Source of the DNA: Thermoflexus sp.
GTDB lineage: Bacteria > Chloroflexota > Anaerolineae > Aggregatilineales > Aggregatilineaceae
Assembly: GCA_020724465.1 (NCBI GenBank)
Contig: DYGX01000004.1
Span: 1 to 64,000 of the forward strand
DNA: 64,000 nt
Direction: 5' to 3'
Part shown: one piece after another, positions 1 through 64,000 of the stretch
How positions within the stretch are numbered: position 1 is the first letter of the stretch
How the letters are laid out: each line of letters starts with the position of its first letter
Made by a program: the position numbers and the translations under genes
The notes under the pieces: generated by a model
Databases searched by the model: none
Told to the model about the DNA's origin: nothing
The model's input: the letters and a program-made list of their open reading frames with translations, nothing else

Positions 1-203
1 CTCATACCCCCAGTTTAGCATCGTCCATTTCAAAAGTGCATAACACGCTCTAGGGTTCCGCCGGCCACCGCGCCGGGCCTGGACCGAGCGCGACGTAACG
101 CCGCAGCCGCGGCAGGCACCTTGAGGCACAAAATGCCGGAGGGGATAGGTTGGCGCGCGTGAGCGTGTCTCGATCCCGGTTGTGTCCGAAAGGTGCCGTG
201 CTG

Positions 204-1103
204 ATGTTCTCCATTTCCCCCCATCTGCGCGCCGTGTTGCAGGCGCTGTTCGTCACGCTGCTGTGGTCGTCTTCGTGGGTGCTGATCAAGCGCGGGCTGG
301 AAGACATCCCGGCCCTGACCTTCGCCGGTCTGCGCTATGTGCTCGCCTTCCTCCTGTTGCTGCCGCTGGCCGCCCGGCGCGGTGACCTGGCTGCTCTGCG
401 GCACCCGTCGCGTCGCGACGCGCTCACGCTGGCGGCGCTCGGCCTGCTGCTCTACACCGTGACGCAGGGAACCCAGTTCCTGGGGCTGGAGCGCCTGCCG
501 GCGGTGACAACCAGCCTGCTGCTGAGCTTTTCGCCGGTAATGGTCGGGCTGCTGGGGATCGCGCTTCTCGGCGAGCGTATCACGCGCGCGCAGTGGGGCG
601 GAATCGCGCTCTATCTGGCAGGCGTGCTGGTGTACTTCTACCCGGTCGCGATCCCCGCGCGCGAGGTTGCCGGGCTGGCGATCGTGCTGGTCGGCGTGGT
701 CGCCAACGCGGGATCGGCGGTGTTGGGGCGCGGCGTCAACCGGCAGCGCACGCTCTCGCCGCTGGCGGTGACGGTCGCCAGCATGGGGATCGGCTCGGTG
801 GTGATGCTGATCGCGGGGATCGCGACGCAAGGGCTGCCCGCGCTGAGCGCGGAAAGCTGGGCGATCATCGCGTGGCTGGCAGTGGCGAACACCGCGTTCG
901 CCTTCACGCTGTGGAACCATACCCAGCGCACGCTGTCCGCCATCGAGACCAGCATCATCAACAACACGATGCTGATCCAGATCGCGGTGCTGGCCTGGCT
1001 GTTTCTGGGCGAGCGCCTGGGCCCCCGCGCGATCGCCGGGCTGGCGCTGGCTGCCAGCGGCACGCTGATCGTGCAGCTTCGCCGGGCCGCGCCGGACAGC
1101 TAG
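204..1103 (+). CDS. EamA/DMT-family permease
   Basis: A 299-residue integral membrane protein that probably exports or takes up a small metabolite across the cytoplasmic membrane; the substrate cannot be read from sequence. About ten hydrophobic segments are arranged as two tandem EamA halves. Each half has the usual internal landmarks: an early Trp-Ser-Ser turn near residue 15 and a LGER-type loop at the end of each half. I chose the ATG at 204; an in-frame TTG at 150 would add 18 polar residues that do not look like part of the family. The 203 bases upstream hold no gene I can support. Length is typical for the family. Confidence 0.85.
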   Translation: MFSISPHLRAVLQALFVTLLWSSSWVLIKRGLEDIPALTFAGLRYVLAFLLLLPLAARRGDLAALRHPSRRDALTLAALGLLLYTVTQGTQFLGLERLPAVTTSLLLSFSPVMVGLLGIALLGERITRAQWGGIALYLAGVLVYFYPVAIPAREVAGLAIVLVGVVANAGSAVLGRGVNRQRTLSPLAVTVASMGIGSVVMLIAGIATQGLPALSAESWAIIAWLAVANTAFAFTLWNHTQRTLSAIETSIINNTMLIQIAVLAWLFLGERLGPRAIAGLALAASGTLIVQLRRAAPDS

Positions 1104-1194
1104 CGACTGCCCTGGATATTTTTCTGAAATCCGCTAGACTTTTAGGCATCCGCGTGACAGGCGGCCGGTAGGCAGGTGATCAAGGCGGGCAGCC

Positions 1195-2298
1195 ATGCCG
1201 TACTCCCAGCTTCTGGTCCCCGCGCGCAGAGGGCGCCGGCCTGGGCGCCGGTGGCGCTTCTGGCGGGCCGTGTGCCGCAACGCGCTGGTGATCTGGCGCG
1301 AGTTCCGCAAGCCGATCCTGGTTTTTGCGGCGGCGGTTTTCGTCGGGGGGTGGCTCTACGGCGAGCTATGGGTCCGGGCCGGGTACGAGCGTCTGCCGTA
1401 TATCGACCTGCCGTACACCATGCTCGCGCTGATGATCTTCGAGACGCCGACGGATCTCCCGCCTCAGCCGCAGCTTGTGCTGTTCTGGTACGCCATGCCG
1501 CTCGTCGCGGCGTATGTGGCGGGGCGCGGCGTGTTCGACATCGTGCGGCTCTTTTTCAACCCGAACGCGCGGCGGAACGCCTGGGAGGAAGCCGTGGCCT
1601 CGACCTATCGCCATCACGTGATCGTGTTGGGTGTGGGCCACCTGGGCCTGCGCGTGATCCGCGCCCTGGCGCAGATGGGCGTAGATGTGGTCGCCATCGA
1701 CTGGGAGACGGACAACGACAAGCTGGCCGAGCTGAAACGGCTCGGCGTGCCGGTCGTCGGCGGCGACGGGCGGCTGCCCGCGACGCTCGAAACGGCGGGC
1801 GTGCGGCATGCAGAAGCCCTCGCCGTCTGCACGTCGAACGACTACATGAACCTGGAAGTGACCATGCGCGCCCGCGATCTCAACCCGGCGATCCGCATCG
1901 TGGTGCGGATGTGGGAAGATCGTTTCGCCGCGCAGATCCGGCAGTTTATGAACGTGGAAGCGGTGCTGAGCGCGACCGATCTGGCGGCGCCGTCCTTCGC
2001 GGCGGCGGCGCTGGGCATCGAGATCACGCAGACGATGCGCGTCAACGGGATCGATTACAGCATGATCCGGCTGAACGTCGCGCCCGGATCGTTCATGGAC
2101 GGGGCGACGGTCGGGCAGCTTCAGAAGGTTCACGAGATGGACATCGTGCTGCACAGCGACGGCGGCGAGGTGACGGTCCACCCACCCCACGACCGGCAGC
2201 TTCACGCCGGGGATACGGTGGTGATCTTTGCGCAGCACCGCAAGATTATGGATGTGGTGGCGCGCAACCAGCCGCGCCCGGTGCGCAGCTCCGGTTGA
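1195..2298 (+). CDS. TrkA-N (RCK) domain channel-like protein
   Basis: A 367-residue protein with two N-terminal hydrophobic segments (about residues 40-60 and 95-115), then a Rossmann TrkA-N domain with the nucleotide-binding glycines VLGVGHLG near residue 145, then a TrkA-C-like domain ending about residue 355. This is the layout of two-helix potassium channels gated by a cytosolic RCK domain, and NAD(H) binding is likely. The pore loop between the helices does not show the canonical TVGYG filter, so the transported ion is uncertain. The family of such divergent channels with TrkA-N is widespread in bacteria. It is followed after 16 bases by a DUF488 protein and may be co-transcribed with it. 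Confidence 0.8.
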   Translation: MPYSQLLVPARRGRRPGRRWRFWRAVCRNALVIWREFRKPILVFAAAVFVGGWLYGELWVRAGYERLPYIDLPYTMLALMIFETPTDLPPQPQLVLFWYAMPLVAAYVAGRGVFDIVRLFFNPNARRNAWEEAVASTYRHHVIVLGVGHLGLRVIRALAQMGVDVVAIDWETDNDKLAELKRLGVPVVGGDGRLPATLETAGVRHAEALAVCTSNDYMNLEVTMRARDLNPAIRIVVRMWEDRFAAQIRQFMNVEAVLSATDLAAPSFAAAALGIEITQTMRVNGIDYSMIRLNVAPGSFMDGATVGQLQKVHEMDIVLHSDGGEVTVHPPHDRQLHAGDTVVIFAQHRKIMDVVARNQPRPVRSSG

Positions 2299-2314
2299 GC
2301 GTGCGGAAACAGGC

Positions 2315-2683
2315 ATGATCAAGATCAAACGCGCTTACGAGCCGCCCGCCCCCGACGATGGCCGCCGGTTTCTGGTGGATCGCCTGTGGCCGCGCGGCGT
2401 GAAGAAAGAAGCCCTGGCGCTTGAGGCGTGGGCCAAAGAGGTTGCTCCCAGCACAGCGCTGCGCCAGTGGTATCATCACGACCTGGCGAAATGGGATGAG
2501 TTTCAAGCTCGCTACACTGCCGAGCTGGACGCCAACCCGTCCGCCTGGGAGCCGCTGCTCCAGGCCGCCCGCCAGGGGACTATCACCCTGGTGTACGGCT
2601 CGCGCGACGAGACGCACAACCAAGCCGCCGTCCTGAAACGCTATCTGGAGCGCCAGCTTGAGCGCGAAAACCCGGCAGAATGA
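2315..2683 (+). CDS. DUF488 family protein
   Basis: A 122-residue cytosolic protein of the DUF488 family. The diagnostic DRLWPRG stretch lies about residues 24-30, and the C-terminal half has the family's LVYGSRDETHNQA-type segment. Length is normal for the family, whose biochemical function is not established. The ATG at 2315 gives the expected MIKIKRAYE start and follows a weak purine-rich site in CGGAAACAGGC. It sits 16 bases after the TrkA-N gene, and its stop is 46 bases before miaB, so the three could be one transcript. No unusual composition. Confidence 0.85.
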   Translation: MIKIKRAYEPPAPDDGRRFLVDRLWPRGVKKEALALEAWAKEVAPSTALRQWYHHDLAKWDEFQARYTAELDANPSAWEPLLQAARQGTITLVYGSRDETHNQAAVLKRYLERQLERENPAE

Positions 2684-2729
2684 GCACCATCATCACAGCC
2701 ATCACGAAGCCGTTAGGATGAGGTAAACC

Positions 2730-4130
2730 ATGCAGTATCACATCTGGACCCTGGGCTGCCAAATGAACGTCGCCGACTCGCAGCGTCTGGCGTCGGAGCT
2801 GGAAAGACTCGGCCATCACGCCGCGCCGAGCGCCGACGAGGCCGATATCCTGGTGATTAACACCTGCGTCGTGCGCCAGTCCGCCGAGGACAAAGCCTAC
2901 GGCCGGCTGCGCGAGCTGGCCCAGGTCAAGCAGCTGCACCCCGACAAGGTGATCGGTCTGATGGGCTGCCTGGTCGGCGTGCGCGATCCGCTCCGCCTGC
3001 GCGAAAAGCTGCCGCAGGTGGACGTTTTCCTGCCACCGTCCGACCCGGCGCCGATGGTTGAGTTCCTGCGCGACCGCGCAGCCGAAGCAGCCCTGCGCAA
3101 CGACGAGGCACGCGCCCGCGCCGCCCGCGACGAGATGCTCGACACGCTGGACGAGGGCACGCTGATCCTGCCCGTGCACGAGCGGCACCATCTCGTCAGC
3201 GCGCACGTGCCGGTCGTCTACGGCTGCTCGCACGCCTGCACGTTTTGCATCATTCCCTACCGGCGCGGGGTGGAAAAGTCGCGGCCCGTGGGCGAGATCG
3301 TGGCCCACGTGCGCAGCCTGGCGCGGCAGGGCGTCAAAGAGGTGACGCTGCTCGGCCAGATCGTCGACCGCTACGGCAAGGACGTGCCGGACGGCCCCAA
3401 CCTGGCGCAGCTTCTTCGCATCGTGCATCAGGTGGCGGAGCAGGAAGGCGTCGAGCGGATTCGCTTCCTGACCAGCCATCCGAACTGGATGACGGACGAG
3501 CTGCTGGACACCGTCGCCGAGCTGCCGCGCGTCATGCCGCAGATCGAAGTGCCGGTCCAGGCGGGCGACGACGAGGTGCTGGCGCGGATGCGGCGCGGCT
3601 ACACCGTCGCCCAGTACCGCGCGCTGGTGCAGCGCATCCGCGAGCGCATCCCGGACGTGGCCATCCACTGCGACGTGATCGTGGGCTTCCCCGGCGAGAC
3701 GGACGAGCAATTCCAGCGGACCTACGATCTGCTGGCCGAGCTAAAGCTCGACAAGGTGCACCTCGCGCGCTACAGCCCGCGCCCGCACACGGTCAGCATG
3801 CGCACCATGCCGGACGACGTGCCGGACGCGGAGAAGCGCCGCCGTCACGCCGCGCTCGAAGCACTCCAGGCGCAGATCGTGGCGGAGATCAACCGCCGCT
3901 ACCTGGGCAAGACGGTCGAGGTGCTGGTCGAAGACAAGCACAAGGGCAAGTGGCGGGGGCGGACTCCGCAAAACAAGCTGGTCTTCTTCCAGGACGACAC
4001 GCAGGACTGGCGCGGCAAGCTGGCGCCGGTGACGGTCACCTGGACCGGCCCGTGGAGCATGCAGGGACGCCTGGCGTCCGCGCAGCCTGCCACCAACGAT
4101 TCGATCCCGGTAATTGCTGCACGTAGCTGA
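2730..4130 (+). CDS. miaB: tRNA-2-methylthio-N6-dimethylallyladenosine synthase MiaB
   Basis: A 466-residue radical-SAM methylthiotransferase that adds a methylthio group to i6A37 in tRNAs reading UNN codons, using two 4Fe-4S clusters. The N-terminal UPF0004 domain carries the three auxiliary-cluster cysteines (in GCQMN, NTCVV and MGC). The radical-SAM motif CSHACTFC lies about residues 167-174, and a C-terminal TRAM domain spans about 385-450. Length and architecture fit MiaB rather than MtaB or RimO; assignment among methylthiotransferases rests on overall resemblance. A GAGG site lies 6-9 bases before the ATG. A long GC-rich hairpin follows the stop. Confidence 0.9.
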   Translation: MQYHIWTLGCQMNVADSQRLASELERLGHHAAPSADEADILVINTCVVRQSAEDKAYGRLRELAQVKQLHPDKVIGLMGCLVGVRDPLRLREKLPQVDVFLPPSDPAPMVEFLRDRAAEAALRNDEARARAARDEMLDTLDEGTLILPVHERHHLVSAHVPVVYGCSHACTFCIIPYRRGVEKSRPVGEIVAHVRSLARQGVKEVTLLGQIVDRYGKDVPDGPNLAQLLRIVHQVAEQEGVERIRFLTSHPNWMTDELLDTVAELPRVMPQIEVPVQAGDDEVLARMRRGYTVAQYRALVQRIRERIPDVAIHCDVIVGFPGETDEQFQRTYDLLAELKLDKVHLARYSPRPHTVSMRTMPDDVPDAEKRRRHAALEALQAQIVAEINRRYLGKTVEVLVEDKHKGKWRGRTPQNKLVFFQDDTQDWRGKLAPVTVTWTGPWSMQGRLASAQPATNDSIPVIAARS

Positions 4131-4144
4131 CTGCTGTCGATTTA

Positions 4145-4178
4145 CAGAGAGGGCGAGCCGTGTGACTCGCCCTCTCTG
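4145..4178 (+). terminator. Hairpin after miaB
   Basis: A perfect 13-base-pair stem (4145-4157 with 4166-4178) closes an 8-base loop 15 bases after the miaB stop. No T-run follows it, so it may stabilise the mRNA 3' end or work with Rho rather than act as a classic intrinsic terminator. Confidence 0.55.
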
Positions 4179-4211
4179 GTCCTCACTACAATCAATGAAC
4201 CATAAAGGCCA

Positions 4212-4240
4212 TTCGCAGAAGCGGCCATTATCCTTATAAT
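4212..4240 (+). promoter_or_regulatory. Promoter for the V4R-domain gene
   Basis: TTCGCA (4212-4217) and a perfect TATAAT (4235-4240) are separated by 17 bases. A second -10-like TATACT lies at 4301-4306, closer to the gene start at 4375, so two start sites are possible. Confidence 0.6.
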
Positions 4241-4374
4241 ACGCGGTGACCGGCGCGCCCGAACCGCACCGCGGCCAATGGCATGCGGACTAAATTCGCG
4301 TATACTGGTGCGTGGTGGCAGCCGCGCGCCTCGCGGCGGCTCGCACCCACACATCGATTGGAGGATCAGGCACG

Positions 4375-5004
4375 ATGCCACCGGAAAAGAGCGGGTTCAA
4401 CTATCCGAACAAGTTCGCCCGGATCACGATTGAGGCGCTGGAAGAGGTGATGGGCAAGAATGGCCTCAACGCGATCCTGCATCTGGCGGGCCTGTCCGAG
4501 TTTGTCAACAACTATCCGCCCGACAATCTTGAGAAAGAATTCGATTTCGCTTATTTCACCGCGCTTTGTGTGGCGCTGGAAGAAATGTACGGTCCGCGCG
4601 GGGGCCGCGGCCTGGCGCTGCGCGCGGGGCGCGCCACCTTCGCCGATGCGCTGCGGGGCTTCGGGGCGCTGGCAGGGGTCGGCGACCTGGCTTTCAAGGT
4701 GCTACCTCTGACGGCCAAGCTCAAGATCGGTCTGCCCGCCATGGCAAACATCTTCACCCAGTTCTCGGACCAGATCTCGAACGTGCACGACGAGGGCGAC
4801 AAGTACGTCTACACGCTGGAGCGCTGCCCCATGTGCTGGAACCGCAAAGCCGACCGACCGGTGTGCTATGTGGGTCAGGGCTTGCTGCAAGAGGGCCTGC
4901 GCTGGGTGTCGGGCGGGCACGAGTTTAAGGTCGACATCTCGACCTGCATCGCCAAGGGCGACGACATGGGTCGCTACATCATCTACAAGCAGCCCATTGA
5001 CTGA
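4375..5004 (+). CDS. V4R (4-vinyl reductase-like) domain protein
   Basis: A 209-residue protein whose C-terminal half looks like the V4R small-molecule or hydrocarbon-binding fold found in BchJ-like proteins and in regulators of aromatic degradation. Supporting features are the CPMC pair near residue 154, a further Cys in PVCYVGQG, the conserved GLLQEGLRW helix and the last cysteine in DISTCIAKGD. The cysteines may bind a metal. There is no DNA-binding domain, so it is probably a sensor or carrier rather than a regulator. ATG 4375 follows GGAGG at 4360-4364; the upstream in-frame GTG at 4312 lacks such a site. Ligand unknown. Confidence 0.7.
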   Translation: MPPEKSGFNYPNKFARITIEALEEVMGKNGLNAILHLAGLSEFVNNYPPDNLEKEFDFAYFTALCVALEEMYGPRGGRGLALRAGRATFADALRGFGALAGVGDLAFKVLPLTAKLKIGLPAMANIFTQFSDQISNVHDEGDKYVYTLERCPMCWNRKADRPVCYVGQGLLQEGLRWVSGGHEFKVDISTCIAKGDDMGRYIIYKQPID

Positions 5005-5027
5005 GCTGGCTGCCGCGCCGCTCCCCG

Positions 5028-5053
5028 GCCCCTACCGCCCGTAGGGGCTTCTT
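5028..5053 (+). terminator. Intrinsic terminator after the V4R gene
   Basis: An 8-base-pair stem (5028-5035 with 5041-5048) with a 5-base loop is followed by TTCTTG, 24 bases after the stop. The rest of the 338-base gap to 5343 holds a GGCGCC-type leader hairpin (about 5214-5248) and two promoter-like sites, one at 5127-5154 (TTGCAG, 16 bases, TACAAT) and a better one described separately. Confidence 0.7.
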
Positions 5054-5278
5054 GATCCGGCCGCCCCCTGCCCTGCTGCGAGTCAACGCTTGACTGACGG
5101 CTGGGGGGTGTTCGCCTTACAACGGTTTGCAGGCGCTTTCAATTGAACTACAATGCAAGTAGCCAGCCGTGATGTTCGCAAGCGGCGCCCCTGATTTGCG
5201 CCGCGCGGGCTGGCGGCGCCCACTCCGATTGAACGTGGGGCGGCGCCATGCGCGTTTCGCAAACAGAGTAAGCGGGTA

Positions 5279-5307
5279 TTGACTTCATGAATTCACGCCC
5301 ATACACA
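5279..5307 (+). promoter_or_regulatory. Promoter for the WD40 lipoprotein
   Basis: TTGACT (5279-5284) and TACACA (5302-5307) with a 17-base spacer place transcription start about 5314, giving a short leader before the ATG at 5343. A Shine-Dalgarno-like CAGGAG lies at 5329-5334. Confidence 0.65.
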
Positions 5308-5342
5308 CTCGATCGCGCCGCGCGCGGTCAGGAGTTTGAACG

Positions 5343-7751
5343 ATGATAAGCCGCTATTCGCTTTGGCGACCGCTGGCCGTGCTCGCGCTGCTGGGTCTGG
5401 CGGCGCTGGCGTGCAATCTCCAGCGCGGGGAGCTGGAACCCACCCCGGCGACCTCGGCCCAGGTCGAGCGCCCCGTCGTCGAGATCCTCGAACCGGCGGA
5501 GGGCGCCACGCTGACTCAGGGCGAGCGCTTCTCGGTCAAGGCCACGGCCAAGTCTCCGTCGGGGATCACCCAGGTCGAGTTGCTGGTCAACAACATCCCG
5601 GTCACCACCCAGCCCCCCGCCGAAAACCTGCGCCCCGAAGAACTGACGGTGGTGCTCGACTACACGCCGCAACAGTCCGGCACGCTCACGCTCAAGGTGC
5701 GCGCCTACAGCGGCGGGGTCACCGGGGAATCGGCGCCGCGCCAGGTGCAGGTGGTCGGCCCGCTCGATCCGGGCCAGGGTGGCGCGGGCACGCCGATCGT
5801 TGGCGTGACGCCGACCGTCTTCAACCCTCAATGCCGCGCCCGGATCAACACGCCGCTGCGCTTCCGCACGGGGCCTGGCACGAACTATGACATCATCCTG
5901 ACCTTCGCGGCGGGCGACGAGCCGCCGATCATCGGCTATGCCAACCAGCCGGACGGCCAGTGGTGGCTGGTCAGCAGCGGCGGGCGCACCGGCTGGATCA
6001 GCGCCGCCTACACGACGCAGTTGGGCAACTGCGCCGGCGTTGGCCCCGCGCTCGTGCCGCCGTCACCGACTCCACCGCCCACCGCCACCCCGCCACCCAC
6101 GCAGCCAGGCGCGACGCCGACGCCCACACCGCCCGATCTGCGGTTGAGCGTGCTCGAAGGCCCGCGCGATGTGACGCTCGACGCCAGCGGCACGGTCAAC
6201 GCCACGTATATCATCCGCGTGCGCAACTACGGCGGGCAGCCAGCCGGTCAGTTCAATGTGGCCGCTGCCGTGCTGGGCCAGCAGCCGCGCGATCTGGGGA
6301 TCGTCTCTGGCCTGGGGCCGGGGCAGGAAGTCGAAATCCCGGCCGGCGGCCTGACCGTCACCTTTAACACGCCCGGCCTGACCCGCCTGCTGGTCACAGT
6401 GGACACCGGCAACACGGTCGCAGAAAGCGACGAGGGCAACAACCAGGCGTACATCGACATCAACGTGAACCCGGGGCCGCAGGCGCTGCAAGTTCAGCCA
6501 CCGCCGCAGCCGCCGGTTGTCGAGCCGACGGCCATCGTCAGCCAGCCGCAGGTCAACATCCTGCCGACCCAGCCGGAGATCCAGGCGTTCGCCCAGCCGC
6601 CGGCCGAGCAGACGCAGCCCGAACCGCCCGTCGAAGCAGCGCCGCTGGCCGAACAGACTCAGCCCGAACTGCCCCCCGCCGAGCAGCCACCGGCTGACCA
6701 GCCGCCCGTTGAGCAGCCGCCCGTTGAGCAGCCACCCGTTGAAGAAGCGCCAGCCGAGCAGGCGATTGGAGCAGCCGCCGTGCCTCTGCCGGTGATCGAC
6801 GCCGGGAACGCGGCCCAACTGCGCGAGCTGATGGTCCTCAGCGGGCACGGCGGGAATGTGTCCGGTGTGGCGTTCAGCCCGCAGGGCGGGCAGCTGGCCT
6901 CGGTGAGCTGGGACGGCACGATCCGCCTGTGGGACCTCGCCAGCGGCCAGCAGGTGAACACCCTGCCCGGCCACGCCGACCGCATCACCAGCCTGGTCTA
7001 CAGCCCGGACGGCACGCGGCTGGCGTCCGGCAGTTGGGACGGCACGATCCGCCTGTGGGACCTCGCCAGCGGCCAGCAGATCGGCATGTACGAGCATGGC
7101 GCGGAGATCAACACCATCGCCATCAGCTACGACGGCTCGCGCATCGCCGCCGGCGGCCTGAACCCCGAAGGCGGCGGGCTGGACGGCCGGGTGCGCGTGT
7201 GGGATGTCGCCAGCGGCACGCTGCTGCGCGAGATCACGACCTACGGCGTCGTCAGCGGGATCGATTTGATCGGCACCAACCTGGTGGCCATCGGGTCCAC
7301 CGGCAAGAGCTGCTCGCAGGGCGGCGACGGGGTCGAGCTGATCAACATTGACACCGGCGAGCCAGCCGCTGCCATCGAGGGCGAGAGCGGCTGGATCAAC
7401 AGCGTGGCGGTCAGTGCGGACGGCGCGTGGATCGCCGGCACCGGCCAGATGGAGCTATGCGCGGGGAATGGCGCGGTCTGGGTGTGGAACAGCGGCAGCG
7501 GCCAGCTTCAGATCACGCTGGATACGGGCCAGAGCAGCGCGGCAACCGCGGTGGCGTTCGGCGCGGGCAATCAGGTCGTGGCCGCCGGCGGCGAGGACGG
7601 CGCGGTGCGCGTCTGGTCGATCAACAACCCGTCTCCGCTGGTCGTGCTGCCCGGACACAATGGAGTCAGCAGCCTGGCCTTCAGTCCGGATGGGACCATG
7701 CTCGCCTCAGGCGGCGGCGACACCCTGATTCGCATCTGGGGCGTGCGCTGA
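5343..7751 (+). CDS. Lipoprotein with SH3, CARDB-like and WD40 propeller domains
   Basis: An 802-residue exported protein. A lipobox LAALAC ends at Cys24, predicting a lipid anchor on the outer face of the membrane. Then follow an Ig-like region (about 40-140), a bacterial SH3 domain (about 163-228), a Pro/Thr-rich linker, a CARDB-like adhesion domain (about 265-377), a degenerate Pro-Glu-Gln-rich spacer (about 385-480) and WD40 repeats from 497 to the C-terminus. Two neighbouring WD repeats share an identical 45-base DNA segment (6909-6953 and 7035-7079), which points to recent duplication or gene conversion. It is probably a surface scaffold or binding protein; no catalytic motif is visible. 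A GC-rich hairpin follows. Confidence 0.8.
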   Translation: MISRYSLWRPLAVLALLGLAALACNLQRGELEPTPATSAQVERPVVEILEPAEGATLTQGERFSVKATAKSPSGITQVELLVNNIPVTTQPPAENLRPEELTVVLDYTPQQSGTLTLKVRAYSGGVTGESAPRQVQVVGPLDPGQGGAGTPIVGVTPTVFNPQCRARINTPLRFRTGPGTNYDIILTFAAGDEPPIIGYANQPDGQWWLVSSGGRTGWISAAYTTQLGNCAGVGPALVPPSPTPPPTATPPPTQPGATPTPTPPDLRLSVLEGPRDVTLDASGTVNATYIIRVRNYGGQPAGQFNVAAAVLGQQPRDLGIVSGLGPGQEVEIPAGGLTVTFNTPGLTRLLVTVDTGNTVAESDEGNNQAYIDINVNPGPQALQVQPPPQPPVVEPTAIVSQPQVNILPTQPEIQAFAQPPAEQTQPEPPVEAAPLAEQTQPELPPAEQPPADQPPVEQPPVEQPPVEEAPAEQAIGAAAVPLPVIDAGNAAQLRELMVLSGHGGNVSGVAFSPQGGQLASVSWDGTIRLWDLASGQQVNTLPGHADRITSLVYSPDGTRLASGSWDGTIRLWDLASGQQIGMYEHGAEINTIAISYDGSRIAAGGLNPEGGGLDGRVRVWDVASGTLLREITTYGVVSGIDLIGTNLVAIGSTGKSCSQGGDGVELINIDTGEPAAAIEGESGWINSVAVSADGAWIAGTGQMELCAGNGAVWVWNSGSGQLQITLDTGQSSAATAVAFGAGNQVVAAGGEDGAVRVWSINNPSPLVVLPGHNGVSSLAFSPDGTMLASGGGDTLIRIWGVR
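6909..7079 (+). repeat. 45-base direct repeat inside the WD40 region
   Basis: Positions 6909-6953 and 7035-7079 are identical over 45 bases, starting TGGGACGGCACGATC. The 126-base offset equals 42 residues, one WD repeat. Confidence 0.9.
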
Positions 7752-7789
7752 CCGGCTGCGACGAGCCGAAGCAAGCGGATTCTTCTGGT

Positions 7790-7814
7790 GGGGCAGCTAG
7801 CGTCTAGCTGCCCC
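7790..7814 (+). terminator. Hairpin after the WD40 lipoprotein
   Basis: A perfect 11-base-pair stem (7790-7800 with 7804-7814) with a 3-base loop lies 38 bases after the stop. Only a weak T-rich tail follows, so termination strength is uncertain. Confidence 0.6.
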
Positions 7815-7836
7815 GTCGCGTTCGGGCGGAGCAGCG

Positions 7837-7866
7837 TTCGACGCCGCGGGATGAATCTGCTACAGT
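7837..7866 (+). promoter_or_regulatory. Promoter for the second SH3 lipoprotein
   Basis: TTCGAC (7837-7842) and TACAGT (7861-7866) are separated by 18 bases, 33 bases before the ATG at 7900. Confidence 0.5.
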
Positions 7867-7899
7867 GTGAATAGATTCTTTGTGGGTGGAAAGAGAAGC

Positions 7900-8589
7900 A
7901 TGACACGACCCGTTGTGCCTGCTCCCCTGTTGATCGTCGCCCTCGCGCTATTGGCCGCGGCGCTGGCCTGCTCGCTGGATCTGGCGCGCAGCAGCGCGCC
8001 GGCGGAGCCGGGCCACCCGGCCCCGCCACTGGCCGACGGGAGCGAACCGGCGCCCACCGTGCGGATCACCGCTCCGGCGGATGGCTCGACCGTCCCCGTC
8101 AACCAGCCGGTGGATATCGAAGTCGAGACGGACCGCACGGCGACCGGCTTCTTGCTCAGCGAGGGCGGCCAGGTGCGCAGCATCATCAATATGCCCGAAG
8201 GCCAGACCGGCCCCACAAAGGCGATCCTGTCCTGGACGCCCACCCGCGAAGGCACGTTTCATCTTGAGGTCATCGCCACCAACCGGAGCAGCACCAGCGC
8301 GCCAGCGGCCCTGGTACTTCAGGTTTCCGGGACAGCAACCGCGCCCGGCGCCACGATGTGCAGCGCCCGTGTGATGGTCACCGAGCTGAACTTCCGCGAC
8401 GGCCCCTCAACCCGCGCCGCCAAGCTGGGGCAGTTCACCGTGGGCGAGACCGTCATGGTAATCGGGCGCAACGCGGATACAAGCTGGTACCGGGTGCAAC
8501 GGATGGACGGGCAGCAGGTGTGGGTCATCAATAACGCGCAGTGGCTGAAGCTCGAAGGCCCCTGCGACAACCTGCCCTTCGCCCAGTAA
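7900..8589 (+). CDS. SH3-domain lipoprotein
   Basis: A 229-residue exported protein. A hydrophobic signal ends in the lipobox AAALAC with the lipidated Cys near residue 24. An Ig-like region (about 45-140, starting PTVRITAPADGS) is followed by a bacterial SH3 domain (about 150-225) flanked by two cysteines that may form a disulfide. It resembles the N-terminal part of the preceding WD40 lipoprotein, so the two look like paralogues sharing an Ig-like plus SH3 core. The ligand, possibly cell-wall peptide, is unknown. ATG 7900 was chosen over a GTG at 7867 because it gives a clean signal peptide. Confidence 0.8.
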   Translation: MTRPVVPAPLLIVALALLAAALACSLDLARSSAPAEPGHPAPPLADGSEPAPTVRITAPADGSTVPVNQPVDIEVETDRTATGFLLSEGGQVRSIINMPEGQTGPTKAILSWTPTREGTFHLEVIATNRSSTSAPAALVLQVSGTATAPGATMCSARVMVTELNFRDGPSTRAAKLGQFTVGETVMVIGRNADTSWYRVQRMDGQQVWVINNAQWLKLEGPCDNLPFAQ

Positions 8590-8605
8590 GCTCGCCGCAC
8601 GGCCT

Positions 8606-8634
8606 TTGCTCCGCGAGCCGGCTCGCAGTACAAT
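8606..8634 (+). promoter_or_regulatory. Promoter for the receiver fusion gene
   Basis: TTGCTC (8606-8611) and TACAAT (8629-8634) with a 17-base spacer lie 43 bases before the ATG at 8677, so this gene can be transcribed apart from the lipoprotein upstream. Confidence 0.6.
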
Positions 8635-8676
8635 GCATTATGCAGGCAGATCGCAGCGCGCGGGCGGGTCAGAGCC

Positions 8677-11600
8677 ATGTCAATCCGTGTTTTGATTATC
8701 GATCCGAATATCCCCTTCATGGTCACGACCAAGCAGGCCCTGGAAGCGACCGGCGAGTTCGAAGTGAGCGTGTCGGCCAACGGCCTGGCCGCCCAGGAAG
8801 CCCTGCGCCAGACGCGGCATGACGTCGCAGTGATCGATTTCAACGTGGCCGATATGGATGTGCTGGAGCTGATCGGCCACCTGCGCCGCTTGCAGCCCGA
8901 TCTGCGCGTGCTGCTGACCTATTCGAGCGACGCGCAGGCGGCCCGCACCCCGCACCTCGGCGCGCAAGGCTCGATTGCCAAGCCCTACACTGCGCGCGCG
9001 CTGATCCCGCATCTGTTCCGCGCTGTCACGCGGCACGTGCCCTTGCAGCCGCCTGCAGAAGCCGCCACCCCACCCGCCGAGGACGAAACGGGCGAGGTCC
9101 CACCACGCGGCCCGGCGCCCTTTACCGAGGTGCCCGACACTGCCGGTAAGGAGCCTGCCGCAGCGGATGAGCAGCCACCAGATGAAGACGCCGCGCCCAC
9201 CGACGCGGACCTGCAGCGGCTGGCCCAGACCCGCTACTTCGGCGACGAGCCGGACCTGGGGGGAACCGACGCGCTCTTCGAGTGGCAGGACACCGACCGC
9301 ACCGGGCAGCTCCCCAAGACGGATTCGCTCGACGGGATGCTCGAGCAACACGGGTGGCTGGAGAGCGAGCCAACACCCCCCTTCCTCGAAGATTACCTGC
9401 CACCGCCTCAGCCGGACGACACTCCGACCGTCCCGCCGCAGGATCTGGACGGCGTGCGCCAGTTTCTGGCGACCGACCTGCCGGAGCACGACCCGACCAC
9501 CTTCGGCGAAGTGCTCGACGCGCTGGCCCAGTCTCCCCTGCCGGATACCGAGCCGTCGCCCGACGATCAGGCGTTTCACGAACTGGTCGATTCGCTGCGC
9601 GCCCCGGCTGCTCCGCCCCGCCGCGGGCCGCTGGACGATCTGCTGGCGCCGCGCGCGCCCGACAGCGACGAAGAGCCGCCGCCCAACCCGCTCGACTACG
9701 TGCTGGAGTCAATCCGGCGCGGGCACCCGCCCCAGGAACCCGATCTGGGAGACGAATCCGAGCTGGACGACACGACCATTGGGGACGTGATCAGCGGCCT
9801 GTTCGACCCATCCTTCGAGAGTGTGCTCGCAGCGCTGGCCGGCAAAGAAGTGGGAGAAGACGATCTGGCCGAGCCGACTTACACCGCCGAAGAGACACGC
9901 GCCCCGTCGAGCCTGAAGCCAGACATAGTCGATCAGATCGGCCTGGAAAGCCTGGATACCAACGCGGCGCTGCCTGACTGGCTCGCGTCCGCCGACCTGC
10001 CCGAACCCGGCGCGCCAGCCGCCCCGCCCGCCCACGAGCCGGCGCCGGACGAAGAGGACTCGTGGCACTATCCCGCCACAACCGCGCTGCACGCCGTCAC
10101 GCAAGACGACGCAGAGGCCGAGTTTTCGCTCAACGACCTGCTCAACCAGATCGAGCAGCAGCTACCGCCGCCGCGCGACCGGCGCCCCCGGCTGCGTCCC
10201 TTGCCTTCGTGGGAAGAAAACGCGACGCCGGAAGAAGCCGAGCAGCTTCGCCAGCTTTTCCCCGACAGCGGCGAGTGGGAGCCGGCCGACCTCGAGGAGC
10301 TGTTCAGCCCGCCCGCGCCCCTGGCCGGGCCGGCGCCGGATGAGACGGCACAGCCCGCCTTCGACGAGGAACCGCCCCTTGCCCTGCCCGAAGCACCTGA
10401 GGAACATTTCGACGCCGGGTGGACGGATGAGGAAGCAGGCGAGCCAGCGGCGGAAGAGGCGCTTCCGGCTCACTTCGACCGCTTCCGCGATCAAGCTCAG
10501 GAAGCAGAGGTGGCCGACAGCGACGAGCGGGACGAGCAGGACGCGGTTGGCGACGCGCTGGAACTCGACCTGGACGCGGACCTGATCGAGGCGGCGCAGC
10601 ACGCCGGGCCGGATGACTTCTTCACCGGGCTGCCCGACATAATGGAAGAAGAAGATACACTCGCAACAGAGATCTCGGAGGCGTTCTACGAGGGGGTGCG
10701 CCAGACGGCCTATACCTGGGACGAAAGCGAGGGCGACACCAGTCAGGGCGAAGCCGCCGCGCCCGATTGGATCCCGCAACCGGTCGAGGACAGCGCCGGC
10801 GAGCCGGAGGTTGAGGAGATACTGCCCGCGCTCGACTATCCGGCGGACGAGGCCGCGCGCAGCGCAGAGCCGGCCGAAATGCCCGCCGCGCACCTGCTCA
10901 TCGAGGAGCCGGAACCGGAGCCGGAAGCCCCGCCGCCCGAAGACGACGAGGAAGCGGCGCGGCTGGCCCAGATCGCCCTGCAGCTGACCCAGTTCTCGCT
11001 CGAAAGCTCGGCGCAGGCGACGCTGCTGACCTCTGGCGGCGAGTTGATCGCCGAAGCGGGCGACCTGCCCGCCCCCGCGCTGGAACGCCTGGAGCAGACC
11101 ATCGCCGTGGCGTGGTCGACCAGCCCGCCCGATCACGACTCGCTGAGCCGCTATGTGACCTTGCCCGACGCGGGCGAGTTCCTGCTCTACAGCACGGCGG
11201 TTGGCGAGGGGATGGTGTTGAGCATGGTCTTCAGCAGCAACACCTCGATCCGCACCATCCGGCGCCAGGCCCGGCGCCTGAGCGAAGCGCTTGATCTGGT
11301 TCCGGAGCCGGTCGAGACGCCCGAGGCGCCCGCTGCCGTCACGCACCCCAGCCGCCCGACCGATCTGCGCGCCCCGGAGGGGCTGCGCGCCGCGCCAGCC
11401 GGGCGCGAGCAAGGCGCGCCCGTCCGTCACGCGCCGCGCCCCGACGTGCCGTACACCAGCTATTGCCTGCTGTGGCTGCCCTGGGATCCGCGCCTGGAGC
11501 TAGAAGGCGACTACGCCGCCGCGCTGCGCGGGTGGATCGCAGACATCGCCGCGCGGAATGCGTGGGAAATCGACGAACTGGATATTGAGACCGACTACAT

Positions 11601-11823
11601 CCGGCTGACACTCAAGGTCCCGCAGAAAAGCCTACCCGACGCGGTGATCCAGATGCTCTTCGACGAGACGGCGCGCCTGACTCAGGAGCACTTTCCGGAG
11701 CGCATCGACGCCGCCGGGCGGCTGTGGGCCAACGGCTATTACGTCGTCACGCCGCCGCGCGCGCTCAGCGACCGCGAAATCGGACGCTTCATCACCTACC
11801 AGCGCCAGGCACAGGCCAGCTAG
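8677..11823 (+). CDS. Receiver / Roadblock-like / inactive IS200-type transposase-like fusion protein
   Basis: A 1048-residue cytosolic protein with no signal peptide. Residues 1-120 are a response-regulator receiver with phosphoacceptor Asp54 and the conserved Lys in SIAKPY; the usual acidic pair is reduced to Asp9-Pro10. Residues about 125-755 are very acidic, Pro/Glu-rich and apparently disordered. Residues about 759-872 look like a Roadblock/LC7 (MglB-like) domain. Residues about 926-1048 resemble an IS200/IS605 Y1 transposase: strand pattern, the helix before LWANGYYV, and a terminal helix. In that family the metal-binding HUH motif would fall at Tyr974-Ile975-Arg976, and the nucleophile Tyr at Phe1038, so catalysis should be lost. 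Probably a scaffold or nucleic-acid-binding signalling protein; function unknown. Confidence 0.7.
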   Translation: MSIRVLIIDPNIPFMVTTKQALEATGEFEVSVSANGLAAQEALRQTRHDVAVIDFNVADMDVLELIGHLRRLQPDLRVLLTYSSDAQAARTPHLGAQGSIAKPYTARALIPHLFRAVTRHVPLQPPAEAATPPAEDETGEVPPRGPAPFTEVPDTAGKEPAAADEQPPDEDAAPTDADLQRLAQTRYFGDEPDLGGTDALFEWQDTDRTGQLPKTDSLDGMLEQHGWLESEPTPPFLEDYLPPPQPDDTPTVPPQDLDGVRQFLATDLPEHDPTTFGEVLDALAQSPLPDTEPSPDDQAFHELVDSLRAPAAPPRRGPLDDLLAPRAPDSDEEPPPNPLDYVLESIRRGHPPQEPDLGDESELDDTTIGDVISGLFDPSFESVLAALAGKEVGEDDLAEPTYTAEETRAPSSLKPDIVDQIGLESLDTNAALPDWLASADLPEPGAPAAPPAHEPAPDEEDSWHYPATTALHAVTQDDAEAEFSLNDLLNQIEQQLPPPRDRRPRLRPLPSWEENATPEEAEQLRQLFPDSGEWEPADLEELFSPPAPLAGPAPDETAQPAFDEEPPLALPEAPEEHFDAGWTDEEAGEPAAEEALPAHFDRFRDQAQEAEVADSDERDEQDAVGDALELDLDADLIEAAQHAGPDDFFTGLPDIMEEEDTLATEISEAFYEGVRQTAYTWDESEGDTSQGEAAAPDWIPQPVEDSAGEPEVEEILPALDYPADEAARSAEPAEMPAAHLLIEEPEPEPEAPPPEDDEEAARLAQIALQLTQFSLESSAQATLLTSGGELIAEAGDLPAPALERLEQTIAVAWSTSPPDHDSLSRYVTLPDAGEFLLYSTAVGEGMVLSMVFSSNTSIRTIRRQARRLSEALDLVPEPVETPEAPAAVTHPSRPTDLRAPEGLRAAPAGREQGAPVRHAPRPDVPYTSYCLLWLPWDPRLELEGDYAAALRGWIADIAARNAWEIDELDIETDYIRLTLKVPQKSLPDAVIQMLFDETARLTQEHFPERIDAAGRLWANGYYVVTPPRALSDREIGRFITYQRQAQAS

Positions 11824-11948
11824 ATACCCCCCATCCCCCGGCCTCTTCTCCCTCGCGCGCGGAAAAGGGGAGCGCAAGCACGGCATTTGAAACCCTCTCT
11901 CCCTCTGCGACGCGTCGCGGGGAAAGGGGCTTGGGGTGAGGGCACCGC
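11824..11948. other. Convergent intergenic spacer with GC-rich palindromes
   Basis: This 125-base gap between converging genes holds C-rich tracts that pair with downstream G-rich tracts, such as CTCCCTCTGCGACG with CGTCGCGGGGAAAG near 11900-11930. It could terminate both transcripts. CCCTCTC and GGGGTGAGGG runs of this kind often belong to dispersed repeats, but a genome search is needed. Confidence 0.4.
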
Positions 11949-13493
11949 TCAGTTCAGGCGGGTGGCGCTGCCGGTCAACACCCACTGAACATAGGTGCTC
12001 GTTCCACCGGTTGCCGTGATGGTGACCTGCCCGGTGCGCGAGTCGTACGTCACCTCGCGATCAACCAGTGTCTGCCCGCAGCTATACGTCTGCCCGCCGG
12101 TGAAGAATTGAATGTTCTGTGTGCCGGTTCCGAAGCACGACGCGGTGATCACCAGCCGCGCACGCCCGCCCGACAGCGCCGGATTCGGATTCATCCCCGT
12201 GATGTCGAAACGGACACGGTCTTCGCGATCTCCGCCGGGGTAGGACACGAAATCGGTGGTTGAGGCGGTGCTATCGAGCGGGATGTTAAGGGGTGCATTG
12301 AAGTTCGCGTCCGGCGCCGCTTCGGGTACCGGCGGCGACGGGGTGAAGCTGGGCGTGTAGGTCGGCGTCCGCGTGGGCGTATAGCTCGGCGTGTAGGTCG
12401 GCGTCCAGGTGGGTGTGTAGCTGGGCGTGTAAGTCAGTGTCAGCGTGCGCGTGGAGCCTGGCGTGTAAGTGGGCGTATGCGTGAGCGTATAGGTCGCCGT
12501 CGCGCCGGGCGGCGTGGACGACGGGGTGAACGACGGCGTATAGCTCGGCGTGCGGGTCGGGGTGTAGCTGGGCGTATCGGTTGCTGTGCCCGCCAGCAGG
12601 CCGCGCGGCGTCGGCGAGGGGATCGGCGTCGCGGTCGCGTCCGGATCGGGTGTGAGCGTGGCCGTCACCATGAGCGTAGAAAGCGGTGTCGCCGACGGGG
12701 TGGCGGTCAGGCTCGCCTCAGGTGTGGGGGTGGTGGCAGGCGCGCTCACTGCGCCACCGGGTACCTGGGCGGGTCCGCCATCGGGTGCGGCGGCAGGCGC
12801 GGGAAGCGTCCCTTCCCAGCGCAGCGCGATCTCAGCCTGCTCCGGACCCGGTTCGAGCGCCAGGAAGTAGGAACGATCCCCTGGCAGACGGAGCGCCGCG
12901 CCGGGCAGTGAGCCATCGCCCAGCTCGGCGATCACGCGGGAGTCCTCGGGGTCGATCAGCACCACGCGAGGGAGCGCGCCCTCACCTGTTTCGAGCGGGG
13001 CCATGGTCAGCAGCGTCTCGAGGTAGTCCGGCTGTGTGTCCAACCGGAAACGTATCACGTTTCCGGCGAGCGGGGCAATTGTCACCGTGTTGAAAGGCAA
13101 CGGATCAGGCAGGTTCGCCGCGGCGGTCAGTTGGATGACCAGATCGCCGCTCGCTGCGGCCTGATCAATGACCAGCGTGTAGCGCCCGCTGCGCGTCGCG
13201 GGATCGACGGCCAGCACGGCGTTGCCGGTGCCATCGACCGCCAGCGGCGCGAGCGCCTGCAACGGATCGATCAGCGTCGCGCTGTACGCAACCGGCGCCA
13301 GCGCGAGCAGGCGTAGCTCAAACCGGTCACCGGCCAGCGCGACAAAGGCAAGCTGCTGAACGGCGCCGGGGGTCAAGGTTACGATCAGCGGTTCGTCAAA
13401 GCGGATGATAAGCGGGTCGTCCTGAGCGCGGACGGGGGCGGCGCCAAATATCAGCGCCAGGATAAGAGCAGCAAACAACAGGCGGTAGAGCAT
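11949..13493 (-). CDS. Secreted protein with YTP-type Thr/Pro repeats
   Basis: A 514-residue exported protein. A signal peptide with a likely cleavage after PVRAQ near residue 22 leads into two regions resembling bacterial pre-peptidase C-terminal beta-sandwich domains (about 25-240). A Thr/Pro/Tyr-rich low-complexity tract (about 260-390) has short TPTYTPSY-like units, and a C-terminal beta domain of about 115 residues with two cysteines follows. The tract probably forms an extended, perhaps glycosylated, stalk. No catalytic residues recognised. Start at 13493 follows a CTGGAGG site; a longer upstream frame lacks one. A terminator separates it from the gene upstream. Confidence 0.75.
   Translation of the reverse strand: MLYRLLFAALILALIFGAAPVRAQDDPLIIRFDEPLIVTLTPGAVQQLAFVALAGDRFELRLLALAPVAYSATLIDPLQALAPLAVDGTGNAVLAVDPATRSGRYTLVIDQAAASGDLVIQLTAAANLPDPLPFNTVTIAPLAGNVIRFRLDTQPDYLETLLTMAPLETGEGALPRVVLIDPEDSRVIAELGDGSLPGAALRLPGDRSYFLALEPGPEQAEIALRWEGTLPAPAAAPDGGPAQVPGGAVSAPATTPTPEASLTATPSATPLSTLMVTATLTPDPDATATPIPSPTPRGLLAGTATDTPSYTPTRTPSYTPSFTPSSTPPGATATYTLTHTPTYTPGSTRTLTLTYTPSYTPTWTPTYTPSYTPTRTPTYTPSFTPSPPVPEAAPDANFNAPLNIPLDSTASTTDFVSYPGGDREDRVRFDITGMNPNPALSGGRARLVITASCFGTGTQNIQFFTGGQTYSCGQTLVDREVTYDSRTGQVTITATGGTSTYVQWVLTGSATRLN
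12340..12590 (-). repeat. Short tandem coding repeats for the Thr/Pro stalk
   Basis: Imperfect 6-12 base units such as GGCGTGTAGGTCGGCGT recur throughout this interval on the plus strand. They encode TPTYTP and TPSYTP units in the minus-strand gene and stay in frame. Confidence 0.85.
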
Positions 13494-13664
13494 GGTGGCG
13501 CCTCCAGGTGACGTTTGAGCGCGACGGGAAGCGTCGTTCTGCAGGGCAGCATCCGGCAAGAAACGATCAGTACGATTGTATCATATGTTTCGTAATATTT
13601 TGTAAAATAATAATATAAAGCGGAAAACTGCTCGCTGACCGGCCTGGTTGGCGGTCGAGGCGTC

Positions 13665-13700
13665 AAAAAGAAACGCCCCGGCGGGCGATCCACCGGGGCG
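13665..13700 (-). terminator. Intrinsic terminator after the secreted protein gene at 13727
   Basis: Read on the minus strand, CGCCCCGG (13700-13693) pairs with CCGGGGCG (13681-13674) around an 11-base loop and is followed by TTTCTTTTT. It lies 27 bases after the stop. Confidence 0.85.
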
Positions 13701-13726
13701 CATCGAGTCGGTCTGACGCGGTGCGG

Positions 13727-14482
13727 CTACTCCACGACCGTCATCGGCAGCGGCGCGCCGCCCCACACCTCGTCAAAGTTCGGCCCCATCGTCTCCACCG
13801 GAACCCACAGGTACGTGCAGTTCAGCACCACCTTGCGGAACTGCCCGCTCTCGTCCACGCCGAACGTCCACAGCGTCGTGTTCCAGGGAATCAGGACCTC
13901 AGGCTCGGTCTTCTTGCTGAAGTCCGGCGCCCAGTAGGTCTCGGCGGTGTGCACAAAGCGCCCGACCACCGCCCCTTCGAGCGGGATCGTCACATCGCAG
14001 CCGGGCAGAATGACCTCTTCAACAGGCTGCTGATCGGCAGGCAGTTCATCGACAGGCTCTTCGCCCTCACCCGGCTCCTCGCAAACCAGTTCGCTGACGG
14101 GGATGCTTACCTCGCGCGACAGGCTCCCATCCACCGTCACTGTGAAGTAGAGTGTCTCGGCCCCTTCCGGATATTCGACCGAGAGCGTACCGCTCATCTC
14201 CTGCGGCTCGGCCCAGTCCAGGTCATGAGTGGCGCTGTCAATCTCAGTTGTGTCTGCGCCAATGCCGTAACTGGTCGTCACCTCTACCGTGGCTGTGCCT
14301 TCCGTTGGCGCTCCTTCCAGCACTTCGAGGGTATAGTCCCCGGTGCAGAAATCGTAAGAGAGGAACCCCACCGGACCCTCACCGACTTCTTCCTGGGCGG
14401 CAACCGGACCGCGCACAGGAAGAACCGCCGCCACTGCCAGAGCGGCTACCACAGTCAGAACGAATGCGATACGCGATTTCAT
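13727..14482 (-). CDS. Secreted protein of unknown function
   Basis: A 251-residue protein with a clear signal peptide (hydrophobic about residues 6-27, cleavage likely after PVAAQ). The mature part is acidic, with a beta-rich N-terminal domain (about 35-135), a short Glu/Pro spacer near 140-160 and a C-terminal segment with many aromatic residues that could be SH3-like. Four or five cysteines are spread through the mature region and may form disulfides. I recognise no family. The ATG at 14482 has a strong AGGAAGG site 3-9 bases upstream. It has its own promoter and terminator, so it is likely monocistronic. Confidence 0.7.
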   Translation of the reverse strand: MKSRIAFVLTVVAALAVAAVLPVRGPVAAQEEVGEGPVGFLSYDFCTGDYTLEVLEGAPTEGTATVEVTTSYGIGADTTEIDSATHDLDWAEPQEMSGTLSVEYPEGAETLYFTVTVDGSLSREVSIPVSELVCEEPGEGEEPVDELPADQQPVEEVILPGCDVTIPLEGAVVGRFVHTAETYWAPDFSKKTEPEVLIPWNTTLWTFGVDESGQFRKVVLNCTYLWVPVETMGPNFDEVWGGAPLPMTVVE

Positions 14483-14539
14483 CTTTCCTTCCTTTCGCAG
14501 AATCCTAGAGGTGCAAATCCCACGTCGGGAATTAACTCA

Positions 14540-14568
14540 ATTATACCGGCTGAAACGTTGGATTAACA
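14540..14568 (-). promoter_or_regulatory. Promoter for the secreted protein gene at 13727
   Basis: On the minus strand a perfect TATAAT (14545-14540) lies 17 bases after a weak TGTTAA (14568-14563). The leader would be about 50 bases. Confidence 0.55.
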
Positions 14569-14721
14569 TAAGAAACATATGACGATTACATAACGCAGTA
14601 CACCCCTTCGGCCCTGGCAGCACGGCGTTTGCGGCGGCGCGATCAGCGTTGCCAGCAAGCGCCGCATCCGGGCTGCGGGCAGCGATCGCGCCCGGCGAAT
14701 CCGTATCGCCATCGGGCGCGG

Positions 14722-14732
14722 AGTGGTATAAT
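14722..14732 (+). promoter_or_regulatory. Extended -10 promoter for polA
   Basis: TGGTATAAT (hexamer 14727-14732) is an extended -10 element 41 bases before the polA start; no convincing -35 is visible. Confidence 0.6.
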
Positions 14733-14773
14733 ACGCACATCTGTTCCGAATCCCAGCGATAGGAATGACGCCG

Positions 14774-17623
14774 ATGGCACGCCCCACCCTGGTTCTGATC
14801 GACGGCCACGCGCTGGCGTACCGCCAGTTCTTCGCCCTGCCGATTGAGAGCTTCAGCACCCGCAGCGGCGAGCCGACCAATGCCACCTTCGGCTTTGCCC
14901 GCACCCTGCTGGATATCCTAGAGAAAAACCCGGAGTACCTGGCCATCAGCTTTGATCAGGGCCTCACCGGGCGTGAGCAGCTTTACGGCGAATACAAGGG
15001 CACGCGCGACAAGATGCCCAACGAGTTGCGCGTCCAGATCGAGCGCATCCGCGAGCTGGTGCAAGCATTCAACATCCCGATCCTGGAGCTGGAAGGCATC
15101 GAAGCCGACGACGTGATCGGCTCGGTCGCGCCCCAGGCCGAGGCCGAAGGCGCCGACGTCCTGATCATCACCGGCGACCGCGACTTGCTCCAACTGCTGA
15201 CCGAACACACCCGGGTGCAGCTTCCCGGCAAGACGCTCGGTGACGCGCGCGTCTACGATCTGGCGCGCTTCCGCGAAGAATACGGGATCGAGCCGCACCA
15301 GCTTCCGGAGCTGAAAGGGTTGATGGGCGACGCCTCGGACAACATCCCCGGCATCAAGGGGGTGGGCGAGAAAACCGCCAAGAAGCTGATCATGGAGTAC
15401 GGCAGCGTCGCCGGAGTGTACGAGCACCTTGACGAGATCAAGGGGGCGCTGCGCACCAAGCTTGAGGAAGGGCGCGACAGCGCGTTCCTGTCGGTCGCCC
15501 TGGCGACCATCCGGCGCGACGTGCCCGTCCGGCTGGAGCTTTCGCGCTGTGTCGCACGTGATTACCGCTATGAGGACGTCGAGCCAATCTTCCGGGCGCT
15601 GGAGTTTCGCCAGTTGATCCGGCGGCTGCCGGGCCGCCCCGGCGCCGACTTGACCGGCGCTCCCGGCCAGCAGTTGACCATGTTCGACACGGCACACGAG
15701 GCCGAGATCCCGCTGCCGCCGGTCGAGGGCGTCGTCCCGTTCGCCGTAGTGGACGACGAAGCCGCGCTTGCCGCGCTGGTCGAGCGGCTGGCGTCCGCCG
15801 AGGCGATTGCCTTCGACGTGGAGACAACCTCGACCGACCAGATGCTCGCCGATCTGGTGGGCATCTCGCTGGCCGTCAGCGAGGATCAGGGGTTCTACAT
15901 CCCGGTCGGGCACATCGCGCCCAACGCGCCGCCCCGCCCCGCCGCGCAGACCCAGCCCGATCTGGTCGAAGGCCACACGCCCCGGCAGCTTCCGCTCGAC
16001 CGGGTCATCGAGGCGCTGCGCCCCGCCCTGACCGATCCCGCGATCCCCAAGTACGGGCACAACGCGCCGTATGATCTGGTCGTGCTGCGCCGCTACGGGA
16101 TCGACGTCAGCCCGATCACGTTTGACACGATGGTGGGCGAGTGGGTGTGCGATCCGGGCAGCCGCAACCTGGGCCTGAAAAACCTGGCCTGGGTGCGGCT
16201 GGGCGTGCAAATGACCGAAATCGCCGACCTGATCGGCGCTGGCCGGAATCAGATCACCATGGACCGCGTGCCGGTGGAGCTGGCTGCGCCGTATGCCGCC
16301 GCCGACGCCGCCCTGACCTTTCGGCTGGTGGGCGTGCTGCGGCCCGAACTGGAAGAAAAGCAGGCCTGGAAGCTGTTCAGCGAGATCGAGATGCCGCTCG
16401 TCCCGATCATCGCGGACATGGATATGGCGGGCGTGCTGCTGGACGTGCCCTTTCTGCGCGAGATGAGCGCCGAACTCAGCGAGCGACTGCGCACACTGGA
16501 GCAGGAGATCGACGCGCTCAGCGGCGGCTACGGGCACTTCAACCCCGGCAGCCCGAAGCAGCTCAACGAAGTCTTGTTCGACCACCTCAAGCTGACGACC
16601 GAAGGGCTGCGCAAGACGTCGCACGGCTTCAGCACCGCCGCCGACGTGCTCGAAAGCCTGCGCGGCGAGCATCCAATCGTCGAGAAGATCCTGCACTGGC
16701 GCGAGCTTCAGAAGCTGCAAAGCACCTATGTGGACGCGCTGCCCACGCTGGTCAACCCACACACCGGGCGCGTGCATACCAGCTTTAATCAGACCGGCAC
16801 CTCGACCGGGCGCCTGTCGTCCAGCAACCCGAACTTGCAGAACATCCCGATCCGCACCGAAGAGGGCCGCCGGGTGCGCCGCGCCTTCATCGCCCCGGCG
16901 GGACACTGCCTGCTCTCGGTGGACTACAGCCAGGTCGAGCTGCGCATCCTGGCGCACTATAGCCAGGACGCGGCTCTGCTGGCGGCCTTCCGCGAGGGGC
17001 AGGACATCCACCGGGCCACCGCTGCCGCCGTCTACCACGTCCCGCTGGAAGAAGTGACCTACGAGCAGCGCAGCTTCGCCAAGTCGGTCAACTTCGGGTT
17101 GATGTACGGGATGGGCGCGTACCGGCTGGCGCGCGAGAGCAACCTGACGCTGGCCGAGGCCGAGGCGTTCATCGCCGGGTACTTCCAGCAATTTCCCGGC
17201 GTGCGCCGCTATCTCGACGCCTCGCTGCAGCGCGCGCGCGAGCTAGGCTACGTTGAGACGCTGCTGGGCCGCCGTCGCTATTTCCCGATCCTGCACGACA
17301 AGGGTCCGGTGCAGGCCAGCTTCCAGGCCCGGCAGCGCGCCGAGCGCGAAGCGATCAACATGCCGATCCAGGGCACGGCGGCGGACATCATCAAGATCGC
17401 CATGATCAACCTGGCGCACGCGCTGAAGGATGGCGGCTATCAGGCCAAATTGATCCTGCAGGTGCACGACGAGCTGGTGCTCGAAGTGCCCGACGATGAG
17501 ATCGAGACGGTTGCCCCGCTGACGGTTGAGATCATGGAATCCGCGTTCACGCTTGACGCGCCGCTGGTGGCGGACGCGCGCGTGGGGACTAACTGGGCCG
17601 AGATGACGCCGTACGGGCGCTGA
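14774..17623 (+). CDS. polA: DNA polymerase I
   Basis: A 949-residue, three-domain polymerase for Okazaki fragment processing and repair. The N-terminal 5' nuclease domain (about 1-295) has the GIEADD metal site. The 3'-5' exonuclease (about 325-510) keeps all three motifs: FDVETT, the Asn-Asp pair of GHNAPYD, and YAAAD, so proofreading should be active. The polymerase domain (about 560-949) shows motif A VDYSQVELR, the O-helix RSFAKSVNFGLMYG and motif C VHDELVLE. ATG 14774 was chosen because AGGA (14761-14764) is correctly spaced from it and abuts the other ATG at 14765. Monocistronic by context. Confidence 0.95.
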   Translation: MARPTLVLIDGHALAYRQFFALPIESFSTRSGEPTNATFGFARTLLDILEKNPEYLAISFDQGLTGREQLYGEYKGTRDKMPNELRVQIERIRELVQAFNIPILELEGIEADDVIGSVAPQAEAEGADVLIITGDRDLLQLLTEHTRVQLPGKTLGDARVYDLARFREEYGIEPHQLPELKGLMGDASDNIPGIKGVGEKTAKKLIMEYGSVAGVYEHLDEIKGALRTKLEEGRDSAFLSVALATIRRDVPVRLELSRCVARDYRYEDVEPIFRALEFRQLIRRLPGRPGADLTGAPGQQLTMFDTAHEAEIPLPPVEGVVPFAVVDDEAALAALVERLASAEAIAFDVETTSTDQMLADLVGISLAVSEDQGFYIPVGHIAPNAPPRPAAQTQPDLVEGHTPRQLPLDRVIEALRPALTDPAIPKYGHNAPYDLVVLRRYGIDVSPITFDTMVGEWVCDPGSRNLGLKNLAWVRLGVQMTEIADLIGAGRNQITMDRVPVELAAPYAAADAALTFRLVGVLRPELEEKQAWKLFSEIEMPLVPIIADMDMAGVLLDVPFLREMSAELSERLRTLEQEIDALSGGYGHFNPGSPKQLNEVLFDHLKLTTEGLRKTSHGFSTAADVLESLRGEHPIVEKILHWRELQKLQSTYVDALPTLVNPHTGRVHTSFNQTGTSTGRLSSSNPNLQNIPIRTEEGRRVRRAFIAPAGHCLLSVDYSQVELRILAHYSQDAALLAAFREGQDIHRATAAAVYHVPLEEVTYEQRSFAKSVNFGLMYGMGAYRLARESNLTLAEAEAFIAGYFQQFPGVRRYLDASLQRARELGYVETLLGRRRYFPILHDKGPVQASFQARQRAEREAINMPIQGTAADIIKIAMINLAHALKDGGYQAKLILQVHDELVLEVPDDEIETVAPLTVEIMESAFTLDAPLVADARVGTNWAEMTPYGR

Positions 17624-17698
17624 GCCTGGGGCGAGCCAAAGCGGCGATTTGGTGGGGCTGCCCCCTCTCGTCCGGCGCGGCGGTGCGACGTGAAAAGG

Positions 17699-17727
17699 TT
17701 TTCAAAAAACCGGCTATCGGATACAAT
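17699..17727 (+). promoter_or_regulatory. Promoter for the cupin gene
   Basis: TTTTCA (17699-17704) and TACAAT (17722-17727) are separated by 17 bases, 67 bases before the GTG start. Confidence 0.55.
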
Positions 17728-17794
17728 AAGCCGAAAGCAGCCCTCGAAAATTCAGGGTGAAAGGACACGGTCACAGTAAGGAAGGATCACCAGC

Positions 17795-18166
17795 GTGGAC
17801 GACCAGCAGAACTACAGCATCAACCTGGACGTAAAGTTTGGTCCTTTGGAACTGATTGATGTGCCGACCCTGATCGCTGAGTGCAAAGAGCAATGGTTCA
17901 ACCAGACCCTGTGCCAGGTGAACGATAGCGTGATTCGCCTTGGGGTCATGCAGGGAGAATTCCACTGGCACAAGCACGATGAAGAGGATGAGTTCTTTTT
18001 CGTGCTGCAGGGCAGGTTTCTGATTGACCTGGAAGATAAGACCATCATCCTGGAACCGCACCAAGGGTATGTCGTTCCCAAAGGTGTGATCCACCGGACG
18101 AGAGCGCCGGAGCGGGCTGCGATCCTGATGGTCGAACGAAGCTCGGTCAAGCCAACGGGAGACTGA
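17795..18166 (+). CDS. Cupin-domain protein
   Basis: A 123-residue single-domain cupin, probably a small metal-binding enzyme or sensor. The first cupin motif has the HWHKHDEEDEF pattern with His/His/Glu ligands near residues 56-64, and the second motif ends in VIHRT with the last His ligand near residue 95. The usual Gly-Xn-P turn is in HQGYVVPKG. It begins with GTG at 17795 after a good AAGGAAGG site; no closer ATG exists. The substrate is unknown. It lies between polA and a DJ-1 family gene, with its own promoter. Confidence 0.85.
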   Translation: MDDQQNYSINLDVKFGPLELIDVPTLIAECKEQWFNQTLCQVNDSVIRLGVMQGEFHWHKHDEEDEFFFVLQGRFLIDLEDKTIILEPHQGYVVPKGVIHRTRAPERAAILMVERSSVKPTGD

Positions 18167-18364
18167 ATGTTCGCCGGTTCATTTGAATCGGATACGACTT
18201 ATTGGGACAGTACGATGCGCAACCAGTTCCTCAGAGTGCGATCGGGCGTATCCAACAAAGGCTGCGTCTGGCCGCAGCTCAAGATCAGAAGCAGACTCGT
18301 GCGCTTTTTGCTGGGAGTTAGTGTGTTTTTAAAAGACGGCTGACCGAAGTAGAAAGTTTTGGCT

Positions 18365-18964
18365 ATGGCGAGAAATGTACTGGTCACGTTGTTTGACGAC
18401 GTGGACACGCTCGATTTCTGCGGCCCGCTGGAAGTCTTCGCCATCACCGGGCAGCGCGCAACCGGCCCCGTCCCCTTCACGGTGACGACCGTTGCCGAGC
18501 GGAACACGCCCCCCATCACCACCCGCAGCGGCCTGCGCGTCACCCCCTACTACACCTTCAAGAACGCGATCCAGGCCGACATCCTGGTTGTGCCGGGGGG
18601 GTTGGGCGCGCGCCACGAAAGCAAGAACCCGGCCCTGCTGGAGTTCATCAGCACCCAGGCCAGGCGAGCGGAGATTGTGCTCTCGGTGTGTACGGGCGCG
18701 CTGCTGCTGGGCGCTGCCGGGCTGCTGGACGGCCTGACCGCCACAACCCATCACGCCGCGCTTGACGAGCTGCTGGCTGTGGCACCCAACTGCCGCGTGG
18801 TATCCGGCCAGCGGTTCGTCGACAACGGGCAGATCATCACCGCCGCCGGCATCACCGCCGGGATCGACACCGCGCTGTATATCGTGCAGCGCCTGCTGGG
18901 GGCAGCCGTCGCGCGGGAGACGGCGAATCATATGGAGTACAACTGGGTGCCGGTCAGCGCCTGA
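18365..18964 (+). CDS. DJ-1/PfpI family protein
   Basis: A 199-residue protein with the DJ-1/PfpI glutamine-amidotransferase-like fold. The nucleophile elbow is VCTGALLLG with Cys near residue 104, followed by the THH segment seen in the AraC-type and isonitrile-hydratase-like branch. The acidic residue of DFCGPLEVF near residue 20 fits the conserved Glu site. There is no C-terminal AraC DNA-binding domain, so it is a stand-alone enzyme or chaperone-like protein; isonitrile hydratase is possible but unproven. ATG 18365 was preferred to TTG 18359. A 198-base gap separates it from the cupin gene. Confidence 0.85.
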   Translation: MARNVLVTLFDDVDTLDFCGPLEVFAITGQRATGPVPFTVTTVAERNTPPITTRSGLRVTPYYTFKNAIQADILVVPGGLGARHESKNPALLEFISTQARRAEIVLSVCTGALLLGAAGLLDGLTATTHHAALDELLAVAPNCRVVSGQRFVDNGQIITAAGITAGIDTALYIVQRLLGAAVARETANHMEYNWVPVSA

Positions 18965-19084
18965 CGCCGTGCCCCTTCGCGTTCGATCGTCCACTTAACT
19001 GCTATCGAACCGCTCTCACACAAGACAAGTAATCAATATATCCGGCGTTGCGTGGGCATTTGTGCGTTTTCGTTAACCGGAAAC

Positions 19085-19113
19085 TTGCAATTTCCCCACG
19101 CGTGGTTTATACA
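19085..19113 (+). promoter_or_regulatory. Promoter of the long leader before the peptide-binding protein
   Basis: TTGCAA (19085-19090) and TATACA (19108-19113) have a 17-base spacer. Transcription would begin about 400 bases before the coding start at 19522. Confidence 0.6.
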
Positions 19114-19258
19114 CTGAATATGCTTGCCGCGCGCCATGACACCCACAGCAATCGCCCCACCCGGACTGGTTCCCGCGCCGTCCAGGCTGCCCCGCGCCGG
19201 ACCCGACAAGACACTCAGGCGCGTCTGTGGACAATGGCCGCGTTACCAGGAACGCGCA

Positions 19259-19306
19259 CGGGCCTTGCCATGCCGGTTGCACCCCGGCAGAGGCAGGCCC
19301 GTTTTG
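19259..19306 (+). terminator. Terminator or attenuator in the leader
   Basis: The outer stem CGGGCCTTGCC (19259-19269) pairs with GGCAGGCCCG (19292-19301) with one bulged T. An inner stem GCCGG (19272-19276) pairs with CCGGC (19284-19288). TTTT follows immediately. Because it lies between a promoter and a gene, it could be an attenuator or the end of a small RNA. Confidence 0.65.
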
Positions 19307-19521
19307 TCTGCCCCCGGCCCGGTGCGGCCGGCTCACGGTATGGTGTTTCGATCTTCCATCCTGTAACAGGTGTTCATGACGGTAACGGGTTGGCCAGAGG
19401 GTAAGGAGGGGTGTCTATCGAAGGGGCAGAACCAGGCTGCCGAGGCAAGTGGTCGGCCAAGAGGAAAGAGGTCTAACAAGAGGATTAAGTTCTTTCGACA
19501 GACACAATGGAGGAACGTGGT

Positions 19522-21279
19522 ATGGGCAACCGAATGTATCGAGCGCTGCCGTTCGCCATCATTCTGACCATGGTTGCGGCGCTGCTGCCCACCGGCTTCG
19601 CGCTCGCCACCAGCACCGATGTGACGCTGGTCAGCGTGATGCGCCAGACCGAACCGATCACGCTGTATATCACCAGCGGGTCTCAGATCAGCACGCTTGA
19701 CCCGCAGCGTGCATCCGACCAGATTTCGATCGCCGCCATCGAGCAGTTGTTTCTGGGCCTGACGGATGCCGATCCGCTCAACCCCGGCAACATCCTGCCC
19801 GAGCTGGCGACCGAATGGGAATTCGACGAGACCGGCACGGTCTGGACCTTTACCATCCGCACTGACGTGCCCTGGGTGCGCTGGGATCCGGTCGCCGACG
19901 AGGGCGAGGTTTTGGGCATGGTCACCGCCGAGGATATCGCCTACGGCATCAAGCGTGCCTGCGACCCGCGCCTGGGGGCCTACTACACCAGCGTCGCGGA
20001 CAAGATCATCCTGGGCTGCAACGACGTGTCGACCAAGCCCGTTGACGAAGTGACCGACGCCGATTATGACCTGGTGCAGGTCTTCGCGCTGGACGACAGC
20101 ACCCTCGAAGTGCATCTCCAGTTCTCGGCGGGCTACTTCTTCAGCCAGACCCCGATGTGGATGTACCGCCCGGTGCCCCGCGATGTCATCGAGGAATTCG
20201 GCGATGACTGGACCGAACCCGGCAACATCGTCACCAACGGCCCGTTCGTGATCGACGAGTGGGTTCGCGGCGTGCGCCGTGTCTTCCTGCGCAACCCCTA
20301 TCTGCCGGAAGACCTGCGCGGCCCTGGGAATGTCGAGCGCGTGATCCAGACCGTGGTGGAAGACCAGGGTACGGTCTTCGCGCTGTACCAGGACAACCAG
20401 ATCGATGCATCCGGCGTTCCCCCGGCGGAACTTCAGTCGGTGCTGAATGACCCGGCCTACGCCGATCAGCTCAGCCAGACGTCGGACCTGGCCGTGTTCT
20501 ACTTCGGGTTCGCGCACGACAAGTCGCCGTTCGACAACGTGCATGCCCGCCGCGCCTTCTCGGCTTCGGTCGACCGCAACGCGTTCGTGCAGGAGATCCG
20601 CCAGAACCGCGGTGTCCCGATGATCCACCTCACCCCGCCCGGCATGTTCGGCGCGCCACCGATCAACGAGGTCGGTGTGGGCTACGATCCGGAATATGCG
20701 CGCGCGGAGATCGAAGCCGCCGGCTACCCCAACTGTGAAGGGCTGCCGCCGATTGAACTCGTTGCCTACACCGGCGCGGGCAACTGGGCGGAGTTCCTGG
20801 CGGCCTCGGCCGAGCGCGAGCTGGGCTGCGACCCGAACATCCTGACCGTCGAGCAGCAGGAGTTCTCGGTCCTGCTGGAGACGGTCGACCCGCGCAACGC
20901 GCCCGAAGATCGTCCGAATGTCTGGACGCTCGGTTGGGGGCCAGACTATCCTGACGCCAATAACTGGGTGGGCGACGTGCTCCACTGCGAGTCCGAGAAC
21001 ACCTTCAAGCGCCCCTGCACCGAGGTCGACGACCTGATCACGCAGGCCGCGCGCGAGAATGACCCGGACACCCGCATCGAGCTGTACTACCGCATCGAAG
21101 AGATGTTCTTCGGTCCGGAAGGCGACCACCCGATCATCACGCTCTTCATGCGTCTGGACTACGCGCTGCAGAAGCCGTGGTACACCGGCCCGTTTGAGAC
21201 GGACGGTCTGTTCGGCGGCCCGCACTACAACTATCGCAGCATCGATCAGGCGGCGCAGCTTGCCGCGCGCGGTGGCTAG
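19522..21279 (+). CDS. ABC transporter substrate-binding protein, oligopeptide (family 5) type
   Basis: A 585-residue exported solute-binding protein of the SBP_bac_5 class. The N-terminus has a signal peptide (hydrophobic about 8-27, AxA-like site near ALATS) and no lipobox Cys. The family signature around STLDPQRASDQ at about residues 55-65 and the later WTFTIR, TAEDIAYGIKRA and VRRAF-like segments support the call. The ligand is probably a peptide or small organic solute. Permease and ATPase genes are absent on both sides, so its partners must be elsewhere. GGAGG at 19509-19513 favours ATG 19522 over ATG 19507. A terminator follows. Confidence 0.88.
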   Translation: MGNRMYRALPFAIILTMVAALLPTGFALATSTDVTLVSVMRQTEPITLYITSGSQISTLDPQRASDQISIAAIEQLFLGLTDADPLNPGNILPELATEWEFDETGTVWTFTIRTDVPWVRWDPVADEGEVLGMVTAEDIAYGIKRACDPRLGAYYTSVADKIILGCNDVSTKPVDEVTDADYDLVQVFALDDSTLEVHLQFSAGYFFSQTPMWMYRPVPRDVIEEFGDDWTEPGNIVTNGPFVIDEWVRGVRRVFLRNPYLPEDLRGPGNVERVIQTVVEDQGTVFALYQDNQIDASGVPPAELQSVLNDPAYADQLSQTSDLAVFYFGFAHDKSPFDNVHARRAFSASVDRNAFVQEIRQNRGVPMIHLTPPGMFGAPPINEVGVGYDPEYARAEIEAAGYPNCEGLPPIELVAYTGAGNWAEFLAASAERELGCDPNILTVEQQEFSVLLETVDPRNAPEDRPNVWTLGWGPDYPDANNWVGDVLHCESENTFKRPCTEVDDLITQAARENDPDTRIELYYRIEEMFFGPEGDHPIITLFMRLDYALQKPWYTGPFETDGLFGGPHYNYRSIDQAAQLAARGG

Positions 21280-21308
21280 TCCCCCGTCCGGCTGAGCGCG
21301 TCATCTCT

Positions 21309-21343
21309 CCGGCGGCGTGTCAGTGGCATGCCGCCGGATTTTC
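21309..21343 (+). terminator. Intrinsic terminator after the peptide-binding protein
   Basis: CCGGCGGC (21309-21316) pairs with GCCGCCGG (21330-21337) and is followed by ATTTTCT, 29 bases after the stop. Confidence 0.85.
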
Positions 21344-21388
21344 TCCCTGGCACGCGTCGCCCGGCTGCAAGTACCGCACAGCAAATTG

Positions 21389-21397
21389 TGCTATACT
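21389..21397 (+). promoter_or_regulatory. Extended -10 promoter for argF
   Basis: TGCTATACT with the hexamer at 21392-21397 lies 55 bases before the GTG start; no good -35 is seen. Confidence 0.55.
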
Positions 21398-21451
21398 ACT
21401 CCCCGAAATCCCTGTTCGAGAGCCTTCCTTCCGAATCCGCGAGGTAACACG

Positions 21452-22441
21452 GTGAAACATTTCCTGGATATCGCTGACTGGTCTTCCGCCGATCTGTGGG
21501 ACATGCTCAACATCGCCCGCGTGCTCAAAGAGCAGTACAAGACGAAGGGCGCCAACAAGCCGCTGCTCAAGGGCAAGGCGCTGGGCATGATCTTCCAGAA
21601 ACCGTCGCTGCGTACGCGTGTCAGCTTCGAGATGGCGATGCAGCATGTTGGCGGGCACGCGCTCTACCTCAGCCCGCAGGAGATCGGCCTCGGCAAGCGC
21701 GAGAGCATCGCGGATGTGGCGCGCGTGCTGGGCAGCTATGTCCACATCATCATGGCGCGCACCTTCGAGCACGAGCACGTCCTGGAGCTGGCGCAGTGGA
21801 GTCCCGTCCCCGTGATCAACGGGCTGACCGACTATAACCACCCGTGCCAGGCGATGGCCGATATGCTGACCATCTACGAGGAGTTTGGCCGGCTGGAAGG
21901 GCTGCACCTGGCCTACGTTGGGGATAGCAACAACGTCGCCACCAGCCTGATGATGGCCGCCGCGCAGTTCGGTATGCAGATGACCATCGGCAGCCCGCCG
22001 GGCTACCAGCCTAAAGAGGAAGTGATCGAAAAGGCGTTCCGGCTGTCGCGCGGGCGGCTGAGCGTCGGCGTGACCAGCGACCCGGTCGCAGCCGTGCAGA
22101 ACGCCGATGTGGTCTATACCGATACGTGGACCAGCATGGGACAGGAAGAGGAAGCCGAGCGGCGGCGCCAGGTCTTCCCGCCCTATCAGGTCAACGCCGA
22201 GTTGCTCAAGCACGCTGCGCCCCACGCGATCGTCATGCACTGTCTGCCGGCCCATCGCGGCGAGGAGATCACCGACGAGGTGGCCGACGGCCCGCAGTCG
22301 CGGCTGTTCCCGCAGGCAGAAAACCGCCTGCACGCGCAGAAGGGCATCCTGGTCTATTTGCTGGAAGACGCCGGGCAGCTCACCAAGAAATCGCGCCAGC
22401 GGTTCGAGAAGATCGTTCAGGTGATTCGGGGGCAGGAGTAA
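21452..22441 (+). CDS. argF: Ornithine carbamoyltransferase
   Basis: A 329-residue enzyme that makes citrulline from ornithine and carbamoyl phosphate in arginine synthesis. The carbamoyl-phosphate loop is KPSLRTR at residues 50-56, a common variant of STRTR. The chain continues with HPCQ, the ornithine-binding DTWTSMG loop, and MHCLPAHRG with the catalytic Cys. The SMG loop separates it from aspartate carbamoyltransferase. The GTG at 21452 has a GAGG site 7 bases upstream and matches the usual KHFLDIADW start. No other arginine genes adjoin it; the TPR gene begins 64 bases downstream. Confidence 0.95.
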
Positions 22442-22505
22442 GCCGGTCCCTTTCCGACGGTACGACGTTCGGGCGTAGCCGCAGCCACCGAGGATTGAGC
22501 GCGAG

Positions 22506-24746
22506 ATGGCAGGGAACCGTCACATCTACGAACAGGCGATGAACGCCGGCCACAGCGCCGCCTGGGACCAGCACTGGGACCGGGCGATTGCCGCGTATGG
22601 CCGTGCCGTTCAGGAATTCCCGGACGACCCGGCGGCGCATAACAGCCTGGGGCTGGCGCTGCTTCAGGCGCGGCGGCTGGAAGATGCGCTGAAGGTCTAC
22701 ACCCGCGCGCACCAACTCGCGCCAGACGACACCATCCCGCTGGAAAAAAGCGCCGACGTCTTGGAGCGGCTGGGGCGGCTTAAGGAAGCAGCCCAGCAGT
22801 ACATTAACGTCGCCGAACTCTATCTGGCGCAGCGAGACCTGGAGAAAGCCATCGCCAACTGGGAGCGGGCCACCCAGCTTACCAGCGGCCTGGTGCAGAT
22901 CCACCAGCGGCTGGCGCTGGCCTACGAGCGCACCGGGCAGCGCCGGGCCGCGATCCGCGAATACCTGACACTGGCCTTCACCTTCCAGCGCGCCAACCGC
23001 CCCGACATCGCGGAGCAGGCCGTCCAGCGCGCTCTGCGGCTGGACCCCAACCACCCGCAAACGCTCAACACGCTGCACGCTCTGAACACCGGCCAGTTGA
23101 TCTCGCCCGATGTGCTCGAAGATCACGAGGCGGCCAGCGTGCTGCGCCGCGAGCGCGCCTTCGATGCGTCGGTGCTGGCAGAGGAAGCCGCAGACACCGA
23201 TGATCCGCGCGGGCCGCTCGGCGAGGCGATGGAGAACGGCCTGGCCGCGCTGGCAGCGGCCGTCTTCGAGGCAAACGAACTCGACGATGGCGGCATGCAT
23301 GTGCTGCAGGCGATTGAGTACCAGCGCGTCGACGCGGTTGAAGAGGCGGTGGCAGCCTACCGGCGCGCGCTGGATGCCGGCTTCCGGCACCCCGGCGTTT
23401 ACATCAACCTGGGCGTGCTGCTGTTGGACCTCAACCAGACGAAGGACGCCGTGCGCGCCCTGGAGGAAGCGGGCAAAGACCCGCTGCTGGCCCCCGGCGC
23501 GATGCAGGCCCTCAGCCTGGCGCACTTCGCCCAGCGCAATCACCGCGCCGCCGCTTACTACCTGACTCAGACGCTGCGCCTGGTCGATACCGGGCAGGCG
23601 ATGCGCCCCGACGAAGCCGCGCAGCTTGGCACCATCTACGACCGGCTGACGGCCAGCATCGACGAGGCCGACGACCAGCAACTGCGCAATATGAACGAGC
23701 GCTTCCTGGAACTGCTCACCGGGCCGAACTGGAAGCAGCGCGTCGCCAAGACCCGCCGCCAGCTTGAAGAGGCGATCACGCTCGAAGAGCCGGAATCGCT
23801 CATCAGCATCGTGCCGTACATCAACGACCGCGTCACCGAAGGGCTGAACCTGGTCGAAGAGTATATGCGCAGCGGGCTGTACACGCTGGCGATGGACCAG
23901 GCGCATTACCTGCTCGAATCGGCGCCGGACTACCTGCCGATTCACTATCGCATCGGCCAGATTCTGCTGGAGCGCGAGAACATCCAGGAAGCGATCATCA
24001 AGTACGACCTGGTCGCCAACGTCTACCTGATGCGCGGCGATGTCCAGCGCGCCGCCGAGATCCTGCAGGAAGCGCTGAAGATCGCGCCGATGGACGTCAA
24101 GCTTCACCACAGCCTGATCGATCTGCTGGAAAAAGAAGAACGGTGGGACGAGGTTCTCAACCAGCATATCGACCTGGCCGACGCATACTACCAGCTGGCG
24201 GACCTGGATGCCGCGCACGCGACGTACCAGGCCGCGATCCAGCTTGCCGAGCGGGTCAACGCCCCAACCGAGAAGGTGGTGCATATCCTGCACCGCCTGG
24301 GCGATATCGACGTCAGCCGGTTCGAGCTGCGCCAGGCGATGCGCACCTACGAGCAGATCCGCAAGCTCGACCCGAACGACGAGCGCGCGCGCCGGATGCT
24401 GGTGGACCTGAACTACAAGCTCAACGACCCGGTTTCGGCGGTGCGCGAGCTGGACGGCCTGCTACGGGTCTATGCCCGCCAGCGCCGCGCCGGTCAGATT
24501 ATCAAGGTGTTGGAAGAGCAGGTCACGCGCTACCCGCAGGATATGGCGCTGCGGTCGCGCCTGGCGGCGGTCTATCGCCAGACGGGCAACCTGGAGAAAG
24601 CCGTCGAGCAGCTTGACACGCTGGCCGAGCTTCAGCTTGAAGTGGGCATGCACAACGACGCGCTGGTGACTATCCGCCACATCATCGCGCTGAACCCGGA
24701 GCATGTCGAGGATTACAAACGGCTGTTGAGGCAACTGAGCGGCTGA
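22506..24746 (+). CDS. Tetratricopeptide-repeat protein
   Basis: A 746-residue cytosolic protein made almost wholly of TPR helices. The clearest repeats are about residues 15-180 (for example WDRAIAAYGRAVQEFPDDPA), 275-310, 455-560 and 610-735. No signal peptide, transmembrane segment or enzymatic motif is visible, so it most likely scaffolds other proteins. A less regular helical stretch (about 330-440) breaks the array. It could be co-transcribed with argF, but no functional link is known. The gap to cdaA (135 bases) has no clear terminator. Confidence 0.85.
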   Translation: MAGNRHIYEQAMNAGHSAAWDQHWDRAIAAYGRAVQEFPDDPAAHNSLGLALLQARRLEDALKVYTRAHQLAPDDTIPLEKSADVLERLGRLKEAAQQYINVAELYLAQRDLEKAIANWERATQLTSGLVQIHQRLALAYERTGQRRAAIREYLTLAFTFQRANRPDIAEQAVQRALRLDPNHPQTLNTLHALNTGQLISPDVLEDHEAASVLRRERAFDASVLAEEAADTDDPRGPLGEAMENGLAALAAAVFEANELDDGGMHVLQAIEYQRVDAVEEAVAAYRRALDAGFRHPGVYINLGVLLLDLNQTKDAVRALEEAGKDPLLAPGAMQALSLAHFAQRNHRAAAYYLTQTLRLVDTGQAMRPDEAAQLGTIYDRLTASIDEADDQQLRNMNERFLELLTGPNWKQRVAKTRRQLEEAITLEEPESLISIVPYINDRVTEGLNLVEEYMRSGLYTLAMDQAHYLLESAPDYLPIHYRIGQILLERENIQEAIIKYDLVANVYLMRGDVQRAAEILQEALKIAPMDVKLHHSLIDLLEKEERWDEVLNQHIDLADAYYQLADLDAAHATYQAAIQLAERVNAPTEKVVHILHRLGDIDVSRFELRQAMRTYEQIRKLDPNDERARRMLVDLNYKLNDPVSAVRELDGLLRVYARQRRAGQIIKVLEEQVTRYPQDMALRSRLAAVYRQTGNLEKAVEQLDTLAELQLEVGMHNDALVTIRHIIALNPEHVEDYKRLLRQLSG

Positions 24747-24881
24747 CGGTGTATTGTGAGTGGTGAACGGAGAATGGCGGGCAGGTATGAAAGCCTCTGT
24801 ACGAAATGGATGGCACGATCTGGATGCGTGGGGGGCACGTGAGACGAGCGCGCGCTTGACGCGAGGCGGCACAGCGGGACC

Positions 24882-25775
24882 ATGAGACTGATCTGGACGC
24901 TTCAGACCTTCCGGTGGAGTGACGTGCCGGATGTGCTGGTCGTCGCGGCGATCATTTTCGCCGTCGGCCTGATGATGCGGGGAACCCAGGCCGTCCCCCT
25001 GCTGCGTGGCACGCTGGTTGTGATCCTCGTCATCGGTTTCTTCGCCTCGATCCTCGATTGGGTGGCGTTCCGCTGGCTGCTTAACAACCTCGTGACGGCA
25101 GCCGTCGTTGCCATTCCCATCATCTTCCAGCCAGAGCTACGCCGCGCGCTGGAACGGGTCGGGCGCACGGGCTTGAGCAACCTCTTCAGCCGTGCGCCGA
25201 CCTACACGGCAGACGAGCAGGTGATTGACGCGATCTGCGCGGCGGCGGCGCGCCTGTCGGAGCGACGTCACGGCGCGCTGATCGTGCTGGAGCGCAACGA
25301 TTCGCTGGAAGAATTCATCAAGACCGGCGTGCCGCTCAATGCAGAGGTCAGCCCGCAGCTTTTGTTGACCGTCTTCTGGCCGAAAACTGAGCTGCATGAC
25401 GGCGCGGTGATCATTCGCGACGGGCGCGTGGCGAGCGCGGCTTCGGTCCTGCCGCTGTCGTCCGGGCGCCAGCTCACCGATCGCAAGCTGGGGACGCGCC
25501 ACCGTGCCGGGTTGGGGATCAGCGAAGTATCCGATGGGCTGTGCGTCATCATCTCCGAGGAAACCGGGCGCATCTCCGTTGCCAACCGGGGCCGGATGAT
25601 CCGCCGGCTCGATGCCAACCGCCTGCGCACCATCCTCAGCGCGTTCTACACCAACGACCGTCCGGAAGAGGCGCACGCCTGGCCGTGGACCGCCCTGATC
25701 AACCGCGCGCGCGACGAGATCGCCCGCCTGCGCCAGGACCGCGACGACACCGGGCGCGGGCGCAAAGCGGCCTAG
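24882..25775 (+). CDS. cdaA: Diadenylate cyclase CdaA (DacA type)
   Basis: A 297-residue membrane enzyme that condenses two ATP into the second messenger c-di-AMP, which controls potassium and osmolyte homeostasis. Three N-terminal hydrophobic helices (about 14-80) precede a DisA_N domain with both catalytic motifs, DGA in LHDGAVII (near residue 170) and RHR in GTRHRAGLG (near residue 207). The C-terminal 30 residues are charged and variable. It is followed after 39 bases by the YbbR-domain partner cdaR, the standard pairing. Unlike the classic firmicute operon, glmM does not follow. ATG start at 24882. Confidence 0.93.
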   Translation: MRLIWTLQTFRWSDVPDVLVVAAIIFAVGLMMRGTQAVPLLRGTLVVILVIGFFASILDWVAFRWLLNNLVTAAVVAIPIIFQPELRRALERVGRTGLSNLFSRAPTYTADEQVIDAICAAAARLSERRHGALIVLERNDSLEEFIKTGVPLNAEVSPQLLLTVFWPKTELHDGAVIIRDGRVASAASVLPLSSGRQLTDRKLGTRHRAGLGISEVSDGLCVIISEETGRISVANRGRMIRRLDANRLRTILSAFYTNDRPEEAHAWPWTALINRARDEIARLRQDRDDTGRGRKAA

Positions 25776-25814
25776 CCGCCGCGTGCCGGTCAGGAGAGAG
25801 GCGACGGACTGATC

Positions 25815-27161
25815 ATGCGTGACTCGGCTCTGCTGCAAACCATCGGCCGCAACCTGGGCTGGATGCTGACCTCGCTCTTCCTGGCGCTGGTGGTGTGGGT
25901 CGCCGCGACGATGGCGAACAACCCGGTCGAGGAGCGCGAGCTGAAGGGGGTCGAGGTCACGTACGTGATCCCCGACGGGTACGTGCTGGTCAACCAGCAG
26001 TCCCTGCCGCAGACGGTCAGCGTCTTCATCCGCACGCAGCAGAGCGAGTGGGAGCTGCTGGTTCCCGAAGATGTCGTCGTCACCGCCGAGCTGGATGATG
26101 TGCGCGGGCCGGGCGAATATCGCGTCGAGCTGGAAGCCGATATCATCTCGCCCCGCTACGGGACGGTGGTCGCCGTTCGTCCCAGCGCCTTGACGCTGGA
26201 AGTCAGTGCACGAGCCGAGGCACGCGCGCCGATTGAGGTCGTGGTGCGGCGCGAGCCGCCCCTGGGTTATAGCTATCCCTCGGAGCTGGTCTGCAACCAG
26301 ACCGAAGTCGTGGTGCGCGGCAGTGCCGAGCGCGTGCAGAGCGTGCGCGCCGCCGAGGTCCGCATGGATCTCAGTGACAAGCGCAACCCGTTCACCGAAA
26401 CCTTTGACCTGATCCCGGTCAACGCCGAAGGGCGGACCGTGTCGAACGTCGAGCTATCGCCGAGTAGCGTGATCTGCTCGGTCGACATCCAGGCACGCGA
26501 AGACGTGATCCCGATGGAAGTGCTCCCCGCAACCACCGGCGCGCCGCCCGATGGCTACATCTTCGAAGGCTACGCCAGCTTCAGCCCGCGGACCGTCGGC
26601 GTTTCGGGCGACCGCAGCGCGATCGATAGTATGAACCGCGTGGTTCGCACCGCGCCGATCGACCTGCGAGGCCGGACGGAGACATTCACCGTCGAGGTTC
26701 CGGTCGTCCTGCCGGAAGGTGTGCGGCTCGTCCCCGAGGATCAGTTGATCAGCGTGACGGTGCGCATCTCGCCGCAAACCAACACGCGCCAATACGAAGA
26801 CGTGCCGGTGGGCATCACCGGCCTGGACACGAGTCGCTACCGGGTCTCCGGGCTGGCAGGCACGGTCACAGTCTTTATCACCGGCCCCGAAGATCGGCTG
26901 CCCGCACCCGGACAGGTCACGGTCGAAGTTAATCTGTCCGGCCTGGGCAGCGGCAACCATCAGGTGCGCCCACAGGCGTTGATCGACGGCCGGGCGGCCC
27001 CTCCGGGCCTCACCATCAGCGTCCAGCCGCAGGAACTGAGCGTCACGGTGGAGCCGCTTACCGCCGCCGCCACGCCGACCGCGCCCGCCGGCGGCATGGA
27101 AGCGATCGAAGTCACCAGCCCGACCCCATCTCCGGCGCGCACTCCCACACCCCGCCCGTGA
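25815..27161 (+). CDS. cdaR: YbbR-domain protein, CdaR-like regulator of CdaA
   Basis: A 448-residue protein with one N-terminal membrane anchor (about 14-35) and an extracytoplasmic chain of about four YbbR-like beta domains (about 37-415). A Pro/Thr-rich tail of about 30 residues ends the protein. In the known system CdaR binds CdaA in the membrane and tunes c-di-AMP synthesis; that role is inferred from pairing and architecture. The ATG at 25815 lies 39 bases after cdaA, with an AGGAGAG site somewhat distant. The gap after it holds a candidate structured RNA. Confidence 0.85.
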   Translation: MRDSALLQTIGRNLGWMLTSLFLALVVWVAATMANNPVEERELKGVEVTYVIPDGYVLVNQQSLPQTVSVFIRTQQSEWELLVPEDVVVTAELDDVRGPGEYRVELEADIISPRYGTVVAVRPSALTLEVSARAEARAPIEVVVRREPPLGYSYPSELVCNQTEVVVRGSAERVQSVRAAEVRMDLSDKRNPFTETFDLIPVNAEGRTVSNVELSPSSVICSVDIQAREDVIPMEVLPATTGAPPDGYIFEGYASFSPRTVGVSGDRSAIDSMNRVVRTAPIDLRGRTETFTVEVPVVLPEGVRLVPEDQLISVTVRISPQTNTRQYEDVPVGITGLDTSRYRVSGLAGTVTVFITGPEDRLPAPGQVTVEVNLSGLGSGNHQVRPQALIDGRAAPPGLTISVQPQELSVTVEPLTAAATPTAPAGGMEAIEVTSPTPSPARTPTPRP

Positions 27162-27239
27162 TGCGCCGCCCGGCAGGAATCGTAACGGTTTTCTATGGTT
27201 TTTTAATTCCAGCTTTATTTGGCCGTGATATGTTTAGGG

Positions 27240-27385
27240 TGGTCAGACGATTGGCTGGTGTATGGCAACCGTCGGTATGACCGGGGTATCGCAAACCCGT
27301 ATGCTCCCCACCCCCACCTGATATACCTGTTGAGCGATACCCTGAGCAAAGTGGACGGGCGCGGCGCGCCCGTCCGCTTTCTTAT
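27240..27385 (+). ncRNA. Candidate structured RNA upstream of der
   Basis: In the 314-base gap between cdaR and der, three paired elements occur in order. GACGATTG (27247-27254) pairs with CAACCGTC (27266-27273) with one mismatch. GGGTATCGC (27284-27292) pairs perfectly with GCGATACCC (27334-27342). A 10-base-pair terminator stem (27353-27362 with 27366-27375) is followed by GCTTTCTTATT. An AT-rich stretch (27190-27235) may hold the promoter. I recognise no known family, including tRNA, 6S, SRP RNA or the c-di-AMP riboswitch. It could be a stable RNA or the 3' end of the cdaR transcript. Confidence 0.45.
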
Positions 27386-27386
27386 T
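27353..27386 (+). terminator. Intrinsic terminator before der
   Basis: GGACGGGCGC (27353-27362) pairs with GCGCCCGTCC (27366-27375) around GGC, followed by a T-rich GCTTTCTTATT. Confidence 0.85.
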
Positions 27387-27433
27387 CCATCTGGCGGGCG
27401 CACAGCCCCGGTCTTCCAACCCTCTGCCGGTTC

Positions 27434-27442
27434 TGTTAAAAT
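27434..27442 (+). promoter_or_regulatory. Extended -10 promoter for der
   Basis: TGTTAAAAT (hexamer 27437-27442) gives a leader of only about 25 bases before the der ATG at 27476, which has no clear Shine-Dalgarno site. Confidence 0.5.
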
Positions 27443-27475
27443 CATCCTCAGTGCTTACTTACCGGCAGTGATCCC

Positions 27476-28882
27476 ATGAGAAAACCGCTCGTTGCCCTGG
27501 TGGGGCGGCCCAACGTAGGAAAATCGGCGCTGTTTAACCGTCTGGTTGGCCAGCGCAAAGCCGTGGTATCCGAGGTGCCCGGCACGACGCGCGACCGGCT
27601 GTTCGGCGAGGTCGAGTGGAATGGCACACTGTTCAACGTCGTGGACACGGGCGGCCTGGAGATCTACCAGCCCAAGCGCGGGCAACACAGCCCGCTGGAA
27701 GAAGGCAGCGAGCGCTTCGTGGACGAGATCCGCGCCCAGGCCCTGATCGCCATCGAAGACGCCGACGTGATCGTGTTCGTGGTAGATGCGATCCAGGGCA
27801 TCACCGCCGCCGATCGGGAAGTGGCCGAGGTCTTGCACCGGTCGGCCAAGCCGGTACTGGTCGCCGCAAATAAAGCCGACAGCCCTCAGCGCCGCGCGGA
27901 TGCGTTTGAGTTCTACGGGCTGGGCATGGACGAGGTCTTCCCGGTGTCCGCGCTCCACGGCACGGGGACGGGCGACCTGCTCGACGCCATCGTCGAGGCG
28001 CTGCCGTACCGGCCGGACGCCAGCGCCTTCGACCAGGCCGACGACGAGGACGAGTCGATTCGCATCGCCATCGTCGGGCGCCCTAACGTCGGTAAAAGCT
28101 CGCTGCTGAACCGCCTGCTCGGCCAGGAACGCGCCATCGTCAGCCCGGTCCCCGGCACCACGCGCGACGCGGTGGACACGGCACTGACCTGGAACGAAAT
28201 GCCGATCACGCTGATCGACACGGCAGGGATCCGGCGGCGCGGGCGGATTGAACCCGGCGTCGAGAAATACAGCGTGCTGCGCGCCTTGAAGGCCATCGAG
28301 CGCGCGGACGTCTGCCTGCTGGTTATCGACGCGACCGAAGGCGTGACCCAGCAGGACGCGCATATCGCCGGGATGATCCGCGAGGCGATGAAAAGCGCGG
28401 TAGTGGTCGTCAACAAGTGGGACGCGGTGGAAAAAGACACCCACACCATGAACGAATACATGGAGACGATCCGCCGCGACCTGGCCTTTATGCCCTACGT
28501 GCCGGTGCTGTTCGTCAGCGCGCTGACCGGCCAGCGGATCCACACCGTGCTGGAGACGGCCATCCAGGTGCAGGAAGAACGGCTGGTGCGCATCCCTACC
28601 AGCGAGCTGAACGAGATCGTGCGCGAGGCAATGCTGCGCCACGCTCCGGCGACCAAGCAGCCCCGCCCGCTTAAGATTTTCATGGCGCAGCAGGTGCGCG
28701 TAGACCCGCCGACGTTCCTGTTCCACGTCAACGACACGCGGCTGCTGCACTTCACCTACGAGCGCTATCTGGAAAACCAGATCCGCCGGCACTACCCCTT
28801 CACCGGCACCCCGATTCGCCTTAGCTTCCGTCCGCGCGACGAGAAGCGGGCCGGCGTGACCCCCCGCCGCAGCACACGTTAG
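27476..28882 (+). CDS. der: Ribosome-assembly GTPase Der (EngA)
   Basis: A 468-residue tandem GTPase needed for 50S subunit maturation. The first G domain has G1 GRPNVGKS (about 10-17) and G3 DTGG; the second has G1 GRPNVGKS near residue 200, G3 DTAG and G4 NKWD. A KH-like C-terminal domain (about 360-468) ends in a basic tail. In the first G domain the NKAD motif is present. An insertion after the first DTGG (about 62-85) is longer than in many homologues. Start and length fit the family. It converges with an FHA gene 28 bases downstream. Confidence 0.95.
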   Translation: MRKPLVALVGRPNVGKSALFNRLVGQRKAVVSEVPGTTRDRLFGEVEWNGTLFNVVDTGGLEIYQPKRGQHSPLEEGSERFVDEIRAQALIAIEDADVIVFVVDAIQGITAADREVAEVLHRSAKPVLVAANKADSPQRRADAFEFYGLGMDEVFPVSALHGTGTGDLLDAIVEALPYRPDASAFDQADDEDESIRIAIVGRPNVGKSSLLNRLLGQERAIVSPVPGTTRDAVDTALTWNEMPITLIDTAGIRRRGRIEPGVEKYSVLRALKAIERADVCLLVIDATEGVTQQDAHIAGMIREAMKSAVVVVNKWDAVEKDTHTMNEYMETIRRDLAFMPYVPVLFVSALTGQRIHTVLETAIQVQEERLVRIPTSELNEIVREAMLRHAPATKQPRPLKIFMAQQVRVDPPTFLFHVNDTRLLHFTYERYLENQIRRHYPFTGTPIRLSFRPRDEKRAGVTPRRSTR

Positions 28883-28910
28883 GCACCCCCCACTCGGCGC
28901 GCCGCCCACC

Positions 28911-29459
28911 TCACGGGGAGTCCGGCACGGGCGGTGCGGGCGGTTGCCCGTCCTGCGACGGCTGGCGCTCGAACGAGATGCGCAGCGCCAGCCGCCCAAG
29001 CATCAGTTCGTCGTCGTGGCGCAGGATGCGCGGCTGGCGGGGCAGCAACCGCTCCCCGTTGAGAAATGTGCCGTTGACGCTGCCCAGATCTTCAACTTGC
29101 ACCGTGCCAAACCGGCGCAGCAGGCGCGCGTGCTGGCGCGAGACACCCATCGCCAGCGCGCCATGCGGGCTGAGGTCGAGATCGGGCACCAGATCGCCCG
29201 CCGCTCTGCCCAGCACACACTCGCGCCGAAACGACGCCTCGACACAGGCGCCGCTGTGCAGGATGCGGATCTGCAGCACACTCTCGTCGCCAAAGTAAGC
29301 CGTCCCCCAGCGCGAGGGCCGGTGCAGCGTCTGTGTGGCATGCGGCGACTCCAGGGCGCGACGGTGCTCGCTGGCCGGGAGCAAATGTCCGCACCCCACG
29401 CAGATCAGCGCCTCTGCCGGATTGGCTCGCTGGCACTTCTGGCAGATCTGCTCGCTCAT
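28911..29459 (-). CDS. Zinc-ribbon FHA-domain protein
   Basis: A 182-residue protein. An N-terminal zinc ribbon has two CxxC pairs (CQKC near residue 6 and CVGC near residue 20), and a C-terminal FHA domain (about 80-165) binds phosphothreonine peptides. FHA landmarks are CVLGRA, SRQHARL and the SVNGTFLNG loop with the phosphate-contacting Arg, Ser, His and Asn. It probably docks onto a Ser/Thr-phosphorylated partner; no kinase lies nearby. The start is 9 bases after the acyltransferase stop, so the two genes form an operon. Confidence 0.85.
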   Translation of the reverse strand: MSEQICQKCQRANPAEALICVGCGHLLPASEHRRALESPHATQTLHRPSRWGTAYFGDESVLQIRILHSGACVEASFRRECVLGRAAGDLVPDLDLSPHGALAMGVSRQHARLLRRFGTVQVEDLGSVNGTFLNGERLLPRQPRILRHDDELMLGRLALRISFERQPSQDGQPPAPPVPDSP

Positions 29460-29468
29460 GGGACAACC

Positions 29469-30569
29469 TCAATATTCACGCCGGACACTGGGCGCCACCA
29501 AAGTCTGTTCGGTGCCGTCCGCCAGACAGAGCGTGCGCCCCGGCACGATCTTCACGTGGAAGCCCTGCTGCGCCGCCCAGTCAAGCGCCCGGTGCAGCGC
29601 GGTCAGTCCCTGCACCACGCGCTCGGCACGCGCATACCCCAACCGGTAGCCCAGAAAGACCGGCGTGCGGCGGTAGAAATCAAGCGCAACACCGAGCGCA
29701 TCCCGCAGGCGAGCCGGATCGGTTAGTACCGGATAGTCCGCCAGGGGGCGCGCACCGGTCAGCTTGTAATTGCGGTAGACGACCTCAAGCAACACGTGGC
29801 GATGGAAGAAGTAAGCCAGGTCCGGCCCGTGTGGGATCGCGTGTTCTGCCGGCAGCGGGACGGGCCGACCGTCACGGCCTGTGACGTCCAGCCGAAAAGC
29901 GTAGCGTTCTCCAACCGGCTCGGCGCCGTGCCCGTTCGACGCGGCGGGGATCAGCGCCTGGATGCGTGCCATAATCTCCTCGCTCGCCTCGTCGATGGCG
30001 GCGCGCCGCGCGCGGGCGGAGCGCGGGTTAGGCACCGGCGGCATCAGCGGGCCAATGTTGACGCTCAACCGGGGGCGGCCCAGCCGCAAGCTTCGCCCGA
30101 CCGCCCCGCGCACCCCGCCAAACCCGATCGGCAGGATCGGCGCGCCTGTCCGCTGGCTGAGCCACGCCACACCGGGCCGCGCCGAGCGCACCGTGTCGTC
30201 CCAGATGCCGCCTTCGGGAAACGCGCCGAGGACATGGCCCTGCTCCAGCACGGCGCTGGCCTCTTGCAGAGCCGCCCGGTCCACATAGCCGCGCTTGATG
30301 GGGATGAACTTGTACCAGTCCGCGAGCATAGAAAAGAGAGGGTCCATGGGGACATCGCCGTTTCCCACCAGCTCCGGGATATGCGGCAGGTTAACCACCA
30401 TCAGCGCCACTTCAATGGCGGCCAGGTGGTTGCCGACGGCGATATAGGGGCCTTGCGGGGGGACGTTCTCGAGGCCGGTCACCGTCGTGCGCGTCAGCAG
30501 CAACTGGAGTGCGCGGCCTAGCCACCGCACTGCCTGCCGGCGATAGAAATAGCGACTGCGCGTGGACAT
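29469..30569 (-). CDS. PlsC-type 1-acylglycerol-3-phosphate acyltransferase family protein
   Basis: A 366-residue protein. Residues about 20-210 form an acyltransferase domain that would esterify a lysophospholipid at the membrane. Motif I reads NHLAAIE, an HX4E instead of the canonical HX4D; the later FPEGG and PILPIGFGG motifs fit. The C-terminal 150 residues have no domain I recognise and make the protein longer than a plain PlsC. The ATG at 30569 gives a family-like start; a GTG at 30596 is possible. It is co-transcribed with the FHA gene. Substrate and activity are uncertain because of the motif change. Confidence 0.75.
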   Translation of the reverse strand: MSTRSRYFYRRQAVRWLGRALQLLLTRTTVTGLENVPPQGPYIAVGNHLAAIEVALMVVNLPHIPELVGNGDVPMDPLFSMLADWYKFIPIKRGYVDRAALQEASAVLEQGHVLGAFPEGGIWDDTVRSARPGVAWLSQRTGAPILPIGFGGVRGAVGRSLRLGRPRLSVNIGPLMPPVPNPRSARARRAAIDEASEEIMARIQALIPAASNGHGAEPVGERYAFRLDVTGRDGRPVPLPAEHAIPHGPDLAYFFHRHVLLEVVYRNYKLTGARPLADYPVLTDPARLRDALGVALDFYRRTPVFLGYRLGYARAERVVQGLTALHRALDWAAQQGFHVKIVPGRTLCLADGTEQTLVAPSVRREY

Positions 30570-30685
30570 TCTGCTGCGCGAAAAACCTCGATGCACTTAT
30601 ACTCAGCCGGGAAACGAACTCCAACCCCGGAACAGACTATAGCGTAACAGAGCGCGCGCTGCGTAATTTTCGGGGTCTGGAGCAC

Positions 30686-30719
30686 ACAAAGCCGGCCGGA
30701 CCCAAGCGGCCCGGCCGGC
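30686..30719 (-). terminator. Intrinsic terminator after the sigma factor gene
   Basis: On the minus strand GCCGGCCGG (30719-30711) pairs with CCGGCCGGC (30699-30691), followed by TTTGTGT, 36 bases after the stop. Confidence 0.75.
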
Positions 30720-30754
30720 AGTGGTTGAATGTGCTCTAAACAGCCCGTGGCGGG

Positions 30755-31849
30755 CTAGTCGAGATAGTCGCCCAGGCCATATTCGGCCTGCATCTGGCGC
30801 AGCTTGCTGAGCGCCGCGTGCTGTAGTTGCCGGATCCGCTCGCGGCTGTAGCCCATCAACTGTCCGATTTGCGACATGCTGTGGGTGTCGCCGTCATCGA
30901 GTCCGAAGCGCAGGCGGATGATCTGCGCCTCGCGCTGAGGCAGCGCGCCGAGCAAGAAACTGATCGACTCGACCAGAAGCTGGCGGGCTGCCGCTTCTTC
31001 GGGCAGCTCACTCTCCCGGTCGGCGACCAGATCGGCGCGCGGGCGGTTCTCCTCGTCGCCGATCAGCTCGTCAAGCTGGACCGGCTCGCGGGCCGCCATC
31101 ATGGTCGTTTCGACCTGCTCGGCGGTCAGCTCAGTTTCGTTGGCGAGTTCCTCGTAGGTTGGCTCGCGGCCAAGTTCCTGCGCCAGCCGCTCGCTGACCC
31201 GGCGCAACCGTCCCCAGCGCTGTCCCTGGTTGATCGGCAGGCGGATTGTGCGGCCCCGATCACCCGCGGCGCGTGCGATAGACTGGCGGATCCACCAGGT
31301 GGCGTAGGTACTCAGGCGCACCCCGCGCGCTGGGTCGAAACGGTCCACGGCCTTCATCAGGCCCAGGTTGCCTTCCTGGATCAGATCAGGCAGGGGCAGG
31401 CCCCGCCCCTGATATTTCTTGGCAATAGAGATCACCAGGCGTGTATTCGCCATAATCAGCTCGCGGCGCGCAGCGTCCCCCAGTTCAATCACTTCGTCGA
31501 GCGCATCGCGTGTCTCGTCGGAGATCTCGCTCTTGAGGCGTTCCTGTGCCTCGTTGGCGGCCTGAACTAGACGCGCCAGCGCCTGCTCGCGATCCGCCGG
31601 GATCGGCTCGGAAATCGGGCGAATGTCCCGGAAGTAAAACTGCAGCATGTCGGCGTCAGCCGGGGGGATGAAGTTCGCATTGTTGGCATACTCGGTCGCG
31701 TCCACGATTTCTCCGTTCCTTTCGGGTTGGGTCTCGGCCAGCTCGGCAAGCAGGGCCTCGACTTCCTGAAGGTCCTGAGCATCAAACAGCTCGGAGAGAG
31801 TCGTGGGGTCAACCGAATAATCGGTGAGGGGTGATCTGGCTACCATCAT
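30755..31849 (-). CDS. sigA: RNA polymerase sigma-70 factor, RpoD/SigA type
   Basis: A 364-residue sigma factor. A short acidic N-terminus replaces a full region 1.1. Region 1.2 (about 65-95) is followed by region 2 with the core-binding [17 protein letters not shown] helix and the -10 melting and recognition helix [12 protein letters not shown] (about 205-216). Region 3 and region 4 follow, with the -35 helix-turn-helix [10 protein letters not shown] near the C-terminus. It is a primary or primary-like factor, which fits the TTGnnn/TAnnnT promoters in this window; whether it is the only one cannot be told. The ATG at 31849 follows GGAAAGG. Its leader lies in a 527-base gap. Confidence 0.9.
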
Positions 31850-32376
31850 TGTACGCCTTTCCACGTGCAAGCGGGGGAGCTTGCTGGCCGCACGGTGATC
31901 GTTCACCAGCACCTACCATCGTACCCGCTCTGACCCCATATTGCAATATATTTATGATTAGAATAGGATAAATGTCTCTTCGGCGGGCAGTCAGCAGCGT
32001 GCATTTATCCGTTTCCGGGGTCCATTAAGCACAGTGACTCAGCGAGGCTGTTTGAACTCAGTTTTTAACGAGCAGCTTGCGTGAGACAATCTGACATCAC
32101 GATAAGGTATTTTCAGGGGGCCTACATCGACTAGGTGGTTTATTTGCCAATAGGTCAGGTGGGGGATATCCCCGGCGCCGGCGAGCGGGGGTCACGCCTC
32201 GCCGCGACACGTGAGGCATTTTCATTATATGCCCACAGGGCGCTGGCGGTCTGGTTTTTCGCCCGGAGTCGGGTTAGAATTGTGTCAATAGTTTTCCTGT
32301 AATGTTTCTGTTACCGGACGCAAGCCGGCGTCGCCCACGGCCAGGCGTCGCAACATGGCCTGACCGGAGCAAGCGA
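31850..32376. other. 527-base divergent intergenic region
   Basis: No gene is supported. It holds control DNA for the sigma factor (leftward) and the CPBP gene (rightward). A 9-base perfect inverted repeat, GGATAAATG (31966-31974) and CATTTATCC (32002-32010), lies in an AT-rich part about 120 bases before the sigma start. A 12-base palindrome GGGGATATCCCC sits at 32162-32173. TAGAAT at 32275-32280 is a possible -10 for the rightward gene. Confidence 0.5.
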
Positions 32377-33063
32377 ATGAACGTATCACCCTTAAACGCA
32401 CCCAAACGTAAGACGGGCGAACTTCCGCCGCTCGATCCGCGCGAGCCGGGTGGTGGCCCGCCCCGCCCGCTGCCCGTCGAGCCGCCCCCCACCCGCCCAA
32501 GCGTGCTGGCGACCTACGGTATCCTGCTTGGGATCGTGATGATCGCGGTGGCGGTCATCTGGCGGCTGGTGCTGGGCGATGGCTCGCTGGCGCGGTGGTT
32601 CCCGGCCCAGACATGGGCGCTGGACCTGGCGCTGGGCGCTTTCATCGGGTTGTTCTTCTCGGTCGCGGCGTGGTCGGTCTTCAAGCACGTCCCCTCGTTC
32701 CGAGACATCAAAACCCTCATCATCCGCTCCATCGATATGCAGACTCTATCGCCGCGTCATGCGGTCATGTTCGGGCTGATCGCGGGGATCCCCGAAGAAA
32801 TCCTGTTTCGCGGCGCGATCCAGCCGGTGCTGGGCTGGTTGCTGACTGCCCTGCTGTTCGGCGCGCTGCACGGCGTGACGCCCGCGTATTTCGTCTACGC
32901 GACGCTCGCCAGCGTGCTGCTGAGCGGTCTGTCGATCTGGCGCGACGGATTGTGGGCGCCGATCGCCGCGCACACCGTCATCGACATCAGTATGTTCCTG
33001 CTGTTGATGCGCACCTGGCGGCGGCGCCAGCGCCGCGCCCGGCGTCAGGCCGCCGTCCACTAA
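32377..33063 (+). CDS. CPBP-family intramembrane metalloprotease
   Basis: A 228-residue membrane protein of the CAAX protease/bacteriocin-processing (Abi) family. After a Pro-rich cytosolic N-terminus (about 1-45), five or so hydrophobic segments carry the three catalytic motifs: EEILFRG near residue 148, FGALHG near 167 and HTVID near 206. The Glu-Glu-Arg and the two His sets are all present, so activity is likely. In other bacteria such proteins act in maturation or immunity; no precursor peptide gene is adjacent. The start at 32377 has a weak CGGAG site. Confidence 0.88.
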   Translation: MNVSPLNAPKRKTGELPPLDPREPGGGPPRPLPVEPPPTRPSVLATYGILLGIVMIAVAVIWRLVLGDGSLARWFPAQTWALDLALGAFIGLFFSVAAWSVFKHVPSFRDIKTLIIRSIDMQTLSPRHAVMFGLIAGIPEEILFRGAIQPVLGWLLTALLFGALHGVTPAYFVYATLASVLLSGLSIWRDGLWAPIAAHTVIDISMFLLLMRTWRRRQRRARRQAAVH

Positions 33064-33366
33064 CGCTTCCCGCCCCCACCCTTCCCCCAACGCAGGTTGA
33101 GCTTTGCCCGCCAGAATGGTACACTGAGCCGGTCCTTCTCTCGCCTGCCTCATGTCTATCGGCCGTCACGCTCCGTGTCCCCGTGACCCCAGCAGCGGAG
33201 CCAGGCGTGTGGCGTTGCGGCGGGCGGACGGATCACGGCGCGCTGATGCGCCGCGCTGGTACCCTGGCGCGTGTCCGGATTTCTCACCCGGCGGCTTCGT
33301 GAATCCACACGAGGGAGTGCATGGGATCTCTGCCAGCCACGCGCCCACTGACGGAGGTTTTTTTGC
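33064..33366 (+). other. 303-base leader region of ino1
   Basis: No gene is supported. A strong promoter at 33097-33125 gives a leader of about 235 bases. It has GC-rich hairpins, for example CGGCGC (33236-33241) with GCGCCG (33248-33253). I do not recognise a riboswitch. The Shine-Dalgarno site GGAGG lies at 33352-33356. Confidence 0.45.
33097..33125 (+). promoter_or_regulatory. Promoter for ino1
   Basis: TTGAGC (33097-33102) and TACACT (33120-33125) with a 17-base spacer, and a TGG just before the -10 hexamer. Confidence 0.65.
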
Positions 33367-34515
33367 ATGTCACCAAAAGTCCGCGTTGCCATCATTGGAG
33401 TTGGCAACTGTGCCAACTCGCTCGTCCAGGGCGTGCACTACTACGCCAATGCCAGCCCGGACGAGATCGTCCCCGGTCTGATGCACGTCGACCTGGGCGG
33501 GTACCACATCCGCGATATCGAATTCAGCGCCGCGTTCGATATCGACATTGAAAAAGTGGGCAAGGATCTCAGCGAGGCGATCTGGAGCGGCCAGAACAAC
33601 ACGATCAAGTTCGCTGACGTGCCCTACCTCAACGTGCCCGTCCATCGCGGCATGACGCACGACGGCCTCGGCAAATATCTCCAGCAGAAGATCACCAAGG
33701 CTCCCGGCCGCACATCCGACATCGTCCAGATTCTTAAAGAAACCCGCACCGACGTCGTCGTGAATTACCTGCCGGTGGGCAGCGAGCAGGCGACGAAGTG
33801 GTACGTCGAGCAGGTGCTCAACGCCGGCTGCGCGTTCGTCAACGCGATCCCGGTGTTCATCGGCCGCGAGGCGTACTGGCAGCATCGTTTCGCCGAGCGC
33901 GGCCTGCCGGTCATCGGCGACGACATCAAGTCGCAGGTCGGCGCGACGATCCTGCACCGCGTTCTGACCAACCTCTTCAACGATCGCGGCATCCGTCTGG
34001 AACGTACCAGCCAGCTCAACGTGGGCGGCAACATGGATTTCTTCAACATGCTCGAGCGCGAGCGCCTGGAAAGCAAGAAGATCTCGAAGACCAACGCCGT
34101 CACCAGCCAGCTTCCCTACGAGCTTCCCGCCGACGACGTCTACATCGGCCCCAGCGACTACGTGCCCTGGCTAAAGGATCGCAAGTGGGCGCATATCCGG
34201 CTGGAAGGCACGGCGTTCGGCAACGTCCCGCTAACACTGGAATGCAAGCTGGAAGTGTGGGACAGCCCGAACAGCGCCGGCGTGATGATCGACGCGGTGC
34301 GTTGTGCCAAGTTGGGTCTGGATCGGGGGCTGTGCGGCACGCTGGAAGCGCCCTCGGCCTACTTTATGAAGTCACCGCCGGTCCAGTATCCGGACGACGT
34401 GGCGCGCAACCGCGTTGAAGCCTTCATCCGGGGTGAAGACAACGCCGTCGTGCGCCCGCCCGACGGCCATCAGGGCGAAGACCGGCCCTCCGTGCCCAGG
34501 CTGCCCGCCGACTAG
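33367..34515 (+). CDS. ino1: Myo-inositol-1-phosphate synthase (Ino1)
   Basis: A 382-residue NAD-dependent isomerase that converts glucose 6-phosphate to inositol 1-phosphate. The Rossmann GVGNCANSL loop (about 11-19) and the catalytic-domain segments [25 protein letters not shown] and KTNAVTSQL are all present and in order. The length fits the short prokaryotic type. The product would feed inositol phospholipids or compatible solutes; no phosphatidylinositol synthase is adjacent. GGAGG precedes the ATG by about 10 bases, across a T-rich spacer. A terminator follows. Confidence 0.93.
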
Positions 34516-34542
34516 CGCGCTGCCGCGCCAGGTCGAAGCGCA

Positions 34543-34580
34543 CGAGGGGCGACGCGGTCGGTGTCGTCCCTCGCATTTTT
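34543..34580 (+). terminator. Intrinsic terminator after ino1
   Basis: CGAGGGGCGAC (34543-34553) pairs with GTCGTCCCTCG (34563-34573) with one G-T wobble, followed by CATTTTT. Confidence 0.85.
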
Positions 34581-34594
34581 GCACCAACAGCGCC

Positions 34595-34999
34595 CTAGAC
34601 GCGCGCTTCCAGCGATTCGACCACGCGCCGGAACAGATCCAGCCGCAGCGTCACGTCGGGCTGGGCGGTGAGGTTGGCCTGTTCGATCGAGACGATCTCC
34701 AGGCCAGGGAAGAACCGGGCATGATCGATGTGCTGCAAGATGGCCGGCTCGTCGATGTGCACGATCACCGGTGCGGCGTGGCCGTTGCCGGTATAGAGGC
34801 GGGCCACACCTTCCAGATCGCCCACCGACAGCACAATCAAAAAATCGTGACGGCGGTGCAAATCGATCTCTTTGGGATGCGCGTAATACGCCAGTTCCAG
34901 GCGGTCGCGCACGTAGTGCGACAGCAGCGCGACAACCGCCTGCGAATCCTGGCCGGGTGTGGCGACGACACCCCCGAACAGTTTGCGTGAATGCTTCAT
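34595..34999 (-). CDS. Hypothetical protein, 134 residues
   Basis: A cytosolic protein I do not recognise. It has alternating predicted strands and helices, with a central DFLIVLSVGDLEGVARLY segment and a C-terminal amphipathic helix; no cysteines, signal peptide or membrane segment. The ATG at 34999 follows a good TGGAG site; longer versions (to 35062) lack one. It ends 15 bases from the ino1 terminator on the opposite strand and is divergent from the glmS leader. Confidence 0.6.
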   Translation of the reverse strand: MKHSRKLFGGVVATPGQDSQAVVALLSHYVRDRLELAYYAHPKEIDLHRRHDFLIVLSVGDLEGVARLYTGNGHAAPVIVHIDEPAILQHIDHARFFPGLEIVSIEQANLTAQPDVTLRLDLFRRVVESLEARV

Positions 35000-35171
35000 C
35001 AAACTCCAGTTCCTCGCCGAACGAGCAGGATCGATCCTGCGCGTACACATAGCTCGCATCATTGTACCGGGAACCTAAAAAACGTAAAAGTTGCCGCGCC
35101 GGCCAGCCGGATCGCCGCTCGCCGCGCGATTTTTAGCAGAATCTTTATAGGTCCGCGACGCGCAAGACGTG

Positions 35172-35187
35172 TATACTGGCGTATACT
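35172..35187 (+). promoter_or_regulatory. Tandem -10-like boxes before the glmS ribozyme
   Basis: TATACT occurs at 35172-35177 and again at 35182-35187. No good -35 is visible. Either would start the leader RNA about 35-60 bases before the ribozyme core. Confidence 0.45.
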
Positions 35188-35229
35188 GACATGAGACTGC
35201 AGCATATTCACAGGAGGTGAGCCGGCCCA

Positions 35230-35435
35230 AAACGAGGGGACACTAGCGCAAGGCCCTGCCTCACCGGCAGGGAAACGAGGTGGCGGTTTCTCACCAGGGG
35301 GTGAGACTAACCCCGGACGCTCCGGGGGAAAATCGAGATTTCTGCGGATGCCGCCAGGGCGCACACCACCGCCCTCGTGCGTTCCCCTCCCAAACGCAGC
35401 CGTGCCACAAAGACCACGGGTAACCGTGGCCCAGA
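35230..35435 (+). ncRNA. glmS-type self-cleaving ribozyme (GlcN6P-responsive)
   Basis: The leader of glmS matches the glmS ribozyme core in order. AGCGCAAGG (from 35245) fits the cleavage segment, with cutting expected between A35245 and G35246. Helix P1 is CCCTGCC (35254-35260) with GGCAGGG (35266-35272), then ACGAGG (35275-35280) as in known ribozymes. Helix P2 is GGCGG (35282-35286) with GCCGCC near 35350, next to the conserved GCGGATGCC stretch. P3 is GGGCG with CGCCC (about 35357-35374), and ACAAAG followed by a CCACGG/CCGTGG hairpin ends the fold near 35431. An extra pair of hairpins (35290-35329) is inserted between the P2 strands. In the known system glucosamine 6-phosphate is the cofactor and cutting lowers glmS expression. 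The 3' boundary is approximate. Confidence 0.85.
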
Positions 35436-35551
35436 ACCGCCCGGCAGTGGTGTATCCCAATCCCGTATCCTGCTTACATTCTGCAGCTTGGCCGCGCCGC
35501 GCACGCAGGCGATGTCGACCGTGCCGCGCCCGGCCGGGGAGGACTCTGATC

Positions 35552-37393
35552 ATGTGTGGAATCGTGGGTTACATCGGCCCTCGCGACGCGACGCCGATCA
35601 TTCTATCGGGCCTGCAGCGCCTGGAATATCGCGGCTACGACTCGGCGGGGATCGCCGTCTTGCAGGGCGGCGAGATCGCCATCCGGCGCGACGTCGGCAA
35701 GCTGAGCAACCTGATGCAGCTGGTTAGCACCGAGCCGCTCAATGGCCGCATCGGAATCGGGCATACCCGCTGGGCGACGCACGGCGTGCCCAGCCCGCAC
35801 AACGCCCATCCCCACATCAGCCGCAACGGGCGCACGGTCGTTGTGCACAACGGCATTGTGGAGAACTTCCGCGAGCTGCGCGCCGAGCTGGAAGCAGAGG
35901 GGGTGCGGTTCGCGTCGGAAACCGACACCGAGGTAATCGTGCACCTGGTCCAGCGCGAGCGCGACGCCGGCCACACGCTCACCGAAGCGGTGCGCCGGGC
36001 GGTCCGGTTTCTGCGCGGCGCCCATGCCATCGTCGTGCTCAGCGCGGACGATCCGGACCGGCTCGTCGCCGTGCGGATCGGCAACGCGGGCGGCGTGGCG
36101 CTCGGCCTGGGCGACGGCGAGATGTTCATCGCCTCGGACATCCCCGCGATCCTGGAACACACCCGGCGGATGGTCTTTCTGGAGAGCCGCCAGATGGCGA
36201 CCGTCACGCGCGACGCTTACCACGTCCAGACGCTCGACGGCGAGCCGGTCGACGCCGAGGTGCACACCATCGCCTGGGATCCGGTCAGCGCGGCGCGAGG
36301 CGAGTTCAAGCACTTCATGCAGAAGGAAATCCACGAGCAGGCGCGCGCCCTGACCGATACGCTGCGCGGGCGTATCGACTTTCACGACGGGTGCGTCTCT
36401 CTGCCGGACCTGACGATCACGCCGGAGCACGCCCGGCGGCTGAAACGGATCGTGACCGTCGCCTGCGGCACAAGCGCCTACAGCGGGCTGGTGGGCAAGT
36501 TCATCCTCGAAGACCTGACGCGCATCCCGGTCGAGGTGGACTACGGCAGCGAGTACCGCTATCGCAACCCGATCCTCGATGAAGACTGCGCCGTGCTGGC
36601 GATCACGCAGTCCGGCGAGACGGTCGACACGCTGGCGGCGATGGAAGAAGCGCGCGAAAAAGGCGCGACGCTGTGGAGCATTGTCAACGTGCTCGGCAGC
36701 CAGGCGATGCGCGTGGCCGACGGCTACATCGCCATGCAGGCCGGGCCGGAGATCGGCGTCGCCAGCACCAAGGCGTTCACCACCAGCATCGTCGACCAGT
36801 ACCTGCTGGCGCTCTACCTGGGCCAGCAACGCGGCGCGCTAAGCTGCGAGCAGTCGCAGGCGCACGCCGGGGACCTTGCCCGCCTGCCCGATCTGGTCGG
36901 GCAGGTGCTGGAGCGCGAGGCGGCGATCGAGGCGCTGGCCGCCGAGACCTATCACTACACGAACTTCCTCTACCTGGGGCGCGGCATCAACTACCCGATC
37001 GCGCTTGAGGGCGCGCTCAAGCTGAAGGAAATCAGCTACATCCACGCCGAGGGCTATCCCGCCGGGGAGATGAAGCACGGCCCGATCGCGCTGATCGACG
37101 AGCACATGCCGGTCGTGGCGATCTGCCTGCAAGATGCCGTCTACGAGAAGATGCTCAGCCAGGTCGAGCAGGCCAAGTCACGCGGGGGGCGGGTGATCGC
37201 GATCGCGACCGATGGCGACACGCTGATCGCGGAGAAGGCCGACCACGTGCTGTATGTGCCGCCGGTCCCGCCGCTGCTCAGCCCGGTGGTGAGCGTGATC
37301 CCGCTGCAACTGCTGGCCTATCACATCGCGGTGTGGCGCGGGGCAGATGTGGACCAGCCGCGCAACCTCGCCAAGAGCGTCACGGTCGAGTAA
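35552..37393 (+). CDS. glmS: Glutamine-fructose-6-phosphate aminotransferase (isomerizing)
   Basis: A 613-residue enzyme making glucosamine 6-phosphate, the first step to UDP-GlcNAc and cell-wall or glycan precursors. The N-terminal class II amidotransferase starts at the nucleophile Cys in MCGIVGYIG, with RWATHG and the GNN-like region following. Two SIS sugar-isomerase domains follow, with the CGTSAY loop (about residue 308) and SQSGETVDT-like ITQSGETVDT. The C-terminus ends in the conserved PRNLAKSVTVE. The mature enzyme needs Cys at position 1 or 2, which fixes the ATG at 35552, behind GGGGAGG. It is controlled by the upstream ribozyme. Confidence 0.96.
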   Translation: MCGIVGYIGPRDATPIILSGLQRLEYRGYDSAGIAVLQGGEIAIRRDVGKLSNLMQLVSTEPLNGRIGIGHTRWATHGVPSPHNAHPHISRNGRTVVVHNGIVENFRELRAELEAEGVRFASETDTEVIVHLVQRERDAGHTLTEAVRRAVRFLRGAHAIVVLSADDPDRLVAVRIGNAGGVALGLGDGEMFIASDIPAILEHTRRMVFLESRQMATVTRDAYHVQTLDGEPVDAEVHTIAWDPVSAARGEFKHFMQKEIHEQARALTDTLRGRIDFHDGCVSLPDLTITPEHARRLKRIVTVACGTSAYSGLVGKFILEDLTRIPVEVDYGSEYRYRNPILDEDCAVLAITQSGETVDTLAAMEEAREKGATLWSIVNVLGSQAMRVADGYIAMQAGPEIGVASTKAFTTSIVDQYLLALYLGQQRGALSCEQSQAHAGDLARLPDLVGQVLEREAAIEALAAETYHYTNFLYLGRGINYPIALEGALKLKEISYIHAEGYPAGEMKHGPIALIDEHMPVVAICLQDAVYEKMLSQVEQAKSRGGRVIAIATDGDTLIAEKADHVLYVPPVPPLLSPVVSVIPLQLLAYHIAVWRGADVDQPRNLAKSVTVE

Positions 37394-37420
37394 GCGCGCA
37401 ACATTGTGCGTGATACGGGG

Positions 37421-37451
37421 CGAGGCGCGGACTATTGCGCCTCGTCTTTTT
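37421..37451 (+). terminator. Intrinsic terminator after glmS
   Basis: CGAGGCGC (37421-37428) pairs with GCGCCTCG (37437-37444) and is followed by TCTTTTT, 28 bases after the stop. Confidence 0.9.
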
Positions 37452-37481
37452 GCGCCCGGCAGCCAAACCCGCCGCGCCGGG

Positions 37482-37487
37482 TATAAT
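37482..37487 (+). promoter_or_regulatory. -10 box for the GNAT gene
   Basis: A perfect TATAAT lies 46 bases before the ATG at 37533; no -35 is convincing. Confidence 0.45.
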
Positions 37488-37532
37488 CATGCGCGGTAAG
37501 AATAGCTTTGCATCCATCCGAAAGGCCCGTCC

Positions 37533-38015
37533 ATGACCGACATGCTCGTCAAGCTCTACGACCTGCCGCCACTGGAGCCGCACCTGGAGCGCGCCCGCGC
37601 CGCCGGGATCGACGTCCGGCGCGCGCTTCCGCCGGAGAAACACCATATCCTCGCCTGGGTCCGCGCGCATTTCCACGAATATTGGGCCAGCGAAGCGGAT
37701 GTCGCGTGCAGCGCCAAGCCGCCAACCTGCTTCATCGCCACGCGGGACGGCGCGCTTGCCGGCTTCGCCTGCTACGACGCGACCGGGCTGGGCCTGTTCG
37801 GTCCCATCGGCGTGGACGAGGCGCTGCGTGGCAGCGGGATCGGCGCCGCGCTGTTGCTCGCCTGCCTGCACGCGATGGCCGTGCGCGGCTATTTCTACGC
37901 GGTGATCGGCGGGGTGGGGCCGAAGGAGTTTTACGCCCGCATCGCCGGCGCGGTGGAGATCCCGGACTCCACGCCGGGGCCCTATCGCGGGCTGCTGCGC
38001 GACCCGCAGCCGTAG
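37533..38015 (+). CDS. GNAT-family N-acetyltransferase
   Basis: A 160-residue acetyl-CoA-dependent transferase. The GNAT core is visible: a central beta strand LAGFACYDATGLGLFGPIGVDE and the acetyl-CoA pyrophosphate loop RGSGIGAALL (near residue 98), followed by the helix LLACLHAMAVRG. The acceptor is unknown. Length is typical for a single domain. The start has only a weak GAAAGG site. Confidence 0.85.
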   Translation: MTDMLVKLYDLPPLEPHLERARAAGIDVRRALPPEKHHILAWVRAHFHEYWASEADVACSAKPPTCFIATRDGALAGFACYDATGLGLFGPIGVDEALRGSGIGAALLLACLHAMAVRGYFYAVIGGVGPKEFYARIAGAVEIPDSTPGPYRGLLRDPQP

Positions 38016-38080
38016 CGATCCGGCCGCCGCGCTGCTAGAATCAGCCCGTAGAACGGCGACGCGCACAGAAGGAGCACACC

Positions 38081-38449
38081 GTGAGACGCCATGCCGGGCT
38101 GCTGGTCGCGGCGGGGATTCTGCTGTTTGCAGCGGTTTTCTTCGGCGTGCTGATCGTGATCGCGCTGGATCGCCTGGACGAACAAACCGCTGCTGACAGC
38201 CCGCCCGAAACGGCGACCGGCTGCGAATTCGTGCCGTCCGGCGGGCCGGTGCTGGTCTACGAGCGCTACGACAGCGGCGCGCCCGACGCGACCAACGCCC
38301 TTCCCGCCAACCAGACCTATCCCGCCACGCAGTTGAGCGCGCAGCGCGTCCGCATCGCGATCGGCGAGGGCAAAACCGGCTGGGTGGACCGCGCGGCGGG
38401 GGTGCTCGACGGCACCTGCGACGGGCTGCCGGTCGTGGACGAAAGCTGA
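38081..38449 (+). CDS. Small membrane-anchored protein, possible SH3-like domain
   Basis: A 122-residue protein with one N-terminal transmembrane anchor (about residues 6-28) and an outside-facing domain. The domain has two cysteines (in GCEF and GTCDG) and a beta pattern ending in GKTGWVDRAAG, which resembles the tail of a bacterial SH3 domain. It may be a minimal relative of the SH3 lipoproteins at 5343 and 7900. GTG start at 38081 follows AAGGAG. TAGAAT at 38036-38041 may be its -10 box. Confidence 0.65.
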   Translation: MRRHAGLLVAAGILLFAAVFFGVLIVIALDRLDEQTAADSPPETATGCEFVPSGGPVLVYERYDSGAPDATNALPANQTYPATQLSAQRVRIAIGEGKTGWVDRAAGVLDGTCDGLPVVDES

Positions 38450-38664
38450 GCGCTTTCCGGCTGCCTCACGCCGCGTGCGCTAGAGCGTGTGGTGCGCGTG
38501 CCGGAAAGCGCCGATGCTGGATGTTCTCGCAGGGGCGATGCTCGCATCGCGCGCTGCCCCACCGCCGCGCGTTTGACCCCGCATCTGGCACGAGCCGGGC
38601 AAGCCCGGCCTCGGCGCGTGGCGGCTTTCTCTCACGGTCCGGTCTGCAAAGTTCAACACAGCCC
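38450..38664. other. Convergent gap with a CCGGGCAAGCCCGG hairpin
   Basis: This 215-base gap between converging genes has no gene. It contains GAGCCGGGCAAGCCCGGCCTC near 38590-38612, whose core recurs at 63972-63987. It also has a pair of inverted GGCGATGC and GCATCGC motifs near 38534-38551. Confidence 0.5.
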
Positions 38665-39846
38665 CTAAAGCCAGCCCTTCTTGCGGAACTCGGCAAGCTG
38701 TTTGTCCGGCACGCTGGCGCTCAGCGCCTCTTGCGGGCTGTCCTGCGCGTAGTTCGCCGCAAACACGACAAAATCCTTCGTCGTGTTGAGCACGCCCTTC
38801 CATTTGTGATCCATCAGCGCCAGCGCCACATCCGACAACAGCTCGCGCACCGGACCGGTATCGCCGCTGAAGGCAAGCTGCTGCTCGAAGACAGCCCGAT
38901 CGCCCGCCGTGACCGGATCGTCCAGTTCAAACACGGGATCGGTGGGCTGCCACAGCGCGTATTTCAGGCCCGCGCCCGCCCGTTGCCGGGTCAGCGCGTC
39001 GCGCGTGCGTTCCAGCCCCAGCGCCAGGCGGGGCAGCGTTTGCATCCCGTCGTGGATCAGGGCCAGACAGTAGACTTTGTCGCGCACCCGCGCCTCGGCC
39101 AGCCGCTGCGGGATGATCTCCAGCAGGCGCTGGTAGATGCGCCCCGTCTGCGTGCCGACGCCGTAAGAACGTTCGGGCCGCTGGTAGATGGTCTGCGTCG
39201 AGCCGTCGGGATAGTGTCCCTCAATGTAGGTCACGCGCCCAAGTTTGTCATAGCGCAGCACTTCCTCGTGCAGGAACGGCGCGCCCCCGCCCCACTCGTG
39301 CCGCACTTTGATCCGTTCGAGCCGTCCGTCGCGGTAGACATAGCTCTCGTGATAGTGCGCGATGCCGTTTTGCGCCGCTGCCTGCGCCAGCGCCTGATCG
39401 GCGGTTAGCTCGCCCAGAACCGGGCCAGGCTCAATCGTAAAGGCGCTGTAGGCTTCGGGTTGGCCGCGCTTGCGCATCTGGTGGGCGACGCGCACCGGGA
39501 TCTTCGGCTGGTACTGCGCGAAGCGAATCCACTCGACCAGCGCCTCGCTGTACAGCGTGAACTCCTCCAGGCACTGGTCTTCGTGCAGCGCCCGCGCCGG
39601 ATAGCCGCGCGCGTAGATCAGGCGATCCGCGCCGTCGAAGCCGTACTGCCACAGCCCGCCGAGGTCGTCTTCTGGACCGGGGATGACCTGTCCGCGCCGC
39701 AGCTTGCTGCGCTCAAAATAAAACGGGCGGGGGTCATAGCGTTCGTCATCCGCCCATTCCCACCGCGCCACCTGGTTCTGCACGCGCGCCCGCAGCGTAT
39801 CGTACGCTCCGAAAGCCTGCCGCCAGCGCTCCTCCTGCTTGGTCAT
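38665..39846 (-). CDS. Hypothetical protein, 393 residues
   Basis: A cytosolic protein I cannot assign. The middle contains YD-like beta segments (LRYDKLGRVTYIEGHYPDGS near residue 210) that faintly recall RHS-type repeats, and a C-terminal helical part (about 255-393) without known motif. There is no signal peptide. The ATG at 39846 follows a strong GAGGAGG site; a longer frame to 40014 would overlap the divergent gene and is unlikely. One possibility is an immunity or SUKH/DUF-like protein, but nothing nearby supports that. Confidence 0.65.
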   Translation of the reverse strand: MTKQEERWRQAFGAYDTLRARVQNQVARWEWADDERYDPRPFYFERSKLRRGQVIPGPEDDLGGLWQYGFDGADRLIYARGYPARALHEDQCLEEFTLYSEALVEWIRFAQYQPKIPVRVAHQMRKRGQPEAYSAFTIEPGPVLGELTADQALAQAAAQNGIAHYHESYVYRDGRLERIKVRHEWGGGAPFLHEEVLRYDKLGRVTYIEGHYPDGSTQTIYQRPERSYGVGTQTGRIYQRLLEIIPQRLAEARVRDKVYCLALIHDGMQTLPRLALGLERTRDALTRQRAGAGLKYALWQPTDPVFELDDPVTAGDRAVFEQQLAFSGDTGPVRELLSDVALALMDHKWKGVLNTTKDFVVFAANYAQDSPQEALSASVPDKQLAEFRKKGWL

Positions 39847-40000
39847 GCGGGTTCCTCCTCTGACCGCTCGATGTGCGCCCGGCTCCATTATACAATCGGC
39901 CCTGTGCAGACTGGCAACCGGGCGCCCCGTTGCCCGCGCGCCGGATCGCGAGTATTCTGGTGCGCGCTGATCTGGCGCATCCGAAGACGAGCGAGGACCT

Positions 40001-40351
40001 ATGAGCCAAACCATGCAGCAGGTGCTGCCGGTTGTGATTTCGATTCTGGTGATTATTGCGATCGCCCTGCTCCAGGCGCACTCGAAGACGGTGGCGGCGG
40101 TGACCGCGACGATGCCCCTGACGATCCCGCTGGCGCTGTGGATCGTCTACGCCGCCAACCGGGCCGATCGCAGCGCCATCACCGGCTTCACCGAGTCCCT
40201 GTTGGTCGGGGTGATCGCGACGCTGGTTTTCAGCGTCGCGCTGTGGCTGGCGGCGCGCGCCGGGCTGAGCCTGGGACCGATGCTGTTGAGCGGCTACGTG
40301 GCATGGGCGCTGACGCTGGGCCTGCACGCCGCGCTGCGTGCTCTGTTCTAG
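40001..40351 (+). CDS. Small four-helix membrane protein, DUF3147/GlpM-like
   Basis: A 116-residue, very hydrophobic protein with four membrane helices (about 8-25, 35-52, 62-85 and 90-113) and short basic loops. The overall layout is like the DUF3147 (GlpM-like) family; this rests on general resemblance. Function unknown. GAGGAC precedes the ATG at 40001. TACAAT at 39890-39895 is a possible -10. It converges with the PEBP gene 14 bases downstream. Confidence 0.6.
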   Translation: MSQTMQQVLPVVISILVIIAIALLQAHSKTVAAVTATMPLTIPLALWIVYAANRADRSAITGFTESLLVGVIATLVFSVALWLAARAGLSLGPMLLSGYVAWALTLGLHAALRALF

Positions 40352-40365
40352 CCCGGCGGTTTGTA

Positions 40366-40845
40366 TCAGCGGTGCGTCGGGCGCTCGAAGCGGCCCATCA
40401 ATTCGGCTGTTGCCAGCACATGCCCGTCCATCGCCGCCAGCAGATCGGCGCGGGTGGCCCCTGGCGGCAGCGCGAGCAACGTATCCAGCGCGTAGAGACG
40501 AAAGTAGTAGCGGTGCGGGCCGCGGCCGGGTGGCGGACATGGCCCTCCGTAGCCGAGCCGCCCAAAATCGTTGCGACCCTGGCGGCTGCCGTCGGCCAGC
40601 TCCGGATCGGGTTCGACGCCCTGCGGCAGGCCCCGCACCTGGGCCGGCAGGTTAAACAGCACCCAATGCACCCAGATCCCCCTCGGAGCGTCCGGATCTT
40701 CGCACACCAGCGCGAAGCTCCGCGTGCCCTCAGGCGGATCGCCCCAGGTGAGCGGGGGTGAAAGGTCGCGCCCTTCGCACGTGTGCCGGATCGGGATCAT
40801 ATCGCCGCTGAGAAACGCATCGCTGGACAAATGAAAAGTTGACAT
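40366..40845 (-). CDS. YbhB/YbcL-type PEBP (Raf kinase inhibitor-like) protein
   Basis: A 159-residue single-domain PEBP protein. The ligand-pocket signature is complete: SPPLTWGDPPEGTRSFALV (about 29-47), CEDPDAPRG near 50-56, HWVLFNLP near 60-67, and the YGGPCPPPG loop near 98-106 followed by GPHRYYFRLYAL. Bacterial members bind small ligands or phospholipid head groups; a cellular role is not settled. The ATG at 40845 follows GGAAGGAGG. A longer frame to 40995 is unlikely. Confidence 0.92.
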   Translation of the reverse strand: MSTFHLSSDAFLSGDMIPIRHTCEGRDLSPPLTWGDPPEGTRSFALVCEDPDAPRGIWVHWVLFNLPAQVRGLPQGVEPDPELADGSRQGRNDFGRLGYGGPCPPPGRGPHRYYFRLYALDTLLALPPGATRADLLAAMDGHVLATAELMGRFERPTHR

Positions 40846-40971
40846 GTCTGGCCTCCTTCCGGTGCTTACCTCTATTGTAAGCGTGTTTGGCGGGCCGCGG
40901 GCGCGGCGCAGACGCAGGTCAGGCGCAGCGGGCGCGCCCGGCAGCGGGCAGGCAGTCGGGGCGAAACGGGG

Positions 40972-40977
40972 TACAAT
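40972..40977 (+). promoter_or_regulatory. -10 box for the zinc-ribbon membrane gene
   Basis: TACAAT lies 31 bases before the GTG at 41008. Confidence 0.4.
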
Positions 40978-41007
40978 GGAGAGCGTAGCCGACAAAGGAT
41001 TGAGCGA

Positions 41008-42309
41008 GTGCCCGAACTACGTGTTTGCCCAAGCTGCGGCGCGTATGTGATCACCGAGCGCAACACCTGCCCCCGCTGCGACGCGCCGCTGGACGAGCCT
41101 GACGCGCCGGACGAGCCGGCACAGCCCCCTGCGACCGAGACAGGCCGCCCCACGACCGACGTGCTGCCCGCGTTCGAGGCAGGCCCGCCGGCAGACGACG
41201 AGCCGCCGGCCGGGCCGCCGCGCCCCTGGCTGCCGCAAGTCGACAGCGCGCCCGAAGCGGCTGGCGAGGGCGTTGAACCGGCGCCGGGCGAAGACGAACC
41301 ACTGCCGGAGCGCCCCGCCGAGCGACCGACTATGCCCGGCTGGCTGCCGGAAGCTACGCTGCCCGCCGTCGACGCCGGGCGCGCGCCGGACGAAGCCCGC
41401 CCGGCCCCCGAACCCCCGCCGGTCGAAGCCGAGGTGACCCTGGCGCGGCTGCCGGAGAACATCGAGGACGAGCTGGGCAGCAGCCCGAACGAAAGCCCGA
41501 CGCTCCAGTTCGACCGCCGGCTGCACGCCGGGCCGTCCGGCGAGGCCGACATCACCAGCCCGTCGTTGGGCCTGGCCCCGGTGCCTGCGCCGCCCGCGTC
41601 CGCGCTGAGACCGCCGCTTCAGGGCTGGATGCCGTATCCCTATGGCGGGGCGCAGAACTATTGGGACGCCGCGGCCCGCTTCTACCAGCAGCGCGTGCAG
41701 GCCTATCTCGACGCGGGCTATCGCGCGCATATCCACGCCGCCCACGAGGCGACGCTCTCGCTCGGCAAGCAGCTTGGCGCGCTCGGCTGGGTGCTGGCGC
41801 TGGTCACCGGCATCGGCGCGCTGTGGTATCTGCTGATCCTGACCCTCAGCGGTTTCCGGCCCGACATGGTATATCTGACGCTGGAAGCGGACGGGCGTGT
41901 CTACGAAGATGGCCCCGGCGCGGCGCACGTCCGGCGCGAGCAAGCGCGCTCTGGCCGCCGCTGGAGCCTGATCGGGCTGACGATCCTGGTGCTGAGCCTG
42001 GTGCTGGTGCTGGTGCTGGGGACCATCGTCGGGCTGGCGCTGCGGGACGATCAGAGGCGCGCCGCGGTCAGCCAGATCGACCTGCTGGGGGTGCCGCTGG
42101 CCAACGTGTTCGAGGCATTCAATGCGGCTCCGGCTGTTACAGCCAGCGAGGCACAGGTGGCCCAGGCCAGAGATGCCGCCATCATGGTATCGCTGCTCGG
42201 CGGGCTGGCGCTGGTCGGCATCTGGGGCGGCGCGACCCTGCTGGTGATCGGAACGGTGCACGCCCTGGCCTACCGGACGCGCGTCCCGCCGTTGCCGGGC
42301 TACGCTTGA
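41008..42309 (+). CDS. Zinc-ribbon, disordered linker and three-helix membrane protein
   Basis: A 433-residue protein. An N-terminal zinc ribbon (CPSC near residue 7 and CPRC near 21) is followed by an acidic Pro/Glu-rich linker (about 28-200), then a helical region and three membrane segments (about 252-275, 320-345 and 390-415). The ribbon and linker face the cytosol. No enzymatic motif is visible; such layouts are often scaffolds or sensors. GTG start at 41008. It converges with the kinase operon 20 bases downstream. The disordered acidic linker recalls the fusion protein at 8677. Confidence 0.65.
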   Translation: MPELRVCPSCGAYVITERNTCPRCDAPLDEPDAPDEPAQPPATETGRPTTDVLPAFEAGPPADDEPPAGPPRPWLPQVDSAPEAAGEGVEPAPGEDEPLPERPAERPTMPGWLPEATLPAVDAGRAPDEARPAPEPPPVEAEVTLARLPENIEDELGSSPNESPTLQFDRRLHAGPSGEADITSPSLGLAPVPAPPASALRPPLQGWMPYPYGGAQNYWDAAARFYQQRVQAYLDAGYRAHIHAAHEATLSLGKQLGALGWVLALVTGIGALWYLLILTLSGFRPDMVYLTLEADGRVYEDGPGAAHVRREQARSGRRWSLIGLTILVLSLVLVLVLGTIVGLALRDDQRRAAVSQIDLLGVPLANVFEAFNAAPAVTASEAQVAQARDAAIMVSLLGGLALVGIWGGATLLVIGTVHALAYRTRVPPLPGYA

Positions 42310-42328
42310 TCTCCGCAGGCGCGGCCCA

Positions 42329-43756
42329 TCAGTGGACGGCGCCCGCCTGACTGGCAGCCGGAAGCAGCATATAGACGGTCGTCCCCCGGCCCGGCACGCT
42401 ATCCAGCCAGATGCTTCCCCCATGCAGCTCGACAAGCTGCTTGGTGATCGCCATCCCCAGGCCGGTCCCTTCTCCCCCGGCGGCGCCCTGCACATCGACC
42501 TGCTGGAACGCCTCAAAGACGACTTCGATCTGGTCCGGCGGGATGCCAACGCCCGAATCCGCCACTTCCAGACGCACCATATTTCCAGCCGGCACGGCAC
42601 GCACCACGATCGTCCCCTGATCGGTAAACTTGCACGCGTTCGCCAGCACATTCGTGACGATCTCGCGCGCGCGGACCTCGTCGGCGTAGATCGGCGGCGC
42701 ATCCGCATAGTCGCGCACGAACGTCAGCCCTTTCTGCGCGGCGAGCGGACTGCACGTATCCAGCACGGCATCCAGCAGCGGCGGGACTTCGACGCGTTTG
42801 CAGTCGAGCCGCAGCCCGCCCCGCTCGATCTGGTTGAGATCGAGCACATCGTTGATCAGGGTCAGAAGCTGGCGCCCGTTGCGCAGCACCTTCTCCAGCC
42901 GGTCGCGCTGTGTGTCGTTGAGCGGCCCGTAAACCCCGTCCAGCAGCAGCTCCGAATAGCCGTTGATCGAGTTGAGCGGGGTGCGCAGCTCGTGGCTGAC
43001 GGTCGCCAGGAACTGGCTTTTGACGCGGTTGACGCGCTCCAGCTCGCGGTTTTTGCGGGCCAGCTCGGCGTGGGCGTTGGCCAGCGGGTTGAACAGCTCG
43101 CGCCGCAGCACGGGCAGCCCCAGCGCGAACGCCGTCAGGGCCAGGAACACCGCATTGAGCGGGATCGGGACGCGCGGCCAGATGACGGTGGCCGAGAGTG
43201 CACTGGCAATGGTCATCCAGGGGGCGAAGCGCAGGCTGCGGGCGCGCTCGTCCTGACTCTGCGCCAGCACCATCGCGGTCGCCACCAGATAGGCGATCAG
43301 GGTTGCGCTGGCGAACACCCCCAATGGAGTGATGTCCCAGGCATAGCTGCCCTCGTCGTGCGGCAGCGGGTGCGCGTTGACCGTGACCTTACCGGACCAC
43401 AAGGCAACCGCCTGCACGATCACCAGCACAACCCCGGCATAACGCATCCAGCGGGTGGCGCGCGTTCGCCCGGCGGCAAACTCGGACGCGAAGAAGAAGA
43501 TCGAGACGACGAACATCCCATAGACGCTGGCCGCCAGATAGAACACCGGCAGCGGATCCGTAAAGAGGCGGCCCACAAACCGGGCGAAGGCGTTGATGGC
43601 GGTATACGCGGCCAGCAGCCCCATGGAGACGGCAAACCACCGGTTGGCGCGCTGGCGTGGATCCTGCCAGAGGACCAGCATCAGCAGAGCCACCGCGATC
43701 ACGGCGGTGATGCCGTTGGCGATGAGCACGATCCAGGTCGTCGGCGATAGCGTCAT
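42329..43756 (-). CDS. Membrane sensor histidine kinase (third gene of the operon)
   Basis: A 475-residue kinase. The N-terminal half has about seven hydrophobic segments (about 7-215), a multi-pass sensor with no recognised ligand domain. After a coiled helix comes HisKA with the phosphorylated His255 in SHELRTP, then HATPase_c with the N box (ANACKF near residue 370) and G boxes GVGIPP and GTGLGMAI. Its start overlaps the upstream kinase stop by four bases (ATGA), which implies coupled translation. No receiver domain is attached or adjacent in the operon. Confidence 0.9.
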   Translation of the reverse strand: MTLSPTTWIVLIANGITAVIAVALLMLVLWQDPRQRANRWFAVSMGLLAAYTAINAFARFVGRLFTDPLPVFYLAASVYGMFVVSIFFFASEFAAGRTRATRWMRYAGVVLVIVQAVALWSGKVTVNAHPLPHDEGSYAWDITPLGVFASATLIAYLVATAMVLAQSQDERARSLRFAPWMTIASALSATVIWPRVPIPLNAVFLALTAFALGLPVLRRELFNPLANAHAELARKNRELERVNRVKSQFLATVSHELRTPLNSINGYSELLLDGVYGPLNDTQRDRLEKVLRNGRQLLTLINDVLDLNQIERGGLRLDCKRVEVPPLLDAVLDTCSPLAAQKGLTFVRDYADAPPIYADEVRAREIVTNVLANACKFTDQGTIVVRAVPAGNMVRLEVADSGVGIPPDQIEVVFEAFQQVDVQGAAGGEGTGLGMAITKQLVELHGGSIWLDSVPGRGTTVYMLLPAASQAGAVH

Positions 43757-45216
43757 AGGTCCCGCTCCTGCTGGACGACGCGGGGATGCTCGGCGGTCGC
43801 CGTCTTGTCTTGGAGCGCCGGGAACGCCACATAGAAGGTCGAGCCTTCGCCCAGCACGGTATCGAACCACATCCGGCCCCCGTGCAGCACCGCCAGCCGG
43901 TAGGCGATCGCCAGCCCCAGCCCCGGCCCTTTGCGCGGGTCGGCGCGGCGGCCACTGCCCGGCAGAAAGGCGTCAAACACCAGCGCACGCTGGGCCGGCT
44001 CGACGCCGCACCCGGTGTCCGCCACGCTCAGCACAACCTCATTTTGCGCCGCGTCGTACCCGGCCCGGACCGTGATCGAGCCATGATCGGTGAAGGCCAC
44101 CGCATTCTCCAGCAATTTCTCCAAAATCTGGTGGATGCGCATCTCGTCCACCCAGACCGGCGGCAGATCGGGCGCGATCTCGATGATCAGCTCCAGCTCT
44201 TTTGCGATGGCGCGCGGCGCCATCTCGACACAGATTGTCTCGACCAGCGGCGAAATGGCCACGCGGGCGCGCGCCAGTTCCAGCCGCCCCGCCTCGATCT
44301 TGCTCAGGTCCAGCACATCGTTGATCAGGCTGAGCAGGTGGATGCCGTTGCGGTTGATGCGGCGCAGCCGGTCGAGCTGGCGCTCGTTGAGGCCGCCGTA
44401 GGTCCCCGCGATGATCATCTCCGTGTAGCCGATGATCGAATTGAGCGGCGTGCGCAGCTCGTGGGTCATATTGGCGAGAAACTGGCTCTTCAGGCGCGCG
44501 GCTTCCTGAAGCTCGGTGTTTTTGACGATCAGCGCGGCGTTCAGGTCGGCCAGCGGCTTGAAGACCTCGTAGCGCACCAGCGTGCGCCCCATCATGATGA
44601 TGGCAACGGTCACGGCGCTGATGTTGACCGCATAAATGCGCAGCGGGACGGCCAGGCTGTGCAGCACCACGCCCGCCGCCAGCAGACCGATAGGCTGGAC
44701 CAGCGCGCGGCTGCGTGTGGTCCCGTGCCGCCACAGCAGCACCACAATCGCGCCCAGATAGGCGACGGCGGTCAGCACGCCCACCAGCCCGGCGGGCGTC
44801 ATTTCGTGCCCGTACGCGCCGCGGCCAATCAGGCGAATGTCGGTGTACATCTGGCCGGTCGCGCTCAGCGCGACAAACACGCACGCCAGCGGGATGCTGA
44901 ACGCCACCGCCAGACGCCGCACGGGCACCGGCAGCCGGCCAAATGCCAGCGCGAACAGGCTGAGCAGCGTGATCCCGACTGTATAGAGCGCGGTGGCGGA
45001 CTCCAGAAACGGGCGCGGGGCGAGGTCAAAAGGCCAGGCGACCTGCCACAGCAGATCCGTCGCGGCATAGAAGGCGAACACGACCATGCACACGGCAAAT
45101 GCCCGGCCGCGCGGGTGCCGGTCTTGCCAGAGCATGATCGTCGCCAGCGCCAGCGCCGAGAGCAGCAGCGTGACATCGGCCACGATGTTGAGCAGGGCGA
45201 TCGGTCCCAATATCAT
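43753..45216 (-). CDS. Membrane sensor histidine kinase (middle gene of the operon)
   Basis: A 487-residue kinase similar to its downstream neighbour, with about seven membrane segments (about 5-215), HisKA with His252 in THELRTP, and HATPase_c with the N box LLENAVAF, GCGV and GPGLGLAI. The overall match of HisKA regions (QFLA..HELRTPLNSI..Y) with the other two kinases suggests gene duplication. ATG 45216 gives a hydrophobic start; its Shine-Dalgarno site is weak, GGGTCGAGG lying very close. It ends in the ATGA overlap. Confidence 0.9.
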   Translation of the reverse strand: MILGPIALLNIVADVTLLLSALALATIMLWQDRHPRGRAFAVCMVVFAFYAATDLLWQVAWPFDLAPRPFLESATALYTVGITLLSLFALAFGRLPVPVRRLAVAFSIPLACVFVALSATGQMYTDIRLIGRGAYGHEMTPAGLVGVLTAVAYLGAIVVLLWRHGTTRSRALVQPIGLLAAGVVLHSLAVPLRIYAVNISAVTVAIIMMGRTLVRYEVFKPLADLNAALIVKNTELQEAARLKSQFLANMTHELRTPLNSIIGYTEMIIAGTYGGLNERQLDRLRRINRNGIHLLSLINDVLDLSKIEAGRLELARARVAISPLVETICVEMAPRAIAKELELIIEIAPDLPPVWVDEMRIHQILEKLLENAVAFTDHGSITVRAGYDAAQNEVVLSVADTGCGVEPAQRALVFDAFLPGSGRRADPRKGPGLGLAIAYRLAVLHGGRMWFDTVLGEGSTFYVAFPALQDKTATAEHPRVVQQERDL

Positions 45217-45284
45217 CCTCGACCCCGTCACAAGGAAACAGTCTTGGTCGCGGCAGGCGGCCGGGCCGCCCGCTGAAGGGCAGC

Positions 45285-47984
45285 TTAGCACACCTGCTCG
45301 GTGAGCGGCAGGCTGACCGTGAAGCGGCTCCCCTCGCCCGGCGCGCTCTCGACCTGGATGGAACCTCCCATCATCTCGATCAACCGCTTGCTGATCGCCA
45401 GGCCCAGCCCGGTCCCATCGTAGGCGCGCGTGCTGCTGCCATCCGCCTGGCGAAACTCGTCGAAGATGATCGTCTGATCGGCCTCAGCGATACCGATCCC
45501 CGTATCGGCGACGGTAATCGCGAGGCACGACTGCCGCGCCTCATGAAGCGCCTGAGCGCTGACGGTGATATGCCCTTCCGGCGTGAACTTGATCGCGTTG
45601 CTGAGCAGATTGCGGATCACCTGCTGCAACCGCTGCGCATCGACACACACCGGCGGGAGATCGGCGGGAAGATCGGCAACCAGGGCCAGCCCGCGCGCCT
45701 GCGCTTGCGGCTCCATCTCCTGCACGACATCCCGCACCAGGTCAGATACAGAAATGAGCGATGGGGAAAGCGTCATCCGCCCGGCGTCGATCTTGGATAG
45801 ATCGAGCAGGTCGTCGATCAGGTGCAGCAGATGCTGCGCATTGCGCCGGATGCGGTGAACCCGATTGGTCTGCGCTTCGTTGAGCGGGCCGTAGAGGTTA
45901 CTCAGCAGCGCGTCGCTGAACCCGATGATGCTGTTCATCGGCGTCCGCAGTTCGTGGCTGATCGTCGCCAGGAACTGGCTCTTCAGGCGGTTGGCCTGGG
46001 CCAGCTCCTGCGCGCGGCTTTCGAGCTGCTGGAACAGCAGCGCGTTGTCGAAGGCGATCGTTGCCTGGCCGACGAGCGTCTGCGCCAGGCGGATGTCGCT
46101 GGGGGTGAACACGCGGTTGGGTTGGTGATCCGTCCAGTCCACCACGCCGATGACGCGCTCCCCGGCCACCATCGGAAGAACCAACTGGCTCTGCACGCCC
46201 CACTGGTCAAGCAGAGCCTGGGCATCCGGCGCGCTGTCTACCGCGTCGCGATAGACGATCACCGGCGCGCGCGTGCGGATAGCGCGCTCCAGCGCCGGGC
46301 GCGCGCTCAGCGCCAGGATGCGCCCGGACGCCGGCGTGGCATGCGGCGAGGGATGGTCGGGATCGCGGTATGCGGCGCTGATCCGCACTGCGTTTAGCTC
46401 CGGCACATACAACCCGACAACGCAGCTTGAGGTGTTGAGAGCGCGATTCATGTGCTGGACCATCGCCTGAGCCAGCTCGCCGTAGTCCAGGATCGACGCC
46501 AGATCTTGACCGATCTGGTGCACGATTTCCTGCTCAAGCAGGCGGTGCTGCGCCTGGTCGTAGAGGTGCGCGTTCTCCAGCGCGATGCTGATCTGTCGGG
46601 CGAGCGTCTCCATCGCGTCGCGCTCGGTGTCGCTGAACGCGTTGAGGCGCGTGGAGAGCACGGAGATCACGCCGATCGTCTCGTCGCCACGCCGCAGCGG
46701 GATCGCCAGACAGCTCTGCAAGCCGCGCAGTTCGGGCAGATGCAGAAAATCCGGGTCGGTGCGGATATCCGGCACGATCTGGGTCTGGCCGGTCTGCACG
46801 GTGCGGCCCACCACCCCTGCCGCAGCCGGGATCACGAGATCGCTGTCGAGGATCAGGCCGGGCGTGGCGGTCGCGGCGGCGCGCAGGCGCAGCGTCTGGC
46901 GGTCGTCGGAGAGCAGCAGGATGTACACGGCGTCGTGCTCGAACACCTGCAGCATACGCTGAGCGAGCTTGCGCAGCAGCCCCTGGACGTCGAGCGTCGC
47001 GTATAGCTCGCGGCTGACGCGGTTGACCTGGTTGATCAGGTCGGCGCGGCGCACTTCGGTGCGCAGAAAGTGGCCGGTCACCGCGCTGAGCGCGATCTGA
47101 TCCGCGATCGACTGCGCCAGTGCGATAGCGTCCGGGTCAAACGGCTCCGGGCGGTAGCGGACGACGTAGAGCACGCCCAGCGTGCGCCGGCGCGCGTTGA
47201 GCGGGCACGCCAGCGCGTGCGCGTACCCCGCGCCGGCCAGCTCATCCTCGCCCGCGACGCGCGCCGTACCGGTGTGGTACGCATCGACCGGCGCCCCCGG
47301 ACCATCGAGCGCCCAGCTCAGGCCCGTATACGGTTCTTGGGCGGCCGGGCCGGTCGTCTCCTGCACCACCAGCCGGTACCCTTCGTGATCGGGCAGCAGC
47401 AGACACGCCCAATCGCAGTGCAGCAGGCCGGCGGTCTCGCGCATCACCGCCGCCAACTCGTCCAGGGATTCACCCTGAGGCGCCGCGCCAACATTCGCGA
47501 TCCGGTGCAACAGGCGAATTTTGCCCAGCTCGCCCTGCAGCGCAGCCGCCTGGACCGCGTGCAACCGTTCCAGCGAGCGGACATGACGCAACACGTGCAG
47601 TTCGACCGCGATCTGCTCGGCCTGGTGCTCCAGCAGCGCGATCTGCGCGTCGGTGGGCGGCGCCGTCCGGCACGCGCCGAACACCAGCGCGCCGTACAGC
47701 GTCTCCTGGTAGGCGACCGGCAGCCCCACCTGCCAGCAGGTCCCCTCGTGTTCCCAGACCACCGCCCGGCGCTCGGCAGCCTGACCGGCGGCGCCCTCGC
47801 CCGGCCGCGCCGCCTCAACCGCACCCAGAACGGCGTAGGGGACCAGCACGCCCTGCTCCGGCTCGTAGAGCAGCAGACCGCCGTCTTCAAAAGCCATCAC
47901 GCCGCGCAGCGCGCGCAACAGGGCGCGCAGGCGGTTCGCCAGATCCAGGTTGCGTAGGATGGGTGACGCGGTCGGTGCGGCCAT
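45285..47984 (-). CDS. GAF-domain hybrid sensor kinase (first gene of the operon)
   Basis: An 899-residue cytosolic kinase without membrane segments. About four GAF-like domains are stacked (roughly 1-135, 150-300, 320-480 and 495-660), the third and fourth being clearest. HisKA follows with His677 in SHELRTPMNSI, then HATPase_c with NAIKF, GIGI and GTGLGLAI. GAF domains usually bind small ligands or bilins; no bilin-anchor Cys is evident to me. It ends 68 bases before the middle kinase and leads a three-kinase operon. Confidence 0.88.
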   Translation of the reverse strand: MAAPTASPILRNLDLANRLRALLRALRGVMAFEDGGLLLYEPEQGVLVPYAVLGAVEAARPGEGAAGQAAERRAVVWEHEGTCWQVGLPVAYQETLYGALVFGACRTAPPTDAQIALLEHQAEQIAVELHVLRHVRSLERLHAVQAAALQGELGKIRLLHRIANVGAAPQGESLDELAAVMRETAGLLHCDWACLLLPDHEGYRLVVQETTGPAAQEPYTGLSWALDGPGAPVDAYHTGTARVAGEDELAGAGYAHALACPLNARRRTLGVLYVVRYRPEPFDPDAIALAQSIADQIALSAVTGHFLRTEVRRADLINQVNRVSRELYATLDVQGLLRKLAQRMLQVFEHDAVYILLLSDDRQTLRLRAAATATPGLILDSDLVIPAAAGVVGRTVQTGQTQIVPDIRTDPDFLHLPELRGLQSCLAIPLRRGDETIGVISVLSTRLNAFSDTERDAMETLARQISIALENAHLYDQAQHRLLEQEIVHQIGQDLASILDYGELAQAMVQHMNRALNTSSCVVGLYVPELNAVRISAAYRDPDHPSPHATPASGRILALSARPALERAIRTRAPVIVYRDAVDSAPDAQALLDQWGVQSQLVLPMVAGERVIGVVDWTDHQPNRVFTPSDIRLAQTLVGQATIAFDNALLFQQLESRAQELAQANRLKSQFLATISHELRTPMNSIIGFSDALLSNLYGPLNEAQTNRVHRIRRNAQHLLHLIDDLLDLSKIDAGRMTLSPSLISVSDLVRDVVQEMEPQAQARGLALVADLPADLPPVCVDAQRLQQVIRNLLSNAIKFTPEGHITVSAQALHEARQSCLAITVADTGIGIAEADQTIIFDEFRQADGSSTRAYDGTGLGLAISKRLIEMMGGSIQVESAPGEGSRFTVSLPLTEQVC

Positions 47985-48090
47985 GAGTTCTATCGGTGCG
48001 TCCGTAAGCGAACGCCTAGTAAAACACGCGAGTTGAGTCAGTTATCGGCAAACGCGCCTGCTTTGGCAACCGGGCGCGCCGTGCGCCAGT

Positions 48091-48639
48091 CTACACCATT
48101 TCGGGCGGGAACTTCTTCTTGTAGCGTTCGATGGACTGTGTGATCACACGGCGTGCGGCCTCGGCGTCATCCCAGCCCTTGGCCGTCACCTGGATGCCCT
48201 GAAGCTGTTTGTACGTCTGGAAGAAGTGAGCAATTTCGCTCAGGAAGTGCTTGGGTACGTCGGTGATGTCCTGATACTCGTTGAAGAGGGGGTCCGTCGT
48301 TGGCACGGCCAGGATCTTATCATCCGGATCGCCGCGATCGATCATGTGGAAGATGGCGATCGGGCGGGCCTCGATCACGCAGCCGGCGAAGGTCGGCTCG
48401 GTCACAATCACCAGAATGTCGAGCGGGTCTCCGTCCTCAGCGTATGTCTGGGGGATCAGGCCGTAATCGCTGGGGTAGTGCATCGAGCTATAGACGACCC
48501 GATCGAGCTTGATCACCCCCGCAACCTTGCTGTACTCGTATTTGTTGCGGCTTCCTTTGGGGATCTCAACGATGCAATAAACCGCGTCCGGCACGTTCGG
48601 ACCCGGCGGAAGCGAGTGCCACAGATTGCGTGTCTGCAT
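48091..48639 (-). CDS. ppa: Inorganic pyrophosphatase (family I)
   Basis: A 182-residue soluble enzyme that hydrolyses pyrophosphate and so drives biosynthesis. The family I signature DGDPLDILV (about 69-77) carries three metal-binding Asp residues, and the upstream [12 protein letters not shown] (about 25-36) and YPSDYG segments are intact. Length is typical. The ATG at 48639 has a CAGGAG site 12 bases upstream. On the minus strand TACAAT (48719-48714) is a likely -10. Confidence 0.96.
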
Positions 48640-48754
48640 GATGGTGTCGTTGTCTCCTGATCGCGCGCCGCTCAGGGCGGCGGATATTAGCCAGGCTGTG
48701 CCCGGTTCACCCTATTGTAACGGATCTTATGGCCGGCCCGGTTACTCCCCGGCG

Positions 48755-49051
48755 CTATGGCTCCGGCGGGCGCGGCGGATCTTCGGGGAGATCATCACGC
48801 GAAGCGATGTCCGGCGGCTCCGGAGCGGGCACAGCCCGCCCTGGTGCAACATTCGGCGGCGGCCCCGACTGGCCGACCAGCAGATCGATGCGTCCGAGGG
48901 CCGTTTCATCGAAGATCACCAGATGACACACGTCGCAGCGCCAGGCGAGCACCCCCGGCACGTGCACCAGCGTCCCGCCGTAGATGTGAATATACGTTCG
49001 CTGTGTCTGGGTCAGCTTGCCGACCCCGCACGCCGGGCAGTAATCCGCCAT
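48755..49051 (-). CDS. YgiT-type zinc-finger protein
   Basis: A 98-residue protein. Two CxxC pairs (CPAC near residue 5 and CDVC near 39) form the YgiT/MqsA-type zinc finger; the C-terminal 35 residues are Pro-rich and acidic with no HTH. In toxin-antitoxin systems this finger is the N-terminal part of MqsA-like antitoxins, but here neither a DNA-binding domain nor a toxin gene adjoins it. It follows lepB by 18 bases and is probably co-transcribed. Confidence 0.8.
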   Translation of the reverse strand: MADYCPACGVGKLTQTQRTYIHIYGGTLVHVPGVLAWRCDVCHLVIFDETALGRIDLLVGQSGPPPNVAPGRAVPAPEPPDIASRDDLPEDPPRPPEP

Positions 49052-49069
49052 GACAGCCGCCCGTCTCGC

Positions 49070-49816
49070 CTAGTGCCCCGCCGGCGCGGTGGCCGGTGTG
49101 GCCGCGAGCATCCCGGACAGCACATTCCCCTGCTCGACCGCTGGACGATCGGTTTCCGCCGGAGGAAGTGTGATCACAGGCAGAGGCACACCGCTGTCGC
49201 GATACGATGGGCGCGTAATAATCGCCCACTCCGACGGCGGCCAGTAGCGAATGAAGGCCCGCCCTATCAGAAGCTCCCGCGCGATCGGGCCGAAATTGTG
49301 CGAATCGCGGCTGGAACTGCGGTTGTCGCCGAGGACAAAATACTCGTCCGGCCCGATCTCCCATGTGCCGTCGCAGACCGTCCCGCGGCAAAAGTTCTGG
49401 ATGTACGGCTCTTCGAGGCGCACACCGTTGATATACACGCGCCCGTTCTGGATGGTGACCGTCTCGCCCGGCAGCCCGATCACGCGCTTGATAAAGTCAT
49501 TATGCGGGTCGGCGGGGTTGTGAAAGACGACCACATCTCCGCGTTGGGGATCGCCCAGCACATACGACAGGCGGCTGACGATGATGAACTGATCCGTATT
49601 GAAGTTGGGCAGCATACTACGCCCATCGACCACAAAGCGCGCGGTCGCCAGATTGACGAAAGCGTAGATCGCCGCGATCAAGACGAACGTCTCGATCAGC
49701 TCGCGCCAGAAGGACCGGCCTTGCCGGATCGCTGGCCGGGGCACGTCGGTCCAGATCTCTTGCGAAGGCGGATAATAGGATGGCGTCGGGTAGGCGCCGG
49801 GCTGTTGGACAGTCAA
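49070..49816 (-). CDS. lepB: Signal peptidase I
   Basis: A 248-residue membrane peptidase that removes signal peptides from exported proteins, such as the secreted proteins in this window. One membrane anchor (about 40-60) precedes the catalytic Ser in GRSMLPNF (near residue 67). The general-base Lys is in FIKRVIGLPG (near 110), and the GDNRSSSRDSH box is at about 163-173. The last 45 residues are Pro/Thr-rich and unusual for the family. The start is TTG at 49816; no ATG fits. The adjoining promoter supports this region. Confidence 0.93.
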   Translation of the reverse strand: MTVQQPGAYPTPSYYPPSQEIWTDVPRPAIRQGRSFWRELIETFVLIAAIYAFVNLATARFVVDGRSMLPNFNTDQFIIVSRLSYVLGDPQRGDVVVFHNPADPHNDFIKRVIGLPGETVTIQNGRVYINGVRLEEPYIQNFCRGTVCDGTWEIGPDEYFVLGDNRSSSRDSHNFGPIARELLIGRAFIRYWPPSEWAIITRPSYRDSGVPLPVITLPPAETDRPAVEQGNVLSGMLAATPATAPAGH

Positions 49817-49866
49817 TGCGCAGACTCTTTGCTTACCTGATTCGTTCGCGTGCGGAGCATACTGCT

Positions 49867-49895
49867 ACTATAGCGCACCCGCCCCGGCACGGCAA
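49867..49895 (-). promoter_or_regulatory. Promoter for lepB
   Basis: On the minus strand TTGCCG (49895-49890) and TATAGT (49872-49867) have a 17-base spacer, about 50 bases before the TTG start. Confidence 0.65.
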
Positions 49896-49933
49896 CAGCG
49901 CCCACCCGACGCCGTCCCGCCGGCTGGGCGCTG

Positions 49934-49962
49934 TTTCTGGTCTGTGCGGAGCAGGGTATGAT
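49934..49962 (+). promoter_or_regulatory. Promoter for the Nudix gene
   Basis: TTTCTG (49934-49939) and TATGAT (49957-49962) are 17 bases apart, 27 bases before the ATG. Confidence 0.5.
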
Positions 49963-49988
49963 CAGCCGTTCCACGAAAGGGACAGGAC

Positions 49989-50429
49989 ATGGACAGGCGC
50001 ACCATCCGGCCAGTGGTGATCGCGATCTTCCACCACGCGGGCCGCATCCTGGTCGAGGCGATTACCGATCCCGCTGATAGCGTGCAGTGCTATCGCCCGC
50101 TCGGCGGCGAGATCGAATTCGGCGAGCACAGCCGGGACGCGCTGATCCGCGAGGTGCGCGAAGAAATCGGCGCCGAGATCACCGCCCTGCGGCTGCTGGG
50201 CATGCTGGAAAACCGCTTTGAGTTCGAGGGACGGCAGCACCACGAGATCGTGTTGGTGTACCAGGCGGCGCTTGTCGATCGCGCGCTGTACAACCACCCT
50301 CTGATCGAGGGGCGCGAAGGCAGCGTGGCGATCCGCGCCGAATGGAAGTCTCTCGACGAGGCCGGCCCTGGCGGCCCGCTGCTCTTTCCCGATGGTCTGC
50401 TCGAGCTGCTGCGGGCGCAGGTCGAATAG
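49989..50429 (+). CDS. Nudix hydrolase
   Basis: A 146-residue hydrolase of nucleoside diphosphate-linked substrates. The Nudix box G-X5-E-X7-REVREE-X-G is intact (about residues 39-61, from GGEIEFGE to EEIGAE), so metal binding and catalysis should be preserved. Substrate unknown. AAAGGGACAGG lies just upstream of the ATG. It may be co-transcribed with the response regulator 71 bases downstream. Confidence 0.9.
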   Translation: MDRRTIRPVVIAIFHHAGRILVEAITDPADSVQCYRPLGGEIEFGEHSRDALIREVREEIGAEITALRLLGMLENRFEFEGRQHHEIVLVYQAALVDRALYNHPLIEGREGSVAIRAEWKSLDEAGPGGPLLFPDGLLELLRAQVE

Positions 50430-50500
50430 GGTTCATGCAGAACCGCGCGCAATACGCTAAGATTGTGGTTGGGGGTGCACGAAAGGAGCAGCAGAGTCTG

Positions 50501-50878
50501 ATGCCGGACAAATTGCCCAAACGAATTCTCGTGGTGGAAGACAACCCGGACAACCGCATTCTGATCACCGACGTCCTGTCGTCCCTGAATTACGAAGTGC
50601 TGGTTGCCATCGACGGCGAAAGCGGCATCGCCCTGGCACAGTCCGAACGGCCGGATCTGATTCTGATGGATCTCTCGCTGCCCAAAATGGACGGGTGGAC
50701 GGCGGCCAGCCAGCTCAAGCAGAACGAGGCGCTGGCGCACATCCCGGTGATCGCGCTGACCGCGCATGCCATGGTCGGCGACCGCGAAAAAGCGCTCAAG
50801 GCTGGCTGCGATGATTACGTGTCCAAGCCCATCGACCTGCGCGAGCTGGCGAGCAAGCTCTCTCACTACCTAGACTGA
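50501..50878 (+). CDS. Single-domain response regulator
   Basis: A 125-residue stand-alone receiver (CheY/DivK-like). Acid pocket Glu13-Asp14, phosphoacceptor Asp57 in LILMDLSLP, the Thr in LTAHA and the Lys in VSKPID are all present. There is no output domain, so it must act by protein-protein contact or phosphorelay. The ATG at 50501 is preceded by GGAGCAGCAG. The next receiver gene begins 40 bases downstream, so they are likely co-transcribed and possibly related by duplication. Confidence 0.9.
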   Translation: MPDKLPKRILVVEDNPDNRILITDVLSSLNYEVLVAIDGESGIALAQSERPDLILMDLSLPKMDGWTAASQLKQNEALAHIPVIALTAHAMVGDREKALKAGCDDYVSKPIDLRELASKLSHYLD

Positions 50879-50918
50879 GCCGGGTTGCTCTCCCGGCCGG
50901 GGCAGGTCCCAGAACCCC

Positions 50919-51989
50919 ATGCCGAGTGTACTGGTTGCCGAAGATAACCGAGACAGCCGCGAGCTGGTCAGCGATATCCTGATCAGCCTGGGCTATACGC
51001 CGGTGCTGGCCGAAAATGGCCGTGTGGCGCTGGAGTTGATCCAGGCGCAGGCGCCCGACCTGGTGATCCTGGACATCAACATGCCCGAAGTCGACGGGTT
51101 CGAGGTCTGCGCCGCGATCAAGCGCAACCCCGCCACCGCGAAAATCCCCGTCATCATGCTGACCGCCCACGCCGACGTGGAATCCCGCGTGACCGGGCTG
51201 GGACTGGGCGCGGACGACTATCTGCCCAAGCCCTTTCATCCCCGCGAGCTGATCGCGCGCATCGAAACCCGCCTGCGCGCCAAAGCGATCACCGACGACC
51301 TGCGCGCCCAGGGCGAAGAGCTGCGTCGCACCTTCGAGCGTTTCGTCGGCCCCGAGATCGTTGAGCAGCTTCTCGAAGACCCGACGCACGTCAAGCTGGG
51401 CGGGGTGGAAACAACGGTCACCGTCCTGTTTGCCGACCTGGAAAACTTCACGCGCGTGGCCGAATACGCCCAGCCCGCCGAGCTGCTCGACGTGCTGAAT
51501 CGCTATCACACGCTGATGGTGCAGCACATCATCGCCAACGGGGGCACGGTCGATAAGTTCCTGGGCGACGGGTTGATGGCCCTCTACAATACGCCCATCC
51601 CCCAGCCCGACCACGCCCTGCGAGCGGTGCGCACGGCGCTGGGCATCCGCGCGGCGCTGGGCGAGTTCTATCGCCAGCTCGACCCGATGTTCCGCCTTAA
51701 CATTAATTTCGGCATCAACACCGGCAAGGCCATTGTGGGCAACGTCGGCGCGCCGGAGATCATGGACTTCACCGCGATCGGAGACACAGTCAACCTCGCC
51801 AGCCGGCTGGAAGGGCTGGCGGCCGGCGACGAGATCACGGTCAGCGAGGAAACCTACCGGCTGGTTGCGGATTGGGTTATTGCCGAACGCGTCGGCCCGC
51901 GCCCGGTACGCGGGCGCGACGAACCGGTCGTAACCTACCTGATTCACGCGCTGCGCGAGCCGGCTCGACGACGTGATATGGAGATCTGA
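50919..51989 (+). CDS. Receiver-coupled class III adenylate/guanylate cyclase
   Basis: A 356-residue protein. The receiver (about 1-120) has phosphoacceptor Asp52 and the Lys in LPKPF. After a helical linker (about 125-160) comes a class III cyclase domain with metal Asp173 in FADLENF and Asp217 in DKFLGDG, and the FTAIGDTVNLASRLE segment. Lys213 at the base-selecting site favours ATP, so cAMP is the likely product. It probably makes cAMP when phosphorylated. Its stop overlaps the MscS start (TGATG), implying coupled translation. Confidence 0.9.
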   Translation: MPSVLVAEDNRDSRELVSDILISLGYTPVLAENGRVALELIQAQAPDLVILDINMPEVDGFEVCAAIKRNPATAKIPVIMLTAHADVESRVTGLGLGADDYLPKPFHPRELIARIETRLRAKAITDDLRAQGEELRRTFERFVGPEIVEQLLEDPTHVKLGGVETTVTVLFADLENFTRVAEYAQPAELLDVLNRYHTLMVQHIIANGGTVDKFLGDGLMALYNTPIPQPDHALRAVRTALGIRAALGEFYRQLDPMFRLNINFGINTGKAIVGNVGAPEIMDFTAIGDTVNLASRLEGLAAGDEITVSEETYRLVADWVIAERVGPRPVRGRDEPVVTYLIHALREPARRRDMEI

Positions 51990-53182
51990 TGAATTTCGAC
52001 TTCGTGGCAGATTCCATCGGTCCACAGGCGGCTGAGACGCTGGAAAAGCTGCTCGCCATCGTCGGCATTCTATTGCTCACCTGGATCGCGCGCAAGCTGC
52101 TGGGGTCCGTGCTGCCCGCGCTGATCCGCAAAATCGCCGCGCGCACCAACAACCGCATCAACGACCGCCTCTATCAGATTTTCCTGCCCCCGCTGCGCTT
52201 CGCGGTCAGCGTGATCGGCATCTGGCTGGCGATTCTGGTCCTCGAGCTGCCGGCGACCGTGCGCGATATCGTCGGGCGACTGATGTCGTCGCTGCTGGCC
52301 ATCGCGCTCTTCTGGGCCGCGTACCGCGCGGTTGAGCTGATGGTGGATCTCGTCTTGCGCCTGGGGCGCCGCACCCTGTACGCCTCGGCGCAGCGCGAGC
52401 AACAGCAGGCCAAGCTCGAAGCGGTGGCGGAGCAGGTGATCAAAGCGCTGATCGTCGTACTGGCGATCATGGTCATCCTCGAAGAATGGGATTATAACGT
52501 CGGCGGGCTGGTGGCCGGGCTGGGCATCGGCGGGCTGGCAGTGGCGCTGGCCGCGCAGGACGCGCTGGCGAACCTGTTCGGGTACCTGATCATCCTGGCA
52601 GACGAGCCGTTTATCGTGGGCGAGTACGTCCTGATCGGCGATGTCGCCGGCACGGTCGAGACCATCGGTTTCCGCAGCACACGGGTGCGCGCGCTCGATC
52701 AATCGCTGGTCAGCGTGCCCAACAAGACCGTGATGAACGCCAACATCACCAACTGGTCGCGCCTGCGCAAGCGCCGGCTCAACATGACGCTGGGGATCGA
52801 GTACAAGAACTCGCCGGAAAAGGTGCTGTCCGTGGTACAGGCCATCCGCGAGATGCTCCAAACACACGAGCTGGTCGAGGCTGATTCGGTTGTCGTGCAG
52901 TTCATAGAGTTCAACAGCAGCTCGCTCGACATCATGATCATCTGCTTTATGAAGACGCCCAACTGGAACGATTTCCAGGCAGCCCGGCAGGATATCAATC
53001 TCAAAATCATGCACATCCTGGCCGAGCGCGACGTTGAGGTGGCCTTCCCAACGCGCACCGTCTATCTGGAACGCGCCGGGCGGCACGAGGCGCAAACCGC
53101 CGAAGAACGACTCCCACCGCCGCAGCCCGAACCGGCCGCACCTCCCGCCAATTCGCCCGTGCCCGGCGACGCCGCCAACTGA
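51989..53182 (+). CDS. MscS-family mechanosensitive channel
   Basis: A 397-residue channel that opens under membrane tension to release osmolytes. About five membrane segments (about 23-45, 65-84, 90-115 and 150-205) lead to the Gly/Ala-rich pore helix GLGIGGLAVALAAQDALANLFG (about 175-195) and the beta domain DVAGTVETIGFRSTRVR. A C-terminal Pro-rich tail (about 365-397) is not part of the family core. It shares one base with the cyclase stop, so the signal and the channel are made together. Confidence 0.93.
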   Translation: MNFDFVADSIGPQAAETLEKLLAIVGILLLTWIARKLLGSVLPALIRKIAARTNNRINDRLYQIFLPPLRFAVSVIGIWLAILVLELPATVRDIVGRLMSSLLAIALFWAAYRAVELMVDLVLRLGRRTLYASAQREQQQAKLEAVAEQVIKALIVVLAIMVILEEWDYNVGGLVAGLGIGGLAVALAAQDALANLFGYLIILADEPFIVGEYVLIGDVAGTVETIGFRSTRVRALDQSLVSVPNKTVMNANITNWSRLRKRRLNMTLGIEYKNSPEKVLSVVQAIREMLQTHELVEADSVVVQFIEFNSSSLDIMIICFMKTPNWNDFQAARQDINLKIMHILAERDVEVAFPTRTVYLERAGRHEAQTAEERLPPPQPEPAAPPANSPVPGDAAN

Positions 53183-53194
53183 CCCCTGGCCGGT

Positions 53195-53223
53195 TTTTCC
53201 ACCCGCGCGGAATCCGCTATCAT
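53195..53223 (+). promoter_or_regulatory. Promoter for the parvulin-type gene
   Basis: TTTTCC (53195-53200) and TATCAT (53218-53223) are 17 bases apart, 50 bases before the ATG at 53273. Confidence 0.4.
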
Positions 53224-53272
53224 TGGCGCAGACTGAGGGCGAGTCGTGGCGCCGCCGCGCCAGGGAGCCGAC

Positions 53273-54385
53273 ATGATCCGTCGCATTGGGACACTGGTTG
53301 TGATCGCGCTGGTCGTGGCCGCCGCGGGGCTGGCCGCCGCGCTGCCGCGCGCGGCGACGGCGCAAGACGACCCCGACATTGTAACGACGGTCAACGGCAC
53401 GGCGATCAGCCGCGAGGCGTTTCACAGCCGGGTGCGCTTCGTGCGCTGGCAATATTTGCAGGAAATCGCCAAACTGCACGAGCTGACCGCCGGCAACCTG
53501 GGCCTGGCGGCCGGGCGCGTGCTGACGCTGCTGGACGGGCTGCGCGATCCGGACGCGCTCGGCGAGGCGGTGCTGAGCCAGATGGAAGACGAGCTGCTGG
53601 CGCTTGAGGCTGCCGCGCTGCTGCAAGCCGAGCCAACCCCGGACGACGTCCGCGCCAAACGCGACGCGTTCTTCGGGCTGTGGACCGGCGTGGAGCCGGA
53701 CGAGCTGGCCGCCGACGCGGACGCGCAGCGCTACATCGCGGATTGGTACGCGGCAGCGCAAAGCGTCTCCGGCCTGGACCCCGACGCGATCGACGCGATC
53801 TTCGCGACCGAGGCGCGCTGGGACGCGCTCTACATCCTGATCGCCGCCCGCGCCCCCACCGAGGAATTGACCGTACACTCGCGGCACATCCTGTGCCGCT
53901 TCGCGCCGGACGAGCCGGAGCCGGTGGCATCTCCCACCGAGGCGCAGCGGCGCGCGGCGCTCGACTGCATCCGCGCTGCCCAGGCCCGCCTGGCCGGTGA
54001 CGAGCCGTTCGCCGACGTGGCCGCCGATCTCTCCGGCGATGCTGCCAGCGCTGCCCGCGGCGGCGATCTGGGCTGGGTTCCGCTCAGCTACCTGGTCGAT
54101 GGCTACGCCGCCGCCGTCGAAACCGCCCGGCCGAACACCGTGATCGGCCCGGTGGAAACGGAGTATGGGCTGCATCTGATCGAGGTTCTGGAGCGCGAGA
54201 TGCGCCCCCTGAGCGAACCGGACCGCGCCCAGGTGCAGCGCGAGCTGTTCGGCGCGTGGCTGGACAGGCTGCGCCAGGACGCGACCATCACGCGCAGCGC
54301 GGATTGGGCCGTCGGCATCCCCGCCGAACCCGCTCTGAACGCACTCTCATCAGACGTCCTTGAAGCGATCGACCGGCTCGAATGA
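53273..54385 (+). CDS. Secreted or membrane-anchored parvulin-type peptidyl-prolyl isomerase
   Basis: A 370-residue exported foldase like SurA or PrsA. A hydrophobic N-terminal signal (about 6-32, AxA-like end at ATAQ) precedes a helical SurA_N-like region (about 40-200) and a parvulin domain (about 205-320) with the VHSRHILC strand and the GGDLGWV and GPVETEYGLHLIEV segments that mark the isomerase core. No lipobox Cys is seen at the signal end. It likely helps fold exported proteins outside the membrane. Confidence 0.85.
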   Translation: MIRRIGTLVVIALVVAAAGLAAALPRAATAQDDPDIVTTVNGTAISREAFHSRVRFVRWQYLQEIAKLHELTAGNLGLAAGRVLTLLDGLRDPDALGEAVLSQMEDELLALEAAALLQAEPTPDDVRAKRDAFFGLWTGVEPDELAADADAQRYIADWYAAAQSVSGLDPDAIDAIFATEARWDALYILIAARAPTEELTVHSRHILCRFAPDEPEPVASPTEAQRRAALDCIRAAQARLAGDEPFADVAADLSGDAASAARGGDLGWVPLSYLVDGYAAAVETARPNTVIGPVETEYGLHLIEVLEREMRPLSEPDRAQVQRELFGAWLDRLRQDATITRSADWAVGIPAEPALNALSSDVLEAIDRLE

Positions 54386-54430
54386 GCCGGGTGAGCGGCG
54401 CGGGCAGGCCGCGCCAGGAGGGTCTCGCGC

Positions 54431-54952
54431 ATGACGGGTCAGATACGCCAGCCATGTGTCAGCGGCGAGTTCTTGACGCGCACGTATCGCATCAGCGGCG
54501 ACGTCAACGTGCGCACAGAACCGCTTCTGGACCAGCTCAACGATCATCTGGCGCTTTTTGTTCACCTGGAGCGCGTCTTTGTGTCGCCGCTGCTGGACCC
54601 CGCCGCACTGACCGGCAACTTCCACACCGCCGAAGTGCGCAAAGATAGCCTGGGATTGGTGGTGCTGAACAAGCTCGAAGACGGCCTGCCCTATCGCCAG
54701 GGGCGCTACATCGGGCGCGATCATATCGACCGCCCGGTCGCGGCGGTGGTGGCCGGGTTCGAGGTGCGCGGCGTGATCCGGCTGCACCCCAGCGTCAACG
54801 TCAGCGAACTGATCCGCACCACGCCGGAGCATTTCGTCCCGATCTTCAACGCCGACGCCACGCTGACCGCCCGGCGCGAGATCGTGTTCCACGGCGGGGC
54901 GATTCTGCTCAACCGCAACCAGCTTGAAGTCTTCGCCCTGCTGGACGAGTAA
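54431..54952 (+). CDS. Hypothetical protein, 173 residues
   Basis: A protein I do not recognise. No signal peptide or membrane segment. The sequence is mostly beta strands (for example VAAVVAGFEVRGVIRL and REIVFHGGAILL), with an N-terminal RTEPLLDQLNDHL helix and a DGLPYRQGRYIGRD loop. It may be a PilZ-like or other small beta-barrel, but this is a guess. The ATG at 54431 lies 45 bases after the foldase stop with a GGAGGG site. Confidence 0.55.
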   Translation: MTGQIRQPCVSGEFLTRTYRISGDVNVRTEPLLDQLNDHLALFVHLERVFVSPLLDPAALTGNFHTAEVRKDSLGLVVLNKLEDGLPYRQGRYIGRDHIDRPVAAVVAGFEVRGVIRLHPSVNVSELIRTTPEHFVPIFNADATLTARREIVFHGGAILLNRNQLEVFALLDE

Positions 54953-55084
54953 CCGCGCGGGTACCCGGCTTTTTGAACCGCAGCCTTGCTGCCGGGCGCA
55001 GACGCGGGGAACGCACCGCGCGTGAATATCCTCTGAAAACCGGCGCCAGCGGGCCGCGCAGGCCGCGTAGCGAAATCGATTTGA

Positions 55085-55093
55085 TGCTACAAT
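55085..55093 (+). promoter_or_regulatory. Extended -10 promoter for the CpaE-like gene
   Basis: TGCTACAAT with the hexamer at 55088-55093 lies 40 bases before the ATG at 55134. Confidence 0.5.
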
Positions 55094-55133
55094 GGGCAGC
55101 GGCGCCTCTGCTGCATACGGGGATGGATTGTGT

Positions 55134-56342
55134 ATGGCGCGGATCCTGGTGATTGACGACGACCTGAACCTGCTGCAAATGGTGCGGCTGATGCTGGAAC
55201 GCGTGGGACATGAGGTCGAGACGTCGCATAAGGGGATCGAAGGGATCGAGCGGGCGACGCGCAACCCGCCCGATCTGGCCATCATCGACATCATGATGCC
55301 CGGCCTGAACGGCTATGACGTGGTGCGGCGGCTGCGCGAGCACCCGGTTACGGCGCGCGTCCCGATCCTGATCCTGACCGCGCGCAGCCAGCTTATGGAC
55401 AAACAAACGGCGCTGGATGCGGGCGCCAACGCGTTCCTGTCCAAGCCTGTCTCCGCGCAGCAGCTCATCGAGCGCGTGGAAGCCGTGCTGCAAGCCGGGG
55501 TCGATTACCGGGTGCATACCGGCCTGCTGACCGAGCCGATCCGCCCGGCAGACGCGGCGGGGCGTGCCGCAGAGCGCGCCCACCCCCCGGCAGAGGCTGA
55601 CCTGATCGGCGCCATCGCGCCGCGCAAGAACGTGATCGCGGTCGTCAGCCTGCGCGGCGGCGCAGGGGGGACGACGCTGGCCGTCAACCTGGCGATGTGG
55701 GAAGCGCAGCGGGGGCGCCGGGTGAGCCTGATCGATCTCAGCCCGGTCGGCGGGCATATCCCGCTCCATCTCCATCTGGCGACGCCCCAGCACTGGGGCG
55801 CGCTGCTCGGCATGCGGAGCGCGCCGGACCCCGCCGCAGTGCTGCCCCTGCTCACCGTCCACCCCCAGTCGCAGGTGACGGTGCTGGGTGCGCCGCCCGC
55901 CCCCACCGTGGATCGCCTGTCGCCGCCGGTTGTTCAGGCCATTGTGCGGGCGCTGGCGACCCATTCCGCGAGGGTGGTTATCGACCTGCCGGTGCTGGAT
56001 GCGGCGAGCGCCGCCGCCCTGCCGCTGGCCGGGACGGTCATTGTCGTGCTGTCGGACGATGCCTGTTCCGTCCAGACGGTGCAGCGCCTGCTGGGGGTGC
56101 TCCCGGCGTTGGGCGTCGCCCGCGAGCGGATCGGCGTCGTGTTGTGCCATGTCCGCCCGACGGCTGAGATACCGGTTGAGACCATTCGCAAGACGCTCAA
56201 GCAGCCCTTGATAGCAGAAATCCCGTATCAGGTCGAGCAGATCGCGGCGATCCGGCGGGGTGTGCCGCTGGTGATCGCCGAGCCGAACGGCGCGTACGCG
56301 CAGGCGGTCAGCCACCTGGCGCAGTTGTTCGAACAGGTCTAG
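55134..56342 (+). CDS. Receiver / CpaE-TadZ-like P-loop ATPase-fold protein
   Basis: A 402-residue protein. The receiver (about 1-120) has Asp52 and the Lys in LSKPV. A linker (about 125-165) leads to a MinD/ParA-type domain as in CpaE/TadZ, which localise type IV pilus or Tad machinery. In the deviant Walker A the usual signature Lys is Arg174 and the P-loop Lys is Gly179 (RGGAGGTT), so ATP hydrolysis is doubtful; many TadZ proteins also have altered P-loops. The next gene, an AAA ATPase, is probably a partner. No pilus genes are present in the window. ATG 55134 has a GGGGATGG site. Confidence 0.85.
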   Translation: MARILVIDDDLNLLQMVRLMLERVGHEVETSHKGIEGIERATRNPPDLAIIDIMMPGLNGYDVVRRLREHPVTARVPILILTARSQLMDKQTALDAGANAFLSKPVSAQQLIERVEAVLQAGVDYRVHTGLLTEPIRPADAAGRAAERAHPPAEADLIGAIAPRKNVIAVVSLRGGAGGTTLAVNLAMWEAQRGRRVSLIDLSPVGGHIPLHLHLATPQHWGALLGMRSAPDPAAVLPLLTVHPQSQVTVLGAPPAPTVDRLSPPVVQAIVRALATHSARVVIDLPVLDAASAAALPLAGTVIVVLSDDACSVQTVQRLLGVLPALGVARERIGVVLCHVRPTAEIPVETIRKTLKQPLIAEIPYQVEQIAAIRRGVPLVIAEPNGAYAQAVSHLAQLFEQV

Positions 56343-56532
56343 ATGTTTGCGGAACCAGTGCGGGCGTGCGAGGGCGGCCCAGGTTGCCTCTGGCCGGGTC
56401 GCCATATTGTGGGGAAAGATGCACGAGGGATACAGAGGCAAACACCCCGGTGATCGCGCCGGAATGGCTCGCCACGCCTGATGGCAACACACGTGAAAGC
56501 GGGTAATCGTCGAGAGAAAGCGGGATCCAGTT

Positions 56533-57900
56533 ATGAGTGACACCACTGAACCGATCGTTCCCCCGGAGAACACAACACAGACGCTGCCACGCACCTCAAC
56601 CCAGCTCGACACGCTCAAGGAACTGCTCAAGGCCCCTGAAACGCCGGACGAATTGGATATTCCCCCGTCGGTCGTGCTGGACATCATCTTCCGCGTGTTG
56701 TTCCACGAGGGGCATGTCAGGCTGCGCCACCTGGCGGACATCACCCATCTGGAACTGCAACTGCTGGACCAGATCATGGAGAAGCTGCAGTTCGACCAGC
56801 TGGTCGAAGTGGCCAGCGGCAGCTCGATGGGGCGCTACACCTACACCTATGCACTCACCGACGCGGGCCGGCGCCGCGCGCGCGACGCGATGGAACGCGG
56901 CCAGTACGTCGGGCCGGCGCCCATCCCCATCGAGAAGTACGCCCGGATGATGATCTTGCAGACCAGTCGCAAGCTGTGGATCAAACCGGCCGAGGTGCGC
57001 GAGGCGCTCAGCCACCTGATCTTGCCGGAGAACTTCCACCGGCGGCTTGGCCCAGCCCTCAATGGCTCGACCTCAATCTTCCTCTATGGCCCGCCCGGCA
57101 ACGGCAAAACCACCATTGCCGAAGCCGTCGCCAGGCTGATCGCCGGCGCCGACCCGATCTGGGTGCCCTACGCGATTACCACCGGGGGGTATATCATCAG
57201 CATCTTCGATCCTCTGCTCTTCCGCGAGATCCACCTCTCCAAAGAACAGCTCAAACCCTTTAGAGTGGATGCGCGCCACGAAATCGACCGGCGCTGGGGA
57301 CTCTTCGAGCGGCCGACCGTCATGGTCGGCGGCGAGCTGCAGATCGATGCGCTGGACCTGCGCTACGATGAAATCTCGAAATTCTACGAGGCGCCGCTGC
57401 AACTCAAGGCCAACGGCGGGATGTTCCTGATCGACGACTTCGGGCGCCAGATGATCAGCCCGGCCCAGCTTCTCAACCGCTGGATCGTCCCGCTGGAGTC
57501 CGGCTTTGACTTCCTGCGGCTGCGAACCGGCCAGTCGCTTCAAGTGCCGTTCCGCCAGTTGATCGTCTTTGCCACCAACCTCAATCCGCTGGAGCTGGTC
57601 GACGACGCCTTCCTGCGGCGCATCCAGATGAAAGTGCGAGTCGACAGCCCAGACGAGCGGATGTTTCTGCAAATCTGGACGCAAGCGGCGCAGCAGCTTG
57701 GCATTCCCGCCGATCGCGAGAGCTTCGCATACCTGTTGCAGAAGTGGTACCGCGAGCCAAAGCGGACGCTCCAGGCCGTGCACCCGCGCGATATCCTGCG
57801 TATCGTCGCGTCGATGTGCGAGTATGAGGGCATTCCGCCGCAGCTCAACCGCACGCTGCTGGACGAAGCGTGCGACAGCTATTTTGTGGGAAGCGCCTGA
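56533..57900 (+). CDS. AAA ATPase with N-terminal winged-helix-like region
   Basis: A 455-residue protein. After a short disordered start, a helical, wHTH-like region (about 40-130) precedes a AAA+ module with Walker A GPPGNGKTT (residues 186-194), Walker B MFLIDDFGR (near 298-306) and sensor I FATNLNP (near 345). A C-terminal helical lid (about 395-450) completes it. The second acidic residue after Walker B is Asp rather than Glu, but the motor looks intact. It sits downstream of the CpaE-like gene and may act with it. The substrate is unknown. Confidence 0.85.
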   Translation: MSDTTEPIVPPENTTQTLPRTSTQLDTLKELLKAPETPDELDIPPSVVLDIIFRVLFHEGHVRLRHLADITHLELQLLDQIMEKLQFDQLVEVASGSSMGRYTYTYALTDAGRRRARDAMERGQYVGPAPIPIEKYARMMILQTSRKLWIKPAEVREALSHLILPENFHRRLGPALNGSTSIFLYGPPGNGKTTIAEAVARLIAGADPIWVPYAITTGGYIISIFDPLLFREIHLSKEQLKPFRVDARHEIDRRWGLFERPTVMVGGELQIDALDLRYDEISKFYEAPLQLKANGGMFLIDDFGRQMISPAQLLNRWIVPLESGFDFLRLRTGQSLQVPFRQLIVFATNLNPLELVDDAFLRRIQMKVRVDSPDERMFLQIWTQAAQQLGIPADRESFAYLLQKWYREPKRTLQAVHPRDILRIVASMCEYEGIPPQLNRTLLDEACDSYFVGSA

Positions 57901-58004
57901 CCCGCGCGCCAGCCGGAACGCCGGCAAAGATGGGACAAAACCAACCGCATCCGCTACAATCCCCGTACCTGCAACCGGACCGCAGAGCCAGGGGATTGTG
58001 CTTG

Positions 58005-58769
58005 ATGGTATCGGACCGCCGCTCGTTGCGAGTCGCTGCCCGCCTCGTCACGCTGGGAACACTGTTGCTTGTCCTGGCGCTGGGCGGCGGGCTGCTGGCG
58101 GGCTGCGCGACGGAAGATCAGCAGTTCGTCCACGACATCGAGGACGAGCTGCGCGAGCCGGATGCTGAGACTCCCCGCACCATCGTGGAACGCGCGCGTG
58201 ACTATCTGGAGCTGAGCCACGTCTCGGTGGCGCCGCACGTGGTGCGCGCCATGGCGGGCGTGACCGGTGTAGTGCTGCTGCTCGTGGGCTGGAAGGCGTA
58301 CCGGCTGGTGGTGGCGCTGCCCGGCCTGCTGGTGGGCGCGCTGCTCGGCGCGCGGTTAGGCGCGTCCGGCGGGGCGATCGTTGCGCTGCTGGGGCTGGTA
58401 GCCGGTGCCGGGATCGGCGCGGTGCTGGCGCTCGTGGCTCACGACGTGATCGTGTTCGGCGGCGGGGCGTACCTGGGCGCAACCCTCGCGCTCGGCCTGA
58501 CGGATTGGAACCCCACGCTGATCATCATTCTGGGCGGTCTGATCGGCGGGACGCTGGCGATTGTCGCGTTCTATGCCTTCTTGCTGGCGGTCACCGCGAC
58601 CATCGGCGCGCTGCTGCTGGGCGGCGCGCTGGGCGCAAGCCCGGCTGTGATCGCAGTCCTGGCCGCCGGCGGGATCATCGTGCAGTACAATGTGGCGCGC
58701 GCGCTTGGCGAGCGCCCGATCCTGCGCCGCAGACTCCGGCCACCCGAAGAGCCACCGGCTGACGGATAA
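58005..58769 (+). CDS. Lipoprotein-like multi-pass membrane protein, DUF4203-like
   Basis: A 254-residue protein. An N-terminal signal contains a lipobox-like LLAGC (Cys near residue 34), followed by an acidic 45-residue region. The rest has about seven hydrophobic segments with Gly-rich repeats (GLLVGALLGARLG, GAGIGAVLALV, GGLIGGTLAIV), the pattern of DUF4203/TMEM198-like proteins. A lipobox followed by a polytopic domain is unusual; the Cys may not be lipidated. TACAAT at 57955-57960 is a possible -10. Function unknown. Confidence 0.65.
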   Translation: MVSDRRSLRVAARLVTLGTLLLVLALGGGLLAGCATEDQQFVHDIEDELREPDAETPRTIVERARDYLELSHVSVAPHVVRAMAGVTGVVLLLVGWKAYRLVVALPGLLVGALLGARLGASGGAIVALLGLVAGAGIGAVLALVAHDVIVFGGGAYLGATLALGLTDWNPTLIIILGGLIGGTLAIVAFYAFLLAVTATIGALLLGGALGASPAVIAVLAAGGIIVQYNVARALGERPILRRRLRPPEEPPADG

Positions 58770-58815
58770 ATAATGCCTCGACCGATCGGGAACAGGTGTA
58801 TTGGAGCAGACAAGG

Positions 58816-60576
58816 ATGACGACACACACGCGATGGTGGCGAGGTAGATGGTTCATGCGCCTGGCGATGGCCGGGCTGGCGCTGCTGCTGGCGGCGCCGC
58901 ACCTGCCGCATGCCGCCGGCCAGAGCGACGATCCGGCGGGCGATAACCCCTCGGTGGACGGGCCGCCGTTCTCCCTGCCCTTCAAAGACCCGCCCGGCCC
59001 GGCCACCTGGCTCTACGAGCAGCACTACGGCAACACCACTTCGGCCTTCAATTTCGGCAATGTCTGGTATGCCGCCGGGCAGGGGATGCACTTCGGCATC
59101 GACCTGGAGGCGCCGTGCGGCACGCCGGTCTATGCCATTGCCGACGGGGTCGTGACCTATGTCGACGCGGAAGGGTTCGCCACCGGGCCGCATTCGCTGG
59201 CGCTCGACCATCCCGGCACCGGCTACACATCGTTCTACGGCCACCTGGGCGAGCAGCCGCCCTTTGTGCGCGGCGACCGGGTCGAGCGCGGGCAGCAGAT
59301 CGGCGTGACGGGCGACCCGGACCTCTCGTGCGAATCGCGCCCGCACCTGCATCTCGAAATTCGCAGCACCGACTACGCCTTCGCCTATAACCCGATCCCG
59401 CTGATCGACGCCAACTGGCACATGCTGTCCAGCATCGGCCTGATCTCAAGCGACTTCCAGCAAGACCTCGACGCGCCCTATCGCTGGATGAAGATCGAGG
59501 ACCAGCCGGAGATCAAGCTGGGCGGCAACTGGCTGAACAACTACGCCCGCCCCTGGCCGCCCAAGCTGGAAGTGCGCGCCCCGGTCGACACGCCCGCCCC
59601 GCGCAATCTCGGCCCGCTGCCGGAGAGCGTCCGCGTCACGCGCGAGCTGGTGTCGGAAGACCACTGGAACATCGGCGCGCGCTGGCGGGCCAACGACCTC
59701 GACGCGGTGTATATCATCGACGCGGTGCCCGGCCAGGAAACCGGCGTGTTCCGCCAGCCGCTCGACGGCTCCGAGCGCACCTGGGTCGAGGCCGCGCCGC
59801 CCACCAGCGTCTCGCCCGATGGCACGGTCACGGTGCGGCACCTGGGCGGCGGCACGATGGAAGTCCGCCGCCTGACAGACGGTGCCCGCTGGGAATACTA
59901 CCTGGGCGTGTATCCGAGCGTCTCGCCGGACGGCACGCGCCTGCTGTGGGAAGTGGTCAACGGTGAGCTTCTGCCCGGCCAGTCGCAACCGCCAGGCGTG
60001 GAGTTCTGGGTGGGCAACCTGGACGGCAGCCTGCGGCGCATGGTGCAGCGGCTGAGCGGCGGCTATAGCCTGTGGCTGGACGCGCACCGCCTGCTGCTGG
60101 TCAAACGCATCGTCTACAGCGCGGACACGCAGCTTTTCGTGCTGGACATCGACGCGCCCAACCCTGCACCGGTGCTGCTGGGCACGTTCCGCTTCGTGCG
60201 CGGGATCCAGGTCGCGCCGGGCGGGGCGCACATCGCCATGCTGCTCCCCTTCCAGCCAGACCCCGGCGCCAGCGGGATTTACCTGCTGCGCACCGAGCCG
60301 GGCGCCGTGCCGCAGAAGCTGCCGTTCTTCGGCGCCTACCAGTGGCGCGACGATCAATCGCTTTATACGCTCAGCTACGACGGCTCGACGGATGTGCACA
60401 CGCTCGGCGTGTACGACCTCGCAACCGGCGAGCACCGCACGCTGACCGACCCCGACACGCTGCCGATCCGCGTCGCCAACGGGGACTGGCACGTCTCGCC
60501 GGACGGCACGCGCATTATCTATGTGGACCCGACCGATTACGGCCTCTACGTGCTGACAATTGAGGGAGACTCATGA
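58816..60576 (+). CDS. Secreted M23 peptidase with C-terminal beta-propeller-like region
   Basis: A 586-residue exported protein with a signal peptide (about 12-35). The N-terminal half has an M23/LytM metallopeptidase domain (about 88-195) with the zinc ligands HFGIDLEAP and HLHLEI, plus the middle His of YGHLGE. It would cut cell-wall peptide cross-links if the envelope has them. The C-terminal half (about 265-586) has TolB/WD40-like strands with VSPDGT repeats, suggesting a propeller. ATG 58816 was preferred to TTG 58801. Its stop overlaps ybaK by ATGA. Confidence 0.85.
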   Translation: MTTHTRWWRGRWFMRLAMAGLALLLAAPHLPHAAGQSDDPAGDNPSVDGPPFSLPFKDPPGPATWLYEQHYGNTTSAFNFGNVWYAAGQGMHFGIDLEAPCGTPVYAIADGVVTYVDAEGFATGPHSLALDHPGTGYTSFYGHLGEQPPFVRGDRVERGQQIGVTGDPDLSCESRPHLHLEIRSTDYAFAYNPIPLIDANWHMLSSIGLISSDFQQDLDAPYRWMKIEDQPEIKLGGNWLNNYARPWPPKLEVRAPVDTPAPRNLGPLPESVRVTRELVSEDHWNIGARWRANDLDAVYIIDAVPGQETGVFRQPLDGSERTWVEAAPPTSVSPDGTVTVRHLGGGTMEVRRLTDGARWEYYLGVYPSVSPDGTRLLWEVVNGELLPGQSQPPGVEFWVGNLDGSLRRMVQRLSGGYSLWLDAHRLLLVKRIVYSADTQLFVLDIDAPNPAPVLLGTFRFVRGIQVAPGGAHIAMLLPFQPDPGASGIYLLRTEPGAVPQKLPFFGAYQWRDDQSLYTLSYDGSTDVHTLGVYDLATGEHRTLTDPDTLPIRVANGDWHVSPDGTRIIYVDPTDYGLYVLTIEGDS

Positions 60577-61058
60577 GCACACCACTCAACGCCAGCGCCC
60601 AAAAGGTTCAGGACGCGCTCGACGCGCGCGGCTACACGCACTGCCGGGTCGTCGAGATGCCGGACTCGACGCGCACCGCCGCCGAAGCCGCCGCCGCCAT
60701 CGGCTGCACCGTGGCGCAGATCGCCAAGTCGCTGGTGTTCCGGGGTGCCCGCAGCGGCGCCCCCGTGCTGGTCATCGCCAGCGGGACCAACCGGGTCGAT
60801 CCGCAGCGGCTGGCGGCCCTGATCGGCGAGCCGGTCGAGAAGCCGGACGCGGACTACGTGCGCGAGCGAACCGGGTTTGTGATCGGAGGCGTGCCGCCGC
60901 TGGGTCACAGCGAGCCGATCCGCACCTTCATCGACCGCGACCTGCTGGCGTTCGAGGAAATCTGGGCCGCCGCCGGGACGCCGCGCGCCGTCTTCCGCCT
61001 GACGCCCGACGACCTGGTGAGCATGACCGGCGGCAAGGTGGCGGCGATCGCTTCATAA
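60573..61058 (+). CDS. YbaK/EbsC-type aminoacyl-tRNA deacylase
   Basis: A 161-residue single-domain editing protein that clears mischarged tRNA (Cys-tRNA-Pro in YbaK). The substrate pocket Lys is in QIAKSLVF (near residue 52) and the conserved GGVPPLGH (near 110-117) is present. Exact tRNA preference cannot be read. It starts inside the preceding stop (ATGA overlap), so translation is coupled to the M23 gene, an odd functional pairing. A hairpin begins right after its stop. Confidence 0.9.
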   Translation: MSTPLNASAQKVQDALDARGYTHCRVVEMPDSTRTAAEAAAAIGCTVAQIAKSLVFRGARSGAPVLVIASGTNRVDPQRLAALIGEPVEKPDADYVRERTGFVIGGVPPLGHSEPIRTFIDRDLLAFEEIWAAAGTPRAVFRLTPDDLVSMTGGKVAAIAS

Positions 61059-61094
61059 GGGGGATGCAATATGCAATCTAGCTTAGCATCCCCC
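61059..61094. terminator. Hairpin between converging genes
   Basis: GGGGGATGC (61059-61067) pairs perfectly with GCATCCCCC (61086-61094) across an 18-base AT-rich loop and is followed by ATTCAATT. It may end either transcript and marks the edge of the AT-richer gene. Confidence 0.6.
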
Positions 61095-61126
61095 ATTCAA
61101 TTACCGGATAAGATGCAGCGATCAAG

Positions 61127-62044
61127 TTAGAACGGAACGTCATCTATACGCCTGACAATTGAGTAACGGTACCTCACCTGCTTTGGCGGCCGTAGCCGTT
61201 CAACATCGTCATCGAATAATAACGTCTCGACAAGAGGCGGGATAGCAAATGAACACTCTCTGACCGTTACGCTTCTAGAAGCCGGACAGAGCACCTCACC
61301 AATACCTTCTGTTTGTACTCGCCGTTCAAAATCCTTCATGAATCTCCAAACCTGTTCGTGCGGAAGGTCGATTATCACAAATAAGGAACCTGGCTTCATT
61401 CGTTGGAAAATCAAAACAAGGTTGTCAAGAAATTGTCGCATTTCTCGGAGTTGGTCATTGATGCAGTTCTGCATTACGAAAAGTCCCGAAAACAAAAATG
61501 CTTGCTGAACCATGTGATTTTCAAACTGCTGTTCAAGACCATCAGCAGCAAAATCGAACTGGTGGGCAGACGTTACAAGTTTGCCGTTTGGCCAATAAAT
61601 CGGAGCCAGATGATAGCGAGTAATCTCTTGCCCTTTTTGCCAGCCACAGACTTCTCTATCGAGTAAGTATGCATGGGCATGGGTAGGAACCGATGTAAAA
61701 TCATTGAGGTACCGAATCCAACCAATTACTTCAGGAGCAGGTCCTGCTCCTAAGAAACAAGCCCGAACGCGGTCCCTCTCGAACAGCTCCGAAAGCTCTC
61801 TTGAAACTCGCCGAAGCACGTGATACAAAACTTCCGTATACTTTGGATAATACGCGAGCAAATAGGCAGCGCGTAAATACATATCGCTGTAGTCAACGCT
61901 TGAGGGGGATCTCGAATACTCCTCGCGGATTTGCTTCACATAGACTTGTGTCTTTTTTAATTCATCTTCCAGATCCTCTTCACGGCAATCATTTGCGTCT
62001 AACAACTCTAAAAGTAGCACACCATAAGGATCATGTTCAATCAT
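61127..62044 (-). CDS. Hypothetical protein, possible class I methyltransferase fold
   Basis: A 305-residue protein clearly richer in A and T than all neighbours, with different codon use, which suggests recent transfer. The middle has RACFLGAGPAPEVIGW (about 94-109), like SAM-binding motif I. Later come the AYLLDREVCGW strand near 125 and MKPGSLFVIIDLP near 217, as in a Rossmann methyltransferase. The N-terminal 90 residues are helical and charged. No target-recognition domain is visible and I cannot name a substrate. A role in defence or modification is only a guess. Confidence 0.55.
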   Translation of the reverse strand: MIEHDPYGVLLLELLDANDCREEDLEDELKKTQVYVKQIREEYSRSPSSVDYSDMYLRAAYLLAYYPKYTEVLYHVLRRVSRELSELFERDRVRACFLGAGPAPEVIGWIRYLNDFTSVPTHAHAYLLDREVCGWQKGQEITRYHLAPIYWPNGKLVTSAHQFDFAADGLEQQFENHMVQQAFLFSGLFVMQNCINDQLREMRQFLDNLVLIFQRMKPGSLFVIIDLPHEQVWRFMKDFERRVQTEGIGEVLCPASRSVTVRECSFAIPPLVETLLFDDDVERLRPPKQVRYRYSIVRRIDDVPF

Positions 62045-62132
62045 AGAATCCTTCTCTCTTGCAAATGGTCAATCACAGTTATTAGTCATTGTAGAATAAA
62101 ATCAGCAAATCATCTACGGGTTACGCTCGTTC

Positions 62133-62162
62133 TTGACAAACCGCCCTCACGTCGCCTATTAT
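62133..62162 (+). promoter_or_regulatory. Promoter of the T-box leader
   Basis: A perfect TTGACA (62133-62138) and TATTAT (62157-62162) with an 18-base spacer place transcription start about 62169. Confidence 0.8.
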
Positions 62163-62168
62163 CATCCT

Positions 62169-62415
62169 AACGACCGCGAACCGGAGGAGTACGCTCCCCC
62201 GCGCCGGACAGGAAACCGCCTCACCGGCTGAAAGGGCGGGACGGGCCAGCAGGAGCGGAATGGACCGGGGAGTCGCGCGGAGGAAATGCCGCGCCGGGGT
62301 CGCTCCCGTTATCCAGGCGCAATGAGTGAGTCCGGCGCCGCGCGTGCCGGGCTAATCAGGGTGGCACCACGGGCTATCACGCTCGTCCCTGAACGCTGAG
62401 GGGACGGGCGTTTTG
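62169..62415 (+). ncRNA. T-box riboswitch with tryptophan specifier
   Basis: The leader of trpB carries the T-box landmarks. Stem I runs from about 62175 to 62280. On its 3' side the specifier loop reads GGAATGGACC, where TGG (62261-62263) is the codon for Trp, flanked by the usual GAA and ACC. The conserved T-box AGGGTGGCACCACGGG is at 62358-62373. A terminator stem GCTCGTCCC (62381-62389) with GGGACGGGC (62401-62409) is followed by GTTTT. The antiterminator would form from the T-box bulge and the 5' side of this stem. In known T-boxes uncharged tRNA, here tRNA-Trp, stops termination and turns the gene on. Confidence 0.93.
62381..62414 (+). terminator. T-box regulated terminator
   Basis: A 9-base-pair stem (62381-62389 with 62401-62409, one T-G wobble) followed by GTTTT ends the leader when tRNA-Trp is charged. 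Confidence 0.85.
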
Positions 62416-62466
62416 ATTCGTCCGCCCCTGGCGCGTCCCATCTCATTGAGTCAAAGGAGTTGTTCC

Positions 62467-63861
62467 ATGGTCGACAAGCTGCACACCAAGTATGTCCTGG
62501 ACGAGTCTCAGATGCCGCGCGCCTGGTACAACATTGTGCCGGACCTGCCGCGCCCGCTGGCCCCCGTGCTGCATCCGGCCACCCATAAGCCGGTCGGTCC
62601 GGACGACCTCGCCCCGCTGTTCCCGATGGCGCTGATCCTGCAAGAAGTCAGCACCGAGCGCTACATCGAGATCCCCGAGCCGGTGCGCCGGGTCTACGCG
62701 CAGTGGCGGCCCAGCCCGCTCTTCCGCGCGCGCCGCCTGGAGCAGGCGCTCGACACGCCCGCCCGCATCTACTATAAGTACGAGGGCGTCAGCCCGGTCG
62801 GCAGCCACAAGCCGAACACCGCCGTCGCGCAGGTCTTCTACAACCGCGAAGAAGGCGTGCGCAAGATCGCCACCGAAACCGGCGCAGGCCAGTGGGGGTC
62901 GTCGCTGGCGATGGCGGGCGCGTTCTTCGGCGTGGAAGTCGAGGTCTTCATGGTGAAGGTCAGCTATCACCAGAAGCCCTTCCGCCGCAGCATGATGCAG
63001 GCGTATGGCGCGACCGTCCACGCCAGCCCGACCGATCTCACGCAGGCGGGGCGCTCGATCCTGGCGCGCGACCCGGACAACATGGGCAGCCTGGGCATTG
63101 CCATCAGCGAGGCGGTCGAGCGGGCGGCGACCAGCGGCGGCACGATCAAGTACTCGCTCGGCAGCGTGCTGAATCACGTCCTGCTGCACCAGACGGTTGT
63201 CGGAGAAGAGGCGCTGCTCCAGATGGCGCTGGCGGACGACTACCCGGACGTCGTGATCGGCTGCGCAGGCGGCGGCAGCAACATGGCCGGGCTGATCATC
63301 CCCTTCGTGCGCGAGCGGCTCGCCAGGGGCCTCAACACGCGCTTCCTGGCCGCCGAGCCGACCGCCTGCCCCAGCATGACCAAAGGGGTCTACACCTACG
63401 ATTTCGGCGACACGGTCGGCATGACGCCCCTGGTCAAGATGCACACGCTCGGCCACGACTTCATGCCGCCCGGCATTCACGCCGGCGGGCTGCGCTATCA
63501 CGGCATGGCGCCGATCATGTCGCTGCTGCACGAGGAAGGGATCGTCGAGGCGCAGGCGTACCACCAGAACGCGATCTTCGAGGCGGCCGTGGAGTTCGCG
63601 CGCAGCGAGGGGATCATCCCCGCGCCGGAAAGCGCCCACGCCATCCGCGCCGCCTTCGACGAGGCGCTGCAGGCGAAGGAAGCCGGGCAGGAGCGCGTGA
63701 TCCTGTTCAACCTGAGCGGGCACGGGCACTTCGACATGGCGTCGTACGATGCCTACTTCGAGGGCAAGCTCGAAGACTACGAGTATCCGGTCGAGGAAGT
63801 CCGCGCGGCGCAGGAGCGCATGCCGAAGATCGACGAGGCGGCGCTCGCCGGCGGCGATTGA
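62467..63861 (+). CDS. trpB: Tryptophan synthase beta chain, TrpB2 type
   Basis: A 464-residue PLP enzyme that joins indole and serine to make tryptophan. The PLP lysine is in GSHKPNTA (near residue 116), and the phosphate loop GCAGGGSN lies near 272. The long N-terminal extension, the RWRP-like WRPSPLF entry segment and the length mark the TrpB2 branch, which usually lacks a bound alpha subunit. No trpA or other trp gene adjoins it. GGAG 9-12 bases before the ATG at 62467. It is under T-box control, so it is tied to tryptophan supply. Confidence 0.92.
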
Positions 63862-63886
63862 CCGCGTCCGAACAGACGGCCGTAGG

Positions 63887-63914
63887 GGGCGGACCTTGGT
63901 CCGCCCGTTTCTTT
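63887..63914 (+). terminator. Intrinsic terminator after trpB
   Basis: GGGCGGACC (63887-63895) pairs with GGTCCGCCC (63898-63906) and is followed by GTTTCTTT, 25 bases after the stop. Confidence 0.85.
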
Positions 63915-63971
63915 CTCTGCCGCCCTTGCCTGTCTGCGCCGACCGTTTCAGCGGCGTGGTCACAATCACGG

Positions 63972-63987
63972 GCCGGGCAAGCCCGGC
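63972..63987. repeat. CCGGGCAAGCCCGG hairpin repeat
   Basis: GCCGGGCAAGCCCGGC is a short perfect hairpin. The same core occurs at about 38594-38609 in the gap between converging genes. Two copies in 64 kb suggest a dispersed intergenic palindrome, though chance cannot be excluded. Confidence 0.5.
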
Positions 63988-64000
63988 CCCTACACCTCAC

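Follow-up and report, generated by a model that had tools for sequence, protein, structure and literature searches.

Y1 transposases of the IS200/IS605 family (TnpA) carry an HUH pair of histidines in the motif DHIHL and a nucleophilic tyrosine in the motif KKYIEEQ. The third metal ligand position of Y1 proteins is a glutamine (Q131), four residues after the tyrosine (PMC6006769). Some TnpA relatives, the RAYTs (TnpA-REP), have been retained by host genomes; they keep the HUH pair and the tyrosine, and their targets are REP hairpins (see PMC6006769). A large survey set aside Y1 proteins that did not have both motifs and treated them as non-functional (PMC6006769). On the signaling side, fusions of Response_reg and Robl_LC7 domains, with an N-terminal receiver and C-terminal similarity to MglB, were noted earlier; the passages of that paper dealing with these five sequences mention neither a Y1 domain nor a polA neighbor (PMC4316618).

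The gene studied here, at 8677 to 11823 (+) of a 64-kb stretch of DNA (the window), joins all three folds in one protein of 1,048 aa, as judged from its ORF, Pfam matches, relatives, and dN/dS values. The analyses support three folded domains in the order receiver, acidic linker, Roadblock, linker, and Y1, the last being catalytically dead and tamed, and the whole being kept by selection. We found no description of the receiver-Roadblock-Y1 combination in the open-licence literature searched, which agrees with the sequence-only reading, where no described system with it was known, but the receiver-Roadblock part of the fusion had already been noted (in the passages of PMC4316618 cited above).

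Domain architecture of the fusion protein

The receiver, the Roadblock-like domain, and the Y1-type C-terminal domain claimed from the ORF were all recovered by Pfam, profile searches, and AlphaFold2, and the four residues named in that claim (Asp54, Tyr974, Arg976, and Phe1038) are correct in the phmmer alignment to PDB sequences and in the family alignment. The receiver (aa 1 to 118; 8677 to 9030, +) matches Pfam Response_reg over aa 5 to 110 (E = 2.5e−10) and keeps Asp54 and Lys102. The phosphoacceptor aspartate is kept in 92 of 102 homologs and the lysine in 87 of 102. The Mg2+-binding acidic pair is incomplete: the fusion protein has D9 alone, followed by P10, and only 19 of 102 homologs have an acid at this first position. 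From these residues, many family members may carry pseudo-receivers, and the receiver of the fusion protein itself is best classed as intermediate, with D9 present and the second acid absent. The proposed phosphorylation switch is uncertain: most members retain the Asp and Lys, but D9 is all that is left of the acidic pair here, and most homologs lack the pair.

The linker (aa 119 to 744; 9031 to 10908, +), defined by charge and family alignment, is strongly acidic and of low complexity (net charge of −138 for aa 119 to 758). This fits its description as an acidic disordered middle, but it also carries short motifs conserved in the family, at aa 363 to 392 (TIGDVIxGLFDPSFExVLAALAG; 9763 to 9852, +) and aa 482 to 513 (FSLxxLLxQIEQQLPP..RPRLRPLPSW; 10120 to 10215, +), so the linker is more than filler. 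A beta-clamp-like motif (QLRQLF) behind one of these motifs was dropped from consideration, because by eye it was not kept in other families.

The Roadblock/LC7-fold domain (about aa 755 to 880; 10939 to 11316, +) was identified by family profile, AlphaFold2 model, and fold search. When 33 members were scanned individually, the Roadblock segment alone gave no Robl_LC7 match by Pfam. The family profile of this region, searched against the PDB, matches MglB (3t1s) at E = 1e−4, and its best 20 PDB matches are all Roadblock proteins (MglB and LAMTOR2/p14). We modeled aa 745 to 1048 as a monomer with AlphaFold2, with 60 sequences in the alignment; pLDDT is mostly >90 in the Roadblock and Y1 domains, and the link between them is of low confidence. 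A fold search with this model confirmed both the TnpA and the Roadblock folds. Compared by Foldseek and VIA-align, the Roadblock part gave a Z of 14.9 against 3leq (rmsd of 2.1 over 100 aligned residues) and 14.5 against MglB 6izw. The fold is therefore like that of MglB and LAMTOR2/p14 (Z of 14 to 15), with the order helix-strand-strand-helix-three strands-helix, but here it is embedded in a long fusion, lies beyond the reach of the Pfam model, and has no recognized GTPase gene adjoining. The predicted structure of L116, a full-length homolog from f32, which is the largest family, also shows the Roadblock fold, together with the receiver fold.

The C-terminal Y1 domain (aa 925 to 1048; 11449 to 11820, +) was recognized by Pfam, phmmer, profile, and AlphaFold2. 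Pfam Y1_Tnp matches aa 931 to 1040 with an E of 1.4e−8 in the whole protein and 2.4e−10 for the domain alone, passing the curated cutoff. The domain aligns with IS200 TnpA sequences of the PDB (phmmer; E of about 3e−7, and 2.5e−7 for 2f4f), the family profile of this region matches 2f4f at E = 7e−23, and the Y1 part of the model superposes on TnpA 2fyx with a Z of 16.5 (rmsd of 2.5 over 125 aligned residues; Foldseek, VIA-align). The last 124 residues are thus alike in fold and sequence to IS200/IS605 TnpA (2f4f, 2ec2, 2fyx, ISDra2 TnpA, and IS608 TnpA), but the family differs from these in that the HUH pair is gone, the tyrosine is often a phenylalanine, and 900 extra residues are fused. In the fusion protein, DHIHL of TnpA has become D973-Y974-I975-R976-L (DYIRL), so that codons 974 to 976 (11596 to 11604, +) encode Y-I-R in place of H-u-H, and Phe1038 (11788 to 11790, +; phmmer and family alignments) replaces the nucleophile. 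These changes also remove the motifs that RAYTs keep. The third metal ligand glutamine is present as Q1042 and is kept in 20 of 105 homologs.

Across 105 distinct homologs, none keeps both histidines: the first has become Tyr in 91 homologs and Phe in another 8, and the second has become Gln in 70. The nucleophile position is divided between Phe (53 of 105) and Tyr (50 of 105). The double loss of the HUH pair and the tyrosine is therefore true of the protein encoded at 8677 to 11823, but the loss common to the whole family is that of the HUH pair alone. The fusion protein retains the fold residues Y929, W933, D973, and W1017; most of the basic residues conserved in TnpA have been lost from the Y1 domain in its lineage, and positions 938 and 995, K or R in every TnpA row compared, are P and F. 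The net charge of the Y1 domain is −7 in the fusion protein, −6 on average in members without the QW motif, and +2.3 in the QW-type (f32-like) members, against a mean of +5.7 in a comparison set of 24 TnpA-type Chloroflexota sequences, three of them HUH-less themselves. An acidic Y1 domain that has lost its conserved basic residues favors contacts with protein rather than DNA. Judged by sequence, DNA binding by the fusion protein looks unlikely, and the earlier idea of a DNA- or RNA-binding module was not borne out for it; the slightly basic Y1 domains of f32 may still bind nucleic acids.

Distribution and inheritance of the family

Among 17 relatives from the same GTDB family, all gave a match and 16 of these were specific (G009 was matched by a receiver alone). 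With the Y1 part as query, long ORFs were found throughout the class Anaerolineae, with one long fusion copy per genome, and the proteins extracted from these relatives share the order receiver, linker, Roadblock-like domain, linker, and Y1. The survey of homologs thus confirmed that the domain order is retained across Anaerolineae and that the HUH pair is broken in 105 of 105. A pattern for the Roadblock part, run on the contigs of GTDB genomes, gave 80 named loci. All belong to Chloroflexota, and the titles of nearly all read Anaerolineae or Anaerolineales. One locus (L110), titled Chloroflexus sp., groups inside the Anaerolineales-type rows of the tree and is probably misnamed. Chloroflexota was the phylum sampled in depth; since the pattern is narrow, relatives may also exist beyond Chloroflexota or Anaerolineae. 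In a sample of 400 Chloroflexota genomes, the fusion order was seen only in Anaerolineae, and Y1 matches outside this class were mostly transposase sized (130 to 210 aa); two of the few longer frames there (L253 and L254) were inspected and are ordinary TnpA ORFs.

Maximum-likelihood analysis places the fusion family in one clade (99/99), separate from 27 other TnpA-type rows, most of which have an intact HUH pair and tyrosine. Four short stand-alone HUH-less Y1 paralogs (L051, L056, L090, and L258; 144 to 194 aa) are nested in the f32 fusion family. The maximum-likelihood tree also contains a second HUH-less clade (100/93) of stand-alone Y1 proteins of 135 to 190 aa from other Chloroflexota classes (L239 to L244 and L246 to L252, e.g., L239, 9209 to 9727). 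These have PDRVY in 12 of 13 cases and PGAVF in L243, most have an AT-hook-like RRPRGRPRK tail, and in most of their loci the next gene downstream encodes a ClpC/ClpE-like AAA+ protein.

Distances computed for the Roadblock and Y1 parts correlate with PolA distances (Mantel r = 0.89; 0 of 500 permutations). Beyond the gene's own family, Roadblock plus Y1 has a mean identity of 74%, versus 70% for PolA. By these sequence comparisons, the two domains are as conserved as PolA and are inherited together with it. Against the close relative L098, dN/dS is 0 for the receiver, 0.20 for the Roadblock domain, and 0.06 for the Y1 domain; against L099, the folded parts have values between 0.25 and 0.27. 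These low values show that the gene is under purifying selection. The idea that it has no selected function, being a transposon remnant fused by chance or in decay, or that the domains were called wrongly, could draw on the lost catalytic residues and the modest scores of single sequences, but it is contradicted by the class-wide architecture, folded domains with dN/dS between 0 and 0.28, PolA-like identity, and a confident fold, and we consider it scarcely credible.

Genomic context: polA and flanking hairpins

Immediately downstream of the fusion gene, 62 of 76 named loci carry polA in the same orientation, and in 49 of 69 the second gene downstream encodes a TPR protein. The upstream neighbor is variable, with no family above 20 of 74 loci. 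This fixed place beside polA was missed in the sequence-only reading. In the window, polA (14765 to 17623, +), which lies directly behind the fusion gene in most relatives and encodes DNA polymerase I with 5'-3' exonuclease, 3'-5' exonuclease, and polymerase parts, is separated from it by two minus-strand genes for secreted-type proteins, the first with TPTxTPS repeats (11949 to 13559, −) and the second at 13727 to 14482 (−). Both are absent between the two genes in L099, a relative of the same genus. Downstream follow a gene for an ornithine/aspartate carbamoyltransferase (21317 to 22441, +), which comes after polA in the conserved block of the order, and one for a TPR-repeat protein (22506 to 24746, +), third in the conserved block fusion gene-polA-TPR. 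The second gene upstream (5343 to 7751) encodes an 802-aa protein with strong WD40-repeat matches. A 230-aa protein (4312 to 5004), whose MetOD1 match is weak (E = 0.0015, below the cutoff), is conserved close to this locus in several of the order's genomes.

Unlike TnpA, the fusion family is represented by one long gene that keeps its place and has been passed on together with polA. The status of a mobile element, that is, a short stand-alone gene of variable place and copy number, was therefore rejected: there is one long copy, it lies mostly beside polA, and it has a Mantel r of 0.89. Since the Roadblock and Y1 parts are conserved like PolA and inherited with it, the HUH pair is lost throughout, and the gene keeps its place by polA, the fusion protein is an old domesticated host protein of Anaerolineae.

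Of 72 loci, 33 carry a hairpin resembling a terminator in the interval that separates the fusion gene from polA; cotranscription of the two genes is doubtful in these loci, as it is in the window, where the two unrelated minus-strand genes intervene. In f32 loci, this interval holds a hairpin of the form CGCAGAG-TATAAT-n2-3-CTCTGCG, followed by a T-run and showing compensatory changes (e.g., L147, 9215 to 9237). It occurs exactly once per genome in 12 of the 23 f32 genomes checked, and the single copy adjoins the fusion gene wherever both positions were compared. This hairpin was found in only two genera and looks like an intrinsic terminator. Behind the gene at 8677 to 11823, no such hairpin was seen when the locus was examined. 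In the 130 bases upstream of the fusion gene, no common hairpin was found (mean folding z weak, at −0.65), no Rfam family matched within the window, and a promoter scan found nothing.

Candidate functions of the fusion protein

In known relatives, both Y1 and Roadblock domains form homodimers. The reading that we favor, with a probability of about one in two, is that the fusion protein dimerizes and acts as a regulatory scaffold with a link to DNA polymerase I, a function that we infer and rank over nucleic-acid binding and GTPase regulation. The Y1 and Roadblock domains would now provide dimerization and docking surfaces, while the receiver, whether genuine or a pseudo-receiver, and the acidic linker with its motifs would tune or recruit partners. 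The protein could thereby scaffold a process that uses DNA polymerase I, such as gap filling, primer removal, or repair; alternatively, its target may be the expression of polA itself. Gene neighborhoods can, however, persist without a functional tie.

An unlikely alternative, although the best placed, is that the Y1 domain is a nucleic-acid-binding output, holding a DNA or RNA hairpin uncut under the gating of the receiver and Roadblock domains and, for example, controlling polA. TnpA relatives do bind hairpins, as in solved complexes among the structural matches, the Y1 domains of f32 are slightly basic, and the CGCAGAG hairpin with its compensatory changes sits right behind the gene in 12 of 23 genomes. 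But the fusion protein's own Y1 domain has a charge of −7 and has exchanged the invariant basic residues at 938 and 995 for P and F, and the hairpin, terminator-like and found in only two genera, was not seen behind its gene. A more elaborate version is a long shot: a transposase domain, disarmed once in the Anaerolineae, would serve a receiver-Roadblock signaling protein as its output module for sensing or controlling the work of DNA polymerase I, in some lineages through a single hairpin (CGCAGAG-TATAAT-CTCTGCG) retained precisely between the protein's gene and polA.

We also consider improbable, and rank behind hairpin binding, a regulator of a small GTPase of the MglB/RomR kind, whose Roadblock domain would bind an MglA-like GTPase with the receiver as input and the Y1 domain as spacer or dimerizer, polA being incidental. 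Its Roadblock fold is nearest to MglB and LAMTOR2, and the receiver protein RomR works with MglA and MglB (PMC4316618; PMC6785124). Small-GTPase-like genes were found in 12 of 12 genomes searched, including one of 189 aa in the gene's own genome, but this search with an Arf profile says little because 12 of 14 control genomes were also positive. Moreover, no GTPase gene was recognized among the conserved neighbors, and the tie to polA would be left unexplained.

Returning to the scaffold and to the family as a whole, a homolog (L116, 7566 to 9167) passes the NCBIfam model for IS200/IS605 transposases (61.8 bits; cutoff of 55), so public genomes probably list members of the family as transposases. 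A gene that may be called a transposase in databases is thus really an old host protein, in which the catalytic site was dropped across a class-wide family while the fold was kept at PolA-like conservation and joined to two signaling folds beside polA. Should its link to PolA prove functional, the fusion protein would provide DNA polymerase I with a signaling input for which we know of no described counterpart.
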